From positions 1 to 64,000 of the forward strand of contig NZ_ARQK01000047.1 in assembly GCF_000385215.1 (NCBI RefSeq): a stretch of 64,000 nt of DNA. The letters run 5' to 3'. Position 1 is the first letter of the stretch. Every line of letters starts with the position of its first letter. The position numbers were made by a program, and so were the translations under genes. Under the pieces are notes generated by a model. It worked only from the letters and a program-made list of their open reading frames with translations. It did no database searches and was not told the origin of the DNA. Origin of the DNA: Thioalkalivibrio thiocyanoxidans ARh2 (lineage in GTDB: Bacteria; Pseudomonadota; Gammaproteobacteria; Ectothiorhodospirales; Ectothiorhodospiraceae). Below, piece by piece: positions 1 to 64,000 of this stretch.

Positions 1-245
1 CCAGGTTTTCCGAGACAAGGCGCGTCGTGCAGCGGGTAGTGGTTCTACCCGCAAGCGGCGCAACGCAGGATCGGGGAACCTGGGGTGCCAACCCCCACAA
101 GCTATTGAAAGACGGGGCTCGGCCGCTTTTGCGCGCGCACGGCGTTGCGGTTCCCTTGTGCAGAATGACTGCACGGCAGTCACCGCGCCTTGTTCGCACG
201 CAAAAGCGACTCGAGCGCGAGCGCGTGCATTAATCAGTGTTTCCC
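1..245. repeat. Structured intergenic repeat-like sequence at window start
   Basis: No gene is supported here. The first seven bases (CCAGGTT) are complementary to AACCTGG at 77-83. They enclose a perfect 8-bp hairpin at 32-52 (GCGGGTAG, loop TGGTT, CTACCCGC). Two mutually exclusive perfect hairpins follow: GTGCAG/CTGCAC at 158-174 and GACTGC/GCAGTC at 167-181. The stretch ends with ATCAGTGTTTCCC (233-245), a 13-mer that recurs exactly at 28533-28545 in another intergenic gap. I infer a dispersed, non-coding structured element; the family is not named with certainty. Short reading frames over it have no protein-like features. Confidence 0.4.
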
Positions 246-265
246 CAACACGCGAGACGAAAACC

Positions 266-493
266 ATGGTCAATCCCGATACCGCCCATCACCAGGACCA
301 GTACGAGACCGCGAACGCGCAGCCGGAGATCACGGTCACCAAGAAAGACCTGCCGCTGCACTGCCCGACGCCGAAGATGGCGCTGTGGGCCTCGCACCCG
401 CGCGTCTTCCTGCCGATCGACGAGACCCCGGACGGCCGCTACCAGTGCCCGTACTGCGGCACCCAGTTCATCCTGAAGAAGGACGACGCCTGA
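266..493 (+). CDS. zf-CHCC zinc-finger domain protein
   Basis: Small 75-residue protein. The C-terminal half carries the signature of the zf-CHCC (NDUFS6-like) family: a Cys in LHCPTP, then SHPRVFLPI, then YQCPYCGTQFIL. This gives a likely Cys/His/Cys/Cys zinc site. The start at 266 is the ATG that gives the family length; the longer in-frame extension to 158 runs through repeat-like sequence and is not used. Bacterial members are small and poorly characterised and are often found near LPS heptose genes, consistent with hldE lying 76 bases downstream on the same strand. Zinc binding is inferred from family; the cellular role is unknown. Confidence 0.85.
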   Translation: MVNPDTAHHQDQYETANAQPEITVTKKDLPLHCPTPKMALWASHPRVFLPIDETPDGRYQCPYCGTQFILKKDDA

Positions 494-569
494 GCACCGG
501 GCACCCGCGCCCCGGCGCACATGCCGGGGCGAATCCTGCCCGCCCCGGGCGTTCCCGCGTACGCATCCG

Positions 570-2006
570 ATGAAGCTCTCCCTGCCCCCGTTCGATCAGG
601 CCCGAGTGCTGGTGGTCGGCGATCTGATGCTGGATCGTTACTGGCATGGTGGCACCGACCGCATCTCGCCCGAGGCCCCGGTCCCGGTAGTCCATGTGCG
701 CGACATCGAGCAGCGCCCGGGCGGGGCCGGCAACGTCGCACTGAATCTCGCCGCCCTGGGCGGTCACGCCGATCTGGTCGGTGTGACCGGCGAGGACGAG
801 GCCGCGGCCGAACTGGCCGGCCTGCTGGAGGGGGCGGGCGTGGCCTGTCACTTCCGCCGCCAGGCGGGCGCGGCCACCATCACCAAGCTGCGCGTGATCA
901 GCCGCCACCAGCAGCTGATCCGCCTCGACTTCGAGGACGGCTTCCCCGGCACCCGCGCCGCCGACCTGCTGCCACAGGTCGAGCCCCTGCTGGCCAACTG
1001 CGGCGCCGTGGTCCTGTCCGATTACGCCAAGGGCGCGCTGCGCGACCCGCAACCCCTGATCCAGGCCGCCCGCGCCGCCGGCGTCCCCGTGCTGGTCGAT
1101 CCCAAGGGCCGCGACTTCTCCCTTTACCGGGGCGCGGACCTGATCACCCCCAATCTCGCCGAACTGGAGGGTGTGGCAGGCCCCTGTCCGGACGATGAAA
1201 GCCTCGAACGGGCGGCCCGGGACGTGATGGAGCGCTGCGGGATCCCGGCGCTCCTGGTCACGCGCGGCGCGGCCGGGATGACGCTGTTCCGCGAAGGGCA
1301 GGCGGCCGTGCATCAGCCGGCCCGGGCACGCGAGGTGTTCGACGTGACCGGGGCGGGCGATACGGTGATCGCCACCCTGGCCGGCGCCCTGGCGGCGGGC
1401 GCGACGTTCGAGGACGCGATGCAGTTGGCCAACCTGGCGGCGGGCATCGTGGTCGGAAAGCTGGGCACCGCCACCGTCTCGCTGGCCGAGATCGAGCGCG
1501 AGATCTACGCCCCCCGGGCGGTCGGCCAGGGCATGTTGTCCCGTACCGAGCTGGCGGAGGTACTGCGCCGGGCGCGCGCAGCGGGCGAGCGGGTGGTGAT
1601 GACCAATGGGTGTTTCGACATCCTGCACGCCGGCCATGTCGCCTATCTCGCCCAGGCCCGTGCCCTGGGGGACCGGCTGCTGGTCGCGGTTAACGACGAT
1701 GCCTCCGTGCGTCGCCTGAAGGGAGAAGGGCGTCCGGTGAACCCGCTGGACCAGCGCATGGCCGTGCTGGCGGCCCTGGGCGCGGTGGACTGGGTGGTCC
1801 CGTTCTCCGAGGACACCCCGGCCGACCTGATTGCCGAGGTCCTGCCGGATGTGCTGGTCAAGGGTGGCGACTATCGGCCCGAGGCCATCGCCGGCCATGA
1901 CGCGGTGGTGGCGAACGGAGGCGAGGTACGAGTGCTGGATTTCATGGACGCTTGTTCCACCAGCGCCGTGGTGGAACGCATACGAGCGAGTCAGGAACAA
2001 CGATGA
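570..2006 (+). CDS. hldE: Bifunctional heptose-7-phosphate kinase / heptose-1-phosphate adenylyltransferase
   Basis: Full-length 478-residue HldE (RfaE). It phosphorylates D-glycero-beta-D-manno-heptose 7-phosphate at C1 and later adenylylates the 1-phosphate, giving ADP-heptose for the LPS inner core. The N-terminal PfkB/ribokinase domain (about 1-320) has the GGAGNVALN segment and the DVTGAGDT catalytic/anion-hole motif at about residue 258. The C-terminal cytidylyltransferase-fold domain (about 340-478) has TNGCFDILHAGH, with the HxGH motif at 353-356. The next gene starts inside its stop codon (ATGA). gmhA and gmhB, the other early heptose genes, lie at the far side of the LPS locus (23503-24650). 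Confidence 0.97.
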   Translation: MKLSLPPFDQARVLVVGDLMLDRYWHGGTDRISPEAPVPVVHVRDIEQRPGGAGNVALNLAALGGHADLVGVTGEDEAAAELAGLLEGAGVACHFRRQAGAATITKLRVISRHQQLIRLDFEDGFPGTRAADLLPQVEPLLANCGAVVLSDYAKGALRDPQPLIQAARAAGVPVLVDPKGRDFSLYRGADLITPNLAELEGVAGPCPDDESLERAARDVMERCGIPALLVTRGAAGMTLFREGQAAVHQPARAREVFDVTGAGDTVIATLAGALAAGATFEDAMQLANLAAGIVVGKLGTATVSLAEIEREIYAPRAVGQGMLSRTELAEVLRRARAAGERVVMTNGCFDILHAGHVAYLAQARALGDRLLVAVNDDASVRRLKGEGRPVNPLDQRMAVLAALGAVDWVVPFSEDTPADLIAEVLPDVLVKGGDYRPEAIAGHDAVVANGGEVRVLDFMDACSTSAVVERIRASQEQR

Positions 2007-2812
2007 AAGTACTCTATCTTGTGGGGATGGGCCGCAGTGGCTCGACGCTGACGGATATCCTGCTGGATGCCCACAGCCAGATTCGGGCGCTGGGCGGGGT
2101 GCGGCGGCTTGCGCACTACGCGCGCAAGCATCCCTGCCCCTGTGGTGCCCCCAGTTTCTGGGAGTGCGAGTTCTGGTCGGCCGTCAATGCCCGTCTGGAG
2201 GAACGTCTTGGCTGCACCCTGGAGACGCTCGATGTGCACGCCCGCGATCCGGCGCGTTTCAACGAGCACAACCGCACGCTGTTCGAGGTGGTCTCCGAGG
2301 TCAGCGGCGTCCCGTTCGTGACCGACAACTCCAAGTCGGTGCAGCGCCTGCGCCGGCTGATGGCCGCGCCCGACATCGACGTCATTCCGATCCATGTCCT
2401 GCGTGACCCGCGTGGTCGGGCCCAGTCGCTGCGCAAGCGCAAACAGCAGAACTACATCCCCACCTTTTCGTATTCGCATCGCTCGCTGCGGCTCTACTAC
2501 CTCCTGCGCAACGAGTCGCACATCGTGCTGAACTACGAAAAGCTGGCGTACGACCCGGAAGATCAGCTGCCGAAGCTGATGGCCCGGCTGGGTCTGGAGT
2601 TCGAGCGTCCGCAGCTGGACGCCTGGGCGGAGATGCCGCACCACAACATCGGTTCCGCGGATGTCTTTCGCAAGACCGAGGGCAGCCAGATCCGTCCCGA
2701 CGATGCCTGGAAACAGGTGATCCCGCCCTACATGCAGCGCATCCAGAACCTGATTGCCTGGCCGGGCCGGGTCGCCAACGACGCCAAGGAGCGTCGCTGG
2801 GGAATCGACTGA
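2003..2812 (+). CDS. Sulfotransferase family protein (1 of 8 in the locus)
   Basis: 269 residues. The N-terminus reads MKVLYLVGMGRSGSTLTDIL, the P-loop-like 5'-phosphosulfate-binding loop of PAPS-dependent sulfotransferases. Around residue 130 comes VLRDPRGRAQSLRKRK, the usual 3'-phosphate-binding strand and helix (RDPRGxxxS). It should transfer sulfate from PAPS to a hydroxyl; given the location, the acceptor is probably an LPS or other surface sugar. The start at 2003 overlaps the hldE stop (ATGA), implying translational coupling to heptose synthesis. The longer in-frame extension from 1952 lies inside hldE and is rejected. The acceptor cannot be read from sequence. Confidence 0.82.
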   Translation: MKVLYLVGMGRSGSTLTDILLDAHSQIRALGGVRRLAHYARKHPCPCGAPSFWECEFWSAVNARLEERLGCTLETLDVHARDPARFNEHNRTLFEVVSEVSGVPFVTDNSKSVQRLRRLMAAPDIDVIPIHVLRDPRGRAQSLRKRKQQNYIPTFSYSHRSLRLYYLLRNESHIVLNYEKLAYDPEDQLPKLMARLGLEFERPQLDAWAEMPHHNIGSADVFRKTEGSQIRPDDAWKQVIPPYMQRIQNLIAWPGRVANDAKERRWGID

Positions 2813-2824
2813 GTCCCCGCTGGT

Positions 2825-4117
2825 TCAGCGAGGCTTACTGATCCGTTCCAGCCATGACCGGTCGCCCTGCGCGGCCCGCAGAAACCCCCGCGACTCCGGA
2901 CGTCCGAAGGCCAGCGGCAGGGGATCCAGGATCCACAGCGCCTGGCCATCGCTGCCCAGCATGCGCGGGTCCCGCCCGCGGAAGCGGATGCCGTAGTCCC
3001 GCAGCCCGGCCCACAGGGTCTCGGCCGCCGCCGCTCCGGGGGGCTCGCTGGCGGCATCCAGCGGGCGCAACTCCGGGTCCGTCTCCCAGACCAGCCAGAC
3101 CAGGCCGCGATCCGCGGCGATGATCGCTACCGGCCGGGGTACCGAGAGCCCCAGACGCCGCAGCGTGAGGGCATGACTCCAGGCCCGCCGGGCGATCTGG
3201 CGCGTGAGGACCGGGCGCAGCAGGCCGGGTAGCGCCTGCCAGTGGGCATCGATTCGCTGTGCCCGGTATGACCGATCGGCATGGCCGGAGAGCCCATCCG
3301 GCAGTTCGCCGGTTTCGTGCAGTTGGCGAGCGAGGTGTTCGGCCTGTCCACGGGCAAGCGCCCGGCGGTCATGAATCACCCCGAGCTCATCCACACGGAA
3401 TCGGGGGTAGTGCTTCCACCCCCGGCATGCCCGCCGGGCGACGCGGCGGGCATGCTGGAGGCGGGCACGGCGCAGGTCGCGCAGGAAGCGTTGCAGGTCG
3501 GCTTCCGTCACTTCCCAGCCTCTCATTTCGTGATACTGCCGGAAGCCCTCCCGTATTAGTGTCTCGGGCAGGCGGGTCTTGGAGGCGTACAGCCGTTGCA
3601 GGTGGTCGAGGGCAGCTCGGCGGCCGAGTGGCCCGTTGCGGCGACGCACGCGATCTCCGTCGATGGCGAACAGACGCCCCTCACGGGGGATGAAGTTCAA
3701 CCAGTTGAGGTCGTTCTGGACGATGCCGGCGCGATGGTGGTCGGCCAGTGTGGCCAGCAGGCGTGCATGGGCCTGGTCTCCCGGGTCGTCTCCCGACGGT
3801 GGCCAGGGTTCGTCCGCCTCGACGAGACCCAGGACCAGCAGCCAGGCACGATACCGGGGGCAATAAGCGGCGTGGTGTACGGCTGGCGCGGCGACGCCGG
3901 CGGCTTCCAGCAGGCGCGCTCCACGCGTCCCGCGCCGCCATTCGGCCCACTGGCTGATGCGTCCAAGGTAGAACTTGGCGACCACCGGCTGCCCGCTGGC
4001 AAGCCGGGCGCGGAAGATCCGGCGTTTGCCCGGGTACTCGTGAATGCACTGTTCCAGTGCGAGTGGTCCAAGCCCGGGGATATCCGGGCGGTCACCCGCT
4101 TCCGGTGTTCGGGGCAT
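2825..4117 (-). CDS. Tandem kinase-fold protein, LPS kinase-like (second half degenerate)
   Basis: About 430 residues with two protein-kinase/APH-like halves, resembling LPS core kinases such as RfaP/KdkA. The first half (about 1-185) has a lysine in GQPVVAKFYLG, the catalytic-loop-like GIVQNDLNWLNFI and the metal-site-like FAIDGDRV. The second half (about 285-430) has an N-lobe (HALTLRRLGLSVPRPVAI) and a C-lobe ending RFRGRDPRML then ALWILDPLPL. Here the usual HxDLxxxN is not recognisable, so this half is probably non-catalytic. The ATG at 4117 overlaps the end of the upstream sulfotransferase by 26 bases; a longer in-frame start at 4189 lies deeper in that gene and is less likely. A sugar-phosphorylating role is inferred from fold and context. 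Confidence 0.7.
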   Translation of the reverse strand: MPRTPEAGDRPDIPGLGPLALEQCIHEYPGKRRIFRARLASGQPVVAKFYLGRISQWAEWRRGTRGARLLEAAGVAAPAVHHAAYCPRYRAWLLVLGLVEADEPWPPSGDDPGDQAHARLLATLADHHRAGIVQNDLNWLNFIPREGRLFAIDGDRVRRRNGPLGRRAALDHLQRLYASKTRLPETLIREGFRQYHEMRGWEVTEADLQRFLRDLRRARLQHARRVARRACRGWKHYPRFRVDELGVIHDRRALARGQAEHLARQLHETGELPDGLSGHADRSYRAQRIDAHWQALPGLLRPVLTRQIARRAWSHALTLRRLGLSVPRPVAIIAADRGLVWLVWETDPELRPLDAASEPPGAAAAETLWAGLRDYGIRFRGRDPRMLGSDGQALWILDPLPLAFGRPESRGFLRAAQGDRSWLERISKPR

Positions 4118-4772
4118 CGAACTGGTAGCCCAGCAGGTCCAGGTCGCGGCGATAATGCTGCGCGACCAGCTCCACGAGGGCATCGTCATAGTAGGTCCGG
4201 TAGTCGTCGCGCTCGGTGGCGCGGCGCAGATGCGGCAGCTCCGGCGCAGGTATCCCGATGCGGTCGCAGATGGTGCGGAAATCCTCCTGCAGGTTCTCGT
4301 AGCGGCCGATGAAGTCGACGATCACCCGGCCCTGCAGATCCACGATGTACTCGTGTTGCAACTCCGCCGAGGTGTCCAGCATGTAGTCGTATGGGCGCTC
4401 GGGATCGAACTTCAGGCGCAGGAAATCTCCGAAGGATTTGACCCCTTTCAGGACCTCCGGCTTCTCCCGCTGGATGTGGTGCCAGGAACTCACCTGAAGA
4501 TCCCATGGGTTGCGCACGATCGCGCACTTGAACAGCTCGCGGTAGACCGGCTCCGGCAGCATCTCCTTCGCCGCGATCGCCTTCGCGTGGCGGGGAAACT
4601 TCAGCCCCAGCTTGTGCCGGGGGCGGGTCAGCTGGCTGACCTGGCTCGCCGCCCACAGCGGAATGCTGTACCACCCGCCCCAGCGATACGGCCGCAGGGC
4701 CGCCCGGATGCTGGTCCCGCCCGTCTTGGCGATGTGCACGAACAGGAAATTCTTGCGATAGGAGATCAGCAT
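4092..4772 (-). CDS. Sulfotransferase family protein (2 of 8)
   Basis: 226 residues from the ATG at 4772. It opens MLISYRKNFLFVHIAKTGGT, where HIAKTGGTSI is the PAPS-binding loop typical of the carbohydrate sulfotransferase (Sulfotransfer_2) group. CAIVRNPWDLQVSSWHH follows as the 3'-phosphate-binding motif (RNPxxxxxS). A start at 4850 would add 26 residues without homology to the family and is rejected. It is followed at once by the tandem kinase (26-base overlap), suggesting one transcript that adds sulfate and phosphate to the same glycan. It resembles the genes at 14814 and 17397, which open MIISHRH and share the RK/AKxxGSS/GGTS loop. The acceptor is unknown. Confidence 0.8.
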   Translation of the reverse strand: MLISYRKNFLFVHIAKTGGTSIRAALRPYRWGGWYSIPLWAASQVSQLTRPRHKLGLKFPRHAKAIAAKEMLPEPVYRELFKCAIVRNPWDLQVSSWHHIQREKPEVLKGVKSFGDFLRLKFDPERPYDYMLDTSAELQHEYIVDLQGRVIVDFIGRYENLQEDFRTICDRIGIPAPELPHLRRATERDDYRTYYDDALVELVAQHYRRDLDLLGYQFDAPNTGSG

Positions 4773-4821
4773 GGATCGGACGTCGGCTGAGAACGGAAGT
4801 TGGCATTGTACCGCCCGCGCA

Positions 4822-5424
4822 TCATGAATCCGTGTTCTGCCGTCGGGCATTCAGTGAACGCAGGGTATGGAGGATGGTCTGGTCGACATCCCGGCCCGAG
4901 GGCTGGCGTCGCAGCCATTCTCGGTGTACGAACTGGATTTCCCCTACGACCTGGGAGACTCCCGTCAGGCGGGCCACCGCAAGGCGGTGGTTCCCGTTGG
5001 CCACCTTGATGAATTCGCCCTCCGGTCCGATTGCCACGCCAATCTCGTCCTTGCCCAGACCGGCCACATATCCATTCTCGGCCATGCTTCGAGCCAGCCC
5101 GCGGTATCGTTCGAGGTACTTGTCCAGGGAGCGGGCGATCTTGTCCTCGGCCTGGTCCACGGTCTTGCCCCGTTCCCGATAGTAGTACCGCAGCGCGTTG
5201 ATGTGTTCGTCTCGGCTGCGCCCTTCGTTCAGCAGGTGTTCCAGCAGTCCGTAGATCGGGTGCTGGTCAAAGGGTTTGGTCCGCCGGTGCCATTGTCCGC
5301 GACGCACGCCCCGGGGAAGGAGCAACCCATCCATGAAGAACCGGGCCTTGGTCGCCGGGTCGCGCTTGTCGAGATACCGCTCGAGCTTTTCGGTGGGCAG
5401 ATCGATGAGGATGGGGGCTTTCAT
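4822..5424 (-). CDS. ParB/Srx-fold-like protein of LPS locus, function unknown
   Basis: 200 residues, basic, without a signal peptide or membrane segments. The recognisable segment is FIKVANGNHRLAVARLTG at about 137-154, which resembles the core motif of ParB/sulfiredoxin-like domains (GNHRL/DGxHR), followed by a strand and QFVHREWL. The N-terminal half (HINALRYYYRERGKTVDQAE and similar) looks helical and is not familiar. The gene lies between a GT4 gene and a sulfotransferase, and its end lies 50 bases before the sulfotransferase start. Its ATG overlaps the stop of the upstream GT (5421), so it is co-translated with a sugar-transfer gene. A chromosome-partitioning role is unlikely; a nucleotide-dependent modification enzyme or a scaffold is possible. 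No function is assigned. Confidence 0.65.
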   Translation of the reverse strand: MKAPILIDLPTEKLERYLDKRDPATKARFFMDGLLLPRGVRRGQWHRRTKPFDQHPIYGLLEHLLNEGRSRDEHINALRYYYRERGKTVDQAEDKIARSLDKYLERYRGLARSMAENGYVAGLGKDEIGVAIGPEGEFIKVANGNHRLAVARLTGVSQVVGEIQFVHREWLRRQPSGRDVDQTILHTLRSLNARRQNTDS

Positions 5425-6563
5425 GGGGTGTTGGTGTCCGGCTTTAAGGTCGGTACGAGGCCCAGCGCATCCAGGTAGGCGCGGGCGCTCTTTTCAACGG
5501 TGTAGTCGGCGACCGCCTGCTGGAGCTGTGTCGGTTCGGTCGGTGCATCCAGCCCGCGGGCCATACCATCGGCCAGTGCAGCAGCATCGCCTACAGGAAC
5601 GAGTGGCCCACAGCGCCCGCCGTCGAGGATGTCGCGTGGACCACTGGGACAGTCCGTGGCGACGACCGGCGTCCCGAGTGCCATGGCCTCGACCAGGACG
5701 TTGGGTGAACCCTCGAAGCGTGATGACAGGACCAACAGGCTGGCCGTACGCATGAACGGATACGGGTTGGCGCGGAAGCCCGCCAGATCGACATGGTCCG
5801 CGATATCCAGTTCCCGCGCCAGGTGTTGCAGTCGGGCCCGCTCCGGCCCTTCTCCCAGGATGATCAGCCGACAGGTGCGCTGAGCGTGTAACCGGGCGAA
5901 AGCCCGAAGGAGCGTCGCGAAATCCTTCTGCGGCTTCAGACGACCGACGGCCAGCACGACCGGTGTCGCTTCCAAGGCGGCCGGATCCAGCCAGGGATGG
6001 TCTGCGACCTGCCCCGCGCGTTCAGGCAGCTCCGGGGAGATCACCGGGTTAGGAATCACGCGGAACCGCTCCGGCGGGATGCTGCCGATGCGGGCGAGGT
6101 CCTCCGCGACCGGACCCGCTACCGCGACGATCGCATCCGCCTGCGGGTACAGCCGCCTGACAGGGAGATAACGGAGCAGCCTTTGCAACGAGGTCTTGCC
6201 GGCAAGCGAACCGCTCAGGTGCATGCCCATCCGGAGCACGACCCTTGTGGGTACCCGCGCCAGACGCCGTGCACGCAGGGCCACGCGGCCGGCACGGTCC
6301 TTGGCGGCCAGTAATGCCGCCGGGCGTTGACGGCGGAGATAACCGATGACGGCGGGCAGCGCCAGCAGAGAGGTCCTCGCGTCCAGCCGGATCACGTTCA
6401 CGGCCTCGGGAATCTGCTCCAGATGACCGCCACGCGCCTTCAGCAACAGAAGGTCAACCTGGATGCCGGCATCCACGAAGCCTCGCAGAAGATGGTTCAT
6501 CATCTTCTCGACACCACCATCGCCGGTGTAGGACACGAGCACAGCCAGCCGCCTGGTCGTCAT
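5421..6563 (-). CDS. GT4-type glycosyltransferase (paralogue A)
   Basis: 380 residues, GT-B fold. The N-terminal acceptor domain starts LAVLVSYTGDGGVEKMM, with the glycine loop before a helix. The C-terminal nucleotide-sugar domain contains AVGRLKPQKDFATLLRAFAR, LIILGEGPERARL and SSRFEGSPNVLVEAMALG, with the E(x7)E-type motif of retaining GT4 enzymes. Three paralogues in this window (8965, 13664, 18215) share the DHPW, PQKD/GQKD and TDCPSGPREIL words. It retains the sugar configuration and acts at the cytoplasmic face on the growing LPS core or O-chain; donor and acceptor are unknown. The ATG at 6563 overlaps the kdkA stop by four bases (ATGA). Confidence 0.9.
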   Translation of the reverse strand: MTTRRLAVLVSYTGDGGVEKMMNHLLRGFVDAGIQVDLLLLKARGGHLEQIPEAVNVIRLDARTSLLALPAVIGYLRRQRPAALLAAKDRAGRVALRARRLARVPTRVVLRMGMHLSGSLAGKTSLQRLLRYLPVRRLYPQADAIVAVAGPVAEDLARIGSIPPERFRVIPNPVISPELPERAGQVADHPWLDPAALEATPVVLAVGRLKPQKDFATLLRAFARLHAQRTCRLIILGEGPERARLQHLARELDIADHVDLAGFRANPYPFMRTASLLVLSSRFEGSPNVLVEAMALGTPVVATDCPSGPRDILDGGRCGPLVPVGDAAALADGMARGLDAPTEPTQLQQAVADYTVEKSARAYLDALGLVPTLKPDTNTP

Positions 6564-7366
6564 GCCGGTTTTCGTTCGTCGTTGTAGCCCTGCAGCAGAT
6601 GGGACCAGCCTCTGGCTCCTCGCTCCCGTGTGCCGGACCACTTGGCCAGCGAACGCTGTAGCCGGGTCAGGTTACGCTCCAGCCCTCGATGGACGCCGAG
6701 GCGACCCCGGTCCCAGTCGATCAGCCAGACCTCGTCACCTGGCCCGACCAGGATGTTGCGAACATTGAGGTCGGCGTGCCAGGTGCCGGCATTGTGGAAA
6801 CGGGCAACGGCGGTCCCGATTCCGCGCCACAGGGCCGGGGTGTCGAGTCCTTCCCGGATGTACTCATCAAGCGGCAGGGCCTTTGGGATAGCGGTGGTGA
6901 TCAAGTCCCCCGAATACCACAGGCCTTGGCGGACGACCCGGGCCGCGACAGGGCGGGGGACCGGGAGACCGAGATCATACAAGGCACGCAGCAGGTGCCA
7001 TTCCTGCAATGGGCGTGTGCGCGCGAGGCCGGTCCACCAGTAGTGGTCTTCCGACAGTTTGGCGATCCAGCCACCGCGCCAGTAGTGCCGCAATACAAGG
7101 TCGAGTTCTTCGTGCCTGAGGAAGTGGGTGGTCCGGCGCCCAGTACGGGTTGCGGTTATGGCCCCTTGCTGACGCAGCCACTGTGGCTGAAACAGTTCCT
7201 CGGAAACCGTTGGGAGCAGTGACGTGTCCTGCAGGATCCATCGGTTTCGGGCCAAGGGCTCGAGGCATGTGCCGGGCGATGTCGGGGCATGGTTCGCCGT
7301 GTCCGGCGCCAATGCGCGGGCGTCAGGCCGATGGCGCGGAATGTGAACGCGGTTATCGTCTGGCAT
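6560..7366 (-). CDS. kdkA: 3-deoxy-D-manno-octulosonic acid (Kdo) kinase-like
   Basis: About 268 residues. The sequence matches the KdkA family order: THFLRHEELDLVLRHYWRGG, WIAKLSEDHYWW, LRALYDLGLPVPRPVAARV, the catalytic loop HADLNVRNILV and the metal-binding IDWDRGR, then LTRLQRSLAKW. KdkA phosphorylates the first Kdo residue of the inner core, typical of organisms with a single Kdo. The start is uncertain: ATG 7366 is given, but ATG 7393 or 7471 is possible, because the first 40-50 residues are unlike the family. It is first in a four-gene minus-strand run with a GT4, the ParB-like gene and beyond, and is divergent from the ligase gene. Confidence 0.85.
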   Translation of the reverse strand: MPDDNRVHIPRHRPDARALAPDTANHAPTSPGTCLEPLARNRWILQDTSLLPTVSEELFQPQWLRQQGAITATRTGRRTTHFLRHEELDLVLRHYWRGGWIAKLSEDHYWWTGLARTRPLQEWHLLRALYDLGLPVPRPVAARVVRQGLWYSGDLITTAIPKALPLDEYIREGLDTPALWRGIGTAVARFHNAGTWHADLNVRNILVGPGDEVWLIDWDRGRLGVHRGLERNLTRLQRSLAKWSGTRERGARGWSHLLQGYNDERKPA

Positions 7367-7563
7367 CGGGCAATCGCAACGGGCGCCTCGCATCGGTTTC
7401 TCTGGTTGTGATCCGGACCCATGATGGGGACGTGACGATGGGCGCTGTTGGGCTGTACCCCCTGTGAGCACCCATTATACTGACGACCGATTTTCTATGA
7501 GTCAGATGCTGCCCCGAAAGGTGGTCGGCCTCTGCGCCTGCACGAACAACCAACGAGACTCGC

Positions 7564-8958
7564 ATGACAGCAATGAACGGGCGCGCCATGCCCATGAATT
7601 CCATTGGGCCATCACAGGGCGGGCTTCGCTATGCGGCTATCGCCTGCGTGTATGTGTTCGCCTTCCTGTCGCCGCTCAGCATTACGCTGGGGCAGCTTGC
7701 CCAGTTCGGTATGCTGATCATCACCGCTCTTGTAGTGGTGCGCCACTGGCAGGATGTCATTCGTAGTCCGGTGTTCTGGATTGCCGCGGCATTTATCGTC
7801 TATGTGCTGTTGCGAGGGTTGTCGGCGGCCTTTATCGAACAGCCGGAACTGTCCAGCGAGCATCTGGACGGTACCGGGACCTGGGTCCGTATCCTGGCAT
7901 TACCCGTACTGATTCTGGCCATGGCGCTGGTGGCTACCGGCGACTGGTTGCGTCACGCCGTGGGTGCCCTGGTGGTAATGGCCCTTGGGTTTCTCTTCTT
8001 TGAAATACTGCCCACGTGGTCCTGGGAAGACTTCAATCAGGCCCTGACCGGAACCTTCCGCTACATATTCGGTATGGGGCATTCGCGGGCCGCTCTGGCG
8101 ATGGGGGCCATGCTGATCGGCCTGTTGATGTTTGTGCCGGCTTTGCTACTGGGTAATGGCGACCAACCCCGGGCACGCGGCACTTGGGCTATTGCGTTTC
8201 GCGCCAGCGGTGTTCTGGTGGCCGTGGTCATGCTCCTGCTCGCCATTTTCGTCACCAAGTCGCGTACGGGATGGCTGTCCCTGATCGTGGCCTTGTCAGT
8301 GTTGGCCATTCTGCTGGCCTGGCACTTCCGCCGCGAGCTGCGCCGTCCACCTGTGATGGCAGGATTGCTGGTCCTGGTGGCCCTGTTTGCTTCCGGGGTC
8401 CACTTTGCCTGGGACGAGATCGAACGTCGTGCGATGGACCGCGCGGACGCGATTGGTGAAATCCTGGCCATGGAGAGCCTGGAAGATGCCTGGGAGTTCG
8501 AGGATGGCAATGTCGGAGCCCGAGGTGCGTACAAGGTGTTCGCCATCCAGCTGTGGCTCGACCGCCCAATGACGGGATGGGGCCCCGGGGATCCCTACCA
8601 CATGATGGCAGAACGCCCTCTGCCACCGGTGCTTGAAGGTCGTTCGGGGCATTTTCATGACGCCCACGTGGAATTGCTTTCGCGCCTGGGCGGAATCGGA
8701 TATGCCCTGATGATTGCGTTCTTCATAGCCATCATCTGGGAGGCCTTTCGCCAGGTACGCGCGCGGCCGCGCACGGATCGGGTCGGGTTGGGGCTGGCAT
8801 TTACGACGATCGGTTTCGTGCCTTTCATGCTGGTGGCGATGCTGGGCACGTATTTTCTCGATTCGTTCAAGCAGATCCACTTGTATACGATGTTCCTGGC
8901 GCCAATGGTCGCCGCGGCCCTGGCCCGGCACATTAACGCCCCCCGCACAAACGGATGA
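7564..8958 (+). CDS. O-antigen ligase family membrane protein (WaaL-like)
   Basis: 464 residues, highly hydrophobic, with about ten to twelve predicted membrane segments. A polar loop between late segments (about 300-360) ends in the ligase/polymerase signature GHFHDAHVELLSRLGGIG, with the conserved His. Paired Arg/Lys residues lie in TKSRTGWLSL, also typical of the Wzy_C/WaaL superfamily. It would join undecaprenyl-linked polymer or outer sugars to lipid A-core in the periplasm. No wzx, wzy or wzz lies in the window, so ligase is preferred over polymerase on context only. Several ATGs (7564, 7573, 7588, 7594) could start it. A TATACT box lies at 7476-7481 without a convincing -35. Confidence 0.85.
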   Translation: MTAMNGRAMPMNSIGPSQGGLRYAAIACVYVFAFLSPLSITLGQLAQFGMLIITALVVVRHWQDVIRSPVFWIAAAFIVYVLLRGLSAAFIEQPELSSEHLDGTGTWVRILALPVLILAMALVATGDWLRHAVGALVVMALGFLFFEILPTWSWEDFNQALTGTFRYIFGMGHSRAALAMGAMLIGLLMFVPALLLGNGDQPRARGTWAIAFRASGVLVAVVMLLLAIFVTKSRTGWLSLIVALSVLAILLAWHFRRELRRPPVMAGLLVLVALFASGVHFAWDEIERRAMDRADAIGEILAMESLEDAWEFEDGNVGARGAYKVFAIQLWLDRPMTGWGPGDPYHMMAERPLPPVLEGRSGHFHDAHVELLSRLGGIGYALMIAFFIAIIWEAFRQVRARPRTDRVGLGLAFTTIGFVPFMLVAMLGTYFLDSFKQIHLYTMFLAPMVAAALARHINAPRTNG

Positions 8959-8964
8959 CGTGGC

Positions 8965-10092
8965 GTGCCGGATATCGTGCTTTTCGGGATGTTTCGGCCG
9001 TGGGGAGGTACCTATCGGCGGCTGATGAATCAGATCCACGTGTGGACGCGCGAGGGCTGGTCGGTGGAGTTGGTGACTTTCCGCGACGGGGAGATGTTTT
9101 ACCCCGACGAGATGCCATCATCGGTGGCGTGTGTGCACCTGGGAACCCGCGGGAAATTCGCGACCGCACTGGCCCTTTGGCGCTACCTGCGACGGCGCCG
9201 GCCGCGGGTGATCCTTTCGGTGAACCATATCACCAACATGATCCTGGCTCAGGTGAGCATGCTGCCGGATACGGGGGCGAAGCGCTTCCTGAGCGTACCC
9301 AATACCTTTGGTGAATCGGAAAAGCTGGCGGCCGAGCCGCTGCGGCGGGAACGGAAGTTCCGTCAGATTCGTCGCTGGTATCCGCGCTCGCACGGAGTAA
9401 TCGCCGTTTCCGACGGTGTGCGTGATGATCTGGTGGATACCGTGGGCCTGAAAGGGGTGACCGTACAGCGTATTTACAGTGGCTCGGTTGCTTCGTCTAC
9501 GCTGGAGCGGGCCCGTGAGTCCGTGGACCATCCCTGGCTAACCAACAAGACCTGCCCCGTGATTCTGTCAGCAGGGCGCCTGGTGCCGCAAAAGGATTAT
9601 CCGACCTTGCTGCGCGCATTTGCTCGCCTGAGGGAACGGCGCGAGGCAAGGCTGATTATTGTCGGCAAGGGGCGCGAGGAAGCGGCCCTGAGCGTCCTGG
9701 CCAGGGAACTGGGTATCGAGGGCGACCTGGATCTGCCGGGTTTCGTCTCCAATCCCTATGCATGGATGGCGCGTTCCGACGTGTTTGCGCTGTCCTCTCG
9801 CTGGGAGGGTCTGGTCAATGTGGTGATGGAGGCCCTGGGACTCGGCGTGCCCGTGGTGTCGACCGATTGCCCCAGTGGACCGCGCGAGATCCTCGCCGAT
9901 GGTCGTTTTGGAACCCTGGTGCCGATGCAGGATCCCGAGGCCCTTGCCGATGCCCTGGATCGTACGTTGCGCGGCGAGGGGCCCACATTCGAGCGTGAGG
10001 ACGCGGTGCGCCCCTTTCGGGCGGAAACGGCCGCCCGGGCATACCTCGACTTTTTCGGCCTGGCGTCTCCGGGGCAGGGGATGCCGCGTTGA
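8965..10092 (+). CDS. GT4-type glycosyltransferase (paralogue B)
   Basis: 375 residues with a GTG start, six bases after the ligase stop. The N-terminal domain opens PDIVLFGMFRPWGGTYRRLM. The C-terminal donor domain has SAGRLVPQKDYPTLLRAFAR, RLIIVGKGREEAAL, PGFVSNPYAWMARSDVFAL and SSRWEGLVNVVMEALGLG. It is closely related to the gene at 13664 (both share the FYPDE/PYPDEIPS and GVIAVSDGVRDDL/CVIAISEGVRDDL segments). It is predicted to be a retaining, cytoplasmic glycosyltransferase for core or O-unit assembly. The next gene starts at a TTG overlapping its stop, so ligase, GT4 and kinase form one operon. Confidence 0.9.
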   Translation: MPDIVLFGMFRPWGGTYRRLMNQIHVWTREGWSVELVTFRDGEMFYPDEMPSSVACVHLGTRGKFATALALWRYLRRRRPRVILSVNHITNMILAQVSMLPDTGAKRFLSVPNTFGESEKLAAEPLRRERKFRQIRRWYPRSHGVIAVSDGVRDDLVDTVGLKGVTVQRIYSGSVASSTLERARESVDHPWLTNKTCPVILSAGRLVPQKDYPTLLRAFARLRERREARLIIVGKGREEAALSVLARELGIEGDLDLPGFVSNPYAWMARSDVFALSSRWEGLVNVVMEALGLGVPVVSTDCPSGPREILADGRFGTLVPMQDPEALADALDRTLRGEGPTFEREDAVRPFRAETAARAYLDFFGLASPGQGMPR

Positions 10093-11111
10093 AGGGTCTT
10101 TTCGCCCAATGGAAGCAGGCGCGGCAAACGCGGCTCAAGCTGCGCTGGGCGGAACCGGAGCTGACGCGAGGAGAATGGCAGGTGTCCGCGGGTGTGGCCT
10201 ACTGCCCAAAGGACGGCGTCCACCCCGATGCGTATCAAAAAAGGCTTCTGCGTTCCGCCGGACAGGGCCCTGCCGGACGCAAGCACGGGCTGCAGGCGGG
10301 AGGTGCTGCCGGGACGTGCGATACGCTGATTGCGCGTAGCGACTGGACGTTGCTGGTGGATCGAGAGCGGCGCTGGATGCTTCGGGTAACCGATCGCCCG
10401 GGGCAGGTCGACAGGCTGTTACGCCATGCACAGTGGCTGGCACGTTCCTATCCCTGCCCCGAGATTAACCAGGCCACGGTGAAAATCCCGGGGGCTTTTG
10501 CCGTCCGTGAATCCTTTGTCGATGGCGTTCCTGTCCGTGATGCGGACGAAGAGCAATGGGATCCGGTATATCGCCAACTGCTGGCCAGTTGCGAGCACCA
10601 TGTCGAGCATTGCGAGGGTTTTTTCGACCTCGATCGGGTCTGGAGCGAGATTCGGCGATGGAGCCTTCCGGGTTGGTTGCGCAGGGCGCTGGATCAGTAT
10701 GAGACGGGTATCGAGCATGTCCTGCGCGAGGCGCCCCTGCTCGAATGCCACGGCGACTGTCACAACGGGAATGTCTTTGTTCGTCCGGATGGACGTGTTG
10801 TGCTGATCGACCTGGAACGGGTGCAACCGTTACCTTTTTTCTACGACGCGCTGTCGCTCCTGCGCGGGACCGCGCCGGTGAATGCTGCGTTGCGCACAAA
10901 CTATCTGCGGGGCGACTACGACACGGAAATGGCTTCTTTGTGGCATTCCGCCGGACGCGAGTGGTGCCCGGAGCACCGCATTGCCTCGCTGCTGTCGATG
11001 GCTCTCGCGCATGCCTTTCGCCCCCAGTTTGCGAGCGCTGCTTCGGACAAGCGTCGTGACAAGTTTGTGGGTGCCAGCGAAAAGCTGCGCCAGGCTCTCG
11101 GGGTGGATTAA
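10089..11111 (+). CDS. APH/choline-kinase-like phosphotransferase
   Basis: 340 residues. The C-terminal half carries the aminoglycoside-phosphotransferase-type catalytic loop ECHGDCHNGNVFV (about 218-230) and the metal-binding VLIDLERV (about 236-243). The N-lobe is poorly conserved; DTLIARSDWTLLVDRERRWM could hold its strands. It begins with a TTG overlapping the GT4 stop (TTGA), so its translation is probably coupled. Kinases of this fold in LPS loci phosphorylate core sugars; it could also act on a soluble precursor. It is not obviously RfaP, WaaY or KdkA. The substrate is unassigned. Confidence 0.75.
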   Translation: MKGLFAQWKQARQTRLKLRWAEPELTRGEWQVSAGVAYCPKDGVHPDAYQKRLLRSAGQGPAGRKHGLQAGGAAGTCDTLIARSDWTLLVDRERRWMLRVTDRPGQVDRLLRHAQWLARSYPCPEINQATVKIPGAFAVRESFVDGVPVRDADEEQWDPVYRQLLASCEHHVEHCEGFFDLDRVWSEIRRWSLPGWLRRALDQYETGIEHVLREAPLLECHGDCHNGNVFVRPDGRVVLIDLERVQPLPFFYDALSLLRGTAPVNAALRTNYLRGDYDTEMASLWHSAGREWCPEHRIASLLSMALAHAFRPQFASAASDKRRDKFVGASEKLRQALGVD

Positions 11112-11114
11112 CGC

Positions 11115-11864
11115 ATGCGTCGACTGGAATTGATGGGGCCGCCTGGCGTGGGCAAAACCGCGCTGCTCGGACCTCTCCAGGCAGAATGGAAACGCCGGGG
11201 TATCGAGGCTGCATCTCCACGATCACTTCCGCTGTGGACCTATCAGGAGCGCCAGGGCGCGGGGGTTTTCCGGCGACGGTTTGAGGCGGTCCTGTATGCC
11301 CGCAAGGGTCTGCAACGATGGATGCGCCCCAAGCTTGAAAAGGAGATGGTGCGTCACGAGTTCCGATCTCTGCGCGAGGCCGGATCCCCATGGCCCGAGT
11401 TCTTGCGTCTAGCGCTGGTGCGCGGTGGCGAGTCGGAGGGAGGAGAGGCGCTTGCGCTGGAACGGATGCAGAGTTTCATGGGTAGTGTCGCACTGGCACG
11501 AGCGACCGAACGGTTGCCGGGAAACACTTGGATTCCGTTTGATGAAGGACTTGCCCAGCGGGCCATTAGTCTGGGCCAGGGGGCGTCGCCGGAACAGGTC
11601 CGGGCCTATCTGGGCAGCATGCCGGCCCCGGACGCGCTGGTTCTGGTGGTTGCCCCACCCGATCTCGTGAATGCGCGCCTGCGCCAGCGCAACCCGGACG
11701 TAACACGTTTCCACGAAATGGTTGAGCAGGCTCTCGGCATTACCGAGATTGCTGCGAGCATCTGCGGCGACAGGGACATCCCGCTTGTGCATCTGGATGC
11801 GAGCGTGCCCCCTGACAAGGCGGCCCGATTCCTCGCGGACAGTCTGGAGCGTAACGAAGGTTAG
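11115..11864 (+). CDS. P-loop NTPase, NMP-kinase-like, function unknown
   Basis: 249 residues. A Walker A motif stands at the N-terminus (LELMGPPGVGKTALLGPLQ). Mid-protein there is WIPFDEGLAQRAISLGQG, and later DALVLVVAPPDLVNARLRQR, which resembles the post-lid strand and arginine-rich lid of nucleoside/nucleotide kinases. It starts three bases after the stop of the APH-like kinase, so the two are co-expressed. A small-molecule kinase or a nucleotide-sensing partner is possible. A sulfotransferase is less likely because the loop is a true GxxxxGKT Walker A rather than a PAPS loop. No known family was recognised. Confidence 0.6.
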   Translation: MRRLELMGPPGVGKTALLGPLQAEWKRRGIEAASPRSLPLWTYQERQGAGVFRRRFEAVLYARKGLQRWMRPKLEKEMVRHEFRSLREAGSPWPEFLRLALVRGGESEGGEALALERMQSFMGSVALARATERLPGNTWIPFDEGLAQRAISLGQGASPEQVRAYLGSMPAPDALVLVVAPPDLVNARLRQRNPDVTRFHEMVEQALGITEIAASICGDRDIPLVHLDASVPPDKAARFLADSLERNEG

Positions 11865-11970
11865 GCTGGGCGCGGTACCACCCCGATGCAAGGGAGCGGC
11901 GTTCCAGCGCTCCCAGGGGGGAACCCTTACGCTGCCTCGCATCTCGGCCGCGGCGATATCGAGTACTGTT

Positions 11971-12762
11971 ATGGCAAAACACACACCGAGTATCCGCAAG
12001 AGGCTGACTCGTTCCAAAGTCGCGTGGCTGACCGCCACGCGAGGACTGCGGGTGGCCACAATGGACCGCGCTCATGTCTACCCTGACCTGGGGTTGATCT
12101 ATAACCGGATCAAGAAGTCGGGTAACTCAAGCATTTCCCTCTACTTGAATGAGCTGGTGGCGGGCGAAAGCATTTCAGCGGGCACGTCGATGACGCGGGC
12201 GGCCTATCGGTCGGAGCTGAAGAACGCGCGCAGTTCGGGGAAGCGACTGGAAGATCTCTCGGTTCGGGAACTCCTGGCGGCCCGCCGTTACTACCGATTT
12301 ACCATTTTTCGTAATCCCTACGCGCGCTGCCTTTCGGGCTTTCTGGACAAGGTGGCATCGGCCAAGTCTCGATATTCCTGTTTTCCGGGGGCCGGGCGTC
12401 AGGATGCGGACGGTTTTTCCGATTTCGTTGGGTTCCTCGAGACGGGCGGTCTTTGGGTGAACAAGCATTTCTGGCCGCAGTGCGACCTGCTGATGGCGCC
12501 TCCGGATGAGTTCGATCATGTCGGTCAGCTGGAAAACCTGAGGGAGGAGATGAAACGGGTGTGTGCGGCGGTGAGTGTAACACTCCCAGTGTCACTGGAT
12601 CTGAGCAAGCCTCATTCGCTGGAGCGCAGCTATCAGGGCAAGGTTCAGGGTGCGGCGGGCCGAGTGGCTGAGTTCTACGACGACTCGCTCTATCCGCGTG
12701 TGGCCGCCTTGTATCAGCAGGATTTTACCGTTGGGCGATATGATCCGGCCTGGCGACCGTAA
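11971..12762 (+). CDS. Sulfotransferase family protein (3 of 8)
   Basis: 263 residues from the ATG at 11971. The PAPS loop is YNRIKKSGNSSISLYL (about 43-58) and the 3'-phosphate motif is FRNPYARCLSGFLDKV (about 112-127), both of the Sulfotransfer_2 (carbohydrate sulfotransferase) type. A longer in-frame extension back to 11722 overlaps the P-loop gene and is not used. It is convergent with the next gene, with a 12-base gap. The two share the RNPxxRxLSxxLDKV segment and look like diverged duplicates. Predicted cytoplasmic or membrane-associated; the glycan acceptor is unknown. Confidence 0.82.
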   Translation: MAKHTPSIRKRLTRSKVAWLTATRGLRVATMDRAHVYPDLGLIYNRIKKSGNSSISLYLNELVAGESISAGTSMTRAAYRSELKNARSSGKRLEDLSVRELLAARRYYRFTIFRNPYARCLSGFLDKVASAKSRYSCFPGAGRQDADGFSDFVGFLETGGLWVNKHFWPQCDLLMAPPDEFDHVGQLENLREEMKRVCAAVSVTLPVSLDLSKPHSLERSYQGKVQGAAGRVAEFYDDSLYPRVAALYQQDFTVGRYDPAWRP

Positions 12763-12774
12763 CGTTGGCGTGCC

Positions 12775-13527
12775 TCACTCGTTCGGTTCGAGTGCGTAGT
12801 CGAAGGCCTCGAAATCTTCACGGTACAGTTTGCGGATGCGGTCGATCTCAGGTCCGCCATAGTAGTCCGCAAGTTTGTCGGCCGAGCCAGTCCGGTGAGG
12901 ATCCCAGTTGTGTACTTCTGCAAGGGATTCGGTCCCGAAGAGCTTTTCAACTAGCGCTGGGAGATCTCGGTCGATGTGCTCCAGTCTGCCCGCGAAGTCC
13001 AGCCGGCTGCGGTCGCGGGGTAGCAAGCTGACTTGGGGTGCCCAGTGGGGACCACGATACAGGGCTCCGTTTTCCAGGCGCTGGAGGAAATCGGCAAAAC
13101 TGAGGGGCGCTCCATTCTGCACTGACCCAGTACCAAGGTTCTTCTCTGCGGGCGGGCGGTCGCGCATGACCTTGTCGAGATAAGCAGAAAGGGTGCGATG
13201 AAAGGGGTTGCGCACAAAGGTGAACAGGAAATATTTGCGCCAGGCCTCGCGGCTGCGCTTCAGTCCGATGTCGCGGGGGTGGCGATAAACACCGATCTTG
13301 TCGCCGGAGGCCTGGACCGCTTTGCGCTGATCGTCGGTGATCGACGGGTCATAACGCAAGAGGGTGTTTCCGACGGTGGAGTGTCCGGCCTTGGGGATCC
13401 GGTAAAACACGAAGCGCTGCGACGTGGATACCAGGATGCGGGGATTGACGCGATGCTTCTGTACTCGACCATCAAGGCTGGATAGGAGCGGATTGAACCG
13501 CTCACTGAAGAAGCGTGAGGCGTGCAT
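12775..13527 (-). CDS. Sulfotransferase family protein (4 of 8)
   Basis: 250 residues. The PAPS loop is VFYRIPKAGHSTVGNTLL (about 40-57). The 3'-phosphate site is FVRNPFHRTLSAYLDKV (about 105-121). The family is carbohydrate-type Sulfotransfer_2, and the gene is a paralogue of the convergent gene at 11971. The ATG at 13527 faces a 136-base gap shared with the divergent GT4 gene at 13664, so promoters of both probably lie there. No signal peptide is seen. The acceptor is unknown, probably a sugar of the same surface glycan. Confidence 0.82.
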   Translation of the reverse strand: MHASRFFSERFNPLLSSLDGRVQKHRVNPRILVSTSQRFVFYRIPKAGHSTVGNTLLRYDPSITDDQRKAVQASGDKIGVYRHPRDIGLKRSREAWRKYFLFTFVRNPFHRTLSAYLDKVMRDRPPAEKNLGTGSVQNGAPLSFADFLQRLENGALYRGPHWAPQVSLLPRDRSRLDFAGRLEHIDRDLPALVEKLFGTESLAEVHNWDPHRTGSADKLADYYGGPEIDRIRKLYREDFEAFDYALEPNE

Positions 13528-13663
13528 AGTTCACGAATTGTAGCACGCTCATGTCCCCTCTCTCTCCTGCAGGCCGGCCCGCTGATGCCCATCCGCGGCC
13601 CGATTGCGGGTCAGCGTTTCCACGGTGTCTGCGCTATCATCGGTCGCGTCTAATGGAGGGCAG

Positions 13664-14761
13664 GTGTTGGGAAAACCACGGGTCGCAATCCTCTCGCCCT
13701 TCAAGGCGTGGGGCGGTATTGAGCGCAAAATGGTGATCCTGTGTCGGGAGTTCCTCGCGCAGGGGGTGCAGCCTCAGCTCATCCTTACGCGCGGGGGTGT
13801 AGTCCCGTATCCCGATGAAATACCATCCGAGGTGGATGTGGTCGATCTCGCCAGCGGCGGAAAGCTGGACAGCATTCGTAAGCTGGCACGCCTGTTGAGC
13901 GAAGACCCGCCCGATGCCCTGCTAACGGCCAAGGATCACGCAGCCAAGGTTGCCGTTCTGGCGCGCCGGTTGTCAGGCTGCCCTGTTCCGGTATTCGTGA
14001 AGGTCACCAATACTCCGAGCCAGACGCTGCGGCGGCGTTTCAAGCGCTGGACGGCGCGGCTTTTGTATCGCCAGGCGGATTGTGTGATCGCGATCTCCGA
14101 GGGCGTGCGGGACGATCTGATCACGCATTTTGGCATGCCGCCGAGCAAGGTCCAGGTGATCTACAACCCGACGGTGACGCCCGATATTCCCGAGCGCGCC
14201 GCAAAGGCGGTCGATCACCCCTGGTTTCAAGATGAGGGCCCGCCCGTGATCGTGGGTGCGGGTCGCCTGACCGGTCAGAAAGATTTCGCCACCCTGATCG
14301 AGGCCTTTGCCTGCTTGAGAGCGCGCCAGCCAGCCCGACTGGTGATCCTGGGCGATGGCCCACTACGCGAGTCACTGCGACAGCGGGCAGAGCAACTCGG
14401 CGTGTCCGAGGAGGTGGATCTGCCCGGGTACGTGCCGGATCCCATCCCGTACTTTGCCCGTGCGGCGCTGTTTGTATTGTCGTCCCGATATGAAGGGCTC
14501 GGCAATGTGATCGTGGAGGCCCTGGCGGCGGGCGCGCCCGTGGTCGCGACAGACTGCCCGTCTGGTCCGCGCGAGATTCTCCGGAACGGGCGTGTGGGGC
14601 GGCTGGTCCCGGTGGGAGATGTCGAGGCGATGTGCAATGCGATGGATGCGACCCTCTGCGCTCCTCCGAGGAGCGATGTGTTGCGTGATGGGCTGGATCG
14701 CTTTCGCAGTGACCGGGTTGCGCTGCAGTACCTGCAGGTGATGGGGCTCAAATCGACATGA
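13664..14761 (+). CDS. GT4-type glycosyltransferase (paralogue C)
   Basis: 365 residues. The N-terminus reads KPRVAILSPFKAWGGIERKM (GGIE loop). The donor domain has GAGRLTGQKDFATLIEAFAC, RLVILGDGPLRESL, SSRYEGLGNVIVEALAAG and TDCPSGPREIL. GGAGGG at 13655-13660 precedes two possible starts, GTG 13664 and TTG 13667; the second gives better spacing, but the first is annotated. An ATG at 13604 would add 20 residues outside the family. It is a retaining GT-B enzyme, most similar in wording to the gene at 8965. A sulfotransferase follows 52 bases downstream on the same strand. Confidence 0.88.
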   Translation: MLGKPRVAILSPFKAWGGIERKMVILCREFLAQGVQPQLILTRGGVVPYPDEIPSEVDVVDLASGGKLDSIRKLARLLSEDPPDALLTAKDHAAKVAVLARRLSGCPVPVFVKVTNTPSQTLRRRFKRWTARLLYRQADCVIAISEGVRDDLITHFGMPPSKVQVIYNPTVTPDIPERAAKAVDHPWFQDEGPPVIVGAGRLTGQKDFATLIEAFACLRARQPARLVILGDGPLRESLRQRAEQLGVSEEVDLPGYVPDPIPYFARAALFVLSSRYEGLGNVIVEALAAGAPVVATDCPSGPREILRNGRVGRLVPVGDVEAMCNAMDATLCAPPRSDVLRDGLDRFRSDRVALQYLQVMGLKST

Positions 14762-14813
14762 ATCTCGTGGGGTCGGGAGTCGCGAACCAGGTTGTTATGC
14801 GAGGAGTGCAGGG

Positions 14814-15581
14814 ATGATCATCAGCCATCGGCATCGCTTCATCTTCATCCACTGCCGCAAGGTCGCCGGCAGTTCGATGAAGGTCTCTCTCGCGCCGCAT
14901 CTCGGTCCGGACGACGTGATGCTGGGTAGTGTCCACGAGAGCATTCAGGCAGAGGGGGCTATGCAGCCCTGGATGTGGCGCCAGCTTCTGACACCTCTTG
15001 GTATTTCCGAACTCTGGAGCGCAATGCTCAAGCGGCGGGGCTGGGCATCGGCGCTGAACAAAGTAATGAAAAAGCGCTTCAAACGGGAATTCGGGCTGTC
15101 CTCCTCGTCGCATCCCCCGGCGGTGGAGATACGCGATGCCATGCCCGATATCTGGCGTGACTACTACAAATTCTGTTTTGTCCGGAATCCGTACGAACGC
15201 GCGGTGTCGGATTACCTCTATCGCACACGGAAGGATGAAGCGCCCCCGAGTTTTAGCGGTTTTCTGAGCGAGGTGATCGCCGACGCCCGCTCGGGGCGGC
15301 AAAAGCATGACAATTGGCCGATGTACACCATCAATGACGAGGTGGCCGTGGACTTTGTCGGGCGTTACGAAAACCTGGAGGCCGATTTCCGGCACGCCTT
15401 GTCGCAGGTTGGCATCGAGGGCGTGGATACCCTGTCATCGGCTAAGCGGCGTACCTACCCCAAACCCTGGCAGGAGTACTACGGCCCGGAGGAACGGGAG
15501 AAGGTGGAGCAACTGTTCAGCCAGGAGATCGAGTACTTCGAGTACTCGTTTACCGACCGAGGCGCGTCAGGGCCCCAATAA
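14814..15581 (+). CDS. Sulfotransferase family protein (5 of 8)
   Basis: 255 residues. It opens MIISHRHRFIFIHCRKVAGS, with RKVAGSSMKV as the PAPS loop. FVRNPYERAVSDYLYRT is the 3'-phosphate site, and VDFVGRYENLEADF is the late conserved block of this subgroup. It is a paralogue of the gene at 17397 (MIISHRHQFVFI...RKTAGSSLEI), which lies in the opposite orientation beyond two other sulfotransferases. It follows a GT4 gene by 52 bases and may be co-transcribed. It is convergent with the next gene. The acceptor is unknown. Confidence 0.82.
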   Translation: MIISHRHRFIFIHCRKVAGSSMKVSLAPHLGPDDVMLGSVHESIQAEGAMQPWMWRQLLTPLGISELWSAMLKRRGWASALNKVMKKRFKREFGLSSSSHPPAVEIRDAMPDIWRDYYKFCFVRNPYERAVSDYLYRTRKDEAPPSFSGFLSEVIADARSGRQKHDNWPMYTINDEVAVDFVGRYENLEADFRHALSQVGIEGVDTLSSAKRRTYPKPWQEYYGPEEREKVEQLFSQEIEYFEYSFTDRGASGPQ

Positions 15582-15622
15582 ACATTCAAAGCGATCGCGC
15601 GTGCTGTCTGGCTGGGGGCAGT

Positions 15623-16513
15623 TCATCCGCCATGGGGCCGCGAGTCATAACCCTGGGCCTGCAGGGTTTGGCGGTGGTGCTCCGCAAACTCGCGCAATTG
15701 CTCGTCCTGGTGCCAGGCGTGAGCCCGATCAGGGCGGAAGCTTGCCGCTGTCGCTGCCAGCTGTGCGGGATCGAGCGGGCACCCGCAGAATCGCAGGGCC
15801 GCGTCCAGCGTACCTTCTGGCTCGGTGAGCAGTGCCTCGTAGGAAATTTCCAGGCCCCGGTCTCCCAACGTCTGCAGGTGTTGGCGCGCCCGCGTCACAT
15901 AAAGGGCCCAGAGATCGAGCCCGCCCTCCAGCGTGCCGCAACGAACTTGGGGCGCGAATCCTCGGCGCCCTGGTCCGAAGGGGTTCATCCGATACATCTG
16001 GCGATACTGCCGGTAGCGGCGCGTGCGTTTGTTGAACACATCGCGACGGCGTGTGAGCAGACTCGCGGCTACATCGGCGCCGTGGCGAACGATGTGGAGG
16101 ACGCGGGCGGAGGGAAAGAGCTCCAGCCACAGCGGCAGCGTGAATGTGTTGCGGGGATCTTTCCATCCCCATGGAGTTTGCTGGCGGCTCAGGCCCCACC
16201 CCCGCAGGCTTCGCTGTAGCCCCAGGAATCGCAGACTGGACGGACCGTCGACCGTGTCGCGCATGTAGTCCAGAAGCCAGGGCTGGAGTGCCTCGTCTGC
16301 GAGCAGCCAGTCGAGGGATTCGGGCCGGTCCCAGGTGGCGGACGCTTCGCGAAAAAGCCAGGCATTGATTGCGTTGGTGAAGGCCGCCTCCTCGTTGCGG
16401 CTGGCGCCAACGCCCATGAAGAAGCCGGACTCCTGCAGAACCCGGGTGAGGAGGCTCGTACCCGATCGGTGCATGCCGATGATAATGACGGGCGGTTGTG
16501 CTCGGGTGCTCAT
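15623..16513 (-). CDS. Sulfotransferase family protein (6 of 8)
   Basis: 296 residues. The N-terminus has PVIIIGMHRSGTSLLTRVLQ, the PAPS loop of the Sulfotransfer_3 type (HRSGTS). RVLHIVRHGADVAASLLTRR follows at about 140 as the 3'-phosphate-binding element, here RHGxDVxxS rather than RDPxDVxxS. WGWKDPRNTFTLPLW is a further family block. Its ATG overlaps the stop of the upstream sulfotransferase by four bases (16510-16513), so the genes at 16510 and 15623 are translationally coupled. It is probably a glycan or small-molecule sulfotransferase; the acceptor is not predictable. Confidence 0.82.
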   Translation of the reverse strand: MSTRAQPPVIIIGMHRSGTSLLTRVLQESGFFMGVGASRNEEAAFTNAINAWLFREASATWDRPESLDWLLADEALQPWLLDYMRDTVDGPSSLRFLGLQRSLRGWGLSRQQTPWGWKDPRNTFTLPLWLELFPSARVLHIVRHGADVAASLLTRRRDVFNKRTRRYRQYRQMYRMNPFGPGRRGFAPQVRCGTLEGGLDLWALYVTRARQHLQTLGDRGLEISYEALLTEPEGTLDAALRFCGCPLDPAQLAATAASFRPDRAHAWHQDEQLREFAEHHRQTLQAQGYDSRPHGG

Positions 16514-17394
16514 GGCGCAGCCGCATCCGGGGTTGTGGGTCGGTTGGCTTCGTGATGCGCTGGCGTGCCCTGGTGCCTGTATCTTTCGAACCAGGGATCC
16601 AGGCGCAGGGCGATGACATCTTCTACGTGTTGGAGACTCTTCCCGTCGAGGTATTCGTGGTAGCCCCCCACCTCGCCTTTCCGGGTCTTGTAGCTGTCGG
16701 AGTCGTCCTGGTCGCGGGCGGCGAGGGCGCTGGAGCCCATCGCATTGCTGGCCTCCAGTTGGCGCATGTTGTCGAACCGGCCGTACTCGACTGCCTGCGC
16801 GATTACCGCGTCACTCACTCCGTGGATGCCCATGAAGTCCAGCACCCGACGTAGTTCGCCCGCGGTATCGGCGTGAAGGTCCTCATAGGTCAATAGCAGG
16901 AAGTCTTCGGGTACGTGGCGGTTGCGCGCCCAGATGGAGTAGAAATCCACGATGGTCTCGATGCCGCCGCGGCGTTCGTGGACGTAGTCGTCCATGGTCC
17001 CCTCGTAGTTCGCGTTGCGCCGGGTCTTCTGGAAATAGGAGGAGACCAGAACGTCGCGGGGGTCGCGGACCATGAATACGACCTTCTTGCCGGCGTAGGC
17101 GGACTTGTCGGTATGAAGCTCCTCGGGGTACTGGAATTCGGGGCCGCCGTCATGGTGCTGGAGGATGTACGGGATATCACGCCATGGCTTGCAGTAGCTG
17201 CGCAGGCGCAAGGGTTTGCGCAGGCGGATGCCGTAGTGGAGCTCCAGGGCCTTGCTGAGCAGAACGACCAGCCAGGTGCGGCCGCATTTGGGGTAGGAGA
17301 CGATGTGGACATCGGCGCGCCAGCGCCGCCAGCGTCGGCGGACCAGTTGGACCAGTCGGCGCGCCGGACCCCGCTTGCGCGTGATTGCAGCCAC
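16510..17394 (-). CDS. Sulfotransferase domain protein (7 of 8)
   Basis: 294 residues, closest to the classical Sulfotransfer_1 (PF00685) pattern. VHIVSYPKCGRTWLVVLLSK holds the YPKxGxTW-type PAPS loop, here CGRTW. VFMVRDPRDVLVSSYFQKTR is the RDPxDxxxSxY 3'-phosphate signature. It lies two bases downstream of the sulfotransferase at 17397 and overlaps the one at 15623. These three consecutive minus-strand sulfotransferases therefore come from three different subfamilies. This argues against simple local duplication and for assembly of distinct specificities. The arginine-rich N-terminus is not a signal peptide. Confidence 0.85.
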   Translation of the reverse strand: MAAITRKRGPARRLVQLVRRRWRRWRADVHIVSYPKCGRTWLVVLLSKALELHYGIRLRKPLRLRSYCKPWRDIPYILQHHDGGPEFQYPEELHTDKSAYAGKKVVFMVRDPRDVLVSSYFQKTRRNANYEGTMDDYVHERRGGIETIVDFYSIWARNRHVPEDFLLLTYEDLHADTAGELRRVLDFMGIHGVSDAVIAQAVEYGRFDNMRQLEASNAMGSSALAARDQDDSDSYKTRKGEVGGYHEYLDGKSLQHVEDVIALRLDPWFERYRHQGTPAHHEANRPTTPDAAAP

Positions 17395-17396
17395 GT

Positions 17397-18131
17397 TCAG
17401 GCGTCCTCGAAGCGGTAGCCGAGGACAGATATCTCGTGGTGGCAGACGCGCTCAATGATGGCGCGGTCCTCTGGCCCAAGGACTTCGCTGTAATGCCGGC
17501 TGTCCTTGCGAAAGCCGCCCTTCGCGCGGTAGGTCGGTAGCGAGATGTCACCATCCATGTCCAGTTCGGACTGCAGGGCCTCCAGGTCGGCACTCAGCGT
17601 CTCGTAGCGCAACACCTTGTGAACGGCCAATTCGTCATTGATCGTGTAATGCCCCCAGTTGCTCAACCAGTGGGGCTTGTGCATCTCCATCCAGGCCAGG
17701 TATTCGCTCAAGCTGGGGAACTCGGTACGCCCCTTGCTCTCCCAGCGGTGCTTTTGCCACCAATAGCGGGACAGGGCGCGATCCCAGGGGTTTCGCTCGA
17801 CCGTGAAACGATAATAGCGGTTCCATTTGTCTTCCCCGAGCAGGTCGCGAATCTCGTGTGCTCGGGTGTGCTGACCGTAGCTGGCCCGTTGCCCGCGCGT
17901 GAGCAACCGCCGCCACTCCTTGAAGCCGCGATGCCTGGAAACGGGTTTGAGGTAATTGATGGGGCCGATGCCCCCTTCCTGGCGCCGGAATGATTCCTCG
18001 CCGCGGTGTTCGCTGAGCGGGGTCACGATGTCCTGAGGGCCGCATACGCGTGATAGCCCGATTTCGAGGCTGCTACCCGCGGTCTTGCGTGTCTTGATGA
18101 ATACGAACTGATGACGGTGGGAAATTATCAC
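17397..18131 (-). CDS. Sulfotransferase family protein (8 of 8)
   Basis: 244 residues. It opens MIISHRHQFVFIKTRKTAGS, with RKTAGSSLEIGL as the PAPS loop. FTVERNPWDRALSRYWWQKH is the 3'-phosphate site and VHKVLRYETLSADLEAL the late conserved block. It is a paralogue of the plus-strand gene at 14814; the pair brackets the genes at 15623 and 16510 in inverted orientation. It is first in a run of three minus-strand sulfotransferases, with a two-base gap to the next. An 83-base gap separates it from the GT4 gene upstream. The acceptor is unknown. Confidence 0.82.
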   Translation of the reverse strand: MIISHRHQFVFIKTRKTAGSSLEIGLSRVCGPQDIVTPLSEHRGEESFRRQEGGIGPINYLKPVSRHRGFKEWRRLLTRGQRASYGQHTRAHEIRDLLGEDKWNRYYRFTVERNPWDRALSRYWWQKHRWESKGRTEFPSLSEYLAWMEMHKPHWLSNWGHYTINDELAVHKVLRYETLSADLEALQSELDMDGDISLPTYRAKGGFRKDSRHYSEVLGPEDRAIIERVCHHEISVLGYRFEDA

Positions 18132-18214
18132 GCGTTTTGAAGCCCTTGCTGGTGGCGCATGCGGGAGGCGAGATTAGAGCACAGGGTTTCTGCGCCGGAC
18201 AATTCAACGATGCT

Positions 18215-19339
18215 CTACGGCACGAGCCTCAACGCCTTCAGGTAGGCCCGCGCCGAGGCTTCTGCGGTAAACCGGAGGGTAGCCGCTTGCAGTGTGGTCG
18301 GGTCTGGCGGTGTGGTCAGCAGGGTGTCCAGGGCCTGAGCCAGGGCCTCGACGTCGCCTATGGGTACAACGGGTCCCAGAGTACCCTGGTCCAGTATTTC
18401 GGCGGGGCCGGAGGGGCAGTCGGTGGCTACGCATGGCGTACCGCAGGCGAGGGCCTCCACGAGGACGGCTCCGGATCCCTCGCGTCGAGAAGTGAGCGCG
18501 AATACGTTGGCGCGCGCCATCCAGGCGTAAGGGTTGTGCTGGAAACCGGGTAGTCGCAGGTCCTGCTCCACCCCGAGATCTCTGGCGAGCTGTTCCAGAT
18601 TCGTGCGTTCGCGGCCCTCGCCGAGAATGACCAGTCGCAGGGGGCGCTGCTGCCGTAATCTGGCGAATGCGCGGATGAGGCTGGCAAAGTCCTTGCGACG
18701 CTCCAGCGAACCCGTCCCGAGGACTACGGGGATATCCTGGGTGCGGCTGTCCTGGAGCCACGGATCCTCCAGGGGGGCGGCGGCCTGATGGATCAAATCG
18801 GTGGATACGATCGGGTTGGAGATGACATGCAGCCGATCGGCGGGCACGCCTGCGAGGGCGTTCAGGTCGTGCCCGACTCCTTCCGAAGGAGCGATTACGG
18901 TGTTCGCCTGCGGGTACCAGCGTTGCATCGAGCGCTGGAGGCGTCGGGCTCGGGAGGGCTTCATCTCGGCGAGGGTGGCGCTGATGGACATGCCCATGCG
19001 GATGGCCACCGGCATGCCGGGTCGGGCCAGGCGGCGTGCCAGGAGTGCGGTGCGGTTCAGCCGATGGCTGGCGGTGTACAGCGCCTGGGGTTGATGGCGC
19101 AGCAGGTAGGCGATCACGGAAGGCAATGCCGTGTTGCGATGGGCGGCGCGCAGAGGTACCCGCCGCACGTTGGGGGGCAGGTCGTCGATATAGGGGCCAT
19201 GCCCACGCAGGGTCAGCAGATCGAACTCGAGGGGGTAGTGGCCAAATTCTCGAACGAGGTTGGCGATCACTCGGTCGACACCGCTATGCCCCGACGTGGC
19301 AAACAGCAGGGCAACCCGGGGCGAGGGGGTGTCAGGCAT
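18215..19339 (-). CDS. GT4-type glycosyltransferase (paralogue D)
   Basis: 374 residues from the ATG at 19339. The acceptor domain opens RVALLFATSGHSGVDRVIAN. The donor domain has VLGTGSLERRKDFASLIRAF, RLVILGEGRERTNLEQLARD, PGFQHNPYAWMARANVFAL, SRREGSGAVLVEALACG and TDCPSGPAEILDQG. It shares the DPWLQD and HNPYAWMARxxVFAL words with the other three GT4 genes. The start overlaps the end of the GT9 gene by eight bases, placing it in the lpxL-type, GT9, GT4 minus-strand operon. It is probably an outer-core glycosyltransferase. Confidence 0.9.
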   Translation of the reverse strand: MPDTPSPRVALLFATSGHSGVDRVIANLVREFGHYPLEFDLLTLRGHGPYIDDLPPNVRRVPLRAAHRNTALPSVIAYLLRHQPQALYTASHRLNRTALLARRLARPGMPVAIRMGMSISATLAEMKPSRARRLQRSMQRWYPQANTVIAPSEGVGHDLNALAGVPADRLHVISNPIVSTDLIHQAAAPLEDPWLQDSRTQDIPVVLGTGSLERRKDFASLIRAFARLRQQRPLRLVILGEGRERTNLEQLARDLGVEQDLRLPGFQHNPYAWMARANVFALTSRREGSGAVLVEALACGTPCVATDCPSGPAEILDQGTLGPVVPIGDVEALAQALDTLLTTPPDPTTLQAATLRFTAEASARAYLKALRLVP

Positions 19340-20429
19340 GGTTCGCCTTCGCCTCCACCAGCGCATCGAGTTTCGCGGTGACGTCCGCGACCTTGATGCG
19401 GTCCATCACGGCGGGATCGCGGACTCGCTGTCCCCAGCGCAGCGCCCCCGGTGGCTTGCCGAAGGCCGCCTGGCAGGCCTCGGGGTATGCGTTGACGACC
19501 CACTGGCGGCTGCAGTACGGCCCCGTACGTTCGGGATTGGAGCCGGCATAGAGTCCGATCACGGGTGTGCCGACTGCGTTGGCCATGTGGGCCGGGCCCG
19601 AGTCGGGTGAGACCACCGCGTCAGCTCGTTCGAGCACCGCCAGTAGCTGTTTGAGGCTGGTCGTCCCGATCAGGTTGATCAGCGAGTGGCGGCAGCCGGA
19701 GGCGATCGCTTCGCCATAGTCCCGCTCCAGTTCGGTGGGGCCGCCGGTGAGCACGACGGTCATGCCGTGGTGCTCCACCGCATGTTCGGCGACGGCCGCG
19801 TAGTGTTCTGCGGCCCAGTTACGAAAGTTGCGAAAGCGGGCGCTGGAACACGCGTTGATGACAAGGACGGGGCGGTCGGTGGGCAGGTGCCGATCGGCCC
19901 ACTCCCTCGCGCTATCCGGGATCGGGATGTCCCAGCGCAGTTCGCGCTCCTGTACGCCCAGCGACTCGGCAAAGCCGAAGAAGGAGTCCAGGACGTGCTG
20001 GCGCGGCCGGGCGGCGATGCGTTCCTGGGTGAACAGCCACTGGAAGTCGCGTGCACGCTCACGGTCGAACCCGATCTTGCGCCGTGCCGGAACCTGCATT
20101 CCCATCAGGCTGGCGCGCAGGGAGACCTGCATCTGCAGGAGGACATCGAACTGGCGGCCCTTCAGGGCGCGCCGGAGGTCTGTGTAGGCGCGTAGCCCCC
20201 GCGCCTTGTCGACCACGACGAACTCCACATCGGGCAGGTCTCCCAGCAACTGGTATTCGAGGCGCCCGATGATCCAGGTGATGCGGGTGCGCGGCCAGGC
20301 CTTTTGCAGCGAGCGCACCACGGGGACTACATGGGTGGTATCGCCCAGCGCCGAGAGTCGCAGCAGGGCGATCTCCCGGGGCGGCCCCGGGGTTGCTGAG
20401 GCTGTGGTTGGCTGGTCAGGTGCCGTCAC
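19332..20429 (-). CDS. GT9 heptosyltransferase family (WaaC/WaaF/RfaQ-like)
   Basis: 365 residues from a GTG at 20429. The GT9 signature is REIALLRLSALGDTTHVVPV at the N-terminus, with the catalytic Asp in ALGD. FRNWAAEHYAAVAEH then VVLTGGPTELE, and the donor-site block VVSPDSGPAHMANAVGTPVI, follow. It transfers L,D-heptose from ADP-heptose to Kdo or to the preceding heptose in the inner core. The assignment to WaaC versus WaaF versus a third heptosyltransferase is not clear. The start overlaps the acyltransferase stop by 14 bases. The 55-residue in-frame extension upstream lies inside the acyltransferase and is rejected. Confidence 0.88.
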   Translation of the reverse strand: MTAPDQPTTASATPGPPREIALLRLSALGDTTHVVPVVRSLQKAWPRTRITWIIGRLEYQLLGDLPDVEFVVVDKARGLRAYTDLRRALKGRQFDVLLQMQVSLRASLMGMQVPARRKIGFDRERARDFQWLFTQERIAARPRQHVLDSFFGFAESLGVQERELRWDIPIPDSAREWADRHLPTDRPVLVINACSSARFRNFRNWAAEHYAAVAEHAVEHHGMTVVLTGGPTELERDYGEAIASGCRHSLINLIGTTSLKQLLAVLERADAVVSPDSGPAHMANAVGTPVIGLYAGSNPERTGPYCSRQWVVNAYPEACQAAFGKPPGALRWGQRVRDPAVMDRIKVADVTAKLDALVEAKANHA

Positions 20430-21423
20430 CGGGCGTCTTCCGCTTGTTCTTCTTTTTGAGCTTGTTTTTCTGCCACGGCAGGCGGCCGATGTGTTTGCTG
20501 CGAATGGCCGGATAGGGGTCCGGGGATCCCTCGGGCTGGGTCTTGAAGCGTCGATGCGCCCAGAAATACTGCTGTGGATAGGCCCGTACGGCATCTTCCA
20601 GTACCTGGTTCATGCGCGCCGCATCCGCAGCGCGGTCGCCGGAGGGATAGTTCTCCAGGGGCGGTCCGATCACGATCTCGTAGCCATCGTCCTGCGAGTC
20701 CACGTGATAGAACAATGGCAGTACGCGTGCCTTGCCCATGCTGGCGAGACGGGAAAGGCCGGTGGTGGTGGCCGCCGGCTGCCCAAAAAACGGGGCGAAC
20801 ACCAGCTCCGCCTGGCGAATGTTCTGATCGCCGGCATACCAGACCGGGACCCCGGCCTTGAGTGTGCGAAGAATGCCGCGAATGTCGTCCTTGGAAATCG
20901 CTCGGCTCAGGCTATTCTCGCGCCCCTGCTTCATGGCGCGTTCGAGCACAGGCTTTTTCTCCATGGGTTTGTAGATCACGGCCATTTCGGCCCGCTGCCC
21001 GAACAATCTTCCGGCGAGTTCGATGCAGGTGAAATGCCCGGACAGCAGGATCACAGGGCTGCCTTCCTCGGCGGCGTTATGCAGGTGATGAAGGCCATCG
21101 ACTCGGCAGGGAATCCGGTCGACGGCCTTGCCGCCGAACCAGCCGAGGGCGACTTCGGCCATGCCACGCCCGGTATAGCGGAAGTTGGCGCGCACCCATT
21201 CCTCGCGCTGGGTCTCCGTCAGGTTCGGGAAGCACAGTTCGAGATTGCGGCGCACGATGTAGCGGCGTGATTTCGCCACGTGGTAAAGGGCGCCACCCAG
21301 TCTTTCGCCGAGGCCGACCGCCCAGCGCCACGGTAGTCGCGCAATGAGCCACAGCGCTACGATTGCGGTGGTCTGTCCCCAGTTGGATGGGTGCAGGGCG
21401 TTGTTGCTACGCGGGCCTTTCAT
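20416..21423 (-). CDS. lpxL: Lipid A biosynthesis lauroyl/myristoyl acyltransferase (LpxL/LpxM family)
   Basis: 335 residues. There is an N-terminal membrane helix (IVALWLIARLPWRWAVGLG), then the catalytic HxxxxE motif in LSGHFTCIELAG (about 125). Further family blocks are VWYAGDQNIRQAELVFAPFFG and YFWAHRRFKTQPEG. It adds a secondary acyl chain from acyl-ACP to Kdo2-lipid IVA on the inner membrane. LpxL versus LpxM cannot be separated here. The C-terminus is unusually lysine-rich (KNKLKKKNKRK). It lies 71 bases downstream of msbA on the same strand and overlaps the heptosyltransferase gene, forming an acylation and core-sugar operon. Confidence 0.9.
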   Translation of the reverse strand: MKGPRSNNALHPSNWGQTTAIVALWLIARLPWRWAVGLGERLGGALYHVAKSRRYIVRRNLELCFPNLTETQREEWVRANFRYTGRGMAEVALGWFGGKAVDRIPCRVDGLHHLHNAAEEGSPVILLSGHFTCIELAGRLFGQRAEMAVIYKPMEKKPVLERAMKQGRENSLSRAISKDDIRGILRTLKAGVPVWYAGDQNIRQAELVFAPFFGQPAATTTGLSRLASMGKARVLPLFYHVDSQDDGYEIVIGPPLENYPSGDRAADAARMNQVLEDAVRAYPQQYFWAHRRFKTQPEGSPDPYPAIRSKHIGRLPWQKNKLKKKNKRKTPGDGT

Positions 21424-21494
21424 CGCGCGGAGGAGATCCTGTCAGGCAAGGGCCGGAGGCCGCTTATTGTACATCGCATACCCGGCTGCCCGGC

Positions 21495-23315
21495 TCAGGG
21501 TGCGGGGGTGTCGTCATCCGCGTGTTCAGGCGGCTCGGGCGTTTCCTCGAACTGGGCCATTTGCAGTGCGGCGTAGTGGCCGTTGCGCTCGAGCAGTTCC
21601 GCGTGGGTGCCGGCTTCGATGATGCGGCCCTGATCCAGCACCACGATGCGGTCGGCATTCTCGATGGTGGAGAGCCGGTGGGCGATGACCAGCGTGGTGC
21701 GGTTCTCCATCAGCCGTTCCAGCGCATTCTGGATCTTCTGCTCGGATTCCGTGTCCAGTGCCGAGGTGGCCTCGTCCAGAATCAGGATCGGGGCGTCCTT
21801 CAGGATTGCGCGGGCGATGGCAACCCGCTGGCGCTGCCCGCCAGAGAGCATGATTCCGTTCTCGCCGACGATGGTGTCAAAGCCGTCCGGTAGTTCGTCG
21901 ATGAAATCCAGGGCGTTGGCGGCGCGTGCTGCCTCGCGCAACTCGTCGAGCGAGGGTTCGCGATTCAGACCGTAGGCGATGTTGTGTCCCAAGGTGTCGT
22001 TGAACAGCACGACATGCTGGCTCACCAGGGCCATTTGTGCCCGCAGGTCGCGCAGGCGGTATTCCTGGATCGGGTGACCGTCCAGGCGGATTTCGCCTTC
22101 CTCGATCTCGTAGAAGCGGGGCAGCAATCGAGCGAGGCTGGTCTTGCCGCTACCGGAACGGCCCACCAGGGCCACTGTCTGGCCGGGTTCAACGGTCAAG
22201 TTGATATCTTTCAGCACCTGTTCGTGGCTGGTGGGGTAGCGAAAGCCTACGTGTCTGAACTCAATGTGCCCTCTGGTATCTTCCAGCGGGCGCTGACCGT
22301 GATCGGGTTCGGCAGGCGTGTCGAGTACCTCGAATACGCTTTCGCCCGCGGCCAGTGCCTTCTGGATCGCGGCGTTGACCCCGACGATGCGTTTCAGGGG
22401 GGGCAGCATCAGCAGCATGGCAGCGATGAACGAGATCATGCCGCCTGGCGTAATCGCCTCCAGGATCACATCCATGGTGGCGAGATACACGATCACGGCC
22501 AAGGCGATAATCGCGCCCAGCTGGGACAACGGCTGGGCGGCGGCCTGCACCGCCTTGTGGCGCATGGCCTGGCGGTGGAAGCGGGTGTTGGTGTCATCGA
22601 AACGAGCCGCTTCGTAATCCGTGGCGCCAAAGATCTTGACCTCGGCCTGCCCGCGAATCCCGTCCTCCGCAATCTGCGCATAGTCGCCCACGGAGCGCTG
22701 CATGCGCCGGCTGATCTTGCGGAACTGGCGGTTCGCGCCGGTGATCACCAGGGCGACTACCGGCGCGAGCGTAAAGACAATCAGTACGAGCCATCCACTG
22801 AGGTAGGCCATATAGGCCATCAGAAACAGCACGGTGAAGGAGTCACGGATCAGTACGACGATGGCGCGGGACGCTGCGGAGCTGATCTGGTTGACGTTGT
22901 AGGTCAGCTTCGCGAGCAGGGTGCCGGGCGAATGCCGGTCAAAGAAGGCCGCCGGCAGGCGAAGATATTGCTCGAACACGGCTTGGCGGATGTCCTTGAC
23001 CACCTTGCGCCCGATCCAGGCGACCGTGTAGTCGGAGGCAAAGGTGGTGGCGCCGTAGTAGAGAAAGATGGCTACCAGCCCCAGTGGCACCCACACGCGG
23101 GCCGCCGGGTCCTGTTCGATGAAGGTGCCATCCACCAGGGGCTGGATGATCCAGGCAAAGGCGGTCTGTCCCGCAGCCGCCAGGATCATCGCGACAATGG
23201 CCACGATCCCCAGGCGCCAGTAGGGCTTGATGAATTCGAAGATGCGCCGGTAAAGCTCCCACGAGGTCCCCGCTGTGGGGCGGGTGGGCTTGACGGGTTT
23301 TCCTTTGCCTTTCAT
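21495..23315 (-). CDS. msbA: Lipid A-core flippase, ABC exporter MsbA
   Basis: 606 residues from the ATG at 23315, a normal MsbA length. The N-terminal membrane domain has six helices; the first begins near YWRLGIVAIVAMILAAAGQT. The C-terminal ATPase has Walker A VALVGRSGSGKTSLARLLPR, the Q-loop in ALVSQHVVLFNDTLGHNIAY, signature LSGGQRQRVAIARAI and Walker B ILILDEATSALD, then the H-loop in VIAHRLSTI. It flips lipid A-core across the inner membrane. The longer in-frame extension upstream (to 23690) covers the divergent gmhA region and is rejected. It is followed by the acyltransferase gene. Confidence 0.96.
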   Translation of the reverse strand: MKGKGKPVKPTRPTAGTSWELYRRIFEFIKPYWRLGIVAIVAMILAAAGQTAFAWIIQPLVDGTFIEQDPAARVWVPLGLVAIFLYYGATTFASDYTVAWIGRKVVKDIRQAVFEQYLRLPAAFFDRHSPGTLLAKLTYNVNQISSAASRAIVVLIRDSFTVLFLMAYMAYLSGWLVLIVFTLAPVVALVITGANRQFRKISRRMQRSVGDYAQIAEDGIRGQAEVKIFGATDYEAARFDDTNTRFHRQAMRHKAVQAAAQPLSQLGAIIALAVIVYLATMDVILEAITPGGMISFIAAMLLMLPPLKRIVGVNAAIQKALAAGESVFEVLDTPAEPDHGQRPLEDTRGHIEFRHVGFRYPTSHEQVLKDINLTVEPGQTVALVGRSGSGKTSLARLLPRFYEIEEGEIRLDGHPIQEYRLRDLRAQMALVSQHVVLFNDTLGHNIAYGLNREPSLDELREAARAANALDFIDELPDGFDTIVGENGIMLSGGQRQRVAIARAILKDAPILILDEATSALDTESEQKIQNALERLMENRTTLVIAHRLSTIENADRIVVLDQGRIIEAGTHAELLERNGHYAALQMAQFEETPEPPEHADDDTPAP

Positions 23316-23502
23316 CCGGGTCCTTCTTGGGGTGCTTGCCGTGGACCGGCCATCCCGGGTCCGGTGGCCGGCCCCGGCAAAAGCCGCCATGCTACCAGAA
23401 GCGGGCGCTGCCCCTTGGCGTTGGCCGCAGGCAAAGTGCGTGTTACGCGGCTTGTCGGCGTCGAGGCTGAGAGGTACTTTGCCCGGTTCGGAGCAGCGGA
23501 GA

Positions 23503-24108
23503 ATGGGATTGCGCAACGGGATCGTGGGAGAGCTGGCGGCGGCCAGTCGGTTGTTCGGGCGTCTGGCCGACGATGCGGGATTCGTCGCCGAGGTCGAGGC
23601 CGTTGCGCAAGCCTGGTTGGGCAGTTTGCGGGCGGGCGGCAAGGTGCTGCTGGCCGGCAACGGTGGCAGTGCGGCGGATGCGCAGCACATTGCGGCGGAG
23701 ATTGTCTGTCGTTATCGGGCGGTGCGTCCGGGCGCGGCGGCGATCGCGTTGACCACCGATACTTCGGTGCTGACGGCGATCGGCAACGATTTTGGATACG
23801 AGCATGTGTTCTCGCGTCAGGTGGAGGCGCTGGGACAGCCGGGTGATGTGTTCGTCGGGATCAGTACATCCGGGCATTCGCCCAACGTGCTCGAGGCCTT
23901 CGAGATGGCGCGTCAGCGCGGGCTGGTGACCGTCGCCCTGACCGGCGAAAAGGGACTGCCGGAGACGCATCCCGCGGATCATGTGCTGCGGGTGCCGGAC
24001 GCCGCGACCGCACGGGTGCAGGAGGTCCACGGGCTGATCGGGCATCTGCTGTGCGGGATCGTCGAGGATGCGCTGGTGGCCGATCAGGAACGTTCGGGGT
24101 CGGCGTGA
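23503..24108 (+). CDS. gmhA: Phosphoheptose isomerase
   Basis: 201 residues, SIS-domain protein. LLAGNGGSAADAQHIAAEIV holds the sugar-phosphate loop and a metal-ligand His/Glu pair. GISTSGHSPNVLEAFEMAR is the second SIS signature, and VQEVHGLIGHLLC gives the C-terminal ligand His. It converts sedoheptulose 7-phosphate to D-glycero-D-manno-heptose 7-phosphate, the HldE kinase substrate. The ATG at 23503 has GCGGAGA just upstream. GTGA overlap with gmhB couples the two. The 187-base gap to the divergent msbA presumably holds both promoters. Confidence 0.93.
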   Translation: MGLRNGIVGELAAASRLFGRLADDAGFVAEVEAVAQAWLGSLRAGGKVLLAGNGGSAADAQHIAAEIVCRYRAVRPGAAAIALTTDTSVLTAIGNDFGYEHVFSRQVEALGQPGDVFVGISTSGHSPNVLEAFEMARQRGLVTVALTGEKGLPETHPADHVLRVPDAATARVQEVHGLIGHLLCGIVEDALVADQERSGSA

Positions 24109-24650
24109 GTGCGCGTGCCCTGTTTCTCGACCGCGACGGGGTGATCAATGTCGACCATGGCTACGTGCATCGTCCCGATCAGGTCGAGTTTGTCCCCGGC
24201 ATCTTCGATCTGGTGGCGGCCGCGACCGCCCGGCACTGGCCGGTGGTGGTCGTCACCAACCAGTCCGGGATTGGCCGCGGCTATTACGGTGACCGCGAAT
24301 TCCGGCAGCTGACGGACTGGATGCGCGAGCGCTTTGCCGAACGAGGCGGCCGTATCGAGGCCGTCTACCATTGCCCGCATCATCCCCATGATGCGCAGCC
24401 CGACTATCGGCGGGCCTGCCCGGATCGCAAGCCGGAGCCGGGGATGCTGCTACGGGCGCGGGATGATCTGGATCTGGATCTCCCCGGTTCAGTGCTCGTC
24501 GGGGATCGCGCGTCCGATCTTGAGGCCGCGCGGCGCGCTGGGGTCGGCGTCCGATTGTTGTTTGATCCCTCGGGCACGGAATCCCTGCCCGCTGAAGACG
24601 GGGTCGTCCGCATTCGCACCCTGCCCGAGGCCATTGCGTGGCTCGACTGA
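24105..24650 (+). CDS. gmhB: D-glycero-beta-D-manno-heptose-1,7-bisphosphate 7-phosphatase
   Basis: 181 residues, HAD superfamily. FLDRDGVINVDHGYVHRP holds the nucleophile Asp and acid Asp. VVTNQSGIGRGYY is motif II, RKPEPGML the lysine motif and VLVGDRASDLEAA motif IV. The zinc loop reads YHCPHHPH then RRACPDRKP, so the usual CxH and CxC quartet has Asp in place of the last Cys. It removes the C7 phosphate between the two HldE steps. The GTG start overlaps the gmhA stop. waaA follows 13 bases after its stop. Confidence 0.92.
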   Translation: MSARALFLDRDGVINVDHGYVHRPDQVEFVPGIFDLVAAATARHWPVVVVTNQSGIGRGYYGDREFRQLTDWMRERFAERGGRIEAVYHCPHHPHDAQPDYRRACPDRKPEPGMLLRARDDLDLDLPGSVLVGDRASDLEAARRAGVGVRLLFDPSGTESLPAEDGVVRIRTLPEAIAWLD

Positions 24651-24663
24651 GCTGCTAGCCGCG

Positions 24664-25920
24664 ATGCACCACATCTCTTATTCGACCCTGCTGCGACTGG
24701 CTTCTCCGGCCTTGCTGGCGCGGCTGGTGCGCCGCGCGCGGGCGAACGCGGTGCCGGTGGCCCGCTGGCGTGAATGGCTGGGGGCCGGGGAGCCGCTGGC
24801 ACCCGGCGCCATCTGGCTCCATGCCGCGTCGGTGGGGGAGGTGGAGGCGGCGGTACCGCTCGCACGCGCCTTGCGCAGCCGCTATCCCGGGCGTGCGCTC
24901 CTGATGACGACCACGACACCGGAGGGGGCGGCGCGGGTGGAAGCAGCTCTGGGGCGGGATGTTCGGCACGCCTATCTGCCCCTGGACCTGCCCGGGGCGG
25001 TTCGCCGCTTCTTGCGACGGACCCATCCAGCCGTCGCGCTGATCGTCGAGACCGAACTATGGCCCAATCTCTATCGTGCCTGCGAACAGGCCGGTATCCC
25101 GCTCTACGTGGTCAGTGCGCGGCTGTCGCCACGATCGCTGCAGCGGTACCGGCGGCTGCAGCCACTGGTGCGGGAAACCCTTGCGCGTGTCGAGAAGGTC
25201 CTGGCGCAGGACGAGTCGGCCGCCCGGGGCTTTCGCGAGCTGGGGGCGCCGAACGCGCGCGTCCAGGTGATGGGAAATCTGAAGTTCGATCGCGCATTGC
25301 CGCCTGGGCATGAACAGGCGGGGGATCTGCGTGCGTCCGTTGCGCCCGAGGGAGCGCCGGTCTGGGTAGCGGTCAGTACGCGGGAAGGCGAAGAAGAGGC
25401 CGTGCTCGAGGCCCACCGCGTGGTACGCGAGTCCCATCCCGACGCCGTACTGCTCTGGGTTCCGCGCCACCGCGATCGCTTTGATATGGCTTTCGAGGCG
25501 GCCAGGCAAGCCGGGTTTTCTGTCGGGAGACGCACGCAATGCCCGGGGCCGCCGCTGGATGTGCTGGTGGGCGATACGATCGGCGAGATCGGAGCCTATC
25601 TAGGTGCGGCGGACGCCGCTTTTGTAGGCGGTAGCCTGGCTCCCCTGGGGGGGCAGAACGTACTCGAGCCCGCCGCACTCGGGCTGCCGGTGCTTGTAGG
25701 GCCCAGTACCGAGCACTTTACATTTGCGGTTGAACGCCTCGAGGGGCGAGGTGCGTTGTGTTGTGTGCAGAATGCCGAGGCGCTGGGCCGCGCCGTCGCG
25801 GACTTGCTGGGAGATCCTGCTTGTCGCAAAACGATGGGTGATGGAGCCCGCACTGTGATCGAGGACGAGCGTGGCGCGGTGGAGCGCGTGCTGGCCGAGG
25901 TGGAAACCCATCTTGCATGA
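24664..25920 (+). CDS. waaA: 3-deoxy-D-manno-octulosonic acid transferase
   Basis: 418 residues from the ATG at 24664, the normal WaaA (KdtA) length. It has the N-terminal acceptor-site segment IWLHAASVGEVEAAVPLARA with the catalytic Glu. Also present are ETELWPNLYRACEQAGIPLY, VMGNLKFD and, in the CMP-Kdo domain, FVGGSLAPLGGQNVLEPAAL with the GGHN-like helix. It transfers Kdo from CMP-Kdo to lipid IVA at the inner membrane. It follows gmhAB on the same strand; with kdkA at 6560 this suggests a mono-Kdo, Kdo-phosphate core, though WaaA functionality cannot be read from sequence. Confidence 0.95.
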   Translation: MHHISYSTLLRLASPALLARLVRRARANAVPVARWREWLGAGEPLAPGAIWLHAASVGEVEAAVPLARALRSRYPGRALLMTTTTPEGAARVEAALGRDVRHAYLPLDLPGAVRRFLRRTHPAVALIVETELWPNLYRACEQAGIPLYVVSARLSPRSLQRYRRLQPLVRETLARVEKVLAQDESAARGFRELGAPNARVQVMGNLKFDRALPPGHEQAGDLRASVAPEGAPVWVAVSTREGEEEAVLEAHRVVRESHPDAVLLWVPRHRDRFDMAFEAARQAGFSVGRRTQCPGPPLDVLVGDTIGEIGAYLGAADAAFVGGSLAPLGGQNVLEPAALGLPVLVGPSTEHFTFAVERLEGRGALCCVQNAEALGRAVADLLGDPACRKTMGDGARTVIEDERGAVERVLAEVETHLA

Positions 25921-25957
25921 TGCGCATTGACCGCCCTGCCCGACTTCGTATGGATTT

Positions 25958-26467
25958 TTATTTCTCCCGCCTTAGCCGCTGTCCGCACTCCCGGCACTCA
26001 TAGCGGTATCGACGCCGCTGAATCAAGTAATGTCGCCGGGCGCTCAGTGCGTGAGTCTGGCAGGCACAACGATACGCATAGGTCTTGAGCCTTCTGCCCT
26101 GCAGGGGCGTGTTGTGCGTGATTCGTGGCTGGCAGCCGAAGGTCTCCATCCAGGCCCGCCATTCCGGGCCGTGAGGGCGCACGCGGCGCGCCCCGAACGT
26201 TCGGTAAACGAGCGAGTGCGCTACCTCGTGGACAACGGTATCCGGGAAGTGTGCATCCCAGTCCTGACAGAATGCCTGCGGATTAAATCGAAGCTGCTCA
26301 TGCCCGTTGCGCAACCGCCATTGGCCGGCGGCTTTTCCCGTCAGGTTAAAAAGAACCTCGGGTGCCGATCCCGGCTGGCCGGGGCGGGCCTTTATGTAAA
26401 GGTCACACACCTTTTCTTGGATGGCCGCTTTCTGTTCTTTCGTCAATTTAGTTCGGTGGTCTTGCAA
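25958..26467 (-). CDS. SprT-like zinc metalloprotease domain protein
   Basis: The frame is open from 26593 to 25958. The family-like region begins near LTKEQKAAIQEKV and carries the zinc motif VVHEVAHSLVYRTFG, then RPHGPEWRAWM (third ligand region), and a C-terminal zinc ribbon (YRCAC...ECREC). This matches SprT in order and length. No ATG fits well: the ATG at 26593 lies inside the divergent gene's start. TTG at 26467 has GGAAG just upstream and is chosen; TTG 26446 is also possible. The upstream segment is unusually AT-rich for this genome. A protease role is inferred from the fold and is unproven for bacterial SprT. Confidence 0.7.
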   Translation of the reverse strand: MQDHRTKLTKEQKAAIQEKVCDLYIKARPGQPGSAPEVLFNLTGKAAGQWRLRNGHEQLRFNPQAFCQDWDAHFPDTVVHEVAHSLVYRTFGARRVRPHGPEWRAWMETFGCQPRITHNTPLQGRRLKTYAYRCACQTHALSARRHYLIQRRRYRYECRECGQRLRREK

Positions 26468-26576
26468 TTTACTTCCGTTTTTATCATATTCAGCCGTGCC
26501 ATATGTCCCGTCCAGGGCGAGCCAAGGGTTGGAATCCGTTCTGGTCAATGAAAATTTCTGAATGAGGAGTCGCGTA

Positions 26577-27014
26577 ATGAGTCTGGATAGCAAGAAGGCC
26601 TCCGAACTTTCTGCCGAAGAGCTGTATGCGCTGGCCCGTCAGCGGGAAAAGGAAGAGGCTGAGCGCCAGGAAGCCGAGCGTCGCAAGAAGCGCGAAAAGT
26701 TGATGGAGAAGCGCAAGGAGATGATCGCGCGTCATCGCAAGGAACTCAACGAACTTGAGCGCCAGATCCGTGAACTGGGCGGCCGTGTGGGCCGTACTGG
26801 TGGTGGCCGGCGTGGTGGCCGGGGCGGCAGCTCGGTCAGTCAGCAGCTGGTCGAGATCGTGGCGGAGAAGTCCGAGATGGCCACCAAGGAGATCAAGGAA
26901 CGTGCCGAGAAGGCAGGCCTGGATACCAAGAACATCTCTCAGACGCTTGCCTATCTGAAGCGCCAGGGCCGTCTGAAGTCCCCGCGCCGTGGCGTGTACA
27001 AATCCGCGGCCTGA
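26577..27014 (+). CDS. Coiled-coil / basic linker / winged-helix nucleoid-type protein, unknown
   Basis: 145 residues with three parts. Residues 1-70 are a long charged coiled coil (many EAERR/KREK repeats). Residues about 70-88 are a glycine/arginine linker (GRTGGGRRGGRGG). Residues 88-145 look like a small winged helix (SQQLVEIVAEKSEMATKEIK, then ISQTLAYLKRQGRLKSPRRG). The architecture resembles an H-NS- or histone-like DNA-binding protein without H-NS homology. A perfect GAGGAG lies seven bases before the ATG at 26577. High expression is likely. It shares a long hairpin terminator with the convergent rnd gene. The function is an inference from shape. Confidence 0.75.
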   Translation: MSLDSKKASELSAEELYALARQREKEEAERQEAERRKKREKLMEKRKEMIARHRKELNELERQIRELGGRVGRTGGGRRGGRGGSSVSQQLVEIVAEKSEMATKEIKERAEKAGLDTKNISQTLAYLKRQGRLKSPRRGVYKSAA

Positions 27015-27031
27015 GCGGGTTGCGTCTGGCG

Positions 27032-27062
27032 ACGATTGCGGTGGTTATTCCGCCGCAATCGT
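27032..27062. terminator. Hairpin between convergent genes (overlaps rnd stop)
   Basis: A 13-bp stem (ACGATTGCGGTGG / CCGCCGCAATCGT, one G-T pair) closes a five-base loop TTATT at 27045-27049. The loop contains the rnd stop codon (TAA on the minus strand). It lies 17 bases after the plus-strand stop at 27014. There is no T-tract, so its strength as an intrinsic terminator is uncertain; a bidirectional 3'-end stabiliser is also possible. Confidence 0.55.
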
Positions 27063-28220
27063 GTCGCTGGTGGCTTCCATTTCAAGCTCGCCGCTGGGGC
27101 TGCAGGCCAGGCGGCTCTCGCCGTTAAACCAGTGCTGTATGGTCTGACCCGCAATCTCCCGGCGCCAGCCGCTCGCCAGGCGGCCATGCCTGCCGTCGCT
27201 CTTCAGTAGTTCGATCACATCCTTGCGTTGCGCGATCGCCGCGGCGCTGATCTGGTGCTCGCGTGCACATTCGCGCAGCAGCGCCATGCCGATATCAACC
27301 AGCACCTCGTCACGCTCGCCCAGGCGCGGCTTCTCCGGCAACTGCGGCCATTGTTCGCGCGGAAGGGCCTGGCCTTCCCGGATGGCCGCCAGAAGCGATT
27401 CGATATGTTCCGGCTTCATGCCGCCGGGGAACTGGCGCAGTTCGCGCAAGGCTTTGGCGTCACCCGGTGTGCGGCGCGCGATGTCCAGCAGGAGGTCATC
27501 GGACAGTACCCAGCGCCGAGGGCGGTTGCTGCTTTGCGCGGTACGTTCGCGCCAGGCCGCCACGCACTTCAGAACGGCGCGCTCCTTTGGTTTCAGCCGT
27601 TTCACGCCCGACACCCGCTGCCAACTTTGTTCCGGGTCCGGTTCGTACAGGGCCGGGTCGCTCAGGGCCTCCATCTCCGGGCGCAGCCAGTGCATGCGGT
27701 CATGGCTGTCCAGCTCGTGCAGCAGGCGGTTGAACAGTGTCGCGAGGTGGCGGACGTCGTCGGCGGCATAGCGGATCTGGTCTGCGCTCAGGGGGCGTCG
27801 GGACCAGTCGGTCCGGGTCTGGCTCTTGTCGAGCTCGCGGTCGAGCACGTTCTTGACCAGGTTGGCGTAGCCGACCTGCTCACCGTAGCCGAGCATGCTG
27901 GCCGCGATCTGGGTGTCGAACACCGGGCTGGGTACAAACCCCAGCTCGCGATACAGCAGCTCCATGTCCTGCGAGGCGGCGTGGAAGACCTTGGTGATGC
28001 CCGGGTCCCGGAACAGGGGTGCGAGCTGCTGGATGTCGAGACGCAGCGGGTCGATGCAGGCGAGCTGATCTAGCGTGGCGGCCTGCACCAGACAAAGCTG
28101 CGGGTAATAGGTCTTCTCGCGCAGGAACTCCGTGTCCAGCGCGATCCAGTCCGTCCCGGCGATGGAATCGAGAAACGCCTGCAGGTCTTCGGGCGTCTCG
28201 ATCAGCCCGTGGTCATGCAT
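27045..28220 (-). CDS. rnd: Ribonuclease D
   Basis: 391 residues. The DEDDy exonuclease domain has WIALDTEFLREKTYYPQLCL (Exo I), VFHAASQDMELLYRELG (Exo II) and IRYAADDVRHLATLFNRL (Exo III with the Tyr). HRDC domains follow, around LSDDLLLDIARRTP and GMKPEHIESLLAAI. It trims 3' ends of tRNA precursors and other stable RNAs. Its ATG overlaps the stop of the DUF1244 gene by eight bases (28213-28220), so the two are co-translated. Confidence 0.95.
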   Translation of the reverse strand: MHDHGLIETPEDLQAFLDSIAGTDWIALDTEFLREKTYYPQLCLVQAATLDQLACIDPLRLDIQQLAPLFRDPGITKVFHAASQDMELLYRELGFVPSPVFDTQIAASMLGYGEQVGYANLVKNVLDRELDKSQTRTDWSRRPLSADQIRYAADDVRHLATLFNRLLHELDSHDRMHWLRPEMEALSDPALYEPDPEQSWQRVSGVKRLKPKERAVLKCVAAWRERTAQSSNRPRRWVLSDDLLLDIARRTPGDAKALRELRQFPGGMKPEHIESLLAAIREGQALPREQWPQLPEKPRLGERDEVLVDIGMALLRECAREHQISAAAIAQRKDVIELLKSDGRHGRLASGWRREIAGQTIQHWFNGESRLACSPSGELEMEATSDTIAAE

Positions 28221-28515
28221 GACTCGATTTCTGGCTCGCCTCGAAAGCCGCCTTCTGCTCGGCGGTCGCCTCCTTCTGGTAGCGCTCCTTCCATTCGCTG
28301 TAGGGCATCCCGTAGACGATCTCGCGGGCCCCTTCGTAGTCGATCGACTCGCCGCGCTCCTCGGCGGCCGCGAGGTACCATTTGGACAGGCAGTTGCGGC
28401 AGAAACCCGCGAGATTCATCAGGTCGATGTTCTGCACATCCTTGCGCTCGTCCAGATGCTGCAGCAGGCGCTGGAATACGGCGGCCTCGATTTCGGTGCG
28501 GGTCTTCGGGTCCAT
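28213..28515 (-). CDS. DUF1244 family protein
   Basis: 100 residues. It matches the conserved DUF1244 pattern: TRTEIEAAVFQRLLQHLDER, then VQNIDLMNLAGFCRNCLSKW and later YGMPYSEWKERYQ. The FCRNCL segment gives a CxxC pair, which may bind metal, but no function is established. ATG 28515 is chosen because GGAGAT lies about eight bases upstream; ATG 28530 would overlap that site. It sits between mreD (90-base gap) and rnd (8-base overlap) on the same strand. Confidence 0.88.
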   Translation of the reverse strand: MDPKTRTEIEAAVFQRLLQHLDERKDVQNIDLMNLAGFCRNCLSKWYLAAAEERGESIDYEGAREIVYGMPYSEWKERYQKEATAEQKAAFEASQKSSHA

Positions 28516-28605
28516 GGTGGATATCTCCATTGATCAGTGTTTCCCTCAGTGCGCACAGTATGAAACAGCTTTTGGGGCCGTTCGACCGGAACGGGCGGCT
28601 GGTGT

Positions 28606-29097
28606 TCAGCTCAGGTGGAGCAGCCAGCGCCGACGCATGTCCCTTAGCAGCAGAAAGATCAGGGGCCAGACCAGCGCGCTGGTCGCCACCGGGGCCCAGT
28701 ACCAGGCGCTGCCGGGGGGTACTCCGATCGCGCCCTGTGGCCACAGGGCCAGGAGCTTGTACAGCGCCGTAAGGACGGCCACCACGATCGCCTGTTGCCA
28801 CACGGGGTAGACGCGCAGGCGTGGGTGGATCTGGATCACGATGTACGCCATCACTGCCAGGGCGATGGCGTTTTGTCCGAGCAGCTGCCCGTGCAGGGTG
28901 TCCAGCAGCAGGCCTGTGACAAAGGCGGTCAGCACCCCGATGCGCTGAGGGAAGGCCATGATCCAGTACACCAGCGCCAGCAGCGGCCATTCGGGCCGGG
29001 CCGGGGCCAGCGTATCCGGTATAGGCACGATGGAGAGGGCTAGCGCGACCACCAGGGTCAGGATGACCAGCCAGGGGATGCCCAGCGCGGGATTCAT
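28606..29097 (-). CDS. mreD: Rod shape-determining protein MreD
   Basis: 163 residues with five or six membrane helices, starting IPWLVILTLVVALALSIVPI. MreD-type features include ARPEWPLLALVYWIMAFPQR and GLLLDTLHGQLLGQNAIALA. It forms part of the inner-membrane elongasome with MreB, MreC, RodA and PBP2. Its ATG overlaps the mreC stop by four bases (29094-29097). DUF1244 and rnd lie downstream in place of the maf/rng genes often found there. Confidence 0.93.
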   Translation of the reverse strand: MNPALGIPWLVILTLVVALALSIVPIPDTLAPARPEWPLLALVYWIMAFPQRIGVLTAFVTGLLLDTLHGQLLGQNAIALAVMAYIVIQIHPRLRVYPVWQQAIVVAVLTALYKLLALWPQGAIGVPPGSAWYWAPVATSALVWPLIFLLLRDMRRRWLLHLS

Positions 29098-30020
29098 GAG
29101 GCTTCATCCGCCTCCGGGGCGTGGTTCTCGGCATCCTCCACGGATCCGCTGTCGGTCGGGTCGTCCTCTTCCGGTTCCGATGCATCCGCATCCGGGACCT
29201 CGTCGGTCCACAGCAGGAGGACCTCCCGCGAGCGATCGAGGGCCGCCAGCGGTTCGGCCTGTATGTCGAGGAACGGCTGACCGGGCTGGCGTTCGACCGA
29301 GGTCACCCGAGCGACCGGGTAGTCCGGGGGGAAGCGTCCGCCCAGGCCGGAGGTCAGCAGGAGATCGCCCTCCTTGATGTCCTCCTGCGGCGGTACATGC
29401 CGCATCTCCAGGCGCCGCGGGTTGCCGGTGCCGACGACAATGCCGCGCAGGCCGGTGCGGGCACTGAGCACGGGCAGGGCATGACCGGGGTCGGAGATCA
29501 GCAGAGCGGTGGAGCTGGTCAGCTGGGTCGACAGGACCTGGCCGATTACGCCGTCGGGGTGGATCACGGGCTGCCCCGGGTAGACATCCTGTCGGCTGCC
29601 CTTGCTCAGCACGATCTGCTGGCGGAAGGGGTCCAGGTCCACGGCCAGGAGCTTGGCGGTCTCGACGCGCTCTTCCGCGCGCTCGGCGGTGCTCAGAAGG
29701 GCGCGCAGGCGGTCGTTCTCCATCTGCAGTGCGTCGAAGCGCAGCTGGCGCGCCCGCAGTTCCGCGTTCTCTTCGCGCAGGATGCGGTTTTCGGTGATCA
29801 GGTCTTCGCGGCTGGTGAAGGACTCGAGCAGCCGACTGCCCGCCCGGATCGGGGCATCGACCGCGACCTGCAGGGGGTAGGCCACCGTCGACAGTGCGTT
29901 GCGCACCGTCTGCAGCTCGTTCAGCCGATGATCCAGCGCCATCAGCGCCACACCCAGCAGGATCACCGCGAGCAGGCGCAGAGTGGGTGATACACCCAGT
30001 CTGAACAGCGGCTTGCTGAT
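29094..30020 (-). CDS. mreC: Rod shape-determining protein MreC (apparent ATC start)
   Basis: 308 residues if started at the ATC codon (minus strand 30020-30018). The frame there reads (M)SKPLFRLGVSPTLRLLAV, the expected N-terminal tail and start of the membrane anchor. A perfect GGAGGT lies six bases upstream (30027-30032). The first standard codon, GTG 29966, would cut the anchor short and has no such site. After the helix come a coiled coil (ENRILREENAELRARQLRFD) and the two beta domains (SRQDVYPGQPVIHPDGVIGQ; GLRGIVVGTG). The C-terminal tail is acidic. It is a periplasmic scaffold linking MreB to cell-wall synthases. Confidence 0.9.
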   Translation of the reverse strand: MSKPLFRLGVSPTLRLLAVILLGVALMALDHRLNELQTVRNALSTVAYPLQVAVDAPIRAGSRLLESFTSREDLITENRILREENAELRARQLRFDALQMENDRLRALLSTAERAEERVETAKLLAVDLDPFRQQIVLSKGSRQDVYPGQPVIHPDGVIGQVLSTQLTSSTALLISDPGHALPVLSARTGLRGIVVGTGNPRRLEMRHVPPQEDIKEGDLLLTSGLGGRFPPDYPVARVTSVERQPGQPFLDIQAEPLAALDRSREVLLLWTDEVPDADASEPEEDDPTDSGSVEDAENHAPEADEAS

Positions 30021-30151
30021 GGCTCAACCTCCGGTTGCGGGTCGTGATTGGGTCTGGGGCGCACCACGGTTACGCGGGCGAGATGGTTATGGACCCCACC
30101 AAGTGCCCAGGATCCGGGGCGGCGCCCCCTTCCCCCGATCCAGCCCGGAGT

Positions 30152-31269
<1,118 letters not shown>

Positions 31270-31341
31270 TAACGGCTTTGTGGTAACTTTGCCGGCCGCA
31301 TTCCGCATCATCATCGACTGATACAGGGGCCGTTGCCGATC

Positions 31342-31629
31342 ATGTCTGTAGAAGCCTCCGAAGTTCAGCGCATCGCGCATCTCGCTCGTCTGGCCATGGA
31401 CGACGAAAAGGCCCGCGAATTTGCTGGCGGTCTGAGCGATATCTTCGATTTTGTCGAGCAGCTCGACGGCGCCCCCATCGAGGGCGTGGAACCCATGGCC
31501 CACCCGCTGGATGCCGAGCAGCGCCTGCGCCCGGACGCGGTCACCGAGCCCGATAATCGCGAGGGTTTTCAGGCGATTGCACCGGCCGTCGAGGGCGGGC
31601 TTTATCTGGTGCCTCGCGTGATCGAGTAA
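31342..31629 (+). CDS. gatC: Asp-tRNA(Asn)/Glu-tRNA(Gln) amidotransferase subunit C
   Basis: 95 residues. The family pattern is clear: [46 protein letters not shown] and, at the end, [10 protein letters not shown]. It wraps GatA and GatB together. ATG 31342 is used rather than the TTG at 31333. It leads gatCAB, 67 bases before gatA. The presence of this operon implies that Gln-tRNA(Gln) and/or Asn-tRNA(Asn) is made by transamidation here, which is relevant to the tRNA-Gln gene at 44319. Confidence 0.95.
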
Positions 31630-31696
31630 GCCGCGGGCACCGCTGGCCGATTTCGCCGATTTCATCACGCTTTTTTCGACAAGAGTTCCCGAAACC

Positions 31697-33148
31697 ATGT
31701 CCCAGGAAACCCTGTCCGGCTGGGCGCGCAAGCTCCGGGCCCGCGAGATCAGCTCGCGCGAGCTGACCCAGCTGTATCTAGACCGGATCGAGCGCCTCGA
31801 TCCGCAGCTCAACAGCTTTATTACCGTGACCGCCGAGTCCGCGCTGGCGCAGGCCGATGCCGCCGATGCACGCCTGGCCGATGGTGAACAGACGCCGCTG
31901 CTGGGCGTGCCGGTCGCGCAGAAGGACATCTTCTGCACCGAGGGCGTACGTACCTCCTGCGGGTCGCGCATGCTCGATCCGTTCGTCTCGCCCTACGACG
32001 CCACCGTCGTCGAGCGGATGAATGCTGCCGGCGCGGTGATGCTGGGCAAGACCAACATGGACGAGTTCGCGATGGGCTCGTCCAACGAGACCAGTTTCTA
32101 CGGCCCGGTGCGCAACCCCTGGGATACCGAGCGCGTCCCGGGCGGTTCCTCCGGCGGTTCCGCCGCGGCAGTCGGCGCGCGCCTGGTGCCTGGGGCGACC
32201 GGCACCGATACCGGCGGCTCGATCCGCCAGCCGGCCGCGTTCTGCGGCATTACCGGGCTCAAGCCGACCTACGGGCGCGTGTCGCGCTACGGCATGATCG
32301 CCTTCGCCTCCAGCCTCGACCAGGGCGGCCCGATGGCCGCGACCGCCGAGGACTGCGGCCTGATGCTGAACGCCATGGCCGGTTTCGACCAGCGCGACTC
32401 CACCAGCGTCGAGCGCCCGGCCGAGGATTTCACCGCCGGTCTGGACCAGGACCTGAAGGGGCTGCGCATTGGTCTGCCGAAGGAGTTCTTCGCCGAGGGC
32501 CTGGACGAGAAAGTGCGCGGCGTGATCGACGCGGCCGTCGATGTGCTCAAGGGCCGCGGCGCCGAGATCCGCGAGGTCAGCCTGCCGAACAGCCACCTGT
32601 CGGTGCCGGCCTACTACGTGGTCGCCCCGGCCGAGTGTTCCTCGAACCTCGCCCGCTTCGACGGCGTGCGCTACGGCCACCGCTGCGAGAACCCCGAGGA
32701 CCTGATGGACCTCTACACCCGCTCGCGCGGGGAGGGCTTCGGCGACGAGGTGAAGCGTCGCATCATGGTCGGTACCTACGTGCTGTCCGCCGGCTACTAC
32801 GACGCCTACTACCTGAAGGCGCAGAAGGTCCGCCGCATCATCGCCGACGATTTCCGGAGCGTCTTCGAGGATGTCGACGTCCTGCTCGCCCCGACCACGC
32901 CGGAGCTGCCGTTCGCACTGGGCGCCAAGGCCGATCCGGTCAGCATGTACCTGTCGGACATCTACACCATCGCCGCGAACCTCGCGGGCCTGCCGGCGAT
33001 GTCGCTGCCGGCCGGCGAGATCGACGGCCTGCCGGTGGGGCTGCAGCTGATCGGCAACTATTTCGACGAGGCGCGCCTGCTCGGCGTCGCCCACCAGTAC
33101 CAGCAAGAAACCGACTGGCACACCCGTGTGCCGGCGGCCTTCGCCTGA
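31697..33148 (+). CDS. gatA: Asp-tRNA(Asn)/Glu-tRNA(Gln) amidotransferase subunit A
   Basis: 483 residues, amidase-signature enzyme. The Ser-cisSer-Lys triad is visible: Lys in [15 protein letters not shown], the Gly/Ser-rich [20 protein letters not shown], and [16 protein letters not shown] with the nucleophile Ser. It releases ammonia from glutamine and channels it to GatB. It is flanked by gatC upstream and gatB ten bases downstream, and is full length. Confidence 0.97.
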
Positions 33149-33158
33149 GGATCGCCGC

Positions 33159-34592
33159 ATGGAATGGGAAACCGTCATCGGGCTGGAGATTCACGCCCAG
33201 CTCAACACCGTCTCCAAGATCTTCTCCGGGGCGCCGACCGCCTACGGTGCCGAGCCCAACCGCCAGGCCTGCGCGGTGGACCTGGGCATGCCCGGCGTGC
33301 TGCCGGTGCTGAACCAGGGTGCGGTGGAGAAGGCCGTGATGCTGGGGCTGGCGATCGACGCCGAGATCACCCCGCGTTCGGTGTTCGCGCGCAAGAACTA
33401 CTTCTACCCGGATCTCCCCAAGGGCTACCAGATCTCGCAGTACGAGCTGCCAATCGTCGCCCGCGGGCACCTGGATATCGAGCTGGAGGACGGCACGATC
33501 AAGCGCATCGGGGTGACCCGCGCACACCTCGAGGAAGACGCCGGCAAGAGCCTGCACGAGGGCTTCGAGCTGATGACCGGCATCGACCTCAACCGTGCCG
33601 GTACCCCGCTGATCGAGATCGTCTCCGAGCCGGAACTGCGCTCGGCGAAAGAGGCCGTTGCCTACATGAAGAAGCTGCACTCGCTGGTGCGCTATCTCGA
33701 TATCTGCGACGGCAACATGCAGGAGGGCAGCTTCCGCTGTGATGCGAACGTCTCGATCCGGCCGAAGGGCCAGACCGAGTTCGGCACCCGCGCGGAGCTG
33801 AAGAACCTGAACTCCTTCCGCTTCGTCGAGCGCGCGATCAATCACGAGATCGAGCGCCAGATCGACGTGATCGAGGGTGGCGGCAGCGTGGTCCAGGAGA
33901 CCCGCCTGTACGACCCGGATCGCGACGAGACGCGCTCCATGCGCACCAAGGAAGAGGCCAACGACTACCGCTATTTCCCCGATCCGGACCTGCTGCCGGT
34001 GGTGGTGGACACGGCGTTCGTGAACCAGATGCGCGAGAAGCTCCCGGAGCTGCCGGATGCCAAGCGCGCCCGCTTTGTCGAGCAGTACGGCCTGTCCGAC
34101 TACGACGCCGGTGTGCTGACCGCGGCGCGCGAGATGGGCGACTTCTACGAGGCCGTGGCCGCCGGCTGTGGCGCGCCCAAGCTCGCCGCCAACTGGGTGA
34201 TGGGCGAGTTCTCCGCGGCGCTGAACCGCTCCGAGGTCGAGCTGGCCGAGGCCCCGGTGAATGCCGAGGGGCTGGCCGGGCTGCTGGCCCGCATCCAGGA
34301 CGAGACCATCTCCGGCAAGATCGCCAAGGAGGTCTTCGAGGCGATGTGGAACGGCGAGGGCGATGCCGACACCGTGATCGAGGCCAAGGGGCTCAAGCAG
34401 ATCACCGATACCGGCGCGATTGACGCGATCATCGACGAGGTGATGGCCAACAATCCGCAGCAGCTGGAGCAGTACCGTGGTGGCAAGGACAAGCTGTTTG
34501 GCTTCTTCGTCGGCCAAGTGATGAAGGCGACCCAGGGCAAGGCGAACCCGGCCCAGGTGAATGAGCGCCTGAAGGCCAAGCTGGACGGATGA
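33159..34592 (+). CDS. gatB: Asp-tRNA(Asn)/Glu-tRNA(Gln) amidotransferase subunit B
   Basis: 477 residues. It starts [20 protein letters not shown]. The cradle domain has [29 protein letters not shown] and [20 protein letters not shown]. The C-terminal helical/YqeY-like domain ends [19 protein letters not shown]. It phosphorylates and amidates misacylated Glu-tRNA or Asp-tRNA. It is the last gene of gatCAB; hslO follows after 18 bases on the same strand. Confidence 0.97.
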
Positions 34593-34610
34593 TGCAGGGC
34601 TGCGGACTCC

Positions 34611-35507
34611 ATGCGTGAAACCGACACCCTCCACCGCTTCATGCTGGAGGAGGCCGGGGTGCGTGGCGAGTGGGTGCACCTGGATGCCGCCTGGCAGGCC
34701 CTGCTGGAGCGCCACGACTATCCGCCGGTGGTGCGCGACCTCCTGGGCCAGGCCTACGGGGCCGTTGCACTGACGGCCGCCACGCTCAAGTTCGACGGCT
34801 CGCTGATCCTGCAGGTGACCGGCACCGGTCCCGTGCACATGATCGTGGCCCAGGCCGATGGCCAGGGTCGGCTGCGTGGCCTGGCCCGCTTCCGCGAGAC
34901 GCCCCCCGACGATGCGACGCTGGCCCAGTGTGCCGGCGACAACGCCCGGTTGATGCTGACGCTGGACCCGGGCGATGGCGGCGAGCGCTACCAGGGCGTG
35001 GTCGAACTGGAGGGCGAGACCCTCGCGGATGCGATGAACGTGTACTTCGAGCGTTCCGAGCAGCTGCCTACCCGGCTGTGGCTGGCGGCCAATGACCAGT
35101 CGGCCGCCGGGATGCTTCTGCAGGCCGTGCCGGGCGAGGGCGGTCATGCGGTCACGCGTGACTCCGAGGACTGGAGCCGCGCGAACATCCTGGCCGATAC
35201 CACTACCCCCGAGGAGATGCTGGAGCTGGATGCCGGCACGCTGCTCGGCCGGCTGTTCGCCGAGGAGCGTGTGCGTCTGTTCGACGGGACCCCGGTCCAG
35301 TTTCACTGCCCCTGCTCGCGCGAGCGGGTGGCCGAGACCCTGCGCGGCCTCGGGCAGGACGAGATCCGCAGCATCATCGAGGAGCAGGGTCGCATCGAGG
35401 TGACCTGCGAGTTCTGCAATGCGCAGTACCACTTCGACCCGGTGGATGCCGAGGCCCTCTGCGCCACCCGGACGGTCCAGCCACCGACCCCCGATACGCG
35501 TCAGTAA
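34611..35507 (+). CDS. hslO: Redox-regulated chaperone Hsp33
   Basis: 298 residues. The N-terminal domain matches Hsp33 (GEWVHLDAAWQALLERHDYP; LTAATLKFDGSLILQVTGTG). The C-terminal redox switch has both zinc motifs: FHCPCSRERV (CxC) and VTCEFCNAQYHFD (CxxC). Oxidation forms disulfides, releases zinc and activates the cytoplasmic holdase. It follows gatB closely and may be read through from it. A small G+C hairpin with TCTTT (35540-35558) follows. Confidence 0.95.
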   Translation: MRETDTLHRFMLEEAGVRGEWVHLDAAWQALLERHDYPPVVRDLLGQAYGAVALTAATLKFDGSLILQVTGTGPVHMIVAQADGQGRLRGLARFRETPPDDATLAQCAGDNARLMLTLDPGDGGERYQGVVELEGETLADAMNVYFERSEQLPTRLWLAANDQSAAGMLLQAVPGEGGHAVTRDSEDWSRANILADTTTPEEMLELDAGTLLGRLFAEERVRLFDGTPVQFHCPCSRERVAETLRGLGQDEIRSIIEEQGRIEVTCEFCNAQYHFDPVDAEALCATRTVQPPTPDTRQ

Positions 35508-35539
35508 CCGCTCGCGAAACAATCGGGCGCGGAATCTTC

Positions 35540-35558
35540 CCGCCGAGCGGCGGTCTTT
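35540..35558 (+). terminator. Weak hairpin terminator after hslO
   Basis: CCGCC, loop GAGC, GGCGG, then TCTTT. The stem is short (5 bp) and the T-run is interrupted. It lies 33 bases after the hslO stop and directly abuts the palindrome at 35555. Confidence 0.35.
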
Positions 35559-35576
35559 GCTATAGAGATAGCAAAG
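35555..35576. promoter_or_regulatory. Perfect palindrome upstream of orphan gene
   Basis: CTTTGCTAT and ATAGCAAAG are perfect 9-bp inverted arms around AGAG. The site ends 31 bases before the ATG at 35608. It is AT-rich compared with its surroundings and has no T-tract, so a dimeric-regulator operator is more likely than a terminator; an RNA hairpin in the 5' leader is also possible. Confidence 0.5.
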
Positions 35577-35607
35577 GCAGCAGTGTTTTCCTGGCGGGGG
35601 GCTGGTC

Positions 35608-36024
35608 ATGTATTCCCGGCATACCGAGATTCCCACTCTGGATACCCGGCCCGGATGGCAGGTCGAGGCCCGCTATTACAACCAGGTGGCCCTGGCCCTG
35701 CGGCGGCTGGGCCCCGAGATCCGTCTGCCCCTGCCAATCCTGAAGCACCTGGACCTGATCCTGCAGCCGGATGCCTGGGTCGTGGTGGATCGCGTGCTCA
35801 ACGACATGCCGGTGGTGGCCTGGACCTCGTTCCGCGCCGCCCACCGGCACAATCTGCATCGCCCGGTGGCCTGCGAGTTGCGCCTCTACCACTCCATGGC
35901 AACCATGGTCACCAATCGTGCCCTGGCCTGCATGGCCGATCGCCTGACTGCTGCCTTGGCCGAGGAGGATCAGCGCATCCCCCGTGGTCAGGTGGTCGCC
36001 TTCCGGCCCCGCTCCAGCGCCTGA
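35608..36024 (+). CDS. Hypothetical protein, cytoplasmic, unknown family
   Basis: 138 residues. No signal peptide, membrane helix or Cys cluster is visible. It contains WQVEARYYNQVALALRRLGP, an amphipathic LPLPILKHLDLILQPDAWVV, and many His residues in AAHRHNLHRP. Coding is supported by codon bias like its neighbours, a G-rich site (GGGGGG) before the ATG and normal placement in a gap. It is convergent with moeB, one base apart. The preceding perfect palindrome suggests separate regulation. I recognise no domain. Confidence 0.7.
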   Translation: MYSRHTEIPTLDTRPGWQVEARYYNQVALALRRLGPEIRLPLPILKHLDLILQPDAWVVVDRVLNDMPVVAWTSFRAAHRHNLHRPVACELRLYHSMATMVTNRALACMADRLTAALAEEDQRIPRGQVVAFRPRSSA

Positions 36025-36025
36025 C

Positions 36026-36775
36026 TCAGGCCGGACGCTGTGCGCAGACCGGGCAACCCGGGTCGCGGCGCAGACGAATTTCGCGAAACTGCATGCGGGT
36101 CGCATCCACGATCAGCAGCCGCCCGCTCAGCGTCGGGAGTCCGATTAGCAATTTGAGCGCCTCGGTGGCCTGCAGGCTGCCGATCACCCCCGGGAGACTG
36201 GCCAGCACGCCATTGGCCGCGCAGGTGTCCTCGTCCCCGCCGCCCTCGCCATACAGGCAGTGGTAGCAGGCGGCCTCGGGGTCGCGGTAGTCGAAGGTGG
36301 TGAGCTGCCCTTCGAAGCGGATTACCGCGCCGGAGACCAGGGGTGTACCGCTGGCAAAAGCCGCGCGGTTGATTGCGCCCCGGCTGGCGAAGTTGTCGGT
36401 GCCGTCCAGGACCACGTCGGCCTCCGCGAACAGGGTGGTCATCGCAGCCACGTCCAGGCGTTCGGCACGGGTCTCGACCCGGCAGTTCGGATTCATCGCC
36501 GCGATGCGCCGCGCGGCGGACTCCACCTTGTCGCGGCCGATATCCGCGTCGGTATGCAGGATCTGCCGCTGCAGGTTCGTCACCTCGACATGGTCCGGGT
36601 CGACCAGCGTGAGTCGTCCGACCCCGGCGGCTGCGAGGTAGGCGGCTACCGGCGAACCCAGCCCGCCCAGGCCCATGATGACCGCGTGGGCCTCCTGCAG
36701 GCGCTGCTGTCCCTCGACCCCGACACCGGGCAGCATGATCTGGCGGCTGTAGCGCAGCAGTTCCGCGTCATCCAC
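36026..36775 (-). CDS. moeB: Molybdopterin-synthase adenylyltransferase / ThiF-HesA family
   Basis: 249 residues from GTG 36775, with GGAGA eight bases before. It has the E1-like nucleotide loop AVIMGLGGLGSPVAAYLAAA, LVDPDHVEVTNLQRQILH and DVVLDGTDNFASRGAIN, plus two CxxC zinc pairs (ACYHCLYG; GCPVCAQ). It adenylates the C-terminal glycine of MoaD or a ThiS-like carrier. MoeB and ThiF cannot be told apart by sequence alone, but the nearby hemA-prfA-prmC order is a usual moeB neighbourhood. Here that order is broken by the plus-strand gene at 36939. Confidence 0.85.
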   Translation of the reverse strand: MDDAELLRYSRQIMLPGVGVEGQQRLQEAHAVIMGLGGLGSPVAAYLAAAGVGRLTLVDPDHVEVTNLQRQILHTDADIGRDKVESAARRIAAMNPNCRVETRAERLDVAAMTTLFAEADVVLDGTDNFASRGAINRAAFASGTPLVSGAVIRFEGQLTTFDYRDPEAACYHCLYGEGGGDEDTCAANGVLASLPGVIGSLQATEALKLLIGLPTLSGRLLIVDATRMQFREIRLRRDPGCPVCAQRPA

Positions 36776-36938
36776 GGGGCGTTCTCCAGTGTGAATCAGG
36801 TCAAGGGTTAGTGACGTAGTACGGCAAAGTGTAACCGGCGTCACGCTCCTCCGGCGCCTCGGTTAGGAACCGTTCAGGAAGACCCCGTAATTTGGACCGT
36901 GGCAATTCTGCCAGTTGCGCAGTCCAAGGAGGTACACG

Positions 36939-37298
36939 ATGAAAGGCTTGATGATCGCCCTGGCGCCGGCGGCGTTGCTGGCGTTTGCCCTGGCAGCCCC
37001 GGTGCATGCAGCCCAGCCGGCCTCCGGCTTTGTGCACACCAGCGCCGCCGCATTCGACCCTGATGCGCTGCAACATGTTCATCACCGCCCGGGCCATTAT
37101 GGCGGCCCGCCGCATGCCCGCAGCCATCCCGGCTATCGCGGCTACAAGCACTCCAAGCGCTCGTATAAACGTGGGCGGGGCCATCAGCATCGCCACTATC
37201 ACAGCTACCAGGAGCACCATCATCACCATTACTACAGCCGCCCGCGGCATCGCTCGCCCAGCGGCTCGATGAACTTGCACCTGCATCTGCCGTTCTAG
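36939..37298 (+). CDS. Small exported His/Tyr/Arg-rich protein
   Basis: 119 residues. A clear signal peptide (MKGLMIALAPAALLAFALAA, cleavage after VHAA) is followed by a short acidic part and a long basic histidine-rich tail (for example HQHRHYHSYQEHHHHHYYS). There are more than 20 His in about 70 residues. AAGGAGG precedes the ATG by seven bases, a near-perfect site implying strong translation. A perfect UUCG-loop terminator follows its stop. It lies between and opposite to moeB and prmC. Periplasmic metal (Zn/Ni/Cu) binding or cell-surface polyanion binding is plausible; the family was not recognised. Confidence 0.8.
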   Translation: MKGLMIALAPAALLAFALAAPVHAAQPASGFVHTSAAAFDPDALQHVHHRPGHYGGPPHARSHPGYRGYKHSKRSYKRGRGHQHRHYHSYQEHHHHHYYSRPRHRSPSGSMNLHLHLPF

Positions 37299-37321
37299 GC
37301 AGCATCCGCACCACACTGTTG

Positions 37322-37350
37322 GCCCCGGCGTTCGCGCCGGGGCTTTTTTT
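37322..37350 (+). terminator. Strong intrinsic terminator
   Basis: A perfect 9-bp G+C stem (GCCCCGGCG / CGCCGGGGC) closes the ultra-stable TTCG tetraloop and is followed by seven T residues. It lies 23 bases after the stop of the His-rich gene and abuts the end of prmC on the other strand. Confidence 0.92.
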
Positions 37351-38206
37351 ACGCGCGGGTGCCGATCGTGACGCGCTCGTGCCCGGCGGGGTCACAAAGG
37401 CTCCGCACCTCGCGATAACCCACCTGGGCCATGCGGGCCCGAACGTCGCGGGCCTGATCGAACCCGTGTTCCAGTAGCAGCGGGGCACCCGGGAGCAGGT
37501 GGGCGGGTGTGGTATCGATGATGGTGTACAGGTCGCCGAGCCCGCCTTCCGGCGCGGCCAGCGCCTCCCGTGGCTCGAAACGCAGGTCGCCGCGGTTCAG
37601 GTGGGGGTCGTCGGGGTCAATGTAGGGCGGGTTGCTGACGATCACGTCGAAGGCTTCGCCGGGCGTAAAAGGGGAGAGCCACGTCCCTTGCAGGAAGGTC
37701 ACGTCGAGTCCCAGGGCGTCGGCGTTGGCGCGGGCCTGGCGCAGGGCGTCCGGGCTGCGGTCGGTGGCGACGGCCTCGATGGCCGGGCGTTCCGCCTTCA
37801 GCGCGAGGATGATCGCGCCGCTGCCGGTGCCCAGGTCCAGTACCCGAGGATGCGCGCGCTCGCAGGCGTCGATGGCCGCGATTGCCCGTTCCACCAGCAG
37901 TTCGGTCTCCGGGCGCGGAATCAGGCAGGCGGCGGAGACCTCGAGATCAAGGGTCCAGAAGGCACGCCGGCCGAGGATGTGGGCGATCGGCTCGCCCGCC
38001 TCGCGGCGCTGGCACAGGGCGTCGGCACGTTCGCGCTGCGACGCGGTGGGGGCGTCGAGCCCGCGGGCGATCAGGGTGCTGGTGTCGAGCCCGGTCGCCG
38101 CGCCAAGCAGCAGGCGGGCCTCGAGCCCCGGCTCTTCCAATCCGGCCGCCTGCAGGCGGCGGCGAAGTTCGCGCAGCAGGGCATCCAGCGTCGCGGGCGT
38201 TTCCAT
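37349..38206 (-). CDS. prmC: Release factor glutamine methyltransferase
   Basis: 285 residues. The Rossmann methyltransferase has RVLDLGTGSGAIILALKAER for SAM and FDVIVSNPPYIDPDD with the catalytic NPPY. The N-terminal helical domain binds the release factor (LRELRRRLQAAGLEEPGLEA), and IPRPETELLVERA is also typical. It methylates the GGQ glutamine of RF1/RF2. Its ATG shares one base with the prfA stop (TAATG), so the modifying enzyme is coupled to its substrate gene. In-frame sequence continuing into prfA is a shadow. Confidence 0.95.
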   Translation of the reverse strand: METPATLDALLRELRRRLQAAGLEEPGLEARLLLGAATGLDTSTLIARGLDAPTASQRERADALCQRREAGEPIAHILGRRAFWTLDLEVSAACLIPRPETELLVERAIAAIDACERAHPRVLDLGTGSGAIILALKAERPAIEAVATDRSPDALRQARANADALGLDVTFLQGTWLSPFTPGEAFDVIVSNPPYIDPDDPHLNRGDLRFEPREALAAPEGGLGDLYTIIDTTPAHLLPGAPLLLEHGFDQARDVRARMAQVGYREVRSLCDPAGHERVTIGTRA

Positions 38207-39291
38207 TACGCCTCCGCGAGGGTGGCGAGCTGTTCGGCCTGGTATTCGTGGATCAGCGGGTCGATCACCGGGTCGAGGTCGCCGGCCATCACCTGTTCCA
38301 GCTTGTAGAGGGTCAGGTTGATGCGGTGGTCGGTCACTCGGCCCTGCGGGAAGTTGTAGGTGCGGATGCGCTCGGAGCGGTCGCCGCTGCCGACCAGGCT
38401 CTTGCGCTCGGCGCTCTGCGCGGCGGCCTGCGCCTCGCGCTCGGCCTCGAACAGGCGGGCGGCGAGGTAGGTCATGGCCTTGGCGCGGTTCTTGTGCTGC
38501 GAGCGTTCTTCCTGGCACTCGACCACGATGCCGGTGGGCAGGTGGGTCAGGCGGATCGCGGAGTCGGTCTTGTTCACGTGCTGGCCGCCGGCCCCGGAGG
38601 CGCGGAAGGTGTCCACGCGCAGGTCGGCCGGGTTGATATCCGGCATCTCGACCTCGTCCAGCTCCGGCAGGATGGCGACGGTGGCCGCGGAGGTGTGGAT
38701 GCGGCCCTGGGACTCGGTCTCCGGCACGCGCTGCACGCGGTGGGCGCCGGACTCGAACTTGAGTCGCGAGAAGGCGCCCTGGCCGGCCAGGCGCCCGATC
38801 ACCTCGCGGTAGCCGCCGTGTTCGCCCTCGCTGGCGCTGAGGATCTCCAGCTTCCAGCCCTGTTGTTCGGCGTAGCGGGTATACATGCGCAGCAGGTCGC
38901 CGGCGAAGATCGCGGCCTCGTCGCCGCCGGTGCCGGCGCGGATCTCGAGGAACACGTTGGCGTTGTCGTGCGGGTCCTTCGGGATCAGGTGACGATGGAG
39001 CTCGGCCTCCAGCGCCTCGGCCTGTTCCTCCAGGGTCGCGATCTCGGCCTCGGCCATTTCGCGCAGTTCGGGGTCGTCCTCCGCGAGCATCGCGCGGGCC
39101 TCTTCCAGTGCGCCCTGGTTGTCGTGCCAGGCCTTCCAGGCCGCGGCGACCGGTTCCAGCTGGCTGTATTCCTGCGACAGGCGGCGCAGCTGGTCGGCGT
39201 CCTCGGCGGCGTCCGGCGTGGCCAGCAGCTGTGCGATCTCGGCATGGCGCTCGGCCAGGCCCTCGAGCTTGGTGCGGAACGAGGCCTTCAC
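38206..39291 (-). CDS. prfA: Peptide chain release factor 1
   Basis: 361 residues, standard RF1 length. It contains the GGQ motif in [20 protein letters not shown], the preceding [20 protein letters not shown] block, and the basic [18 protein letters not shown]. It reads UAA and UAG stop codons. It overlaps hemA by four bases upstream and prmC by one base downstream, the classic hemA-prfA-prmC operon. Confidence 0.97.
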
Positions 39292-40586
39292 GAACGGGTG
39301 CCGGACTCGGGGTCGTGGCCGGGGTCGTCTTCCGGGCTGGGAAGCTGGAACAGCCGATGGGCGGCATTGAGCAGGCGCGCGTCGCCCTCGTGGGCGGCGG
39401 TGTTCAGTGACTTGCAGGGGGCGTGCATCAGCTTGTTGGTCAGGCTGTGGGCCAGCAGTTGCATGGCCTCTTCCGGCGACTTGCCGGCGCGCAGCATCGC
39501 CTCGGCCCTGGCCAGGGATTCGGCCTTGACGGTCTCGGCGCGCTGACGCAGCTGGCGGATGCTGTCCACGGAGTCACGGGCGCGCAGCCAGCGCATGAAT
39601 TCGCTGGCGCGCTGGGTGATGATCTCCTCGGCCTGTGCGGCGGCGGCCTGGCGCGAGGCCATGTTCTCGTCGATCACTTCCTGGAGGTCATCCACCGTGT
39701 AGAGGTAGACGTCCTCGAGCTGGCCAACCTCGGGCTCGATGTCGCGCGGGACGGCGATGTCGACCATGAAGATCGGCTTGTGCCGGCGCTTGCGCAGGGC
39801 GCGTTCCACCGCCCCCTTGCCGAGGATCGGCAGCGGCGCGGCGGTCGACGAGATAACGATGTCGGCCTCGGCCAGACGATCCGGCAACTGGTTCAGGCTG
39901 ATCGCCTGGGCATCGAAGCGTTCGGCCACGGCCTGGGCGCGCTCCTCGGTTCGGTTGGCCACGATCACCTGGCCGATCCCGTGGCCGGACAGGTGCTGCA
40001 GCGCCAGTTCGATCGTCTCCCCGGCGCCGATCACCAGCGCCGTCAGCGGCTTCAGGTCGCCAAAGATCTGGCGCGCCAGCGAGACCGCGGCAAAGGCCAC
40101 CGAGACGGCGCTCTGCCCGATCGCGGTCTGGGTGCGCACGTCCTTCGCGGTGGCGAAGGCATGCTGGAACAGGCGCTCCAGCGAGCGGCCCAGCGTGCCG
40201 GCGTCGTGGGCATGCTGGTAGGCCGTCTTCATCTGCCCGAGGATCTGGGGCTCGCCGAGGACCAGCGAGTCCAGGCCGCTCGCCACGCGCAGGGTGTGGC
40301 GCACGGCGGAGCCATCGTGGTGCAGGTAGAGGTAGGGCCTGAGTTCGTCACGGTCGATGCCGTGGTAGCCGCCCAGCCAGTCCAGCACGCGGTGTTCCGA
40401 CTGCTTGCCGCCCTCGCGGAAGTACACCTCGGTGCGGTTGCAGGTCGACAGGATCGCGGTTTCCGGCAACAGGACACCCGAGCGCAGCGAGTGCAGGGCC
40501 TCGCCGAGCTGGCTTTCATTCACCGACAGCCGTTCGCGGATCGCGACCGGAGCGGTCTTGTGGTTAATGCCAAGAGTGAACAGCAT
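39288..40586 (-). CDS. hemA: Glutamyl-tRNA reductase
   Basis: 432 residues from ATG 40586 (40607 also possible). It starts [20 protein letters not shown]. The catalytic Cys is in [11 protein letters not shown], the NADPH loop is [17 protein letters not shown], and the C-terminal dimerisation helices end in [12 protein letters not shown]. It reduces Glu-tRNA(Glu) to glutamate-1-semialdehyde, the first step of haem synthesis. It leads hemA-prfA-prmC. The 253-base gap to the divergent TPR gene presumably holds both promoters; a near-palindrome AGTACGTAGTGTACT lies at 40671-40685. Confidence 0.96.
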
Positions 40587-40839
40587 GCTGACGCTATTGT
40601 GCCGCAAATGGCCGGAAAAGGCCCCAAGACATACTCGTCCCCGGGGGAGAGGCGTGCCCCCAAAGGGTCAAGTACGTAGTGTACTGACCTGTGCCGTCCG
40701 TTACAGTGGTTCTCTGAATGCCGCGCGCAGTGCGGTTCGGAACCGTGGCGCTGGATGGGCGTCCCACTAGTGACGTATTCAAAGTGCACTCATCCGAGTT
40801 GCCCAGACATGTCAATGGAGTAATCCGATCGGACCCGAA

Positions 40840-42573
40840 ATGATTCGTCCCCTGTTCGCGGCACTGGCCGCAGTATTGCTGGCGGGCTGTGCCCATATGC
40901 CCCTGGGTGCTTCGGAGAGCAACGCAGCGGAGACCAACGCCGCAGAGACCGACCGCCCCGCGATCCTCCCGATTATGCCGGCGCAGGACCCGGAAGCGGC
41001 ATTGATGCTGGGTGTGCTGGTGGGCGAGATGGCCGTGCGCTCCGGGCAGTACGAGGAGGCCGCACGCTACTACGGTGCCGCAGCCCTGCTCAGCGACGAC
41101 CCGGCAATCGCCGAACGGGCGACCCGCATTGCGTTGTTTGCCCAGGACCGCAACCAGGCCTTGCAGTCCTCCGAGCGCTGGCGCCAGCTGGCCCCGGAAA
41201 GCCTGGATGCCCTGCAGTTGTCCACAGTGCTGCGGCTGGACCTGGGCCAGCCTGATCCGGCCGCCCAGCAGATGGGCGAGGTCATCGACCTGCAGGCCGT
41301 GCAGGGCGGTGATCCTTATGCGGCGCTCGGGGCCGTAGTGGGGCAGACCCGCAACCGCGAGGCCGCGCTCGAGGCCCTGCGGAAGTTGACGGATCAGCGT
41401 CAGGACGATGTGGGCGTACATCGCGTGTATGCCGAGGCCGCACTGCGATTCGCCCCTGGCGAGCCGGCACTGGAGGCGGCTGCGCATGGCGTGGAGCGAT
41501 TCCCGGAGGCTGTGCCGCTGCGGCTGCTGCATGCCCGAGCGCTGGACGAGGCGGGAGAGTCCGACGAGGCCCTGGAGGTGCTGCGCACGACGGTGGCTGA
41601 TCACCCCGAGAGCCGCGAGGCCCGTTTTGGCTATGCCCGCATGCTGGCGGAGCACGATGATCGCGAAATGGCGCGCGAGGAGATGGATCGCCTGGTCGAG
41701 CAGGACCCGGAGGATGCGCAGCTGTTGCTGGCCCTGGCGCTGATGAACCTCGAGGCCGAGCAGCTGGGGCCGGCCCGGACCTATCTGGAGCGTCTTGATG
41801 CCCTGGGCGAGCGCGAGGGCGACGTCGCCTATTACCTCGGCCGGTTGCATGAACTGGAAGAGGACCCGGAGGGTGCACGCCAGGCCTACGAGCGGGTCGA
41901 GGGTGGCAATCACGCCGATGACGCTCGTCTGCGCGCGGCGCGCATGACGCTGGAGATCGAGGGCGATGCGGCCGCGCGCGAGCGTTTCGAGCAGATGCAG
42001 CAGGGCCCGGATGTCGAGCTGGCGCGACGCGCCTACCTCGGTGAGGCGAACCTGCTGCGCGAACAGGGGGAGTACGCCGCTGCGCGCGAGCGCCTCAATC
42101 GTGGGCTGGTGCAGTTCTCGGGGGATGCTCGGTTGCTGTATATGCGGGGGCTGATGCATGAGCGCGAGGACGACATCGAGGCCGCCGAGGCGGACTTCCG
42201 GACGATCCTGGATAACGATCCGGATAATGTCGCGGCGCTGAACGCCCTGGGCTACACGCTGGCAGACCGCACCGACCGCTACGAGGAGGCGCTGGACCTG
42301 ATCGAGCGGGCCTACGCGCAGGAGCCCGACGACGCGGCGATCATCGACAGCTATGGCTGGGTGCTCTATCGCCTCGGGCGTCTCGACGAGGCCGAGGACT
42401 TCCTGCGTCGCGCCTACGATCTCTCCGACGATGGCGAGATCGCGAGCAACCTCGCCGTGGTGCTCTGGGAGCGCGGCGAGCGGGACGAGGCGCGCGCCAT
42501 TCTGGAGGCGGCGCTGGAGCGCGAACCGGATCACGAGCGCCTGTTGCGGGTGCGTGACGAACTTCTCGAGTGA
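40840..42573 (+). CDS. TPR-repeat outer-membrane lipoprotein
   Basis: 577 residues. It has a lipoprotein signal (MIRPLFAALAAVLLAGC, Cys17), then a low-complexity Ala/Glu/Asn linker. About a dozen TPR units follow (for example SGQYEEAARYYGAAALLSDD; ALNALGYTLADRTDRYEEAL). Very acidic, as expected in a halo-alkaliphile. It lies directly upstream of lolB, as related TPR proteins do in many proteobacteria, and overlaps it (TGATG). It is probably a scaffold in the envelope; the partner is unknown. Confidence 0.9.
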   Translation: MIRPLFAALAAVLLAGCAHMPLGASESNAAETNAAETDRPAILPIMPAQDPEAALMLGVLVGEMAVRSGQYEEAARYYGAAALLSDDPAIAERATRIALFAQDRNQALQSSERWRQLAPESLDALQLSTVLRLDLGQPDPAAQQMGEVIDLQAVQGGDPYAALGAVVGQTRNREAALEALRKLTDQRQDDVGVHRVYAEAALRFAPGEPALEAAAHGVERFPEAVPLRLLHARALDEAGESDEALEVLRTTVADHPESREARFGYARMLAEHDDREMAREEMDRLVEQDPEDAQLLLALALMNLEAEQLGPARTYLERLDALGEREGDVAYYLGRLHELEEDPEGARQAYERVEGGNHADDARLRAARMTLEIEGDAAARERFEQMQQGPDVELARRAYLGEANLLREQGEYAAARERLNRGLVQFSGDARLLYMRGLMHEREDDIEAAEADFRTILDNDPDNVAALNALGYTLADRTDRYEEALDLIERAYAQEPDDAAIIDSYGWVLYRLGRLDEAEDFLRRAYDLSDDGEIASNLAVVLWERGERDEARAILEAALEREPDHERLLRVRDELLE

Positions 42574-43223
42574 TGTCGCCTGGATCCCCAGAGTCCCGCG
42601 CATCCTCGTGGGCGGGCATGACCCGCTGGGCATCGACCACGGTCGTCGCGCTGATACTCGTGGGCTGTGCCGCGCCGATGCCGCGCACCGACGACCCCGC
42701 CGCGCGGGAGGCCTTCGACGAGCGTGCCGAGGTCGTGAAGGCATTTGACGAGTGGCGCCTGGCGGCACGTCTGGGGCTTTCTACCGAGGTGGAATACTGG
42801 TCCGCGCAGCTGAACTGGCGCGTGCAGCAGGAGCGCCATGTCCTCGACCTATCCGGCCCGATGGGGCGTGGGGGTGGGCGCCTGACGCTGGCCCCGGACC
42901 AACCCGCGGTGCTGATCACGCGGGCCGGCGAGCATTACCAGGCCGAGGACCCCGATGCCCTGGTCGCCTACCTGGCGAACGAGTCGATCCCGGTTTCCGG
43001 CATGCGCTACTGGGTGCGGGGTTTGCTCGCGCCCGATGCCGAGTACGAGCTGGAGACGGACGAGGATGGCCTGCCCCTGCGTATCGAACAGTCCGGCTGG
43101 GTGATCGAGTTCGGCGAGTTCGAGGATGTTGACGGCGTGGCGCTTCCCGTACGTATGGACCTCGAGCGCGAGGGCGTGGAGCTGCGCGTGCGCATCGCGA
43201 ACTGGCATTTGGCAACGCCATGA
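42573..43223 (+). CDS. lolB: Outer-membrane lipoprotein receptor LolB
   Basis: About 216 residues. The lipobox ILVGC gives the mature N-terminus. The LolB domain includes FDEWRLAARLGLSTEVEYWS, LDLSGPMGRGGGRLTL and MRYWVRGLLAPDAEYELETD. It accepts lipoproteins from LolA and inserts them into the outer membrane. The start is uncertain: ATG 42573 (TGATG overlap with the TPR gene) places Cys at 32, ATG 42618 at 17. The ispE start overlaps its stop by four bases. Confidence 0.9.
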   Translation: MSPGSPESRASSWAGMTRWASTTVVALILVGCAAPMPRTDDPAAREAFDERAEVVKAFDEWRLAARLGLSTEVEYWSAQLNWRVQQERHVLDLSGPMGRGGGRLTLAPDQPAVLITRAGEHYQAEDPDALVAYLANESIPVSGMRYWVRGLLAPDAEYELETDEDGLPLRIEQSGWVIEFGEFEDVDGVALPVRMDLEREGVELRVRIANWHLATP

Positions 43224-44113
43224 GCGGCCGTTTCGATGCGGCCTTTCTCGCTCCGGCCAAGATCAACCGGTTCTTGCATATCACGGGCCGCCGTGCCGAT
43301 GGCTATCACGAGCTGCAAACCGTGTTTCAGTTTGTTGGCCTGGCGGATACGCTGCGCTTTGAACCGCTGGAGTGCGGTCGGATCGAAATGGCGGCCGGGG
43401 CCGTCGACGGGGACAACAACCTGTGCCTGCGGGCCGCGCGGGCGCTGGCGGATGCCAGCGGTGCACCCCTCGGCGTGCGGATACACCTCGACAAATGCAT
43501 CCCGATCGGGGGCGGTCTGGGCGGAGGCAGTTCCGATGCCGCGACCACGCTGGTCGCCCTGAATCACCTGTTCGACCTCGGGCTGTCGGAGGATGAGCTG
43601 GCTGCGATCGGGTTGGGCCTGGGGGCGGATGTGCCGGTGTTTGTGCGCGGCCGGGCGGCCTGGGCCGAAGGCGTCGGGGATCGCCTGGTGCCGGTGGAGC
43701 CGGATATCGCCTGGTTGCTGCTGATGGACCCCGGGGTTTCGGTGGCCACCGGCTCCATGTTTGGCGCGGCGGAATTGACACGCGACTGTCCCGCCGAGAC
43801 AATTTCGCCCGAAATCGATGCCGCGCGCTTTCGTAATGTCTTCGAGCCGCTGGTTCGCCAGCAGTATCCCGCTATTGGCGAGGCACTGGACTGGATGGGC
43901 GGGCAAACGGAGCGCGTGCGTTTGAGTGGCACCGGGGGCTGCATCTTTGGGATGTTCCCGAACGAGGCGGCCGCGCGCCAGGCGCAGACCGCACAGCCCC
44001 GTCCCTGGCGGAGCTGGGTGACGCCGCTGGCGAATGTTTCGCCCCTGCGGCAGTGGCTTCCGCGCAGCGCCGCCGAGGATGATGGTGCCGAGCAACGAGT
44101 AATTGGGCCGTAG
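43220..44113 (+). CDS. ispE: 4-diphosphocytidyl-2-C-methyl-D-erythritol kinase
   Basis: 297 residues, GHMP kinase. It opens FLAPAKINRFLHITGRRADG, the ATP motif is PIGGGLGGGSSDAATTLVAL and the third motif is RLSGTGGCIFGMF. It is the fourth step of the MEP isoprenoid pathway. The last residues (VIGP) and the stop codon TAG come from a tRNA-Gln fragment that begins at 44104: bases 44104-44113 are read in frame. The C-terminus may therefore have been altered by the tRNA duplication. Confidence 0.95.
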   Translation: MSGRFDAAFLAPAKINRFLHITGRRADGYHELQTVFQFVGLADTLRFEPLECGRIEMAAGAVDGDNNLCLRAARALADASGAPLGVRIHLDKCIPIGGGLGGGSSDAATTLVALNHLFDLGLSEDELAAIGLGLGADVPVFVRGRAAWAEGVGDRLVPVEPDIAWLLLMDPGVSVATGSMFGAAELTRDCPAETISPEIDAARFRNVFEPLVRQQYPAIGEALDWMGGQTERVRLSGTGGCIFGMFPNEAAARQAQTAQPRPWRSWVTPLANVSPLRQWLPRSAAEDDGAEQRVIGP

Positions 44114-44241
44114 CCAAGCGGTAAGGCAACGGGTTTTGATCCCGTCATGCGCAGGTTCGACCCGAGCGGCGCAGCCGCGAGAGCACGCCACCGCAGGTGG
44201 CGCCCGAAGGGTGGCGCGCAGCGCCATCATCCTGCCGGCCC
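44104..44241 (+). pseudogene. Broken tRNA-Gln with 68-base insert in the T-loop
   Basis: Bases 44104-44160 are identical to the first 57 bases of the intact tRNA-Gln at 44319, ending at the T-loop GGTTCGA. A 68-base block (44161-44228) follows with three hairpins (GCGGC-GCA-GCCGC; GCCACC-GCA-GGTGGC; GGCGC-GCA-GCGCC). ATCCTGCCGGCCC then resumes the tRNA 3' side (44229-44241), but the 3' CCA end is missing. It cannot fold as a normal tRNA. It overlaps the ispE stop. A perfect 8-bp hairpin (GGATCGGC / GCCGATCC) follows at 44242-44261. Confidence 0.8.
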
Positions 44242-44318
44242 GGATCGGCGGCAGCCGATCCGCCATCGGTTCCGGAAACGGAGCTTGGGCGGGGTCGGGG
44301 CAGGCAACAACGAGCAAT

Positions 44319-44393
44319 TGGGCCGTAGCCAAGCGGTAAGGCAACGGGTTTTGATCCCGTCATGCGCAGGTTCGAATCCTGCCGGCCCAGCCA
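44319..44393 (+). tRNA. tRNA-Gln(TTG)
   Basis: 75 bases with encoded CCA. The acceptor stem TGGGCCG pairs with CGGCCCA, followed by G and CCA. The anticodon stem ACGGG/CCCGT holds the loop TTTTGAT with anticodon TTG. The T-arm is GCAGG-TTCGAAT-CCTGC. It is the only complete copy in the window. The gatCAB operon here could supply Gln-tRNA(Gln) by transamidation, depending on whether a GlnRS exists elsewhere. Confidence 0.97.
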
Positions 44394-44436
44394 TACAACG
44401 AGACCCGCGGCGCTTGCCGCCGCGGCACCGGCCAAA

Positions 44437-44558
44437 GGGCCGGCAGGATGAGAACCGGGTTCGACTTGAGCGGTGTGGCCGCGAGAGAACGCCGCCACTG
44501 GCGGCGGCCCGAAGGGCGGCACGCAGCGCCGTAATCCTGCCGGCCCAGCCATACAACG
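44437..44558 (+). repeat. Second copy of the 68-base multi-hairpin block with tRNA-Gln 3' end
   Basis: GGTTCGA (44458-44464) is followed by a 68-base block (44465-44532) aligned with 44161-44228, then AATCCTGCC... through ATACAACG (44533-44558), 26 bases identical to the 3' end and flank of the intact tRNA (44375-44400). The central hairpin is GCCGCC-ACT-GGCGGC here against GCCACC-GCA-GGTGGC in copy 1, a base-paired double change. GGGCCGGCAGGAT at 44437-44449 is the exact reverse complement of 44534-44546, making one large stem-loop. Confidence 0.75.
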
Positions 44559-44681
44559 CGGGTGGTGATGCTGGATATCGCCACCGCGCCATACACCACA
44601 GGTCCCGGCGCCACGCCGGGGTCTATTTTGGAGCCAGGTGACCCGTTCACCCGCTCCGCACCACCCAGACCGGAAAAAACC

Positions 44682-45638
44682 GTGGTCGACAAGAGCCGAA
44701 TGATGGTCTTCGCGGGGAACGCGAATCCCCGCCTGGCACAGAGCGTTGCCGAGCACCTGGGCCTGCCGATGGGCAAGGCGATTGTGGGGCGCTTCAGCGA
44801 TGGCGAGGTGCAGGTCGAGATCCTCGAGAACGTACGCGGTCGCGACGTGTTTCTGATCCAGCCGACCGGGCAGCCGACCAACGAGAACATCATGGAGCTG
44901 GTGATTATGGTGGATGCGCTGCGCCGCGCCTCCGCCGGCCGCATCACCACCGTGATCCCCTATTTCGGCTATGCCCGTCAGGATCGTCGGGTGCGCTCGG
45001 CGCGGGTGCCGATTTCGGCCAAGGTGGTCGCGAACATGATCGAGGCGGTCGGTGCCGATCGTGTGCTGACCATCGATGTGCACGCGGACCAGGTGCAGGG
45101 CTTCTTCAACGTCCCGGTCGACAACATCTATGCCTCGCCGGTGCTGCTGGGCGACGTCTGGCGGCATGTCTCGGGCGACTTGACGGTGGTGTCGCCGGAT
45201 GTCGGTGGCGTGGTGCGCGCCCGCGCGATTGCTAAGCGCCTGGACGACGCCGATCTCGCGATTATCGACAAGCGTCGGCCGCGCGCGAATGAATCCGAGG
45301 TGATGCATATCATCGGCGACGTGCGCGACAAGTCCTGCATCATCATCGACGACCTGGTGGATACCGCCGGCACGCTTTGTCAGGCGGCCAAGGCCCTGAA
45401 GGCGCACGGTGCGGCCTCGGTGAGTGCGTATGCCACGCACCCCGTGCTTTCTGGTGCGGCAATTGATAATATTAACGGTTCGGCGCTGGACGAGCTGGTC
45501 GTGACCGACACCCTGGCGCTGCAGCCGAATGCCCAGGCCTGTGCGAAGATCCGGCAGCTGTCGGTGGCGGAGATGCTGGCCGAGACGATTCGCCGGATCA
45601 ACCGCGAGGAGTCGGTCAGCTCGCTGTTCGTGGACTGA
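44682..45638 (+). CDS. prs: Ribose-phosphate pyrophosphokinase
   Basis: 318 residues from GTG 44682; ATG 44700 or 44703 is also possible. [20 protein letters not shown] starts the domain. [20 protein letters not shown] is the flexible loop, [20 protein letters not shown] the ATP/metal region and [20 protein letters not shown] the PRPP-binding motif. It makes PRPP from ribose 5-phosphate and ATP for nucleotide, His and Trp synthesis. It follows tRNA-Gln and precedes rplY, the common gammaproteobacterial order. The in-frame extension to 44562 lies in repeat sequence and is rejected. Confidence 0.96.
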
Positions 45639-45674
45639 CGGTCCGGGCGCAGGGCGTTCTGGCGCCACGATTTC

Positions 45675-45689
45675 GGGGGATTGTCCCCC
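45675..45689 (+). other. Small hairpin in the prs-rplY leader
   Basis: GGGGGA, loop TTG, TCCCCC is a perfect 6-bp stem 37 bases after the prs stop. It has no T-tract. It may protect the prs mRNA 3' end or compete with the downstream hairpin at 45695. Confidence 0.4.
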
Positions 45690-45694
45690 AGCCT

Positions 45695-45731
45695 CACGCC
45701 TCATCTGGTCGCGGATGGGGCGTGTTTATTT
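45695..45731 (+). terminator. Terminator-like hairpin just before rplY
   Basis: CACGCCTCATC and GATGGGGCGTG form an 11-bp stem (one T-G pair) around an eight-base loop, followed by TTTATTT. It ends 14 bases before the rplY ATG and overlaps the approach to its ribosome site (GGAGAGAG at 45732-45739). It may terminate prs transcription or attenuate rplY. Confidence 0.6.
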
Positions 45732-45744
45732 GGAGAGAGCAACG

Positions 45745-46446
45745 ATGAGCATGAGTTTTACCATTGAAGCCGAGAAGCGGGACGAACAGGGATCGAGTGC
45801 GAGCCGCCGCCTGCGTCGCGCCGGCAGGCTGCCCGCCATCCTGTACGGGGGCGAGAATGACGCGCAGCCGATCACCCTCGACCACAACGCGATGGTGCAC
45901 AACCTGAAGCATGATGCGTTCTACTCGCACATCCTGACGGTCAAGCTGGATGGCAAGAGCGAGAAGGCGATCCTGCGCGATGTGCAGCGCCACCCGTTCA
46001 AGCCGACCATCTATCACGTGGACCTGATGCGCGTGAGCGCGAATCAGCCGATCCGCGTCAGCGTGCCGCTGCACTTCCACAACGAGGAAGAGTGCAAGGG
46101 CGTGAAGCTGGGCGGCGGCATGATCAGCCGCATGCTGAACGACATCGAGGTCGAGTGCCTGCCGGGCGATCTGCCGGAGGCCATCGATATCGATGTGGTC
46201 GAGATGGACGTCGGTGACACCATCCACATCTCCGAGCTGAAACTGCCGAAGGGTGTGGAGAGTGTGGCCCTGATGCATGGCGAGGACTACGACTACGCCG
46301 TGGTCAGTGTCCTGCTCCCGCGTGCCGCGAAGACCGAAGAGGAAGAGGGCGAGGAAGTCGAAGCCGCCGAGGCCGAGGGTGCCGCGGACGAGGGTGGCGA
46401 AGAAGCCGCCTCCGGCGACGAAGGCGAGTCCGAGGACAAGGAATAA
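45745..46446 (+). CDS. rplY: 50S ribosomal protein L25/general stress protein Ctc
   Basis: 233 residues, the long two-domain TL5/Ctc form. The N-terminal 5S rRNA-binding domain has [16 protein letters not shown] and [15 protein letters not shown]. The C-terminal beta domain includes [21 protein letters not shown] strongly acidic tail follows ([20 protein letters not shown]), longer than in E. coli L25. GGAGAGAG precedes the ATG by five bases. It is preceded by a terminator-like hairpin. Confidence 0.95.
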
Positions 46447-46478
46447 GCCTCACGGCCGTTCCTGTGCCTTTCTGACCC

Positions 46479-47099
46479 ATGGCGATTCGTTTGATCGTCG
46501 GGCTGGGCAATCCGGGCCCGCGTTATGCCGAGACCCGGCATAACGCGGGCTTCTGGTTTGTGGATGCCCTGGCCCGCCGTCACTCCACCGAGTTTCGCAG
46601 CGAGAGCCGCTTCGATGGCGAGGCGGCGCGGCTGACCCTGCCCGAAGCCGACTGCTGGCTGCTCAAACCCATGAGCTTCATGAACAAGAGTGGCCTGTCG
46701 GTGCGCAAGTGTGCGGATTTCTACCGCATCCCGCCGGAGGAGATCCTGGTCGCGCATGACGAACTGGACCTGGAGCCCGGTGTGGCGCGCCTGAAGATGG
46801 GTGGCGGGCACGGCGGTCACAACGGTCTGCGCGACCTGCATCGCCACATGGGCGGGCCGAACTATGCGCGGCTGCGTCTCGGTATCGGCCACCCAGGGCA
46901 CCGCGACGAGGTCGTCCCGTTCGTGCTGGACCGTCCCGGCAAGGATGATGCGCACGCCATCGAGGATGCCATCGATGCCGCGCTGGACCAGGTGCCGGCG
47001 CTGATCGCGGGACGCTGGGACGAGGCTGTACGCAATCTGCATGGCGGCGGGCCAAAGGCGCCCGGTCGCCAGAAATCCGAGGACGAGGAAGCCCGATGA
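46479..47099 (+). CDS. pth: Peptidyl-tRNA hydrolase
   Basis: 206 residues. It starts [20 protein letters not shown], with the catalytic His in [19 protein letters not shown] and [20 protein letters not shown] supply the Asn and Asp of the active site, and [14 protein letters not shown] follows. It recycles peptidyl-tRNA dropped from ribosomes. It overlaps ychF by four bases (ATGA). Confidence 0.97.
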
Positions 47100-48190
47100 G
47101 TCTGAAATGCGGGATCGTGGGTCTGCCGAATGTCGGCAAGTCCACCCTGTTCAATGCCCTGACCCGCGCGGAGATCGCCGCGGAGAACTACCCGTTCTGC
47201 ACCATCGACCCGAACGTGGGCGTGGTGGAGGTGCCGGATCCGCGCCTGGCGCGGCTCACCGAGATCGTGAAGCCCGAGCGTACGCTGGCCACGACGGTGG
47301 AGTTCGTCGATATCGCGGGCCTGGTGGCGGGTGCCGCGCAGGGCGAGGGACTGGGCAATCAGTTCCTCGCCCACATCCGCGAGACCGATGCGATTGCCCA
47401 GGTGGTGCGCTGTTTCGAGGACGACGACATCGTGCACGTGGCCGGCAAGGTCGACCCGCTGGACGATATCGAGACCATCAGCACCGAGTTGATGCTGGCA
47501 GACCTCGAGACCACCAATAAGGCGCTGACTCGCCTGACGCGCGCGGCGAAGTCGCAGGACAAGACCGCGATTGCGCAACTGAAGGCGGCCGAGAAGGTGG
47601 CGGCCGGACTGGACCAGGGGATCCCGGCGCGGGCCCAGGATCTGGACGAGGACGAGCGTCGGCTACTCTATGATCTCCACCTTTTGACGATCAAGCCGCT
47701 GATGTACATTGCCAACGTCGACGAGGCCTCGCTGGCTGGCGGCAACGCGATGGTCGAGACCGTGCAGGCCAGGGCCGCCGAGGAGGGTGCCGAGGTGGTC
47801 AGCGTCTGCGCGGCCATCGAGGCCGAGATTGCCGTGCTGGACCCGGAGGAACGGGCCGAGTTCCTGGCGGACCTCGGGCTCGAGGAGCCGGGGCTGGACC
47901 GGGTGATCCGTACCGCCTACCGGCTGCTGGACCTGCAGACCTTCTTTACCGCCGGCGAAAAAGAAGTCCGCGCCTGGACCGTGCGTCGGGGTTCCACCGC
48001 GCCACAGGCCGCGGGGGTGATCCACACCGATTTCGAGCGCGGCTTCATTCGTGCCGAGGTGGTGGGCTATGACGACTTTGTCGCGAACAATGGCGAGCAG
48101 GGTGCGAAGGACGCCGGGAAATGGCGCCTCGAGGGCAAGGAATACGTCATGCACGAGGGCGACGTGGTACATTTCCGCTTCAATGTCTGA
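47096..48190 (+). CDS. ychF: Ribosome-binding ATPase YchF (Obg family)
   Basis: 364 residues. It has the P-loop [20 protein letters not shown], the [20 protein letters not shown] switch with the hydrophobic residue in place of the catalytic Gln, and NVDEAS in place of NKxD (ATP rather than GTP specificity). The C-terminal TGS domain is [20 protein letters not shown]. It binds ribosomes and responds to oxidative stress. It follows pth as in most gammaproteobacteria. Confidence 0.97.
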
Positions 48191-48194
48191 GCGC

Positions 48195-48239
48195 TATACT
48201 GGGAAATGAACTTGGGGCGGCGCGTGTAGCCGTCGCCCC
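48195..48239 (+). promoter_or_regulatory. Possible grxD promoter -10 and leader hairpin
   Basis: TATACT (48195-48200) matches the sigma-70 -10 box in five of six positions; TTTCCG, 17 bases upstream, is a poor -35. A hairpin (GGGGCGGCG / CGTCGCCCC, one G-T pair) lies at 48214-48239 before grxD. Neither has a T-tract. Weak evidence. Confidence 0.35.
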
Positions 48240-48270
48240 GATCTGGCATCAAATTTCGGGAGTACTTTCG

Positions 48271-48600
48271 ATGGACGTAATGGACCGCATCCGCCAGCAG
48301 GTGGAAGACAATCCGGTGGTGATCTTCATGAAGGGCACGCCGCAGTTTCCGATGTGCGGCTTCTCCAGCCGCGCGGTCGAGGCGCTCAAGCGCTGCGAGC
48401 AGGAATTCGCCTACGTGAACGTGATCGCCGACCAGGAGGTCATGCAGAACCTGCCGCGCTTCGCCGACTGGCCGACCTTCCCGCAGGTCTATGTGGATGG
48501 TGAGTTGATCGGTGGCTGCGACATCACCCTCGAGATGTTCGAGAGTGGTGATCTGAAGAAGGCGGTCGACGAGGCCCACGCCAAGCGCGCCGCGAGTTAG
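48271..48600 (+). CDS. grxD: Monothiol glutaredoxin
   Basis: 109 residues. The monothiol active site is CGFS in MKGTPQFPMCGFSSRAVEAL. NWPTF-type WPTFPQVYVDGELIGGCDIT is the glutathione-binding block. It carries [2Fe-2S] clusters with BolA or as a homodimer for iron-sulfur trafficking. The start is ATG 48271 with a GGGAG site upstream. rnt lies next door on the other strand; rnt and grxD are also neighbours in enteric bacteria. Confidence 0.96.
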   Translation: MDVMDRIRQQVEDNPVVIFMKGTPQFPMCGFSSRAVEALKRCEQEFAYVNVIADQEVMQNLPRFADWPTFPQVYVDGELIGGCDITLEMFESGDLKKAVDEAHAKRAAS

Positions 48601-48608
48601 AACCCTTG

Positions 48609-48635
48609 GCGCGGCAGCCCGAGGGGCTGCCGCGC
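48609..48635 (+). terminator. Perfect 12-bp hairpin after grxD
   Basis: GCGCGGCAGCCC, loop GAG, GGGCTGCCGCGC, eight bases after the grxD stop. It is perfectly paired but has no T-run, so Rho-independent activity is uncertain. Confidence 0.5.
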
Positions 48636-48648
48636 ACCCCACGCCCGC

Positions 48649-48826
48649 CATCGCGAGGCCCCGCCCGGGGCCGTGGCGATCTCCTGATGTGACCACCTGA
48701 TCCCGCTTCGTGCCCGCGCCGGGAGATTGCTTCACCCCTGCGGGGTTCGCAATGACGGGGCTGCGGTTGTGTCATCGAGAGCCGCGCAGGGGCGTGGCGA
48801 TCTGCGGGTGTTACCCCGGGCCGGGG
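48649..48826. repeat. Cluster of palindromic intergenic repeats
   Basis: Three related half-palindromic units in tandem: GGCCCCG-CC-CGGGGCC at about 48656-48671 within ATCGCGAGG...GTGGCGATCT; ATTGCTTCACCCC-TGC-GGGGTTCGCAAT at about 48724-48752; and ATCGAGAGCCGCGC...GTGGCGATCT at about 48774-48802. Translated on the minus strand they give RHCEPRRGEAIS-type peptides, a well-known artefact of dispersed repeats in proteobacterial genomes. No gene is supported. Confidence 0.65.
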
Positions 48827-49513
48827 TCAGTGCCCCGGCGGCAGCTCTTCCGGTTCGGGCAGGCGCAGGGCGCTCTTCGGTACGCCGACCCCGTCCTGCC
48901 AGCGGTTTGCGATCTGACAGAAGATATCTGCGGTCTTCTCCGCATCGAACGCTGCGCTGTGGGCCGACTCGGCGTCCCAGCCCAATCCCGCGGCATCGGC
49001 CGCCCGCGCCAGAACCGTCTGGCCGAAGGCCAGGGCCGACAGCGACACGGTGTCCAGGCTGGAGAACGGGTGAAACGGATTGCGCTTGATCCCGCAGCGC
49101 TCCGCCGCAGTATGTACGAAGCCAAGGTCGAAATGGGCATTGTGGCCTACCAGGATCGCACGCTTGCAGTGGTTGATCTTTACCTCCCGCCGGACCTCGC
49201 TGAAAAGCCGTCCCATGGCCTGGTCTTCAGGATAAGCCGCGCGTAGCGGGTGGTATGGGTCGATCCCGTTGACCTCCAGCGACTTCGGGTCCATCTCGGA
49301 TCCTTCATAGGGGCGTACATGCAGGCTCACGGTGCGGTCGCGCACCAGGTGATCGTTATGGTCGCGACGCAGGAACACGGCCGCGACCTGCAAAAGGGCA
49401 TGTCGCCGACAATCGAAGCCTCCGGTCTCGACGTCCACCACAACGGGTAGAAAGCCGCGAAATCGGTTTGCCATGGGGCGGTGTTGCGGGTCCAGCTGGA
49501 CGGGTTCGGCCAT
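48827..49513 (-). CDS. rnt: Ribonuclease T
   Basis: 228 residues from ATG 49513. It has [20 protein letters not shown] (Exo I, DxE), [20 protein letters not shown] (Exo II) and [20 protein letters not shown] (Exo III). [20 protein letters not shown] matches RNase T closely. It trims the 3' CCA end of tRNA and matures 5S and 23S rRNA. The 135-residue in-frame extension toward aceE is non-coding and rejected. It is divergent from aceE. Confidence 0.95.
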
Positions 49514-49645
49514 CGGTGTGCTCGGTCCTGAATGGGGGCGGCGGACGGTATTCGCGGGTGTTGGCGGCAAGAGGGCGGGCTTTCGTGATGTTTGCGGCTT
49601 TTCCCGCAGATTTTCCCGAAGATCGGCGCCATAGGCGGCTTTCGC

Positions 49646-49675
49646 TTGACCTGTTGGCGGCTCAGTCGGGATACT
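49646..49675 (+). promoter_or_regulatory. Possible aceE operon promoter
   Basis: TTGACC (49646-49651), an 18-base spacer, and GATACT (49670-49675), about 112 bases before the aceE ATG. The -35 matches five of six and the -10 four of six. It lies in the 274-base gap between rnt and aceE, which shows no other feature. Confidence 0.45.
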
Positions 49676-49787
49676 TGCGCCTTTTATGCCCGCCCAACAC
49701 CGGCGCATGGTAGCAAATGCCCGCCTGCCCGGTGGCCTGGAGCCGTGATGGCATCCTGATTCCCAACCCGTTTTCAGGGGTAGACGC

Positions 49788-52451
49788 ATGGACCCGAACG
49801 CGACCGAACACGATATCGACCCGCAGGAGACCCAGGAGTGGATTGATGCCCTGGCCTCCGTGCTGGAGACCGACGGCCCCGAACGGGCGCACGCCCTGCT
49901 GGAGCGCCTGGTCGACAAGGCGCGCCGCAGCGGGGCCTACCTCCCGTACTCGGCCAATACCGCCTACGTCAACACCATTCCCACGCACCTGGAACCCGAG
50001 TACCCGGGCGACGGCGCGGTGGAACACCGCATTCGTTCCTATATCCGCTGGAATGCGATGGCGATGGTGGTCAAGGCCAACCGCGTCTCGGCCGAACTCG
50101 GCGGGCATATCGCGACCTTCGCATCCGCCGCGACGCTGTATGACGTCGGGTTCAACCACTTCTGGCATGCCCCGTCGCACGATCACGGCGGCGACCTGCT
50201 GTTCGCCCAGGGGCACTCCTCGCCGGGCATCTACGCCCGCGCGTTCATGGAAGGCCGCCTGACCGAGGAGCAGCTGGATCACTTCCGCCGCGAGGTGGAT
50301 GGCAAGGGGCTGTCCTCCTACCCGCACCCCTGGCTGATGCCGGACTTCTGGCAGTTCCCGACCGTGTCCATGGGCCTGGGCCCGATCATGAGCATCTACC
50401 AGGCGCGCTTCATGCGCTATCTGCAGGACCGGGGCCTGGCGCAGACCGAGAATCGCCGCGTCTGGAGCTTTGTCGGCGACGGCGAGGTGGACGAGCCGGA
50501 GACCCTGGGGGCGATTACCCTGGCCTCGCGCGAGAAGCTGGATAACCTGACCTGGGTGGTGAACTGCAACCTGCAGCGCCTGGACGGCCCGGTGCGCGGC
50601 AACGGCAAGATCGTGCAGGAGCTGGAGGCGATCTTCCGTGGCGCCGGCTGGAACGTGGTCAAGGTCCTGTGGGGCCGCTACTGGGATCCGCTGCTGGCGA
50701 AGGACACCGACGGGCTGCTGCAAAAACGCATGATGGAGGCGGTCGACGGCGACTATCAGAACTACAAGGCGCGTGATGGCGCCTATGTGCGCGAGCACTT
50801 CTTCGGCAAGTACCCCGAACTCAAGCGCATGGTGGCCAACATGTCCGACGAGGACATCTGGCGCCTGAACCGCGGCGGCCATGACCCGGTCAAGGTCTAT
50901 GCGGCCTACAAGGCAGCGGCCGAGCACAAGGGCCAGCCGACCGTGATCCTCGCGCATACGGTGAAGGGCTACGGCATGGGCGCGGCGGGCGAGGCGCAGA
51001 ACCGTACCCACAGCCAGAAGAAGATGGACGCGGACGACATGAAGCAGTTCCGCGACCGCTTCAACATCCCGCTGTCCGACGAGCAGGTGGAGAAGGCCGA
51101 GTACATCAAGCCGGACCCCGACTCTGAAGAAATGAAGTACATGCACGAGCGGCGCAAGGCGCTGGGCGGCTACCTGCCGGTGCGCCGCCCGCTGGCCACC
51201 CCGCTGGAGATCCCGGAGCTGGATGCCTTCAACGGCCTGCTGGAGTCCTCCGGCGAGCGCGAGATGTCCACCACCATGGCCTTCGTGCGCATGCTGACCC
51301 TGCTCGCGCGCGACAAGAAGATCGGCAAGAACATCGTCCCGATCGTGCCCGACGAGGCGCGTACCTTCGGCATGGAGGGCCTGTTCCGCCAGCTGGGGAT
51401 CTACTCCTCGGTCGGCCAGCTCTACGAGCCGCAGGACAAGGACCAGGTGATGTATTACAAGGAGGACAAGAAGGGCCAGATCCTCGAGGAGGGGATCAAC
51501 GAGGCCGGTTCCATGTCCTCCTGGATCGCCGCCGCCACGTCCTATTCCACCCATGGCGTCGCGATGGTGCCGTTCTACATCTTCTACTCGATGTTCGGCT
51601 TCCAGCGCGTCGGCGACCTGATCTGGGCCGCCGGCGACATGCGCGCCCGCGGTTTCCTGATGGGGGCGACCGCCGGGCGCACCACGCTGGCCGGCGAGGG
51701 CCTGCAGCACGACGACGGCCACAGCCTGATGATGGCCGCCAACGTGCCCAACTGCATCGCCTACGACCCGACGTTTGCCTTTGAGCTGGCGGTGATCGTG
51801 CAGGACGGCATGCGCCGCATGTATGCGGAGCAGGAGAGTGTCTTCTACTACATCACCGTGATGAACGAGAACTACCCGCAGCCGGCCATGCCGAAGGGTG
51901 CCGAGGAAGGCATCCGCCGCGGCCTGTACCGGCTGCAGGCCGGCGGGCGCAAGAAAAAGAAGGTGCGTCTGCTGGGCTCCGGCACCATCCTGCGCGAGGC
52001 CATGGAGGCCGCCGAACTGCTGGACAAGGACTTCGGCGTGGCCGCCGAGGTCTGGAGTGCCACCAGCTTCAACGAGCTGGCCCGCGACGGTCGCGATGTC
52101 GAGCGCCACGCGCGCCTGCACCCGGCGGCCAGGCCGCGCAAGTCCTGGGTGGAGGAATGCCTGGGTGGCTCGGATGCCCCGGTGGTCGCCGCGACCGACT
52201 ACGTCAAGGCCTACGCCGATCAGATCCGCGCCTTCGTGCCGGCCGAGTATCGCGTGCTGGGGACCGACGGCTTTGGTCGCTCGGACACCCGTGCGGCGCT
52301 GCGCCGGCACTTCGAGGTCGATCGTTACCACATCGCGGTCACGGCCCTGAAGGCCCTGGCCGATAACGGGACCGTCGAGGTCAAGACCGTCTCCGACGCG
52401 ATCAAGAAGTACAAGATCGACGTCGAACGGCCCAACCCCTTGCAGGCCTGA
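49788..52451 (+). CDS. aceE: Pyruvate dehydrogenase E1 (homodimeric)
   Basis: 887 residues, the homodimeric AceE type. It has the thiamine-diphosphate motif ([20 protein letters not shown] ... [20 protein letters not shown]), [19 protein letters not shown], and the pyrimidine-domain [20 protein letters not shown]. It decarboxylates pyruvate and reductively acetylates the lipoyl groups on AceF. It leads aceE-aceF-lpd. No pdhR-type regulator is seen in the window. Confidence 0.98.
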
Positions 52452-52479
52452 GGCCGCCGGTACCGAGGCAGGAGCAGAC

Positions 52480-53805
52480 ATGAGCAACACGACTACCGTG
52501 CACGTGCCGGACATCGGTGATTTCAAGGATGTCGAGATCATCGAGGTGATCGTCAGCCCCGGGGATACCGTTTCCCCCGAGGACCCGCTGATCACGCTGG
52601 AGTCCGACAAGGCCTCCATCGAGATCCCGGCCCCGCAGGGCGGCACCGTGAAGGCGCTGAAGGTGAAGGCCGGCGACCGCGTCAGCGAGGGCGACCCGAT
52701 CCTGGAACTGGAGCCCTCCGACGAGGGTGGCGGCGAGGAGGCCTCTGGCAAGGAAGACGCGTCGAAAGAGGAGACATCGTCTCCCTCGGACGCGCAGGCC
52801 GAGCCGGCCCCCGAGGACGAGAAGCCGCAGCCGTCCCCGGCACCGAAGGCCGCTGACCGGGCCGATCCGCGCCCGTCGCCCACCGAACACATCCGCGACG
52901 AATCGGCCTTCCGCAAGGCTCATGCCTCGCCGGTGGTGCGCAAGTTCGCGCGCGAACTGGGCGTGGACTTGACCAAGGTCGAGGGCTCCGGGCGCAAGGG
53001 CCGTATCCTGCGCGAGGACGTGCAGGGCTTCGTCAAGCGTGCGCTGAGCCAGGGCGCCGGTGGTGGTCTGGGAATCGAGCCGATGCCGGAGATCGACTTC
53101 TCCGAGTTCGGCCCGATCGAGACCCAGCCGCTGTCGAAGATCAACAAGCTCACCGGCAAGAACCTGCATCGCAACTGGGTCAGCGTCCCGCACGTGACCC
53201 AGTTCGACGAGGCGGATATCACCGAGCTCGAGGACTTCCGCAAGTCGCTGAAGGCCGAGTACGAGAAGAAGGGCGTGAAGGTCACCTTCCTGCCGTTCCT
53301 GATGAAGGCGGTGGTCTCCGCGCTCAAGCAGTACCCGCGCTTCAATGCCTCGCTGGATGCGACCGGCGAGAACCTGATCCTGAAGCAGTACTACAACCTC
53401 GGCATCGCGGTGGACACGCCGGACGGCCTGGTCGTCCCGGTGGTGCGCGATGTGGATCGCAAGAGCCTGGTCGACATCGCCTCCGAACTGATGGACCTGT
53501 CTCAGCGCGCCCGCGACAAGAAGCTCAAGCCCGCGGACATGCAGGGCGGCTGCCTGACCATCTCCAGCCTCGGCGGGATCGGCGGGACCCAGTTCACCCC
53601 GATCGTGAATGCCCCCGAGGTGGCGATCCTGGGCGTGTCGCGTTCCAGCATGAAGCCGGTCTGGAACGGCCAGGAGTTCGAGCCGCGCCTGATCCTGCCG
53701 CTGGCGCTGTCGTACGATCACCGGGTGATCGACGGCGCCCTGGGTGCCCGCTTCGCCACCACGCTGAGCGCGCTGCTGTCCGACATGCGCCGCATGCTTC
53801 TGTAA
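52480..53805 (+). CDS. aceF: Dihydrolipoamide acetyltransferase E2
   Basis: 441 residues. A single lipoyl domain (1-80) has Lys44 in TLESDKASIEI. An acidic Ser/Glu/Pro linker comes next, then the E3/E1-binding domain (ASPVVRKFARELGVDLTKVE). The catalytic core ends LALSYDHRVIDGALGARFA, with His in DHR. One lipoyl domain is fewer than in E. coli, but the lpd product brings its own. It lies 28 bases after aceE. Confidence 0.97.
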   Translation: MSNTTTVHVPDIGDFKDVEIIEVIVSPGDTVSPEDPLITLESDKASIEIPAPQGGTVKALKVKAGDRVSEGDPILELEPSDEGGGEEASGKEDASKEETSSPSDAQAEPAPEDEKPQPSPAPKAADRADPRPSPTEHIRDESAFRKAHASPVVRKFARELGVDLTKVEGSGRKGRILREDVQGFVKRALSQGAGGGLGIEPMPEIDFSEFGPIETQPLSKINKLTGKNLHRNWVSVPHVTQFDEADITELEDFRKSLKAEYEKKGVKVTFLPFLMKAVVSALKQYPRFNASLDATGENLILKQYYNLGIAVDTPDGLVVPVVRDVDRKSLVDIASELMDLSQRARDKKLKPADMQGGCLTISSLGGIGGTQFTPIVNAPEVAILGVSRSSMKPVWNGQEFEPRLILPLALSYDHRVIDGALGARFATTLSALLSDMRRMLL

Positions 53806-53824
53806 TCGCAACCGGAGTGACTGG

Positions 53825-55609
53825 ATGAGCCAGACGAAGACCATCGAGGTCCCGGACATCGGGGATTTCAAGGACGTCGAGATCATCGAGGTCCTGGTAC
53901 AGCCGGGCAGCGAGATCGCGCCGGAGGATCCGCTGATCACGCTGGAGTCCGACAAGGCGACTATCGACGTGCCCGCCCCCGAGGCCGGCACGGTCAAGAA
54001 GATGCACGTGAAGGTCGGGGACAAGGTATCCAAGGGCAGCAAGCTCCTGGACCTCGAAGCCAGTGGCGATGCCGCGGGTGGCGAGGATGCGGGGGCAGCC
54101 GGCGGTGACGCCAAGGCCGAATCCGCGCAACCGGAATCGGCCGCCTCGAGCGAGTCGAAGCAGGCGGCGCCCAAGGCCGCCGCCGATCCGAATACCGACA
54201 GCCAGTGCCAGGTGCTGGTGCTGGGCTCCGGCCCCGGTGGCTACACCGCCGCCTTCCGCGCCGCGGATCTGGGGCTGGACGTGGTAATGGTCGAGCGCTA
54301 CCCGCAGATCGGCGGGGTCTGCCTGAACGTCGGATGTATCCCGTCCAAGGCGCTGCTGCACGCCGGCGAGGTCCTGCACGAGGCCGAGCGCTTTGCCGCG
54401 CTGGGCATCAAGTTCGGCGAGCCGGAGATCGATCTCGACGGCCTGCGCGGCTACAAGGGCAACGCGGTCAAGAAGCTGACCGGTGGCCTGAAGCAGCTGT
54501 GCAAGCAGCGCAAGGTGCGCGTGGTGCAGGGCACGGGCGAGTTCGTCGGCGCCAACAGCATCGCCGTGGAAGGTGACGACGGCCGCGAGGTGATCGGCTT
54601 CGAGCATGCGATCATCGCGGTCGGTTCGCAGGCGATCAAGCTGCCCGGCTTCCCCTGGGACGACGAGCGGGTGATGGACTCGACCGATGCCCTCGATCTC
54701 GCCGAGATCCCCGAGCGCATGCTGGTGGTCGGCGGCGGCATTATCGGCCTGGAAATGGCCTGCGTGTACGAGTCACTGGGCAGCAAGGTCACGGTGGTCG
54801 AGCTGTCCGATACCCTGATGCCGGGCGCGGACCGCGACATCGTCCGCCCGTTCGAGAAGCGCGCGAAGAAGCGCTTCGAGAATATCTTCCTCAAGAGCAA
54901 GGTCGCCGAAGCCAAGGCCACCAAGGCCGGGATCGTCTGCCAGTTCCAGGGCGAGGCGAAGGGCCTGCCGGAAGAGGACACCTTCGACCGCGTGCTGGTC
55001 GCCGTGGGGCGCAGCCCGAACGGCGCCAAGATCAACGCGGAGGCGGCGGGTGTGCAGGTCAGCGAGCGCGGCTTCATCGAGGTCGACAGCCAGCAGCGCA
55101 CCAACGTCGAGCACATCTTCGCCATCGGCGACGTGGTCGGCCAGCCGATGCTGGCACACAAGGCGACCCACGAGGGCAAGGTCGCGGCCGAGGTGATCGC
55201 CGGGCACAAGGTGCACTTCGACGCCCGCGCGATCCCGTCGGTGGCCTACACCCATCCGGAGGTCGCCTGGATGGGCGTGACCGAGGAACAGGCGAAGGCC
55301 GACGGCATCGAGTACACCAAGGGCGTGTTCCCCTGGGCCGCCTCCGGCCGGGCGATCGCGCTGGGCGCCGAGGACGGCATGACCAAGCTGCTGTTCGACG
55401 CCGATGGCCGGGTGATCGGCGCGGGCCTGGTCGGGCCCTCCGCCGGTGATCTGATCGGCGAGGCGATGCTGGCGCTGGAGATGGGAGCGGAGATGGAAGA
55501 CATCGGTCTGACCGTGCATCCGCACCCGACCCTCAGCGAGACGGTGGCCTTCGCCGCCGAGGTCGCGCACGGTTCAATCACCGATATCCTGCCGCCCAAG
55601 AAGCGCTAG
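53825..55609 (+). CDS. lpd: Dihydrolipoamide dehydrogenase E3 with fused lipoyl domain
   Basis: 594 residues. The first 80 are a lipoyl domain almost identical in layout to that of aceF (VPDIGDFKDVEIIEVLVQPG; Lys44 in ESDKAT). An Ala-rich linker precedes the flavoprotein: GSGPGGYTAAFRAADLGLDV (FAD), redox pair Cys166-Cys171 in GGVCLNVGCIPSKAL, GGGIIGLEMACVYESLGSKV (NAD) and His in HPHPTLSETV. It reoxidises dihydrolipoyl groups. The fusion is known in other gamma/betaproteobacteria. It is the last gene of aceEF-lpd. Confidence 0.97.
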   Translation: MSQTKTIEVPDIGDFKDVEIIEVLVQPGSEIAPEDPLITLESDKATIDVPAPEAGTVKKMHVKVGDKVSKGSKLLDLEASGDAAGGEDAGAAGGDAKAESAQPESAASSESKQAAPKAAADPNTDSQCQVLVLGSGPGGYTAAFRAADLGLDVVMVERYPQIGGVCLNVGCIPSKALLHAGEVLHEAERFAALGIKFGEPEIDLDGLRGYKGNAVKKLTGGLKQLCKQRKVRVVQGTGEFVGANSIAVEGDDGREVIGFEHAIIAVGSQAIKLPGFPWDDERVMDSTDALDLAEIPERMLVVGGGIIGLEMACVYESLGSKVTVVELSDTLMPGADRDIVRPFEKRAKKRFENIFLKSKVAEAKATKAGIVCQFQGEAKGLPEEDTFDRVLVAVGRSPNGAKINAEAAGVQVSERGFIEVDSQQRTNVEHIFAIGDVVGQPMLAHKATHEGKVAAEVIAGHKVHFDARAIPSVAYTHPEVAWMGVTEEQAKADGIEYTKGVFPWAASGRAIALGAEDGMTKLLFDADGRVIGAGLVGPSAGDLIGEAMLALEMGAEMEDIGLTVHPHPTLSETVAFAAEVAHGSITDILPPKKR

Positions 55610-55614
55610 TTCCC

Positions 55615-56589
55615 GTGTCGGTACTGCGCCACCTTCCTCTCCTGTTCGCCGGGGGGCTGTGGCTGGCGTACGGAGTCGCTCAGGCAGGGGTGATGCCTCA
55701 CCGCGAGTCGCTGGAACGCAGCGACTGGCAGGTGATCGAGCTGGACGATGCCTGCCGCATCGAGCAGGGCGTTCGTCACGGCGGGACGCTGCGCTTCGAG
55801 ACCCGGCCGGGGCTGGCCCTTCGCGCCTTCTGGCGTGCCCCCTACGCGATGCCCGAGGATGCCTCCGCGCGGCTGCGCACCGGGGCCCCGGAGTGGCTGG
55901 GGGCGAGTCCGAAGTCGCCCCTGGATCTGGAGTTGCGTGCCGAGCGGCCGGATCGCTTCCGGGTGCCGGATGCGCAGGTTCAGGCGCTCAAGGCCCGCCT
56001 TCTGGTGGGGCATGACGTGCGCGTCGATTTCCCCGGTGCCGAGGACGCGGTGCATTTTCGTGGCATTCGTTTTGCCCAGCGCGCCGAGGCCTTCGAGGCC
56101 TGCTACACCGGTGCCGAGGGCCCGGATGTCGGGGCGCTGGATCGCTGGTCGGTGTATTTCGCAACTGGCAGCCGCGAGCTGGATTCCAGGGGGCGCGCGA
56201 CGGTGGCCCGCGCGGCCGATACCCTGCGTACGGTGGAACGGCCGCGGGTGCGCCTGGTTGGGCTGACCGACGCCGAGGGCCCGCGCGGGCTGAACGAGCG
56301 CCTGAGCCGCCAGCGTGCGGAGGCAGTGCGCGCGGCGCTGATCAAGGCGGGCGTGCCGGAAGATGGATTGACGGTCGAGGCCGGCGGCGTTGACCCGGAG
56401 GCGGACGGCGAGCGCGAGGGGTCGCGCCGAGTGGACATCTGGTGGCTGGGCGGGACGGATGCCGCAGCCGAGCCATCCTCCGGTGCGGAAACGGCTGACG
56501 AGACCGGCCCCGAGGAGTTGCCGCCGGCCGAACCGCTGGCGGTGCCCGACTCGACCGTCGGCGTCCCCGACTCCGCGGGCTGGCAGTGA
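55615..56589 (+). CDS. OmpA C-terminal domain envelope protein
   Basis: 324 residues with a GTG start five bases after lpd. A signal peptide ([20 protein letters not shown], cleavage near AQAG) and a unique 160-residue middle domain come first. The OmpA-like domain at about 178-285 has [20 protein letters not shown], then [20 protein letters not shown]. The C-terminal tail is acidic/Pro-rich. Predicted periplasmic or outer-membrane, perhaps peptidoglycan-binding. The middle domain was not recognised. Odd placement: between a metabolic operon and argG. Confidence 0.8.
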
Positions 56590-56644
56590 AGCCCGTCACA
56601 AAACCGACTATAACTCTCAAGACGAAACAAGGATTGGCATTCCC

Positions 56645-57868
<1,224 letters not shown>

Positions 57869-57869
57869 G

Positions 57870-59873
57870 ATGAGCCCGCGCGCGGATGTCCGCCGGTCAC
57901 TTGGGGGCCTGTTGCAGGCAAGCAGGGCCAGCCTTGGCGGCGTGCTTCTATTGTGGTGCCTGGTGTCTGGTGCGCTGCTGGCGGCCCCGGTGGGGGCCGA
58001 ACCCCAGTCGGCCGAGCGCGAACTGGTGTTCGGGGTGCTGGCGCATCGCGGCGCGGACGTGGCGCGCGAGCAGTGGACGCCGTTCGCCGAGTACCTGGAG
58101 CAGGCCCTGGACGGCATTCAGGTGCGCCTGGTGCCGGTCGATAACGATTCCCTGCAGGCCGGGGCCGCCGAGGACCGCTTCGACCTGGTGCTGACCAATT
58201 CCGGCTCCTACGTGATGCTGGAGCAACGGCACGGCATCTCCCGTATCGCGACCATGCTCCCGGCCGAGGTCGGACGCGAGGAAGACCGCTTTGGGGCCGT
58301 GGTCGTCGCGCACGAGGATCGCACGGACCTGGTCGAGCTCGGCGACCTGGAAGGGCAGCGGATCTCCGCGGTGCACCCGGATGCCTTCGGCGGCTGGTGG
58401 ATGGCCTGGCGCGAACTGCAGGCGTCCGGACTGGACATCGAGAGGGATCTGGAGGGCGTGGCGTTCACCGGCTTCCCGGTTTCCAGGGGCGTGGACCGGG
58501 TGCTGGCGGGCGATGTGGATGCTGCGACCTTCCGGACCGGCATCCTTGAGGACCTGCGCGAACAGGGTGACCCGCGGGTCGACCAGTTGCGCCTGGTGGG
58601 CGAGCGGGCCGTGCCTGGCTTCCCCTATCGGACCTCCACGCGTCTGTACCCGGAGTGGCCGCTGGCGATGCGCGGGGACCTCGACGCCGAAATCGCCCAG
58701 GCTGTTCTGCGTACCATTCTGGAGCTGGATGTCGAGCACCCGGTGAGCCAGGCGGCCGGGATTGCGGGCTGGGCCGCGCCGCGCTCCTACGAGGACGTGC
58801 ATGGCCTGATGTACGAACTGGGTGTCGGGCTCTATGCGCCGGAGCCGTTTGCACTGTGGCGGTTGGCGCGTGACAACCTGGTGGTGTTGCTGGCCGTGCT
58901 TGTGGCGGGTGTCGCACTCATTCTGTTGTACGTACTGCGGGTGCATTCCCGCATGCGTACCGCGGGTCACAACTTGCGTCGGGCGATGGGCGCGATCCCG
59001 AACGCGGTGATTACCCTGGATGCCCGCGGTGGGGTCGCCTACATGAATCCCGCGGCCGAGGAGATGGCGGGACTGCGCCGCTTGCAGGTATTGGGCTGCA
59101 GCCTCGAGCAGGTACTGGATCTGCGGGAGATGGGTACGGATCGTCCGCTGGGTGCGGACCGGTCCGAGCCCTTGGCCGCGGACTCGGAGGACTCGACCGA
59201 GGCTCGCCTGGTGACCCCGGACGGGCAGGAGCGGATCGTGCGCATTGACCGTACATCGCTGGATCCAGTGGCGGGGAGCTCGGTGCGCACGTTGCTGGTG
59301 CTGACCGATATCTCCGAGGAACGCGAGCTGGTGGACCGGTTGGTGCATGAAGCGAGTCACGATCCGCTAACCGGTTTGTTGAACCGGCGCGCATTCGAGC
59401 GCGAGATGCAGCGCGCGATGGACAATGCGCGGGAATACTCATCGGTGGCGAGTCTGCTGCTGGTGGATCTGGACTATTTCAAGGCGGTGAATGACCGCCA
59501 TGGCCACCGGGTGGGCGACGAGCTGCTGCGACGGGTGGCGACGATCCTGCGCCAACTGACGCGTTCCCGTGATGCCGTCGCCCGAATCGGTGGGGACGAG
59601 TTCGCGGTGATCGCCTACGACACGGATGCCGAACAGGGCCAGGTCCTGGGGCGGCGCATTTGCAGCGCCCTGGGTGATCGGCCGTTGCAGGTGGAGGCGA
59701 GGGACGTCACCATTGGGGCCTCGGTGGGCGTGGTCCAGCTAGGGGCGGGCCTGCCGGACGTGGAGGCGGCCTTTGTGGCCGCCGATCGGGCCTGCTATGC
59801 CGCCAAGAGTGAGGGTCGCGGCCAGGTCGGCGTGGCTCGCAAGGCGGATATTCATCCCATCACCGGTTCCTGA
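57870..59873 (+). CDS. Membrane sensor diguanylate cyclase: PhnD-like, PAS, GGDEF
   Basis: 667 residues; the ATG lies one base after the argG stop. A signal/anchor (GVLLLWCLVSGALLAAPVGA) leads to a periplasmic PhnD-type substrate-binding domain (about 50-310; LVFGVLAHRGADVAREQWTP, DLVLTNSGSYVMLEQRHGIS). A membrane helix (VVLLAVLVAGVALILLYVLR), a PAS domain (IPNAVITLDARGGVAYMNPA) and a GGDEF domain with intact GGDEF at 574-578 follow. It makes c-di-GMP; the ligand is unknown, perhaps an oxyanion or phosphonate. No EAL domain. Confidence 0.88.
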   Translation: MSPRADVRRSLGGLLQASRASLGGVLLLWCLVSGALLAAPVGAEPQSAERELVFGVLAHRGADVAREQWTPFAEYLEQALDGIQVRLVPVDNDSLQAGAAEDRFDLVLTNSGSYVMLEQRHGISRIATMLPAEVGREEDRFGAVVVAHEDRTDLVELGDLEGQRISAVHPDAFGGWWMAWRELQASGLDIERDLEGVAFTGFPVSRGVDRVLAGDVDAATFRTGILEDLREQGDPRVDQLRLVGERAVPGFPYRTSTRLYPEWPLAMRGDLDAEIAQAVLRTILELDVEHPVSQAAGIAGWAAPRSYEDVHGLMYELGVGLYAPEPFALWRLARDNLVVLLAVLVAGVALILLYVLRVHSRMRTAGHNLRRAMGAIPNAVITLDARGGVAYMNPAAEEMAGLRRLQVLGCSLEQVLDLREMGTDRPLGADRSEPLAADSEDSTEARLVTPDGQERIVRIDRTSLDPVAGSSVRTLLVLTDISEERELVDRLVHEASHDPLTGLLNRRAFEREMQRAMDNAREYSSVASLLLVDLDYFKAVNDRHGHRVGDELLRRVATILRQLTRSRDAVARIGGDEFAVIAYDTDAEQGQVLGRRICSALGDRPLQVEARDVTIGASVGVVQLGAGLPDVEAAFVAADRACYAAKSEGRGQVGVARKADIHPITGS

Positions 59874-59905
59874 CGCCCAGCGTCGGGCGCGGGAAAAGGA
59901 ATCGT

Positions 59906-60691
59906 ATGTCGGTTGTTGCCCATTTGCGTATGGGGTTCGCGGCCCTCGTGGTGCTGATCCTTTCAGGCTGTGCCAGCGTGCCCAGTGAGGACCGCCATCC
60001 GGACGATCCCTGGGAGTCGTACAACCGGGTGGTGTTCGAGATCAACGACGACTTTGATCAGGCCCTGCTGCGCCCTGCAGCGGTCCAGTACCGGCGCCTT
60101 CCGCAGCCGGTCCAGAGCGGGGTGGGAAACTTCTTTTCCAACCTCAATGACTTCACGGTCCTGTTTAACAACCTGTTGCAGGGCAACCTGGAGAATGCCG
60201 CCTCGGATACCGGGCGCATCATGTTCAACACGACCTTCGGGCTGCTCGGCCTGATCGACGTGGCCTCGCCGATGGGGCTCGAGAAGAACAACGAGGACTT
60301 CGGTCAGACCCTGGGGGCCTGGGGCGTGGCACGCGGGCCGTATCTGCAACTGCCGCTCCTGGGGCCCAGTACCGCCCGGGACGCCCCGGCGCGTCTGGTC
60401 GATGGCTATACCAGCCCCCTCTATCACACGAACCTGCGCACCGATCATACCGGCTGGTGGGCGGGTGTGGTTGCCCTGGACGTGGTCGACATGCGCGCCG
60501 GGCTGATCCCGACGGAGCGCATGCTGGAGCAGATCTCCGACGACCGTTACATCGCCATCCGCGAGGCCTACCTGCAGCGCCGTGATTTCCTGGTGCGCGG
60601 GGCCTCGGACGAGCGCGCCACCGAGATGCTGGACGAGCTTGACGAACTCGAGGCCCTGGAGGCGATGGAAGCCGAGGAGGACATGGATTGA
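59906..60691 (+). CDS. mlaA: Outer-membrane lipid asymmetry lipoprotein MlaA (VacJ)
   Basis: 261 residues. The lipobox LILSGC gives Cys22. The family blocks are DDPWESYNRVVFEINDDFDQ, NFFSNLNDFTVLFNNLLQGN, RIMFNTTFGLLGLIDVASPM and DFGQTLGAWGVARGPYLQLP. It removes misplaced phospholipids from the outer leaflet, passing them to MlaC. The C-terminus is an acidic repeat (EMLDELDELEALEAMEAEED). It is not next to mlaBCDEF in this window. The next gene starts at TTG overlapping its stop. Confidence 0.95.
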   Translation: MSVVAHLRMGFAALVVLILSGCASVPSEDRHPDDPWESYNRVVFEINDDFDQALLRPAAVQYRRLPQPVQSGVGNFFSNLNDFTVLFNNLLQGNLENAASDTGRIMFNTTFGLLGLIDVASPMGLEKNNEDFGQTLGAWGVARGPYLQLPLLGPSTARDAPARLVDGYTSPLYHTNLRTDHTGWWAGVVALDVVDMRAGLIPTERMLEQISDDRYIAIREAYLQRRDFLVRGASDERATEMLDELDELEALEAMEAEEDMD

Positions 60692-61197
60692 ACAGCCTCT
60701 GGACCATGCTGGACATCCTGCGTCTGCGGCGTGGGCCCCAGGACCTTCCGCCTGATATCGGTACGCTGATCTTCTGGCTCGGGGTCGCCCTGGTCACGGG
60801 CATGGCGGTCGGCATCCCGATGTACGGCACGGGGCAGGCCCTGGTCCTGAATGTGCTCGATCTGGTTGTCCTGTATATGTTCATTGCCGTGGTGCTGCGC
60901 ATGGGAGGGGTGCCCGACCGCTGGCTGCAGACCTTTACCGCAATGGCCGGAACCGGGGCCCTGCTGGGCCTGCTGATGGCCCTGTTGATGCTGATCGATG
61001 CCCCGACCGACCCGGAGGAGGTCTCCACCGGGGCCCTGCTGGCCCTGCTGACGCTGGTGGGCTGGCTGCTGCTGGTGTTCGGACACATCCTGCAGCAGGC
61101 CCTGGAGCTCGGCAGCCGCTTTATCGGCATGCTGATCGCGCTGGGCTATGTGGTGGTCTCCAGCGTGATTACCCAGGTGGCCCTGGGGGCACTGTAG
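60688..61197 (+). CDS. Small polytopic membrane protein, function unknown
   Basis: 169 residues, four predicted helices: LIFWLGVALVTGMAVGIPMY, LVLNVLDLVVLYMFIAVVLR, GALLGLLMALLMLIDAP and GALLALLTLVGWLLLVFGHI, then a fifth near the end. The TTG start overlaps the mlaA stop (TTGA); its own stop overlaps the mpl GTG start. Wedged in the mlaA-mpl operon. It may fit the Yip1-like fold of small membrane proteins, but I cannot assign a family. A link to envelope lipid or peptidoglycan metabolism is inferred from context. Confidence 0.75.
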   Translation: MNSLWTMLDILRLRRGPQDLPPDIGTLIFWLGVALVTGMAVGIPMYGTGQALVLNVLDLVVLYMFIAVVLRMGGVPDRWLQTFTAMAGTGALLGLLMALLMLIDAPTDPEEVSTGALLALLTLVGWLLLVFGHILQQALELGSRFIGMLIALGYVVVSSVITQVALGAL

Positions 61198-62600
61198 TGA
61201 ACACGGACCGTCTGCACATCCTCGGGATCGGCGGGACCTTTATGGGCGGGCTGGCCCAGCTCGCCCGGGCGCGCGGCTACCAGGTCACCGGTTCCGATCA
61301 GAAGCTGTACCCGCCGATGAGCGAGCAGCTGGAGCAGGCCGGCATCCCCTATCACGAGGGCCATGACCCGGCGACCCTGCCGGATACGGGGCCGGTCGTG
61401 GTCGGCAACGTGATGACCCGCGGCATGCCGATCATCGAGGCCCTGCTGGATCGCGGCCTGCCCTACACCTCCGGTCCGCAGTGGCTGGCCGAACATGTGC
61501 TGCATGACCGCTGGGTGCTGGCGGTGGCCGGAACCCACGGCAAGACCACGACCGCGAGCCTGCTGGCCTGGATCCTGGAATATGCCGGGCTGAGCCCGGG
61601 GTTCCTGATCGGGGGCGTGCCCGGCAACTTCGGCGTCAGCGCGCGGATGGGCGAGGCCCCGTTCTTCGTGATCGAGGCGGACGAATACGACTCCGCGTTC
61701 TTCGATAAGCGCGCCAAGTTCGTCCACTACCGGCCGCGCACCCTGGTGCTGAACAACCTCGAGTTCGATCACGCGGACATCTACCCGGACCTGGCCGCGA
61801 TCGAACGTCAGTTCCATCACCTGGTGCGTACCATCCCCGGCCAGGGCCTGATCCTGGCGCCCGCAGGCGATGCCGCGCTGGAGCGTGTGCTGGAGATGGG
61901 TTGCTGGACGCCGGTGGAGCGCATCACCACCGACCCGGACACCGGGGATACCGAGGCCCTCGGGGCACGGCCTTTGAATGACGATGCCTCGGAGTTCGAG
62001 GTGCTGGCCAACGGGGTGGTTCAGGGGCGGGTGGCCTGGGAGATGACGGGGCAGCACAACCTGTCCAATGCCCTGGCCGCGCTCGGTGCGGCCCGCCATG
62101 CCGGGGTACCGCTGGCCGCGGGGATCGCGGCCCTGCCGGGTTTCCGCGGTGTGCGCCGGCGTCAGGAGCTGCGCGCCGACATCGACGGGATCCGGGTGAT
62201 CGACGACTTCGCCCATCACCCGACTGCGATCCGACTGACCCTGGAAGGCCTGCGGGGCCGCGTTGCCGCCGGTGGGCGGTTGATCGCGGTGCTGGAACCG
62301 CGTTCCAACACCATGCGCATGGGGGTGCATGCCGAGGCCCTGGGGGCCGCCCTGGAGCGCGCGGATGCGGTGCATCTCTATCATGCCCCGGAGATCGACT
62401 GGTCCACCACGGGCCTCGAGCGCCGCCTCGGCGAGCGCCTGTCGGTCGCGCGCGGGATTGAGGCCCTGATGGGCGGTATTCTGTCGAACGTGCGTGCGGG
62501 CGATACGCTGGTCATCATGAGCAATGGTGGTTTCGATGGCCTGCACCAGCGTCTGATCGCCGGTTTGCAGTCACGTGAATCCTCGGGGACCCCCGCATGA
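61197..62600 (+). CDS. mpl: UDP-N-acetylmuramate:L-alanyl-gamma-D-glutamyl-meso-DAP ligase
   Basis: 467 residues, GTG start sharing a base with the previous stop. Mur-ligase fold: [20 protein letters not shown] (UDP-sugar domain), ATP loop [40 protein letters not shown] and [20 protein letters not shown]. MurC is excluded because the Mpl-type [20 protein letters not shown] is present. It recycles murein tripeptide. ubiX overlaps its end by four bases. Confidence 0.95.
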
Positions 62601-63235
62601 GTGGACAGCCACGCTCGATCGCCCTGGCCCTGACTGGTGCCTCCGGCGCGCCCTACGGGCTGCGCATGCTGGAGTGCCTGGTCCAGGCGGGGGTGCAGGT
62701 GCATCTGATGCTGTCGAAGCCGGCACAGGTGGTACTGGGCCTGGAGACCGATCTCGATGTGCCCGGGCGTCCGGCCGAGATCGCGCGATTTTTCGGCGAG
62801 CGCCATGGGGCGGCCGAAGGACAGATCCGTTGCTACGGGCCCGAGCAGTGGACTGCTCCGGTGGCCAGCGGCTCGGCCGTGCCGGAGGCGATGGTGGTCT
62901 GCCCCTGCACCACGGCGACCGTCTCGGCGATCGCGACCGGGGCCTCGCGCGGGCTGATCGAGCGGGCGGCGGATGTGGTGCTCAAGGAGCGGCGCAGGCT
63001 GGTGCTGGTGGTGCGCGAGACGCCATTTTCCGAGATCCACCTGGAGAACATGCTGCGCCTGGCGCGCATGGGTGTGGTGGTGATGCCGGCCAATCCGGCC
63101 TTTTATCATCGGCCGCAATCCATCGACGATCTGGTCGACTTTATGGTGGCGCGAGTGCTGGACCATCTGGGCATCGAGCATGCCCTGGGCCCGCGTTGGG
63201 GCGAGGCGTCCTTGCCGCCGGAGGATCCGGCATGA
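62597..63235 (+). CDS. ubiX: Flavin prenyltransferase
   Basis: 212 residues. UbiX pattern: [60 protein letters not shown] and [20 protein letters not shown]. It makes prenylated FMN for the UbiD decarboxylase in ubiquinone synthesis. The mpl-ubiX order with four-base overlap is also found in pseudomonads. It is followed by the LON-domain gene with another four-base overlap. Confidence 0.95.
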
Positions 63236-63840
63236 CGACCCTGCCTCTGTTCCCGCTGAATACCGTGCTGTTTCCGGAGGGGCTGCTGCCGCTGCGGATC
63301 TTCGAGACGCGCTATCTCGACATGGTGCGCCGCTGCCTGCGTGAGGACGGGCGCTTCGTGATCGTCGCGATCGAGCCCGATACCGAGTCCGGTGCGCCCC
63401 GCCCGGAGGCCGAGACGGATCCTTCGGTCGGCTTCCATCCGATCGGGACCGAGGTCGCGATCGTCGACTGGGACCAGCGGCCGGACGGCCTGCTCGGGAT
63501 CCTGGTCAAGGGCGAGCGCCGCCACCAGCTTCACAACCCGCGCCGGGCCGATGACGGCCTCTGGCTGGCGGAGGTCGAGCCGCTGCAGGAGCGCCCCGAC
63601 GTCAGCCTGCCGGTGGACTATGCCTCGCTGGCGGACCTGCTCGAGCGGCTGCTGGACCAGCTCGGTACGCCCTGGTCGCATCTGGAGCGACGCTTCGACG
63701 ACTCCTCCTGGGTGGTCGGGCGGCTGACGGAGCTGCTGCCGATCGATCTCGAGGTCAAGCAGCAGCTGCTGGAGGCGGACGACCCGATCGAGCGCCTGGA
63801 ACGCCTGCGAGCGGCCATGCTCGCGGCATCGAAATCCTGA
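63232..63840 (+). CDS. LON substrate-binding domain protein
   Basis: 202 residues. [20 protein letters not shown] and [14 protein letters not shown] are the N-terminal Lon (PUA-like) signature; [20 protein letters not shown] follows, then a helical C-terminus. No AAA+ or protease domain is present, so it is not Lon itself. Role unknown; perhaps an adaptor or redox/stress protein. It overlaps ubiX by four bases. Confidence 0.9.
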
Positions 63841-63898
63841 AACCCTGCGGCGGGGCTGTTAAGGTTTCGGCACACACTTCGAATTGGAGCCCGCCATC

Positions 63899-64000
63899 AT
63901 GGCCGTTCAGGAACTCACGCAGGATACGTTCGAATCCACGATCACCGGTAACAACATCGTCATTCTGGACTTCTGGGCCCCCTGGTGCGGCCCGTGCCAG
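63899..64000 (+). CDS. Thioredoxin, 5' part (cut by window end)
   Basis: 34 codons from ATG 63899: MAVQELTQDTFESTITGNNI, then ILDFWAPWCGPCQ with the active site WCGPC. The remainder lies outside the window. A thioredoxin fold is certain from the motif; TrxA versus a longer TPR-thioredoxin (YbbN-like) cannot be decided, and the long N-terminal helix leaves both open. Partial at 3' end. Confidence 0.85.
   Translation, partial: MAVQELTQDTFESTITGNNIVILDFWAPWCGPCQ

What the first reader, a model, noticed from the sequence alone, without database searches (positions are those of the whole stretch)
44104..44558. tRNA-Gln fragments carrying a 68-base multi-hairpin insert
Two copies of a 68-base, three-hairpin block follow GGTTCGA and precede ATCCTGCCGGCCC, exactly at the T-loop of tRNA-Gln. 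One has a complete 5' tRNA, the other the 26-base 3' end and flank. An intact tRNA lies between. The central hairpins differ by paired changes (ACC/GGT to GCC/GGC), suggesting selection for RNA structure. This may be a small mobile or REP-like element that targets tRNA T-loops.
Basis: partly seen in the sequence, partly recalled or inferred. Interest (0 to 1): 0.72.

Follow-up and report, generated by a model that had tools for sequence, protein, structure and literature searches.

The report
RtT hairpin module inside tRNA T-loops
A small folded DNA/RNA module, known so far mainly as the E. coli 'RtT' RNA, turns out to be an insertable unit that sits at one exact spot (between two A's) in the T-loop of tRNA genes, and the same unit also occurs behind 5S rRNA, in ERIC and REP repeats and in small transposon-like elements of many related bacteria.

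Summary
The 68/69-base blocks are cores of RtT RNA (Rfam RF00391; the second unit scores 60.9 bits). The second copy is a standard RtT unit: an arm complementary to the 3' end of tRNA-Gln, the core, then an exact 18-nt copy of that 3' end including CCA. The first is a hybrid gene: tRNA-Gln to A58, core, tail without CCA, hairpin. Hybrids are no accident. tRNA-Gln hybrids (1-3 tandem copies before the intact gene) occur in 10 species of the genus and in other lineages; tRNA-Ser hybrids occur too, one with a core in the D-loop as well. Among 79 RtT hits behind a tRNA, 67 tails match it 18/18. A core-only model finds the core away from tRNAs: in CGTC-type REPs (own genome too), a MITE, ERIC elements, and between E. 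coli rrnB T1 and T2. All 24 dispersed copies analysed follow A and begin with C; 23 precede A. Best reading: a non-autonomous insertable RNA-hairpin module whose stable-RNA-linked form is RtT. The mobilising enzyme and the function are unknown. RtT and 'insertions within ERIC' (1997) are prior art; the unification and the tRNA hybrids look new in the library I could read.

The parts
44104..44160 (+). tRNA-Gln(TTG) 5' part of the hybrid gene (acceptor 5' strand to A58, TTCGA)
   Evidence: identical to the intact gene over this part
44161..44228 (+). RtT core module, 68 nt, inside the T-loop between A58 and A59
   Evidence: Rfam RF00391 38.6 bits; model R1 E 7e-6
44229..44241 (+). tRNA 3' tail ATCCTGCCGGCCC, positions 59-71, no discriminator and no CCA
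   Evidence: conserved in 10 species
44242..44261 (+). 8-bp hairpin GGATCGGC-ggca-GCCGATCC in place of the CCA end
   Evidence: stem kept, loop variable, G.U substitutions in G015, in 14 hybrid genes
44319..44393 (+). intact tRNA-Gln(TTG)
   Evidence: ARAGORN, Rfam tRNA 68.1 bits
44437..44456 (+). 5' arm of the RtT unit: complement of tRNA 3' end (GGGCCGGCAGGAT) plus GAGAACC
44458..44464 (+). GGTTCGA, T-arm 5' side copy; pairs with GAACC of the 5' arm
44465..44533 (+). RtT core module, 69 nt
   Evidence: RF00391 60.9 bits, 44427-44551; model R1 E 1e-7
44534..44551 (+). exact copy of tRNA-Gln positions 59-76, with CCA; flank identity runs on to 44558

Best explanation
The block is the core of RtT and behaves as a non-autonomous insertable module of about 60-100 bp. 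It starts with C, forms up to four short hairpins (several with CGNAG tips), contains the conserved stretch GGCCCGNAGGGYGA, ends T(A/C), and sits between two A's, usually GA^ATCC. Its hosts are structured sequences: the T-loop of tRNA (between A58 and A59), once a tRNA D-loop, a copied 5S rRNA 3' end, CGTC-type REPs, ERIC and a MITE. Shown: site, distribution, host-matched tails, covariation, conserved hybrids. Inferred: that it moved as a unit; that it is tolerated because nucleotides 59-60 are the part of the T-loop that can bulge out without breaking the 54-58 T-loop fold (my own knowledge); that the RtT form (tRNA, then arm + core + copied tRNA 3' end) arose by tandem duplication of the tRNA 3' end, with the tail kept like its tRNA by recombination and the 5' arm kept complementary by selection for the closing stem; and that hybrids are duplicate tRNA genes with the module, kept upstream of the intact gene as non-decoding tRNA-like RNAs whose CCA has been replaced by a hairpin. 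The enzyme that moves it is unknown.
For: RF00391 identity. Tails: 67 of 79 RtT hits with an upstream tRNA match its last 18 nt exactly, 6 more with 1-2 differences; hosts Gln, Tyr, Ser, Lys, Arg, plus Glu and further Arg isoacceptors. Identity steps up at position 59 and falls after CCA even where flanks are unrelated. Closing stem, positions 59-64: 39 G.U against 5 A.C in 87 units, so the + strand is the folded one. Hairpin D: two-sided compensatory changes in all four pairs. Core-only model finds copies away from tRNAs; flanks show CGTC REPs, CGTCATTGCGAG repeats, a MITE in G151; ERIC and 5S rRNA ends in Enterobacteriaceae; E. coli rrnB between T1 and T2. A common core form has 90 matches in 18 of 30 genomes of the genus, none for the reversed pattern. 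Site: 24/24 dispersed copies preceded by A and starting with C, 23/24 followed by A. In G404 the joined flanks of three copies match uninterrupted REPs next door at 26/29. Hybrids: Gln in 10 species plus other families, Ser in the genus and f122, D-loop plus T-loop in G292; in L340 the hybrid carries a different core from the RtT of the same locus. At the ispE-tRNA-Gln-prs locus only 6 of 76 genomes have the tail copy, so presence is patchy.
Against: No transposase or movement was seen, and no clean empty/occupied pair of otherwise identical strains was found. Within the genus, cores follow the tRNA locus (same tRNA 0.79 identity, different amino acid 0.67), which fits vertical descent and little recent movement between tRNA types. 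Across genera core identity does not depend on the tRNA (0.644 against 0.646), which could be saturation. In the window the hybrid could be a deletion between GGTTCGA of the tRNA and GGTTCGA of an RtT. Dispersed copies may have spread inside REPs or MITEs rather than by themselves.
Confidence: 0.6

Rival explanations
1. RtT is a vertically inherited trailer RNA of certain tRNA operons with a cellular role (stringent response, cold response), and the hybrid in the window is a by-product: a duplicate tRNA-Gln-RtT unit lost the stretch between the two GGTTCGA copies by short-homology deletion.
For: RtT contains its own GGTTCGA. In the genus hybrid cores resemble the neighbouring RtT cores, and G006 and G009 carry in their RtT the core type that other species carry in the hybrid. 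RtT RNA is reported as expressed: Thioalkalivibrio at 10 C (PMC8092127), Pasteurellaceae Northern blots (PMC4986893). The E. coli annotation rttR ends exactly at the copied CCA, +178 from tyrV.
Against: Does not explain cores in ERIC, REP, MITE, 5S or D-loop contexts, nor the L340 hybrid with a different core, nor that hybrids lose CCA and gain a hairpin in several separate cases.
Confidence: 0.25
2. The hybrid genes are functional tRNA-like regulatory RNAs: a CCA-less tRNA-Gln/Ser scaffold that presents the RtT core, for example to titrate a tRNA-binding protein or aminoacyl-tRNA synthetase.
For: Between two clades of the genus the hybrid keeps 90% (tRNA part), 80% (core), 100% (tail) and 80% (hairpin) identity while the spacer is at the shuffled level, 0.50. 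Own promoter-like upstream copies and tandem amplification to three. Hairpin stem kept with variable loop.
Against: The 5' tRNA part is identical to the intact gene in most of clade A, so gene conversion can keep it. One G005 copy has a T-stem mismatch. The L340 hybrid has a degraded D-arm and L132 an 8-nt anticodon loop. No expression data for hybrids.
Confidence: 0.12
3. Assembly or annotation artefact, or chance similarity of GC-rich hairpins.
For: Some carriers are fragmented assemblies; isolated blocks fold only moderately better than shuffles.
Against: Same architecture in many separate assemblies including single-contig ones (G151, E. coli), exact host-matched tails, zero control hits.
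Confidence: 0.01

Closest known systems
RtT RNA (Rfam RF00391; E. coli rttR behind tyrT/tyrV)
   Same: Copy 2 passes the curated cut-off; same arm-GGTTCGA-core-tail-CCA layout; tandem repeats behind a tRNA.
   Different: Here behind tRNA-Gln, and a second core sits in the T-loop of a complete tRNA 5' part without CCA. The core is found here to be independent of tRNAs.
Insertions/interruptions within ERIC and other enterobacterial repeats (Cromie, Collins & Leach 1997; Sharp 1997)
   Same: Copies found here inside ERIC sequences have the same core; the 1997 title says such interruptions keep well-folded RNA.
   Different: I know these papers only by title (reference list of PMC3696847), so whether they noted RtT, rrnB or tRNA is not known to me. 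tRNA T-loop hybrids and the wide bacterial range go beyond their titles.
CGTC-type REPs and BIMEs (PMC3733652; rtT-like BIMEs noted in PMC2965389)
   Same: Frequent host of the module; small, GC-rich, palindromic, no dedicated transposase.
   Different: REPs are single palindromes and are the host here; the module is a separate multi-hairpin unit inside them.
Bacterial MITEs / 23S rRNA intervening sequences (works like)
   Same: Short non-coding inserts located in stems or hairpin tips of structured RNA.
   Different: The module has no terminal inverted repeats; no excision from RNA was tested.

Membership tests
RtT RNA (RF00391) | Covariance model score at or above the curated cut-off (45 bits) | tested here: met
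   44427-44551 scores 60.9. The hybrid copy, 38.6, is below it.
RtT RNA (RF00391) | Follows a tRNA gene and ends with a copy of its 3' end | tested here: met
   18/18 for copy 2; 67 of 79 across loci. Copy 1 has positions 59-71 only.
RtT RNA (RF00391) | RNA released from the tRNA transcript | not testable with these tools
   Reported for E. coli and relatives (PMC4986893, PMC8092127); no reads for this strain.
REP/BIME | Single 20-40 bp palindrome with GTAG or CGTC tag, dispersed in many copies | tested here: not met
   Multi-hairpin 60-100 bp unit, no tag; it lies inside CGTC REPs. Only two dispersed copies of the tested form in the own genome.
MITE | Terminal inverted repeats and target-site duplication | tested here: not met
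   Ends are C... and ...T(A/C) with A on both sides; at most a 1-nt duplication. In G151 it lies within a MITE that has such ends.
ERIC internal insertions | About 70-bp insert at specific ERIC sites | tested here: met
   Cores inside ERIC in L327 and L329. Family definition known to me by title and memory only.
Functional tRNA gene (hybrid copy) | Cloverleaf with CCA or a site for it | tested here: not met
   Position 72 onward replaced by a hairpin in all 14 Gln hybrids of the genus; Rfam tRNA score 35 against 68 for the intact gene.

The most novel reading that the evidence does not exclude
One family of tiny mobile RNA-hairpin modules, without a gene of its own, has colonised stable-RNA genes and palindromic repeats across Gammaproteobacteria and at least one other class by inserting at A^A sites in folded strands, and has given rise to E. 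coli RtT, the rrnB T1-T2 spacer, ERIC insertions and a class of conserved CCA-less tRNA-like hybrid genes.
Probability: 0.45. Interest if true: 0.8.

Novelty: new variant of a known kind. Interest (0 to 1): 0.68.

Why it matters
It turns an obscure 'cis-regulatory' Rfam entry into the stable-RNA-linked form of a widespread insertable module, and ties together features studied separately for decades: RtT behind tyrT, the spacer between the rrnB T1 and T2 terminators (also present on plasmids), ERIC insertions and REP inserts. It makes an old question testable: what moves short non-coding repeats that have no transposase, and does it act on folded single strands. It also warns annotators that one of the two tRNA-Gln genes called here is a CCA-less hybrid.

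Tried and rejected
Chance or artefact: rejected by conserved architecture and zero reversed-pattern hits. Plain REP: rejected, since the module is a different unit inside REPs. Two free-standing tRNA fragments: rejected by the 5' arm and the hybrids. Recent intragenomic spreading between different amino-acid tRNAs within the genus: not supported (same genome, different amino acid 0.657). G.U versus A.C shows the strand but cannot by itself separate RNA from single-stranded DNA, so RNA rests on the published detection. RNAalifold on all RtT units was weak because hairpin lengths differ; the core-only alignment worked for hairpins C and D only. The E. coli record could not be searched as a whole and was read by region instead. 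The 1991 RtT paper is not held, and of the 1997 ERIC papers I have only the titles.

Full report
WHAT IS THERE. Between ispE and prs stand, in order: a tRNA-Gln(TTG) 5' part joined at TTCGA to a 68-nt block, a 13-nt tRNA tail and an 8-bp hairpin (44104-44261); an intact tRNA-Gln (44319-44393); and a unit made of a 5' arm complementary to the tRNA 3' end, GGTTCGA, a 69-nt block and an exact copy of the last 18 nt of the tRNA with CCA (44437-44551). Rfam identifies the last unit as RtT RNA with 60.9 bits against a cut-off of 45, and the first as a weaker RtT match, 38.6 bits.

RtT UNITS TRACK THEIR tRNA. The own genome has RtT units behind tRNA-Ser(CGA), tRNA-Gln(CTG), tRNA-Gln(TTG), behind a 3' half of tRNA-Arg and at one site with only a Ser-type tail. 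In the genus 26 of 30 genomes have RtT, up to 17 matches each; in a class-wide sample 45 of 369; and a family outside the class has it too. Taking every RtT model hit for which a locus was read, without looking at the tail first, 79 of 89 had a tRNA upstream on the same strand, and 67 of these ended in a perfect 18/18 copy of that tRNA's 3' end; 6 more differed by one or two bases. Identity rises abruptly at position 59 and falls after CCA, even where the flanks are unrelated (that set was found through its tails, so the unbiased figure is the one). The 5' arm pairs with the tail: positions 59-62 nearly always, further into the acceptor sequence in Gln, Tyr and Glu units, only about five pairs in Ser units. 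Over positions 59-64 of 87 distinct units there are 39 G.U pairs and 5 A.C oppositions, so the + strand is the one that folds. In E. coli the annotated rttR RNA ends exactly at the copied CCA.

HYBRID tRNA GENES. The first copy in the window is one of a class. tRNA-Gln hybrids stand upstream of the intact tRNA-Gln in 10 species of the genus, once to three times in tandem; in family f122, three near-identical copies in G151 and one in G402; and in a MAG of another lineage, where the core differs from that of the neighbouring RtT and the D-arm is degraded (L340). tRNA-Ser(TGA) hybrids occur in several species of the genus and in G151 and G265. In G292 a tRNA-Ser(GCT) carries one core in the T-loop and one in the D-loop. 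In the Gln hybrids of the genus the sequence stops matching the tRNA at position 72 and a hairpin follows; in Ser hybrids the CCA is lost as well. Between two clades of the genus the spacer is as dissimilar as shuffled sequence (0.50) while tRNA part, core, tail and hairpin keep 0.90, 0.80, 1.00 and 0.80. Gene conversion with the intact gene can explain the tRNA part but not core and hairpin.

THE CORE WITHOUT tRNA. A covariance model of the core alone (hairpin D with two-sided changes in all four pairs) finds copies with no tRNA nearby in the same genomes. They sit in CGTC-type palindromic repeats (own genome C26 and C50, G005, G010, G404), in dRS3-like palindromes of G292, and in several copies of one MITE in G151. 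One common core form has 90 matches in 18 of 30 genomes of the genus and none when the pattern is read backwards. In Enterobacteriaceae cores lie inside ERIC elements and behind 5S rRNA, where the right flank is a copy of the 5S 3' end AACTGCCAGGCAT. E. coli K-12 rrnB has this core between T1 and T2 (model E 9e-7). All 24 dispersed copies examined are preceded by A and start with C, and 23 are followed by A; tRNA-linked ones show GA before in 100 of 121 and AT after in 114 of 121. In G404 the joined flanks of three copies match uninterrupted REPs nearby at 26 of 29.

READING. Shown: one core, one site rule, several unrelated hosts, host-matched tails, conserved hybrids. Inferred: that the core inserts as a unit, probably into folded strands; that the T-loop is hit because it offers GA^ATCC and tolerates extra bases at 59-60; that RtT units are tandemly copied 3' ends with the core, kept in step by recombination and structural selection. 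Not shown: movement, enzyme, function. Published work reports RtT RNA as cold-induced in Thioalkalivibrio (PMC8092127), expressed in Actinobacillus (PMC4986893), length-variable in Salmonella (PMC2658671), similar to some BIMEs (PMC2965389) and containing a tandem GA motif (PMC7657543).

VERDICT. The family is known, and insertions in ERIC were reported in 1997 (titles only). The link between RtT, rrnB T1-T2, ERIC, REP and MITE inserts, and the tRNA hybrids, I did not find stated in the papers I could read.

Noticed in passing
L334 540-612 (E. coli K-12 rrnB, NC_000913.3): The spacer between the rrnB T1 and T2 terminators is an RtT-type core followed by a copy of the 5S rRNA 3' end; near-identical DNA occurs on 17 plasmid records.
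   Followed up: partly
L064, minus strand about 1390-1650: tRNA-Ser(GCT) hybrid with one core in the D-loop and another in the T-loop, just upstream of the intact gene.
   Followed up: partly
L248-L251 (G151): A MITE with ends TAGCCCGGATATTGCACCAAGG carries the core; several dispersed hits with nearly identical cores.
   Followed up: partly
L132 minus strand 850-1030: tRNA-Ser hybrid with an enlarged 8-nt anticodon loop (TTTTTGGA region), so it could not decode normally.
   Followed up: no
L016 (own genome C41) around 1600-1700: RtT unit preceded by only the 3' half of tRNA-Arg(ACG), as expected if an integrative element inserted in the tRNA gene and separated it from its RtT; L193 in G404 looks alike.
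   Followed up: no
L042, L081, L100, L113, L078: In Arg and some Ser units the 5' arm is antisense to the whole tRNA T-arm (about 17 nt), more than the RtT unit needs for its own folding.
   Followed up: no
L205, L209: RtT units behind tRNA-Lys(TTT), again with exact 18-nt tails.
   Followed up: no
window 49607-49796: Rfam aceE-II motif, 242 bits.
   Followed up: no
core modules in general: Hairpin tips are mostly C-GNA-G; such triloops are, from my own knowledge, unusually stable in DNA, which might hint at a single-stranded DNA stage.
   Followed up: no
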